NCBI GenBank assembly: GCA_017431395.1
Contig: JAFRLD010000096.1
Span: 1 to 10,451 of the forward strand
Direction: 5' to 3'
Length of the DNA: 10,451 nt
Source of the DNA: Bacillota bacterium
GTDB taxonomy: Bacteria; Bacillota; Clostridia; Peptostreptococcales; Anaerovoracaceae
Shown here in pieces: positions 1 through 10,451 of this stretch. Each line of letters starts with the position of its first letter. Position 1 is the stretch's first letter. The notes under the pieces were generated by a model. That model searched no databases, was not told where the DNA came from, and saw only the letters and a list, made by a program, of their open reading frames with translations. The position numbers and the translations under genes are program-made.

Positions 1-199
1 CACTCCACTGGTGGCAGCGCATCGGCGCCATCTTATCGTCCGGCGTCCCATCCAGATAATCAAACAGCAGATCCCCCTGCATCGGAGCGAATCCGAACCA
101 GTGCGGTGTCTCCGGGGAGAGCTCATGCGTCAGGTTGACCCATTTGTAACCGGGTCCTTTCAGCTCGTTTACGATATCCCAAAGTCTTGTATCAGCCAT
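1..199 (-). CDS. Cyclase family protein (kynurenine formamidase-like), N-terminal part only
   Basis: The first 66 residues of a protein whose 3' part lies beyond the left edge. It begins MADTRLWDIVNEL and soon reads VNLTHELSPETPHWFGF, which resembles the opening strand of the cyclase/formamidase family (Pfam Cyclase, PF04199). Those enzymes are metal-dependent hydrolases of amides or cyclic substrates, KynB being one example. The family's metal motif HxGTHxDxP would lie further downstream and cannot be checked here, so the substrate is unknown. The ATG at 199-197 is preceded by a strong ribosome site, AAAGGAGG, about 8 nt upstream. The gene follows ilvE on the same strand, but an intrinsic terminator lies between them only 20 nt before this start, leaving little room for its own promoter. 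Family call is fairly secure; the specific function is not. Confidence 0.72.
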   Translation of the reverse strand, partial: MADTRLWDIVNELKGPGYKWVNLTHELSPETPHWFGFAPMQGDLLFDYLDGTPDDKMAPMRCHQWS

Positions 200-219
200 T
201 TTCGAGGCCTCCTTTCCTT

Positions 220-253
220 AAAAAAACACGAAGGCAGGATCCGCCTGCCTTCG
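220..253 (-). terminator. Rho-independent terminator after ilvE
   Basis: A perfect 10-bp stem (CGAAGGCAGG at 229-238 pairing with CCTGCCTTCG at 244-253) has a 5-nt loop. On the minus strand it is followed, after TG, by seven T residues (226-220). It begins 11 nt past the ilvE stop codon, the expected place for an intrinsic terminator. It also lies just upstream of the ribosome site of the cyclase gene, so leaky termination or attenuation of that gene is possible. Confidence 0.92.
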
Positions 254-264
254 CATAATACAAT

Positions 265-1293
265 TTATTTGATCTCGTGGATCCAGCCTTCCGGTGCTTC
301 CACCGTACCCATCTGGATGCCGGTCAGCGTGTCGTACAGCTTCTTGAGGGTCGGTCCCATCTCATCCATGCCGCTCGGGAACGCGATCTCGGTGCCGTGA
401 TCGTTGATCTTGCCGACCGGGGAGATGACCGCTGCCGTACCGCAGAGCCCGCACTCAACGAAGTCCTTGACCTCATCGAACGCGACCATCCGCTGCTCGG
501 TCTCCATGCCCAGGATATCCTTAGCTACGATCATCAGGCTTCTTCTGGTGACCGATGGCAGGATCGAATCGGACTTGGACTGCGGTGTGATGACCTTGCC
601 GTCCTTCGTGATGAAGATGAAGTTGGCGCCGCCGGTCTCTTCAACATAAGTTCTGGTCGCTGCGTCCAGATACATGTTCTCGGAGAAACCTTCCTCATGG
701 GCCAGCTCACCGGCATAAAGACTCATGGCGTAGTTCAGACCAGCTTTGATGTTTCCTGTGCCGTGCGGGGCCGCTCTGTCATAATCAGATACTTTGATAA
801 CGATCGGCTTGATGCCGGCCTTGAAGTCCGGGCCGACCGGCATGCACAGCATGCGGAACTCATCCTCAGGTGCAGGGGCGACTCCGATGATCGGGCCGCT
901 GCCGTAGATGAACGGGCGGACATAAAGCGTCGCTCCGCTGCCATATGGCGGGACCCATTCCTCATTGGCCTTGACCAGCATATCCAAAGCCTGCATGAAC
1001 ATCTCCTCAGAGACTTCCGGGATCGCCAGCCGTCTCGCGGAATCGATCATCCTCTGCGCATTCAGGTCCGGACGGAAAGTGACGATCTTCCCATCTTCGG
1101 TCCGGTATGCTTTCAGTCCTTCGAAGACAGTCTGTGCATACTGCAGTACTCCTGCGCACTCGGAAATGTGGACCTGCGAATCCGTTGTCAGTTCCAGATC
1201 GCTCCATTTGCCATCCTGCCACTTGGCTGTCACACGGTAATCTGTCGGCTGATAGGTAAAGCTCAGACTACCCCAATCAATGTTTTTTGCCAT
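265..1293 (-). CDS. ilvE: Branched-chain amino acid aminotransferase
   Basis: A 342-residue fold-type IV PLP aminotransferase. It interconverts leucine, isoleucine and valine with their 2-oxo acids, using 2-oxoglutarate/glutamate, in the cytoplasm. The sequence matches the longer type II branched-chain aminotransferases: N-terminal YQPTDY, QTVFEGLKAYR near residues 54-64, LYVRPFIYGSG at 123-133, GTGNIKAGLNYAMS at 178-191 with K183 the likely PLP lysine, and VEETGGANFIF at 217-227, the cofactor-phosphate segment. Length is normal for the family and no frame break is seen. The ATG at 1293 has AAAGGAG about 8 nt upstream. A 112-nt spacer with a candidate promoter and palindrome separates it from the malic enzyme gene, and an intrinsic terminator follows, so it may be its own unit. 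Which direction it works in vivo (synthesis or catabolism) is not shown by the sequence. Confidence 0.93.
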   Translation of the reverse strand: MAKNIDWGSLSFTYQPTDYRVTAKWQDGKWSDLELTTDSQVHISECAGVLQYAQTVFEGLKAYRTEDGKIVTFRPDLNAQRMIDSARRLAIPEVSEEMFMQALDMLVKANEEWVPPYGSGATLYVRPFIYGSGPIIGVAPAPEDEFRMLCMPVGPDFKAGIKPIVIKVSDYDRAAPHGTGNIKAGLNYAMSLYAGELAHEEGFSENMYLDAATRTYVEETGGANFIFITKDGKVITPQSKSDSILPSVTRRSLMIVAKDILGMETEQRMVAFDEVKDFVECGLCGTAAVISPVGKINDHGTEIAFPSGMDEMGPTLKKLYDTLTGIQMGTVEAPEGWIHEIK

Positions 1294-1324
1294 AAATCTA
1301 TATCTCCTTTCGGTTGAGTACTAT

Positions 1325-1345
1325 ATGACTCATTTTATCACAGTA
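1325..1345 (-). promoter_or_regulatory. Weak candidate promoter for ilvE
   Basis: On the minus strand a TAAAAT hexamer (1337-1332) matches the -10 consensus at 5 of 6 positions, and would give a transcript start about 30 nt before the ilvE ATG. No good -35 hexamer lies at 16 to 18 nt. The call rests mainly on the spacer length and AT content, so it is tentative. Confidence 0.35.
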
Positions 1346-1364
1346 ACACAAGGCGGAGTTGATT

Positions 1365-1385
1365 TTTTTGTATAATATACAAAAA
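1365..1385. promoter_or_regulatory. Perfect 21-bp AT-rich palindrome, candidate operator
   Basis: TTTTTGTATA, a central A, then TATACAAAAA: a 10-bp perfect inverted repeat around position 1375. It sits in the gap between the malic enzyme stop (1406) and ilvE, upstream of the candidate ilvE -10. The core TTGTATA/TATACAA has the size and symmetry of a site for a dimeric repressor, and TTGTATACAA-like sites are known for some GntR-family regulators. No regulator gene is in the window. It is a poor terminator: no GC stem and no T tract of its own. Confidence 0.5.
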
Positions 1386-1405
1386 TTCCTCTCCCCTTTC
1401 GCCGG

Positions 1406-2584
1406 TCACTCCCTGGCCACGCCGGATTCTCTGGCTGCCTGGGCCACCGCGGCTGCGACCGCCGGGCCGACCCGCGGATCAAATGCCTTAGGAATGATAT
1501 AATCCGCGCAGAGTTCCTCCTCAGAAATGAGCTCCGCCAGAGCTTTCGCCGCCGCAAGCTTCATCTCCTCATTGATGTCGCTGGCATGGGCATCGAAGGT
1601 CCCCCGGAAGATCCCCGGGAAAGCGAGCACGTTGTTGATCTGGTTCGGGAAGTCCGAACGGCCGGTGGATACCACCGCTGCTCCTGCTGCTTTCGCCTCG
1701 TCCGGGAAGATCTCCGGCGTCGGATTGGCGCAGGCGAAGATGATGGGATCGCGGTTCATGGACTCGACCATTTCCTTCGTCACGAGCCCCGGTGCCGAAA
1801 CACCGATGAACACATCCGCGCCGACCATGGCATCCGCCAGTGTTCCTTTCATCCCCTCTTTGTTCGTGACCTTGGCCACGACATCCTTGATCCAGTTCAT
1901 GCCCCTCACCCGGCCTTCATAGATGATGCCGGTACGGTCCGTCATGATCACATTCTCGTAGCCGGCGGATAACAGGATCCTCGTGATCGCTACCGCGGCT
2001 GCCCCGGCTCCGGAGGTGACGATCTTCACGTCCTCCTTCTTTTTGCCGACCACCTTCAAGGCATTGGTCAGACCGGCCAGAGTGATGACCGCCGTCCCGT
2101 GCTGGTCATCGTGAAAGATCGGGATATCGCATCTCTTCTTAAGCTTTCGCTCGATCTCGAAACATCTGGGAGCGCTGATGTCTTCCAGATTGATCCCGCC
2201 GAAGGAGCCGGAAATATTATAGATCGTCTCCACAAACTCATCGACATCCTTCGTCTTCACGCAGATCGGGAAGGCATCCACATTGGCGAATGACTTGAAC
2301 AGCACACATTTCCCTTCCATCACGGGCATCCCTGCCTCTGGCCCTATGTCCCCGAGTCCGAGCACCGCCGATCCATCGGTCACCACCGCACACATATTGG
2401 CGCGGCGCGTCAGCGTATAGCTTTTTGAAATATCCTTCTGGATCTCGAGGCAGGGCTGCGCCACCCCGGGGGTGTACGCCAGGGACAGGTCCTCTTCATT
2501 ATGTACCGGTACCGTCGCTATGACCTCGATCTTGCCATCCCACTCTTCTTTGTGGAGCCGCAGGGACTCTTTCGCGTAATCCAT
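1406..2584 (-). CDS. Malic enzyme (oxaloacetate-decarboxylating malate dehydrogenase)
   Basis: A 392-residue cytoplasmic enzyme that oxidatively decarboxylates L-malate to pyruvate and CO2 with NAD+ or NADP+. Visible family motifs in order: AYTPGVAQPCLEI (36-48) with the catalytic Tyr37, MEGKCVLFK (89-97) with the likely catalytic Lys92, the metal-binding acids in NLEDISAPR (E134, D135) and FHDDQHGTAVI (D159/D160), the dinucleotide-binding GAGAAA (192-197), FACANPTPEI (283-292) and NQINN (314-318). Length fits the short bacterial, single-domain malic enzymes; there is no phosphotransacetylase-like extension as in MaeB. The ATG at 2584 has GGAGG about 7 nt upstream. It is the last gene of a tight operon, 23 nt after the LarA-type racemase, which suggests malate is a common metabolite of the two. 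Coenzyme preference cannot be read securely, so no maeA/maeB-type symbol is given. Confidence 0.93.
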   Translation of the reverse strand: MDYAKESLRLHKEEWDGKIEVIATVPVHNEEDLSLAYTPGVAQPCLEIQKDISKSYTLTRRANMCAVVTDGSAVLGLGDIGPEAGMPVMEGKCVLFKSFANVDAFPICVKTKDVDEFVETIYNISGSFGGINLEDISAPRCFEIERKLKKRCDIPIFHDDQHGTAVITLAGLTNALKVVGKKKEDVKIVTSGAGAAAVAITRILLSAGYENVIMTDRTGIIYEGRVRGMNWIKDVVAKVTNKEGMKGTLADAMVGADVFIGVSAPGLVTKEMVESMNRDPIIFACANPTPEIFPDEAKAAGAAVVSTGRSDFPNQINNVLAFPGIFRGTFDAHASDINEEMKLAAAKALAELISEEELCADYIIPKAFDPRVGPAVAAAVAQAARESGVARE

Positions 2585-2607
2585 TCTTTTCCTCCGTATT
2601 ATTCTTC

Positions 2608-3861
2608 TTATCGCATTACCGGCAGGGTCGCTCCGCCAAACGGCATCACGATGATCCTTGCCTCCGGCCCATGTTTGCTCATGGCTTTCGCAAAGGCTGG
2701 TTCCAGCTGGTCGAACGGTTCCATGAAGATGGACCGAACGAAGTCAGGCTCCATCTCAGAAACTAAGCTGATGTCCGCGCGCTTCAGGATCTGCGCGATC
2801 GCTGCTGCCTTATGGCCGCCCAGCCGGAAATTCACCCGGATCCGTTCGATCAGGTCCTCCGGCCGCTCAGCAGCTGTCATCCATTCCTCGAAGACCGCAG
2901 ACCCCATCCCCTCGTGGCATGAACCCACGACGATGATGGTCCCTCCGTCCTTGATCGCATGCTTCGCGTTATCCAGCGCTTTTTGCGTCTGATAGAGATT
3001 CGCGTCCTTCGGTGCTCCCCCCTGGGAAACGATGACGATATCCGCCTTCTCCGGGATCGCGACCTGATACAGGCTGTCCAGAAATGCGCATCCCGCTCTA
3101 TGGGCTTCCTTCACATCCCCGGCCACAGCATGGACGATCTTCTTGTGCTCATCCAATACGACGTTGAGGATGAAATCGATCCCGCAGACGGCTGCCGCCT
3201 CATCGATATCCTGGCGCAGTGGATTGGTATCCATATTTCCGGCGTGCGCCCGCTCATCCACCATCATGGAATGGTTCGCCTGGATCACCTCAGGGGTCGA
3301 AACACCAGGAAACAGAGCTTTCGCTCCTCCCGAATAGCCCGCGAAGTAATGATATTCGATATTCCCGACACAGATGCGCCGGTCCGCCCGGGCGACCATC
3401 TCCATGATATCGATCGGCGTGCCGCGGGAGGTCGTTCCGAGATGGATGCAAGCCTCCGGGTCCGAATCGATGCACCGGATCTCGCGCCAGGCCCTTTCCC
3501 CGGCCAGATGCCTGCGTTCTTCTTCGGTCTGCTGCCTGTGTGAGCCCCGCGCGAAGACCAGAGTGATATCCGACGGGTCTGCCCCTGCTTCATACAGTTC
3601 ATCAAGAAGCGCCGGCATGACATCCCAGGTCGGCATTGGCCTCGAGATATCGCTGGTCATGATCGCGATCTTCTCTCCCGGCTGAATGATCTCTTTTAAT
3701 GCAGGGGAGCCGATCGGATGAGCCAGCGCCTCCCGCACGGCTTCCTCCCCTGCCGGACCCGCGTCCTGCGGCGCGGGATTCGCCCGAAGGATCTTGATTA
3801 TATTTTTCTCCGGGATCTCTACCGACTGGACTGAGTTCCCGTATCCGACTTCGATCTTCAT
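2608..3861 (-). CDS. larA: LarA-family nickel-pincer 2-hydroxyacid racemase
   Basis: A 417-residue member of the LarA (DUF2088) superfamily, which inverts the C2 centre of 2-hydroxyacids by a hydride mechanism using a nickel-pincer nucleotide bound to a lysine. Key residues match the Lactobacillus plantarum enzyme closely in position: SDISRP (70-75, Asp71 and Arg74), GSHRQQT with His108, EYHYFAGYSGGAKALFPG (169-186) with His171 and the cofactor lysine Lys181, NHSMM with His197, and YQTQKAL with Tyr290 and Lys294. It therefore looks active rather than degenerate. Family members act on lactate, malate, phenyllactate and other acids; the substrate is not decided by these motifs. Position directly before a malic enzyme gene favours malate by inference. 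No larB, larC or larE is visible here, although the cofactor needs them. ATG at 3861 with AGAGGAA upstream; 16 nt after the GTPase fusion gene. Confidence 0.85.
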   Translation of the reverse strand: MKIEVGYGNSVQSVEIPEKNIIKILRANPAPQDAGPAGEEAVREALAHPIGSPALKEIIQPGEKIAIMTSDISRPMPTWDVMPALLDELYEAGADPSDITLVFARGSHRQQTEEERRHLAGERAWREIRCIDSDPEACIHLGTTSRGTPIDIMEMVARADRRICVGNIEYHYFAGYSGGAKALFPGVSTPEVIQANHSMMVDERAHAGNMDTNPLRQDIDEAAAVCGIDFILNVVLDEHKKIVHAVAGDVKEAHRAGCAFLDSLYQVAIPEKADIVIVSQGGAPKDANLYQTQKALDNAKHAIKDGGTIIVVGSCHEGMGSAVFEEWMTAAERPEDLIERIRVNFRLGGHKAAAIAQILKRADISLVSEMEPDFVRSIFMEPFDQLEPAFAKAMSKHGPEARIIVMPFGGATLPVMR

Positions 3862-3877
3862 ATATTCGTTCCTCTGA

Positions 3878-4861
3878 TCAGAATGTGGCGACCTCCGGCT
3901 GACATGGTGCCACCTTGGTCACCTTCGAGCAATACATGACCGGTCCGACCTCCTCATAGATCGGATCGTATTCATTCCTGACCCTTGCCCGGACCTCGAC
4001 CCACGTGCCGTTCTCAAGCTTCGCGGTTTTTTTCTCATCGCATCTGCAGAGCAGGCCCGCGAACTGGATGTCGGCTTCACAGCAGGTCATCACGTGCCGG
4101 CCAAAAATGAATTTCCCCGGAGGGATCTCATCTCCGACGACCGCCCTGCCTTTTATGATGATCTCCTTGCCTTCATAAGCATCCTGGTTCTCGTTGATGT
4201 CCCGGTACCATTCCGCGAAATCCTCATCCTTGATGTCTAGACGTTTCTTGGTCATATCGTATGGCAGCGGATCCTGGATGTCATCCATCATGATATCGTT
4301 CGGCCCGAACTCATAGATGATCTGGGACTTCCGGTTTGCCACGCGGCAGATCTTATGCACCTGCATCTGCCAGTCCTCGAAGTTTTCGTCCTTCTTGCAC
4401 CGGTTAAATGCGACCATCTCCGCCCCCTGCAGCTGCTCGAAGGTCAGCTGCCGGATGTTCTGGTTGTACATGAGGAACGTGCCCGCGTCCGCCAGCATGA
4501 CCTGCTGGTAGATCATCCATCCGAGCGGCATGTTCTCATAAAGGCTGGACAGGCTCCACATCCCGTTCCATTCGATGATGACCCGTGTCGGTTTATACTT
4601 TTTTCTCAGCGAGGTCATCATGAAGGTGCTGAGGTCCTCCTCCGCTTCGATCGGGAAGACCGTCACGGTCTCTCCGCCTTCGGTATAGAACCGGTCCTGA
4701 TCGTATTCCACCTCTCCGTCTTCGCAGAGCAGGAGCAGGGTATTCTCCCCTTCACCGAAATCCCGGCTCTCCAGCGCGTCCTGAATAAATGTCGTCTTCC
4801 CCGCATCGAGGAATCCGGTAAACAGATAGACCGGCAGTTCCTCCGGCATATTCATTGGCAT
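3878..4861 (-). CDS. Divergent CobW-like G3E GTPase fused to a YcgQ/DUF1980-like domain
   Basis: A 327-residue protein of two parts. Residues about 9-210 resemble a G3E P-loop GTPase of the CobW family: Walker A GFLDAGKTT (16-24), followed by a CEDGEVEYD stretch equivalent to the usual NEFGExGxD. Other hallmarks have drifted: the GCxCC metal motif is absent, the E(T/P)SG segment reads IIEWNG (95-100), and the guanine-specificity NKxD region reads FNRCKKDE (152-159). Residues about 228-320 resemble the C-terminal part of the YcgQ/DUF1980 (TIGR03943) proteins: GKEIIIKG, then RHVMTCCEADI with Cys260-Cys261, and TWVEVRARV. In other Bacillota that domain sits in a separate protein encoded beside a permease and often near CobW genes. 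A role in metal delivery or sensing is inferred. The ATG at 4861 has AAGGGA upstream; Met3 or Met5 are alternative starts. It lies 18 nt after the histidine-rich GTPase gene. Confidence 0.75.
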   Translation of the reverse strand: MPMNMPEELPVYLFTGFLDAGKTTFIQDALESRDFGEGENTLLLLCEDGEVEYDQDRFYTEGGETVTVFPIEAEEDLSTFMMTSLRKKYKPTRVIIEWNGMWSLSSLYENMPLGWMIYQQVMLADAGTFLMYNQNIRQLTFEQLQGAEMVAFNRCKKDENFEDWQMQVHKICRVANRKSQIIYEFGPNDIMMDDIQDPLPYDMTKKRLDIKDEDFAEWYRDINENQDAYEGKEIIIKGRAVVGDEIPPGKFIFGRHVMTCCEADIQFAGLLCRCDEKKTAKLENGTWVEVRARVRNEYDPIYEEVGPVMYCSKVTKVAPCQPEVATF

Positions 4862-4879
4862 ATCACAGATCCCTTTCTC

Positions 4880-5887
4880 TTACAGCTCAAACAGTTCTTC
4901 GATCGCATCCTTCTCCAAACCGACTCCGATAACGCAGATCAGTCCTGTGGTCTCTGCGGTTCCCATTCTGACCTCCGGCTCACCCGGCACATAGTCGAAG
5001 TGGATCCACTGTCCGTCTTCGCCCTCTACGATACCTTTCGCGCGCAAAACCTGGCCATATTCGCCGAAATTACCGAGGGCAGCAAGCGCCTGCTCGATCT
5101 GCTCTGCCGTGAACTTGTGGGCCGTATATACGCCGAATTCATCAAAGATCTCATCCGCATGGTGGTGGCCATGGTGATCATGGTCGTGATCATGGTGATG
5201 ATGTTCGTGTTCATGGTCATGGTGGTGATGGTGGTGCTCCGCTTCATGGGCATAGGCTTCCTCGCGCAGTTTGTCGAGCTCTGCGGAGAGAGTTTTTTTC
5301 TGCTCCATCGTCTCCAGGATCGCTTTGCCATCGATCTGATCCCATGGGGTCGTGACGATCGCCGCGTGATCGTTGTATTTTCTGAGGAGTTCAATGCATT
5401 TGTCCAGCTTTTGCTGGGACAGGCCGTCGGTATGGCTCAGAATGATCGAGCTCGCATGCTCCACCTGGTTCTGATAGAACTCCCCGAAATTGGTCATGTA
5501 GACTCTGGCCTTTTTCGCGTCGACGACCGTGGTGAATCCGTTGAGCTGGATCCGGTCGTTCTTCAGATCCTGCACGGCGATGATCACATCGCTGAGCTTG
5601 CCGACGCCCGACGGTTCGATCAGGATCCGATCCGGATCATATGTGTCGATGACCTCGTTCAATGCCCTGCCGAAATCCCCTACCAGGGTGCAGCAGATGC
5701 AGCCGGAGTTCATCTCATTGATCTGGACGCCTGTCTCCTTGAGGAATCCGCTGTCTACGCCGATCTCACCGAATTCATTCTCGATCAGCACGATCTTCTC
5801 ATCCTCATAAGCCTCTGCGATCAGCTTCTTGATCAGCGTCGTCTTGCCGGCGCCGAGAAATCCTGAAAAAATATCTACTATTGCCAT
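4880..5887 (-). CDS. CobW-family G3E GTPase with a histidine-rich metal-binding loop
   Basis: A 335-residue putative cytoplasmic metallochaperone GTPase of the COG0523/CobW family. Visible features in order: Walker A SGFLGAGKTT (8-17), ENEFGEIGVD (36-45), the metal-binding SGCICC (61-66), the Walker B-associated EPSGVGKLSD (91-100), a histidine-rich stretch from His214 to His243 (19 His in residues 218-243, mixed with Asp and Glu), and a C-terminal CobW_C-like domain from about 250 to the end with FTAEQIEQAL and HFDYVPGE. The base-recognition NKxD motif is replaced by SHTD at 151-154. His-rich loops in this GTPase class (HypB, UreG-type and CobW proteins) bind nickel, zinc or cobalt. First gene of an operon with a second G3E protein and a nickel-type racemase, so nickel handling is a reasonable inference; zinc is the main alternative. 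ATG at 5887 with AAAGGA upstream. Confidence 0.88.
   Translation of the reverse strand: MAIVDIFSGFLGAGKTTLIKKLIAEAYEDEKIVLIENEFGEIGVDSGFLKETGVQINEMNSGCICCTLVGDFGRALNEVIDTYDPDRILIEPSGVGKLSDVIIAVQDLKNDRIQLNGFTTVVDAKKARVYMTNFGEFYQNQVEHASSIILSHTDGLSQQKLDKCIELLRKYNDHAAIVTTPWDQIDGKAILETMEQKKTLSAELDKLREEAYAHEAEHHHHHHDHEHEHHHHDHDHDHHGHHHADEIFDEFGVYTAHKFTAEQIEQALAALGNFGEYGQVLRAKGIVEGEDGQWIHFDYVPGEPEVRMGTAETTGLICVIGVGLEKDAIEELFEL
5159..5236 (-). repeat. CAT/CAC-GAT codon-repeat tract encoding the His-rich loop
   Basis: A 78-nt low-complexity tract of CAT, CAC, GAC/GAT and GAG codons inside the first CobW-type gene, encoding 19 histidines in 26 residues. On the plus strand it reads as a run of atg/gtg triplets, giving a spurious methionine- and valine-rich reading frame. 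Such tracts can change length by slippage, so strain-to-strain variation in the loop is expected. Confidence 0.85.
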
Positions 5888-5926
5888 AATCTATCGATCC
5901 TTTCTGCTTATTCTCATACAGAGTAC

Positions 5927-5935
5927 AGTATACCA
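5927..5935 (-). promoter_or_regulatory. Extended -10 promoter for the GTPase-racemase-malic enzyme operon
   Basis: The minus strand reads TGGTATACT: a -10 hexamer TATACT (5932-5927, 5 of 6 consensus) with the upstream TG of an extended -10 element. Spacing gives a leader of roughly 30 nt before the ATG at 5887. No good -35 is visible; that position is occupied by the T tract of the preceding terminator. The same GTGGTATACT string occurs before the alcohol dehydrogenase gene. Confidence 0.7.
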
Positions 5936-5942
5936 CGATTCC

Positions 5943-5981
5943 AAAAAAAAGAAAGACATCAAAAGAACAATGATGCTTTCT
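5943..5981 (-). terminator. Rho-independent terminator of the upstream alcohol dehydrogenase unit
   Basis: On the minus strand AGAAAGCATCA (5981-5971) pairs with TGATG-T-CTTTCT (5961-5950): 11 base pairs with one bulged T and a 9-nt loop, followed at once by a run of T residues (to 5943). It closes transcripts coming from the alcohol dehydrogenase and small membrane protein genes, and sits immediately before the promoter of the next operon. Confidence 0.82.
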
Positions 5982-6030
5982 GTTTACTCCATTCAAGGTT
6001 TTCGGACGCGGCGCTGCCGGCCTTGCCGTA

Positions 6031-6144
6031 TCAGCCCGCAGAAGCGATGCCCATGACCACTCCGGCTACGCCCATGAAAACACAGAACAGTATAAATAAG
6101 ATAAACAGGATCGCCCGTTTCGGGCTGGAAAAAAACTGTTTCAT
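6031..6144 (-). CDS. Small single-span membrane protein, 37 residues, unknown function
   Basis: A short frame starting MKQFFSSPKRA, followed by an unbroken hydrophobic segment at about residues 11-34 rich in Ile, Leu, Phe, Val and Gly, and ending IASAG. It has the charge pattern of a one-pass membrane protein with the basic N-terminus (Lys2, Lys9, Arg10) in the cytoplasm. The C-terminal half has small-residue spacing (GxxGxxxG: Gly25, Gly28, Gly32) that could support helix packing. The ATG at 6144 has a good ribosome site, GGAAGGGA, about 6 nt upstream, and begins 12 nt after the alcohol dehydrogenase stop. The intrinsic terminator follows after the TGA at 6031, so it is the last gene of that unit. 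No homologue is recognised. Position, ribosome site and hydrophobic profile support it as real; a chance frame cannot be fully excluded. Confidence 0.68.
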   Translation of the reverse strand: MKQFFSSPKRAILFILFILFCVFMGVAGVVMGIASAG

Positions 6145-6156
6145 GCTTATCCCTTC

Positions 6157-7284
6157 CTACAGCGGTGTGACCTTCTTCAGGATCCCTTCTATATCTTCCG
6201 CAGTAACCTTTCTCGGGTTGGTCTTCGTGCAGGCATCCGCGAGTGCTGCTTCGATGATCGAATCTTTTTGCTTCATGACCTCCTGAGGATCGATGCCCAG
6301 TCCCTTAAGGTTCATCGGGATCCCGAAGCTGCGCTTCATCCCCTCGATCCTGCGGGAAAGTCCGGTCACGGCTACCGTCACATCGGTATAAGGAAGCCCG
6401 ATGAGCTTCGCCATCCGCTGAAGCTTCCTGGCGCAGATCGTCTTCTCACTGTTGGTGAGGTCTGCGTTAAAAAGGATCACCTCCGGCAGAAGCATCGCAT
6501 TGCTTCTCCCGTGGGAAATATGGAATTTCGCCCCGATCGCATGGGCAATGCTGTGGCAGAGTCCGATCCCGGCGGTATTAAAGGCCATCCCTGCGAGGCA
6601 CGCCGCGTTATGGACTTTTTCTCTGGCCAGCAGGTCCTCTCCATTCTGATAGGCCATCGGGAGGAACTTCATCAATAATGTGACCGCCTTCTCCGAAAGC
6701 GCGTCCGTGAAGTCCGTTGCCTCGATCGACACATATGCCTCGAGCGCATGCGTCAGAGCATCCAGCCCTGTGTCGGCTGTGATCGACGGGGGCATCGTCT
6801 TGACCAGGTCCGGATCCAGGATCGCTACCATCGGCTGCAGTTCCTGATCGATCAGCGGGTATTTGACGCCTTCCCTCTTATTGGTGATCACGGAGAATTT
6901 CGTGACTTCAGAGCCTGTGCCGCTGGTCGTCGGGATGGCGAAGCACTCCTCGATATTGGTCAGTCCGAGCCGGTGTCCGATCACGCGGATCGCTTTCGCC
7001 GCATCTATGGCAGAACCACCGCCCACAGCGATCATCACCTCGGCCTGCACCTCATTCAGGCACTGGATCCCCTCTGAAACGACTTCGATCGGCGGATCCG
7101 GCACCGTCTTGCTGAACACGCTGATCTGACAGCCGTTCAGATGGGCCTTGATCTTGTCGACCACACCGGACTTCACCATGAATTCATCGCATATGATTAT
7201 GACACGCTTGCCCTGCACCTGATCCAGGCGGTCAAGACAGTTCTCTCCGAAAAAAACATTCGTGCTGATATTGAATTCTTTCAT
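6157..7284 (-). CDS. Iron-containing alcohol dehydrogenase (group III, PduQ/EutG-like)
   Basis: A 375-residue cytoplasmic NAD(P)-dependent oxidoreductase that interconverts an aldehyde and a primary alcohol. Family hallmarks: coenzyme-binding VGGGSAIDAAKAI (87-99), PTTSGTGSEVT (118-128), and the metal ligands Asp175 and His179 in GLDALTHALEAY, His244 in GLCHSIAHAIG (His248 is the usual second histidine near the catalytic site), and His258 in HISHGRSNAMLLP. Length and the N-terminal FGENCLDRL resemble the 1-propanol/butanol dehydrogenase branch. All ligands are present, so it should be active; the coenzyme and chain-length preference are not readable. It follows the acyl ligase gene by 61 nt and has its own candidate promoter, and is followed by a small membrane protein gene. 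In context it may reduce the aldehyde produced by the LuxC-like reductase, or serve general fermentation. ATG at 7284 with GGGGAGG upstream. Confidence 0.92.
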   Translation of the reverse strand: MKEFNISTNVFFGENCLDRLDQVQGKRVIIICDEFMVKSGVVDKIKAHLNGCQISVFSKTVPDPPIEVVSEGIQCLNEVQAEVMIAVGGGSAIDAAKAIRVIGHRLGLTNIEECFAIPTTSGTGSEVTKFSVITNKREGVKYPLIDQELQPMVAILDPDLVKTMPPSITADTGLDALTHALEAYVSIEATDFTDALSEKAVTLLMKFLPMAYQNGEDLLAREKVHNAACLAGMAFNTAGIGLCHSIAHAIGAKFHISHGRSNAMLLPEVILFNADLTNSEKTICARKLQRMAKLIGLPYTDVTVAVTGLSRRIEGMKRSFGIPMNLKGLGIDPQEVMKQKDSIIEAALADACTKTNPRKVTAEDIEGILKKVTPL

Positions 7285-7328
7285 GTTCGCCTCCCCGTAT
7301 CTCTCAGGAACGATTCAGTCTCATGGAT

Positions 7329-7337
7329 AGTATACCA
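7329..7337 (-). promoter_or_regulatory. Extended -10 promoter for the alcohol dehydrogenase gene
   Basis: The minus strand reads TGGTATACT: -10 hexamer TATACT (7334-7329) with an upstream TG. It predicts a leader of about 37 nt before the ATG at 7284. A TTGACC sits only 9 nt upstream, too close to be its -35. Any upstream contacts would fall in the last codons of the acyl ligase gene, whose stop is at 7346. The 10-nt core GTGGTATACT is identical to the promoter at 5927-5935. Confidence 0.62.
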
Positions 7338-7345
7338 CAGATCGG

Positions 7346-8716
7346 TCAATCCTGCAGTTTCAAATCTGTATAGATCGTTTTGCCGGAAGTATTCCTCGGG
7401 ATCTCCTCGATCTCATGGACCGTGACCATATTCTCCCGGATCCCCCAGCGGTCCCAGAAGGTCTGCAGAAGTGTATCTTCATCCACAGAAGATGCTTTCG
7501 GGCTCTTCCACACCTGGACCCCATGGTCATCATCCCCGGTACAGACGATGTCCGGCGTATCGAAGGCTTCCTGCAGATCATCCTGGAGCTGGTCCAGACT
7601 GATCCGCTTCCCATAGAGCTTGATGAAACGCTTCTTTCGTCCGGAAATATAGAGGTATCCTTCCTCATCGCGATAAGCGATATCCCCCGTCTCGAGGCGG
7701 CCTCCGTTCTCATCTTCTTTGGCGAGATCCTCCCGGCAGACGGCATACCCCATCGATACATTGTCGCCGTAATAGATCAGTTCCCCGCTGATCCCCGGAT
7801 CTTCGATCACATCCCCGGATACATCCAGCAGTTCGATCCTGCCGCCCGGTATGGGGATCCCGATGCTCCCGATCTTCTCAAGACATCTCTCCGGCGGGAT
7901 ATAGCTCATACGGGCGGTGGCTTCCGTCTGCCCGTACATGACGAAGAACCTGCGGCCGGTCTCCTCCGCCCACCTGCCCATCTGCTCCTGCAGGTCTGCC
8001 TTGAGGTGCCCTCCGGCCTGGGTCAGGGTCTTCAGGGAAGGAAGGTCCATCCGCTCAATGCGGAGTCTTCGGAGCATCTCATAGGAATAAGGCACGCCCG
8101 CCAGGGATGTGGCACGGTGCTCCGTGACCAGTTCCCAGAACTTCGGATCGAAGAAGGTACGGTCCGTCAGGATGATCGATGCGCCTACGGCTGCATGACT
8201 GTGGATCACAGAGAGTCCGTAGGTATATTCCATCGGCAGCGTCGTGACCGGCCGTTCCTCCGCATCCAGCGAAAGGTATTCCACGATGGATGCGCAGTTG
8301 GCCTGCAGATTCTCATAGCTCAGGCGGACCAGCTTTTGGGCCCCCGTGCTCCCGGAGGTGGACAGAAGAAGACCCAGATCCGGGTGGACTTTGACCGGCT
8401 CCTCCGAAAATGGTTTCGCCCCGTTTTCATCGATCACGAAGGCGGGCCGGTAAGTCTCTTTCATCCGCTCGATCAGCTCCGGCTCCGTCGTCCGCCCCAT
8501 CAGGATCACGGGGCAGCGTTTCCGGAGCAGGGCCAGATAGCTTCCCACACTCGCCACATCGTTTCCCGCAAGCAGCAGACAGAGCGAGCGGCGCGGGATC
8601 TTCGCCAGGGCCGTGTCCCCGATCTCCCAGACCTGTCCATAGGTATAGGTCCTGCCGTTTTCATCTATGCAGAAAATATGATTTTTGTACGATTCGTTCT
8701 TCTCAAAAAAATACAT
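7346..8716 (-). CDS. AMP-forming acyl ligase (short ANL-family adenylating enzyme)
   Basis: A 456-residue enzyme of the acyl-CoA synthetase/adenylation-domain superfamily, which activates a carboxylic acid with ATP as acyl-AMP and transfers it to a thiol (CoA or a carrier protein). Motifs in order: P-loop LLSTSGSTGAQKLV (117-130), YGQTEATARM (261-270), GDIAYRDEEGYLYISGR (344-360), the hinge/late motif KLYGKRIS (366-373), and PRNTSGKTIYTDL (440-452) with the likely catalytic Lys446. It is shorter than typical fatty acyl-CoA ligases (about 500-560). The frame is open further upstream to 8770, but that start would lie inside the previous gene and lacks support; ATG 8716 has CGGAG about 9 nt upstream and lies 4 nt after the LuxE-LuxC stop, implying translational coupling. 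Partner genes suggest it supplies activated acyl groups to the reductase, or loads a carrier protein. Substrate unknown. Confidence 0.85.
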   Translation of the reverse strand: MYFFEKNESYKNHIFCIDENGRTYTYGQVWEIGDTALAKIPRRSLCLLLAGNDVASVGSYLALLRKRCPVILMGRTTEPELIERMKETYRPAFVIDENGAKPFSEEPVKVHPDLGLLLSTSGSTGAQKLVRLSYENLQANCASIVEYLSLDAEERPVTTLPMEYTYGLSVIHSHAAVGASIILTDRTFFDPKFWELVTEHRATSLAGVPYSYEMLRRLRIERMDLPSLKTLTQAGGHLKADLQEQMGRWAEETGRRFFVMYGQTEATARMSYIPPERCLEKIGSIGIPIPGGRIELLDVSGDVIEDPGISGELIYYGDNVSMGYAVCREDLAKEDENGGRLETGDIAYRDEEGYLYISGRKKRFIKLYGKRISLDQLQDDLQEAFDTPDIVCTGDDDHGVQVWKSPKASSVDEDTLLQTFWDRWGIRENMVTVHEIEEIPRNTSGKTIYTDLKLQD

Positions 8717-8720
8717 AGCA

Positions 8721-10451
8721 TTACTCCGATAGCTCAGCAATAAGGTCTTTGCGGTCCCAGACCGTATCAAACTCCAGCGCCTCTCCCGGGTAGACCGCCC
8801 GGTCGAGTCCCGGCCGTCCGGACTCCCTGGCCATTTGCAGGAGCTCCGCGGGATCAGATCCGACGCAGACCGCGGTCTGGATCTTTTGGCCCAGAAGCGG
8901 CATCAGCTGTTCCATCCGCTCGAGGTCAAACTCATAGAAGATTCCGAGCTTCGCTTCCGGCAGCGACCGGTCTTCCCAGTCTCCCGCCTTCCCGCAGGGC
9001 ACGACATAAAGCCGGTTCGTCCAGGTCTTCACCGGCTGCAGTCCGCTCACCTCCGCATAAGCCCGGCAGAGGATACGGTATTTCTCGGTGGCCATCCAGG
9101 GCTGCAGCTCATATCTTCCCGCTTCTTCTGCGACAGCGCCCCACCAGCGTTCCTTCACCTCTTCCGATGGTTCCAGCCAGAAGACGCTCCTCGGGCTGGA
9201 GCATGCATTCTGATCGGCTCCGTAAGTATCCCTGCAGAACCGGTCCGCCTGCAGATGCAGTTCGTCCTCTGACAGCTGACGGATGGCCTTGGCATCGAGG
9301 ACCGCTATGGAGTACTTGTCCGGGAACGGGATATCCACGGTCTTCTCTCCCGCAGGTACGCTGCAGATCCGCTCCACGGTGGCATCCCCGCCCCAGATCA
9401 TCCGTGCCGCTGCTCTCCCGGAGACCTCCTCAAGGGCTTCGTGGTCACGCGGGAAGCGCACGAATGCGTTCCGCCTGTGAAGGGGCTCGTATTCTTCCCG
9501 GGCCAGAAGGGCAGCGATCCCTTGCAGGATGTTATCGCTGATCACTGACTCCTTTCCCGAAAGCCGCACGACGCCGCCGTTTCCGGCCAGCAGGCCGGTG
9601 ATCCAGGAGTAAGCGAACATCGTTGGCATATTGGACGGGGCTATATGCAGGACGAGCCCGCGGCCATGGCGGTCCTCCTTCCCGGCGCCCCAGGCCTCCT
9701 GCTGCCGGCGGCAGATCTGTTCCAGATGCGCGCGCCTGCACCAGAACCCGAGGGCATAGATGTCGGGATACTGCCGGTAGGCAGGATCTTTCATAAAGAG
9801 CTGGGACAGGTCCTCCAGAAATGACATCACCAGAGGATCAAAGCATTTCACCGGCTCCTCCTCCGGAGGCCAGGTCCCGGCGAGGACCTGCAGACCTTCC
9901 CCGGCAGCAGAAGGCGCCGCGTTCTCCGCGAAGGTGTCGCTGCAGCCGCGGATCTCCGCCTTGCGGATCCGTCCCTCGACCTTAAAAACCTTCCCCTTTC
10001 TGCCGCAGGGGCAGTTATCCGTTCCGAGGATCCTGCCGCTGTCTTCGGTCAGAAGCAGGTGTCCGGGATAGGATCCGGGCAGCCAGCTTCGAAGCGCGAT
10101 GAGACCCAGCTCACCTTCTTTGCAGGGGGTGAAGTCCAGTGGATCCAGCACTTCGATGTCCGAATAGATGCTCGCATGCAGATGTCCCTCGGGGCACTGC
10201 ATGAAGATGCTCCCGGTCTGCTCCGCCATTCCGTAGTAATCACTGACCTGCTCGATCCCGCAGACCTGGCGCAGCGTCTCCCGAAAGACTTCATCGGACA
10301 CCTTCTGGTTCTGCAGCTTCTTCCAGCCTCCGCCATGGATCAGATAGCAGTCCTTCAGATCAAGGCACTTCCCCTCGCGCTGCAGAGCCTGCACGAGATA
10401 CGCCCAGATCATGAACGTGAAACCGAAGGCGAAGGACGGTCCAGCTTTTGC
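8721..10451 (-). CDS. LuxE-LuxC fusion: acyl-protein synthetase and acyl-CoA reductase, 5' end missing
   Basis: The open frame runs to the right edge, leaving 576 visible residues. Visible residues 1 to about 165 match the C-terminal part of LuxE acyl-protein synthetases: GPSFAFGFTF (5-14), HGGGWKK (39-45), YYGMAEQTG (72-80), a CPCGRKG segment and KAEIRGCSD. The rest (about 200-570) matches LuxC acyl-CoA/fatty acid reductases: HIAPSNMP (268-275), IWGGDATVERI (352-362) and DQNACSSPR (413-421), with Cys417 the likely acyl-thioester nucleophile. In luminous bacteria LuxE and LuxC are separate subunits (with the thioesterase LuxD) of the complex that makes long-chain aldehyde for luciferase. Here they are one polypeptide and no luxA, luxB or luxD is seen. 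The missing 5' part should hold the rest of the LuxE domain; an internal ATG at 10412 is not the true start. The ligase gene follows 4 nt later. Confidence 0.85.
   Translation of the reverse strand, partial: AKAGPSFAFGFTFMIWAYLVQALQREGKCLDLKDCYLIHGGGWKKLQNQKVSDEVFRETLRQVCGIEQVSDYYGMAEQTGSIFMQCPEGHLHASIYSDIEVLDPLDFTPCKEGELGLIALRSWLPGSYPGHLLLTEDSGRILGTDNCPCGRKGKVFKVEGRIRKAEIRGCSDTFAENAAPSAAGEGLQVLAGTWPPEEEPVKCFDPLVMSFLEDLSQLFMKDPAYRQYPDIYALGFWCRRAHLEQICRRQQEAWGAGKEDRHGRGLVLHIAPSNMPTMFAYSWITGLLAGNGGVVRLSGKESVISDNILQGIAALLAREEYEPLHRRNAFVRFPRDHEALEEVSGRAAARMIWGGDATVERICSVPAGEKTVDIPFPDKYSIAVLDAKAIRQLSEDELHLQADRFCRDTYGADQNACSSPRSVFWLEPSEEVKERWWGAVAEEAGRYELQPWMATEKYRILCRAYAEVSGLQPVKTWTNRLYVVPCGKAGDWEDRSLPEAKLGIFYEFDLERMEQLMPLLGQKIQTAVCVGSDPAELLQMARESGRPGLDRAVYPGEALEFDTVWDRKDLIAELSE

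Follow-up and report, generated by a model that had tools for sequence, protein, structure and literature searches.

A LuxE-LuxC fusion protein followed by an AMP-forming acyl ligase in a rumen-type gut bacterium in which no luciferase-family gene was found

LuxC and LuxE are commonly regarded as luminescence enzymes. In the rumen-type gut bacterium studied here, relatives of both are found in one protein, and no light-making gene was found in its genome. The window, that is, the stretch of DNA analysed, is an entire contig of 10,451 bases as confirmed by a contig check, and it belongs to a fragmented genome of 1.61 Mb, 255 contigs and 79% completeness in which a single LuxC match occurs. The fusion protein and the cassette that includes it are well supported. 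Since its relatives pair it with a ligase and a small carrier protein, the protein probably converts some acid to an aldehyde for a purpose other than light, and on balance we lean towards the reading that the window holds the 3' portion of an operon for a carboxylic-acid reductase that works through a carrier protein, comparable to luxC-luxD-luxE but without light. The features on which this reading is based are the following.

6157 to 7284, minus strand: iron-containing alcohol dehydrogenase (PF00465/PF25137), the next gene downstream of the ligase, after a gap of 61 nt.
7346 to 8716, minus strand: AMP-forming acyl ligase of the ANL superfamily, 456 aa (PF00501), 4 nt after the fusion.
8721 to 10451, minus strand: LuxE-LuxC fusion gene, with Pfam LuxE and LuxC above cut-off and the 5' end removed by the contig edge.
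8724 to 9884, minus strand: LuxC-like reductase domain, about aa 190-576 (PF05893; 7xc6 chain A by profile and fold).
9201 to 9203, minus strand: codon (TGC) of Cys417, the catalytic LuxC cysteine by alignment (46 of 46 ungapped rows).
9879 to 9953, minus strand: inter-domain linker carrying the LuxE cysteine, disordered in the L034 protein model; 3' edge approximate.
9924 to 10427, minus strand: C-terminal half of the LuxE-like adenylating domain, aa 9-176 (PF04443; 7xc6 chain E by sequence).
9942 to 9944, minus strand: codon (TGC) of Cys170, the acyl-accepting LuxE cysteine by alignment (46 of 46 ungapped rows).

The original prediction of a single polypeptide with a LuxE part followed by a LuxC part was borne out by profile searches. 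The frame of the fusion is readable over 576 aa, stop-free and open at the window edge. Its N-terminal part (aa 9-176) aligns with positions 213-388 of the 391 in the LuxE profile PF04443 and scores 100.9 bits (E 9e-29; cut-off 24.9), and aa 257-426 align with positions 82-241 of the 401 in the LuxC profile PF05893 and score 78.7 bits (E 5e-22; cut-off 21). A frame break upstream of position 10451 is not expected, since one unbroken frame of 736-822 aa covers both domains in 15 of 37 genomes of the same genus, this one included among the 37. The score against the NCBIfam equivalog for luminous LuxE (NF052244) is 35.8 bits for the 5'-cut query protein, far under the cut-off of 550, which sets the window protein apart from the LuxE of luminous bacteria.

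The closest solved counterpart by domain content is the LuxC-LuxE fatty acid reductase of Photobacterium phosphoreum (7xc6), in which, unlike in the window protein, LuxE and LuxC are not fused. Both catalytic cysteines of that complex are, by alignment, retained in the fusion: Cys170, within GCS, is aligned with the GCS of LuxE (chain E), and Cys417, within DQNAC (QxAC), with the DQQAC of LuxC (chain A). The reductase half also shares its fold with 7xc6 in fold searches, with a Foldseek match to LuxC at 14% identity, while the LuxE chain is absent among the matches listed in two such searches (VIA-align gives one chain per entry). PaaK-type adenylating enzymes load CoA or other acceptors; in contrast to such enzymes (2y27; 9s3l, ClxA), the LuxE domain of the window terminates in the acyl-cysteine tail of LuxE. 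This tail appears to lie in a flexible linker, as residues 345-369 of the L034 protein model have a pLDDT below 50 and the cysteine is residue 348; the linker was placed on the window via this aligned cysteine.

In lux systems the fatty acid is released from its carrier by LuxD, activated by LuxE and then reduced by LuxC. In agreement with the predicted LuxE-LuxC pair without luciferase, and unlike the luminous systems, no match to the luciferase family PF00296 (luxA/luxB) was obtained in the genome, which is 79% complete, by a profile search that was positive in 10 of 14 control genomes. A further difference is that the window locus has a ligase, and its relatives have a carrier as well.

To place the locus among its relatives, 330 related loci were confirmed in named genomes and the best 80 of these, nearest to the fused query, were analysed; gene calls were mechanical, each cluster was named from one representative, and some neighbouring genes were missed (for instance in L094). 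The view of the fusion as exceptional is not supported: LuxE and LuxC are fused in 37 of these 80 loci, split in 40 and unclear in 3, although the fused share may be overstated because the loci were selected by nearness to a fused query. LuxE-LuxC fusion is thus not rare. Where the genes are split they are adjacent and often overlapping. A quick tree was built from 78 rows, namely the window, the 37 fused and the 40 split loci, leaving out L092, L094 and L104, which have no clear state; one of its branches, that of L096, is very long. The fused or split label needs 6 changes on this tree, at least 5 of them across well-supported branches, so that the fusion arose or was lost repeatedly. The window clusters with L033, L034, L035 and L065 (SH-aLRT 99), within a genus clade of 20 rows (100).

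The second gene of the cassette is likewise as predicted, an AMP-forming ligase starting 4 nt after the fusion, with its ATG at 8716 and the fusion stop codon ending at 8721; a longer ligase frame could alternatively begin at TTG 8770. The protein matches PF00501 (AMP-binding) with an E of 2e-38 and resembles many ANL structures. This core of the neighbourhood is conserved: 72 of the 80 best-matching loci have a ligase of the same cluster on the same strand, no more than 1 kb away from LuxE or LuxC. Of the three outcomes that the original prediction named as refuting it (no LuxE profile match in the N-terminal part, a frame break upstream of 10451, an unconserved neighbourhood), none was seen for this core.

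As the window is the entire contig, the DNA 5' of the fusion is unreadable in this genome. The missing part of the operon was not found on its other contigs, which says little for a genome 79% complete. The carrier gene has no match in the sequenced part of the genome, and the metallo-beta-lactamase-fold (MBL) hydrolase has only matches of 29-34%, located elsewhere. We therefore infer the upstream genes from congeners, in which the search for a carrier gene proposed in the original prediction returned an 81-aa carrier-like protein. The usual order in the genus is a MaoC-like dehydratase, this carrier-like protein, the MBL hydrolase, LuxE-LuxC and the ligase, often followed by an aldo/keto reductase (AKR) with 4Fe-4S motifs. 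Among the 19 loci of the genus, frames were called for the ligase in 18, for MBL in 17, and for MaoC and AKR in 12 each; some contigs end within the operon, and the 2 loci with no called MBL frame and the 7 with no called MaoC frame should be read in that light.

By tblastn 70 of the 80 best-matching loci have a carrier-like gene, and all 70 copies retain the serine in the WDSxxH motif. At E below 1e-28 it is found in 17 of the 19 genus genomes with LuxE/LuxC as opposed to none of the 18 without (Fisher p 1e-8 for co-occurrence in the 37 genomes). The two LuxE/LuxC genomes with no strong match are our own, where the contig ends, and G006, and G036, a genome without LuxE-LuxC, has two weak copies of 38-45%. 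Pfam support for the carrier is weak: of five copies scanned against PF00550 (cut-off 20.8 bits) only that of L086 passes, with 24.2 bits, while those of L045 and L110 score 15.5-17 bits, that of L100 matches only the related model PF14573, below cut-off, and that of L034 has no Pfam match at E 0.001. Nevertheless, the carrier gene is tied to the LuxE/LuxC system. The earlier suggestion of a carrier protein as the target of the ligase gains support from this distribution. With a carrier available and the ligase so regularly close to LuxE and LuxC, the two adenylating enzymes probably do not duplicate each other; the ligase may charge the carrier and LuxE may supply LuxC.

Based on these neighbours we propose the following route. 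The ligase (7346-8716) would activate an acid and attach it to the small carrier whose gene lies upstream in relatives, and the MaoC-like dehydratase would alter the acyl chain while tethered. The acid would then be freed by the MBL-fold hydrolase in the place of LuxD. This is the weakest step: the top two solved structures matching the MBL protein have no assigned function, and although ranks 3 to 6 are hydroxyacylglutathione hydrolases (glyoxalase II thioesterases), beta-lactamases are also among the lower-ranked matches, so the label "thioesterase" is a guess. The LuxE half would re-adenylate the acid and hold it as a thioester on Cys170, a residue placed in the flexible linker by alignment and model, and the linker would pass the acyl group to Cys417 of the LuxC half, yielding the aldehyde, presumably with NADPH. 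Finally, the aldehyde might be reduced to an alcohol by the AKR, whose gene is nearby in 12 of the 19 loci of the genus, or in the window perhaps by the iron-containing alcohol dehydrogenase; this last step is loose, since the AKR of the nearest relative is missing here.

A different order of events, in which the acyl group moves directly from the carrier to LuxC or the cysteine of LuxE without passing through a free acid, and MBL only clears stalled carriers, would fit the carrier being commoner than the MBL cluster (30 of the 80 loci, although 17 of the 19 in the genus). We regard it as improbable, though the best placed of the alternatives, because 42 of 44 ungapped rows retain the glycine of the LuxE ATP-binding loop TSSGTTG, and of the other two rows one is a LuxC row that is probably misaligned; adenylation by LuxE thus looks needed.

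Slightly less probable still is that the cassette of the window decorates flagellin or a surface glycan by supplying a sugar with an acyl or aldehyde unit, in the way suggested for Aeromonas and Enterobacteriaceae. The core set of carrier, ligase, LuxE and LuxC, as separate genes, is already in print. The passages on glycosylation islands in the literature describe a carrier, a 3-oxoacyl-ACP reductase, an AMP-dependent synthetase, luxE and luxC in the group II flagellin glycosylation islands of Aeromonas (PMC7874193), and the carrier, AMP ligase, LuxE and LuxC set also in enterobacterial flagellin glycosylation islands (PMC4875605) and in Dickeya zeae (PMC7575072). What the lux-like genes do is deduced there from homology, with a liposugar as a possible product. 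In openly licensed full-text literature we found no assay of such a cassette. The congeners of our bacterium share the same core set, of which the window itself holds only the ligase and LuxE-LuxC, the contig ending there. Outside the genus, 45 of 61 loci hold genes of the aminotransferase, NeuB, GT2, transketolase, ThDP or hexapeptide type, and most of the loci outside the genus therefore belong to the glycosylation-island kind.

The genus itself departs from this picture. As described, the islands lie among glycosyltransferases and flagellar genes and include FabG, whereas the genus has MaoC, MBL and AKR genes, and none of the above markers occurs in its 19 loci. Flagellin has no match in 36 of its 37 genomes, ours included, the sole exception (G036) being without LuxE-LuxC. 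Strong NeuB matches are restricted to 2 of the 37 (G006 and G011, all others being below 60 bits), and in G006 the LuxE/LuxC pair is diverged and split. Flagellin or a nonulosonate glycan as the destination in the genus is thus unsupported by these counts, and the cassette can be described as a glycan-free form of the known one, with LuxE and LuxC fused.

The dehydrogenase downstream is possibly a co-transcribed neighbour. Its orthologues (at least 58% identity) occur in 7 of the 19 genus genomes with LuxE-LuxC and also in 4 of the 18 without, and in 6 of the 7 (all but our own) they are on a different contig from LuxE-LuxC, in assemblies that are fragmented. Linkage was seen only in the window and in L034, among those examined, and in L034, the nearest relative, an AKR absent from the window stands between ligase and dehydrogenase. 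We therefore rejected the dehydrogenase as a dedicated or conserved partner. A fermentative acid-to-alcohol route, with the fusion and this enzyme disposing of reducing power, can draw on the same-strand position of the dehydrogenase, its recurrence near the cassette of L034, and NuoE/NuoF/NuoG-GltD-like oxidoreductase genes that precede the cassette in as many as 12 loci of the genus, but it is very unlikely given the distribution just described, the intervening AKR, the oddity of a dedicated carrier protein in bulk fermentation and the HpaB-family counts below.

Outside the genus, four Megasphaera loci (L090, L097, L102 and L110) have the same order of MaoC, carrier, MBL, LuxE, LuxC and ligase and are likewise without sugar or glycan markers. 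They differ in that LuxE and LuxC are encoded by two genes that overlap, the MaoC protein is extended at its N terminus by a stretch with a CGGC motif, and a sigma-54 gene and a PAS sigma-54 activator gene lie downstream. A plus-strand scan of 26 loci for sigma-54 sites (at least 9 of 11 matches, with GG and GC required) returned 38 sites; a single shuffle gave 29, and most of the sites are therefore attributable to chance. In 18 of the 19 genus loci the 600 bases before the first cassette frame contain no site, and the one in L044 is inside a coding gene. Good sites are present in 3 of the 4 Megasphaera loci. An HpaB-family gene, which we take to be a 4-hydroxybutyryl-CoA dehydratase, adjoins the Megasphaera cassette; a link to 4-hydroxybutyrate fermentation is not supported for the genus, where in the 25 of 37 genomes searched the gene shows no association with LuxE/LuxC (11 of 14 with, 7 of 11 without).

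Returning to the carrier-linked reductase, a broader and more tentative proposal, which we would not put at even chances, is that a general, unnamed module for making aldehydes is constituted by carrier, ligase, LuxE and LuxC together, a non-luminous counterpart of luxCDE in which MBL replaces LuxD in many members. It would occur in organisms labelled as members of a dozen phyla and serve different pathways: the aldehyde may in many loci be coupled to a sugar by a ThDP enzyme or split transketolase, while in the rumen genus and Megasphaera, where the module is separate from glycan genes, a small metabolite would be made. The fusion would be a recurrent swinging-arm version of the module. If a carrier-linked LuxC/LuxE system is indeed widespread in anaerobic gut bacteria, enzymatic reduction of acids to aldehydes would be common in the gut. 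The carrier-linked version would explain the presence of two adenylating enzymes per locus and suggest a testable origin for the acyl or aldehyde components suspected in flagellin glycans, and the fused form would offer a single-protein model for the movement of the acyl group from LuxE to LuxC.

A search of the plus strand of 26 loci for the motif TGGCAC-N5-TTGCW, in which at least 9 of 11 matches, with GG and GC intact, were required, gave 38 sites against 29 in one shuffled set, so that most of them are due to chance. In three of the four Megasphaera loci it placed good sites of the sigma-54 promoter type 5' of the cassette carrying LuxE, LuxC and the ligase:

L090, 7466: sigma-54 type site, 11/11 matches, upstream of the cassette
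L102, 7461: sigma-54 type site, 11/11 matches, upstream of the cassette
L097, 4650: sigma-54 type site, 10/11 matches, upstream of the cassette

In the fourth locus, L110, the same scan found no such site above the threshold. On the other side of the cassette, 3' of the ligase, the Megasphaera loci carry rpoN (shown for L090, the remaining loci by cluster) and a gene for a PAS-containing sigma-54 activator (shown for L110, the others likewise by cluster). Judging from these sequence features, the Megasphaera cassette looks to be under sigma-54 control. Divergent from it in all four loci are a CoA-transferase-type gene and an HpaB-family gene, the latter of which we take to encode 4-hydroxybutyryl-CoA dehydratase.

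Within the genus of the window, NuoE-, NuoF- and NuoG/GltD-like oxidoreductase genes are located 5' of the cassette and on the same strand in locus L037 (1083-6879), and occupy the matching position in further loci, e.g. L043-L045, L049 and L050; none was found within the 10 kb examined of L034, a genus locus closely related to the window. The window itself contains another group of genes:

2608-5887, minus strand: LarA-type malate racemase and CobW-type GTPases

The racemase is of the nickel-pincer type (LarAH6 model, 572 bits against a cut-off of 500) and is preceded by the two GTPases, of which one contains an extended histidine-rich segment, whereas the other is fused to a DUF1980 C-terminal domain. 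A malic enzyme gene comes next. The group looks like one for metal supply and D-malate use.

G036, the sole genome of the genus with flagellin, has a pair of weak carrier matches at 38-45% identity. They share contigs C17 and C6 with flagellin genes, at a distance of about 6 kb on C17 and about 29 kb on C6, but the genome lacks LuxE-LuxC.

Further afield, ten Rhizobium plasmid records, CP090119 among them, hold LuxE/LuxC relatives (35-37% identical), annotated in nine as acyl-CoA reductase and long-chain fatty acid--CoA ligase and in one as partly hypothetical. Among the best 80 of 330 confirmed places, a ThDP enzyme (14 relatives) and a transketolase C half (16 relatives), each cluster named from one representative, occur exclusively outside the genus, where ThDP carboligases repeatedly adjoin LuxC and may use the aldehyde as substrate. 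Loci L066 and L082 each hold two LuxE/LuxC pairs with split transketolase genes in between, and this pairing suggests two different reductions within one pathway.
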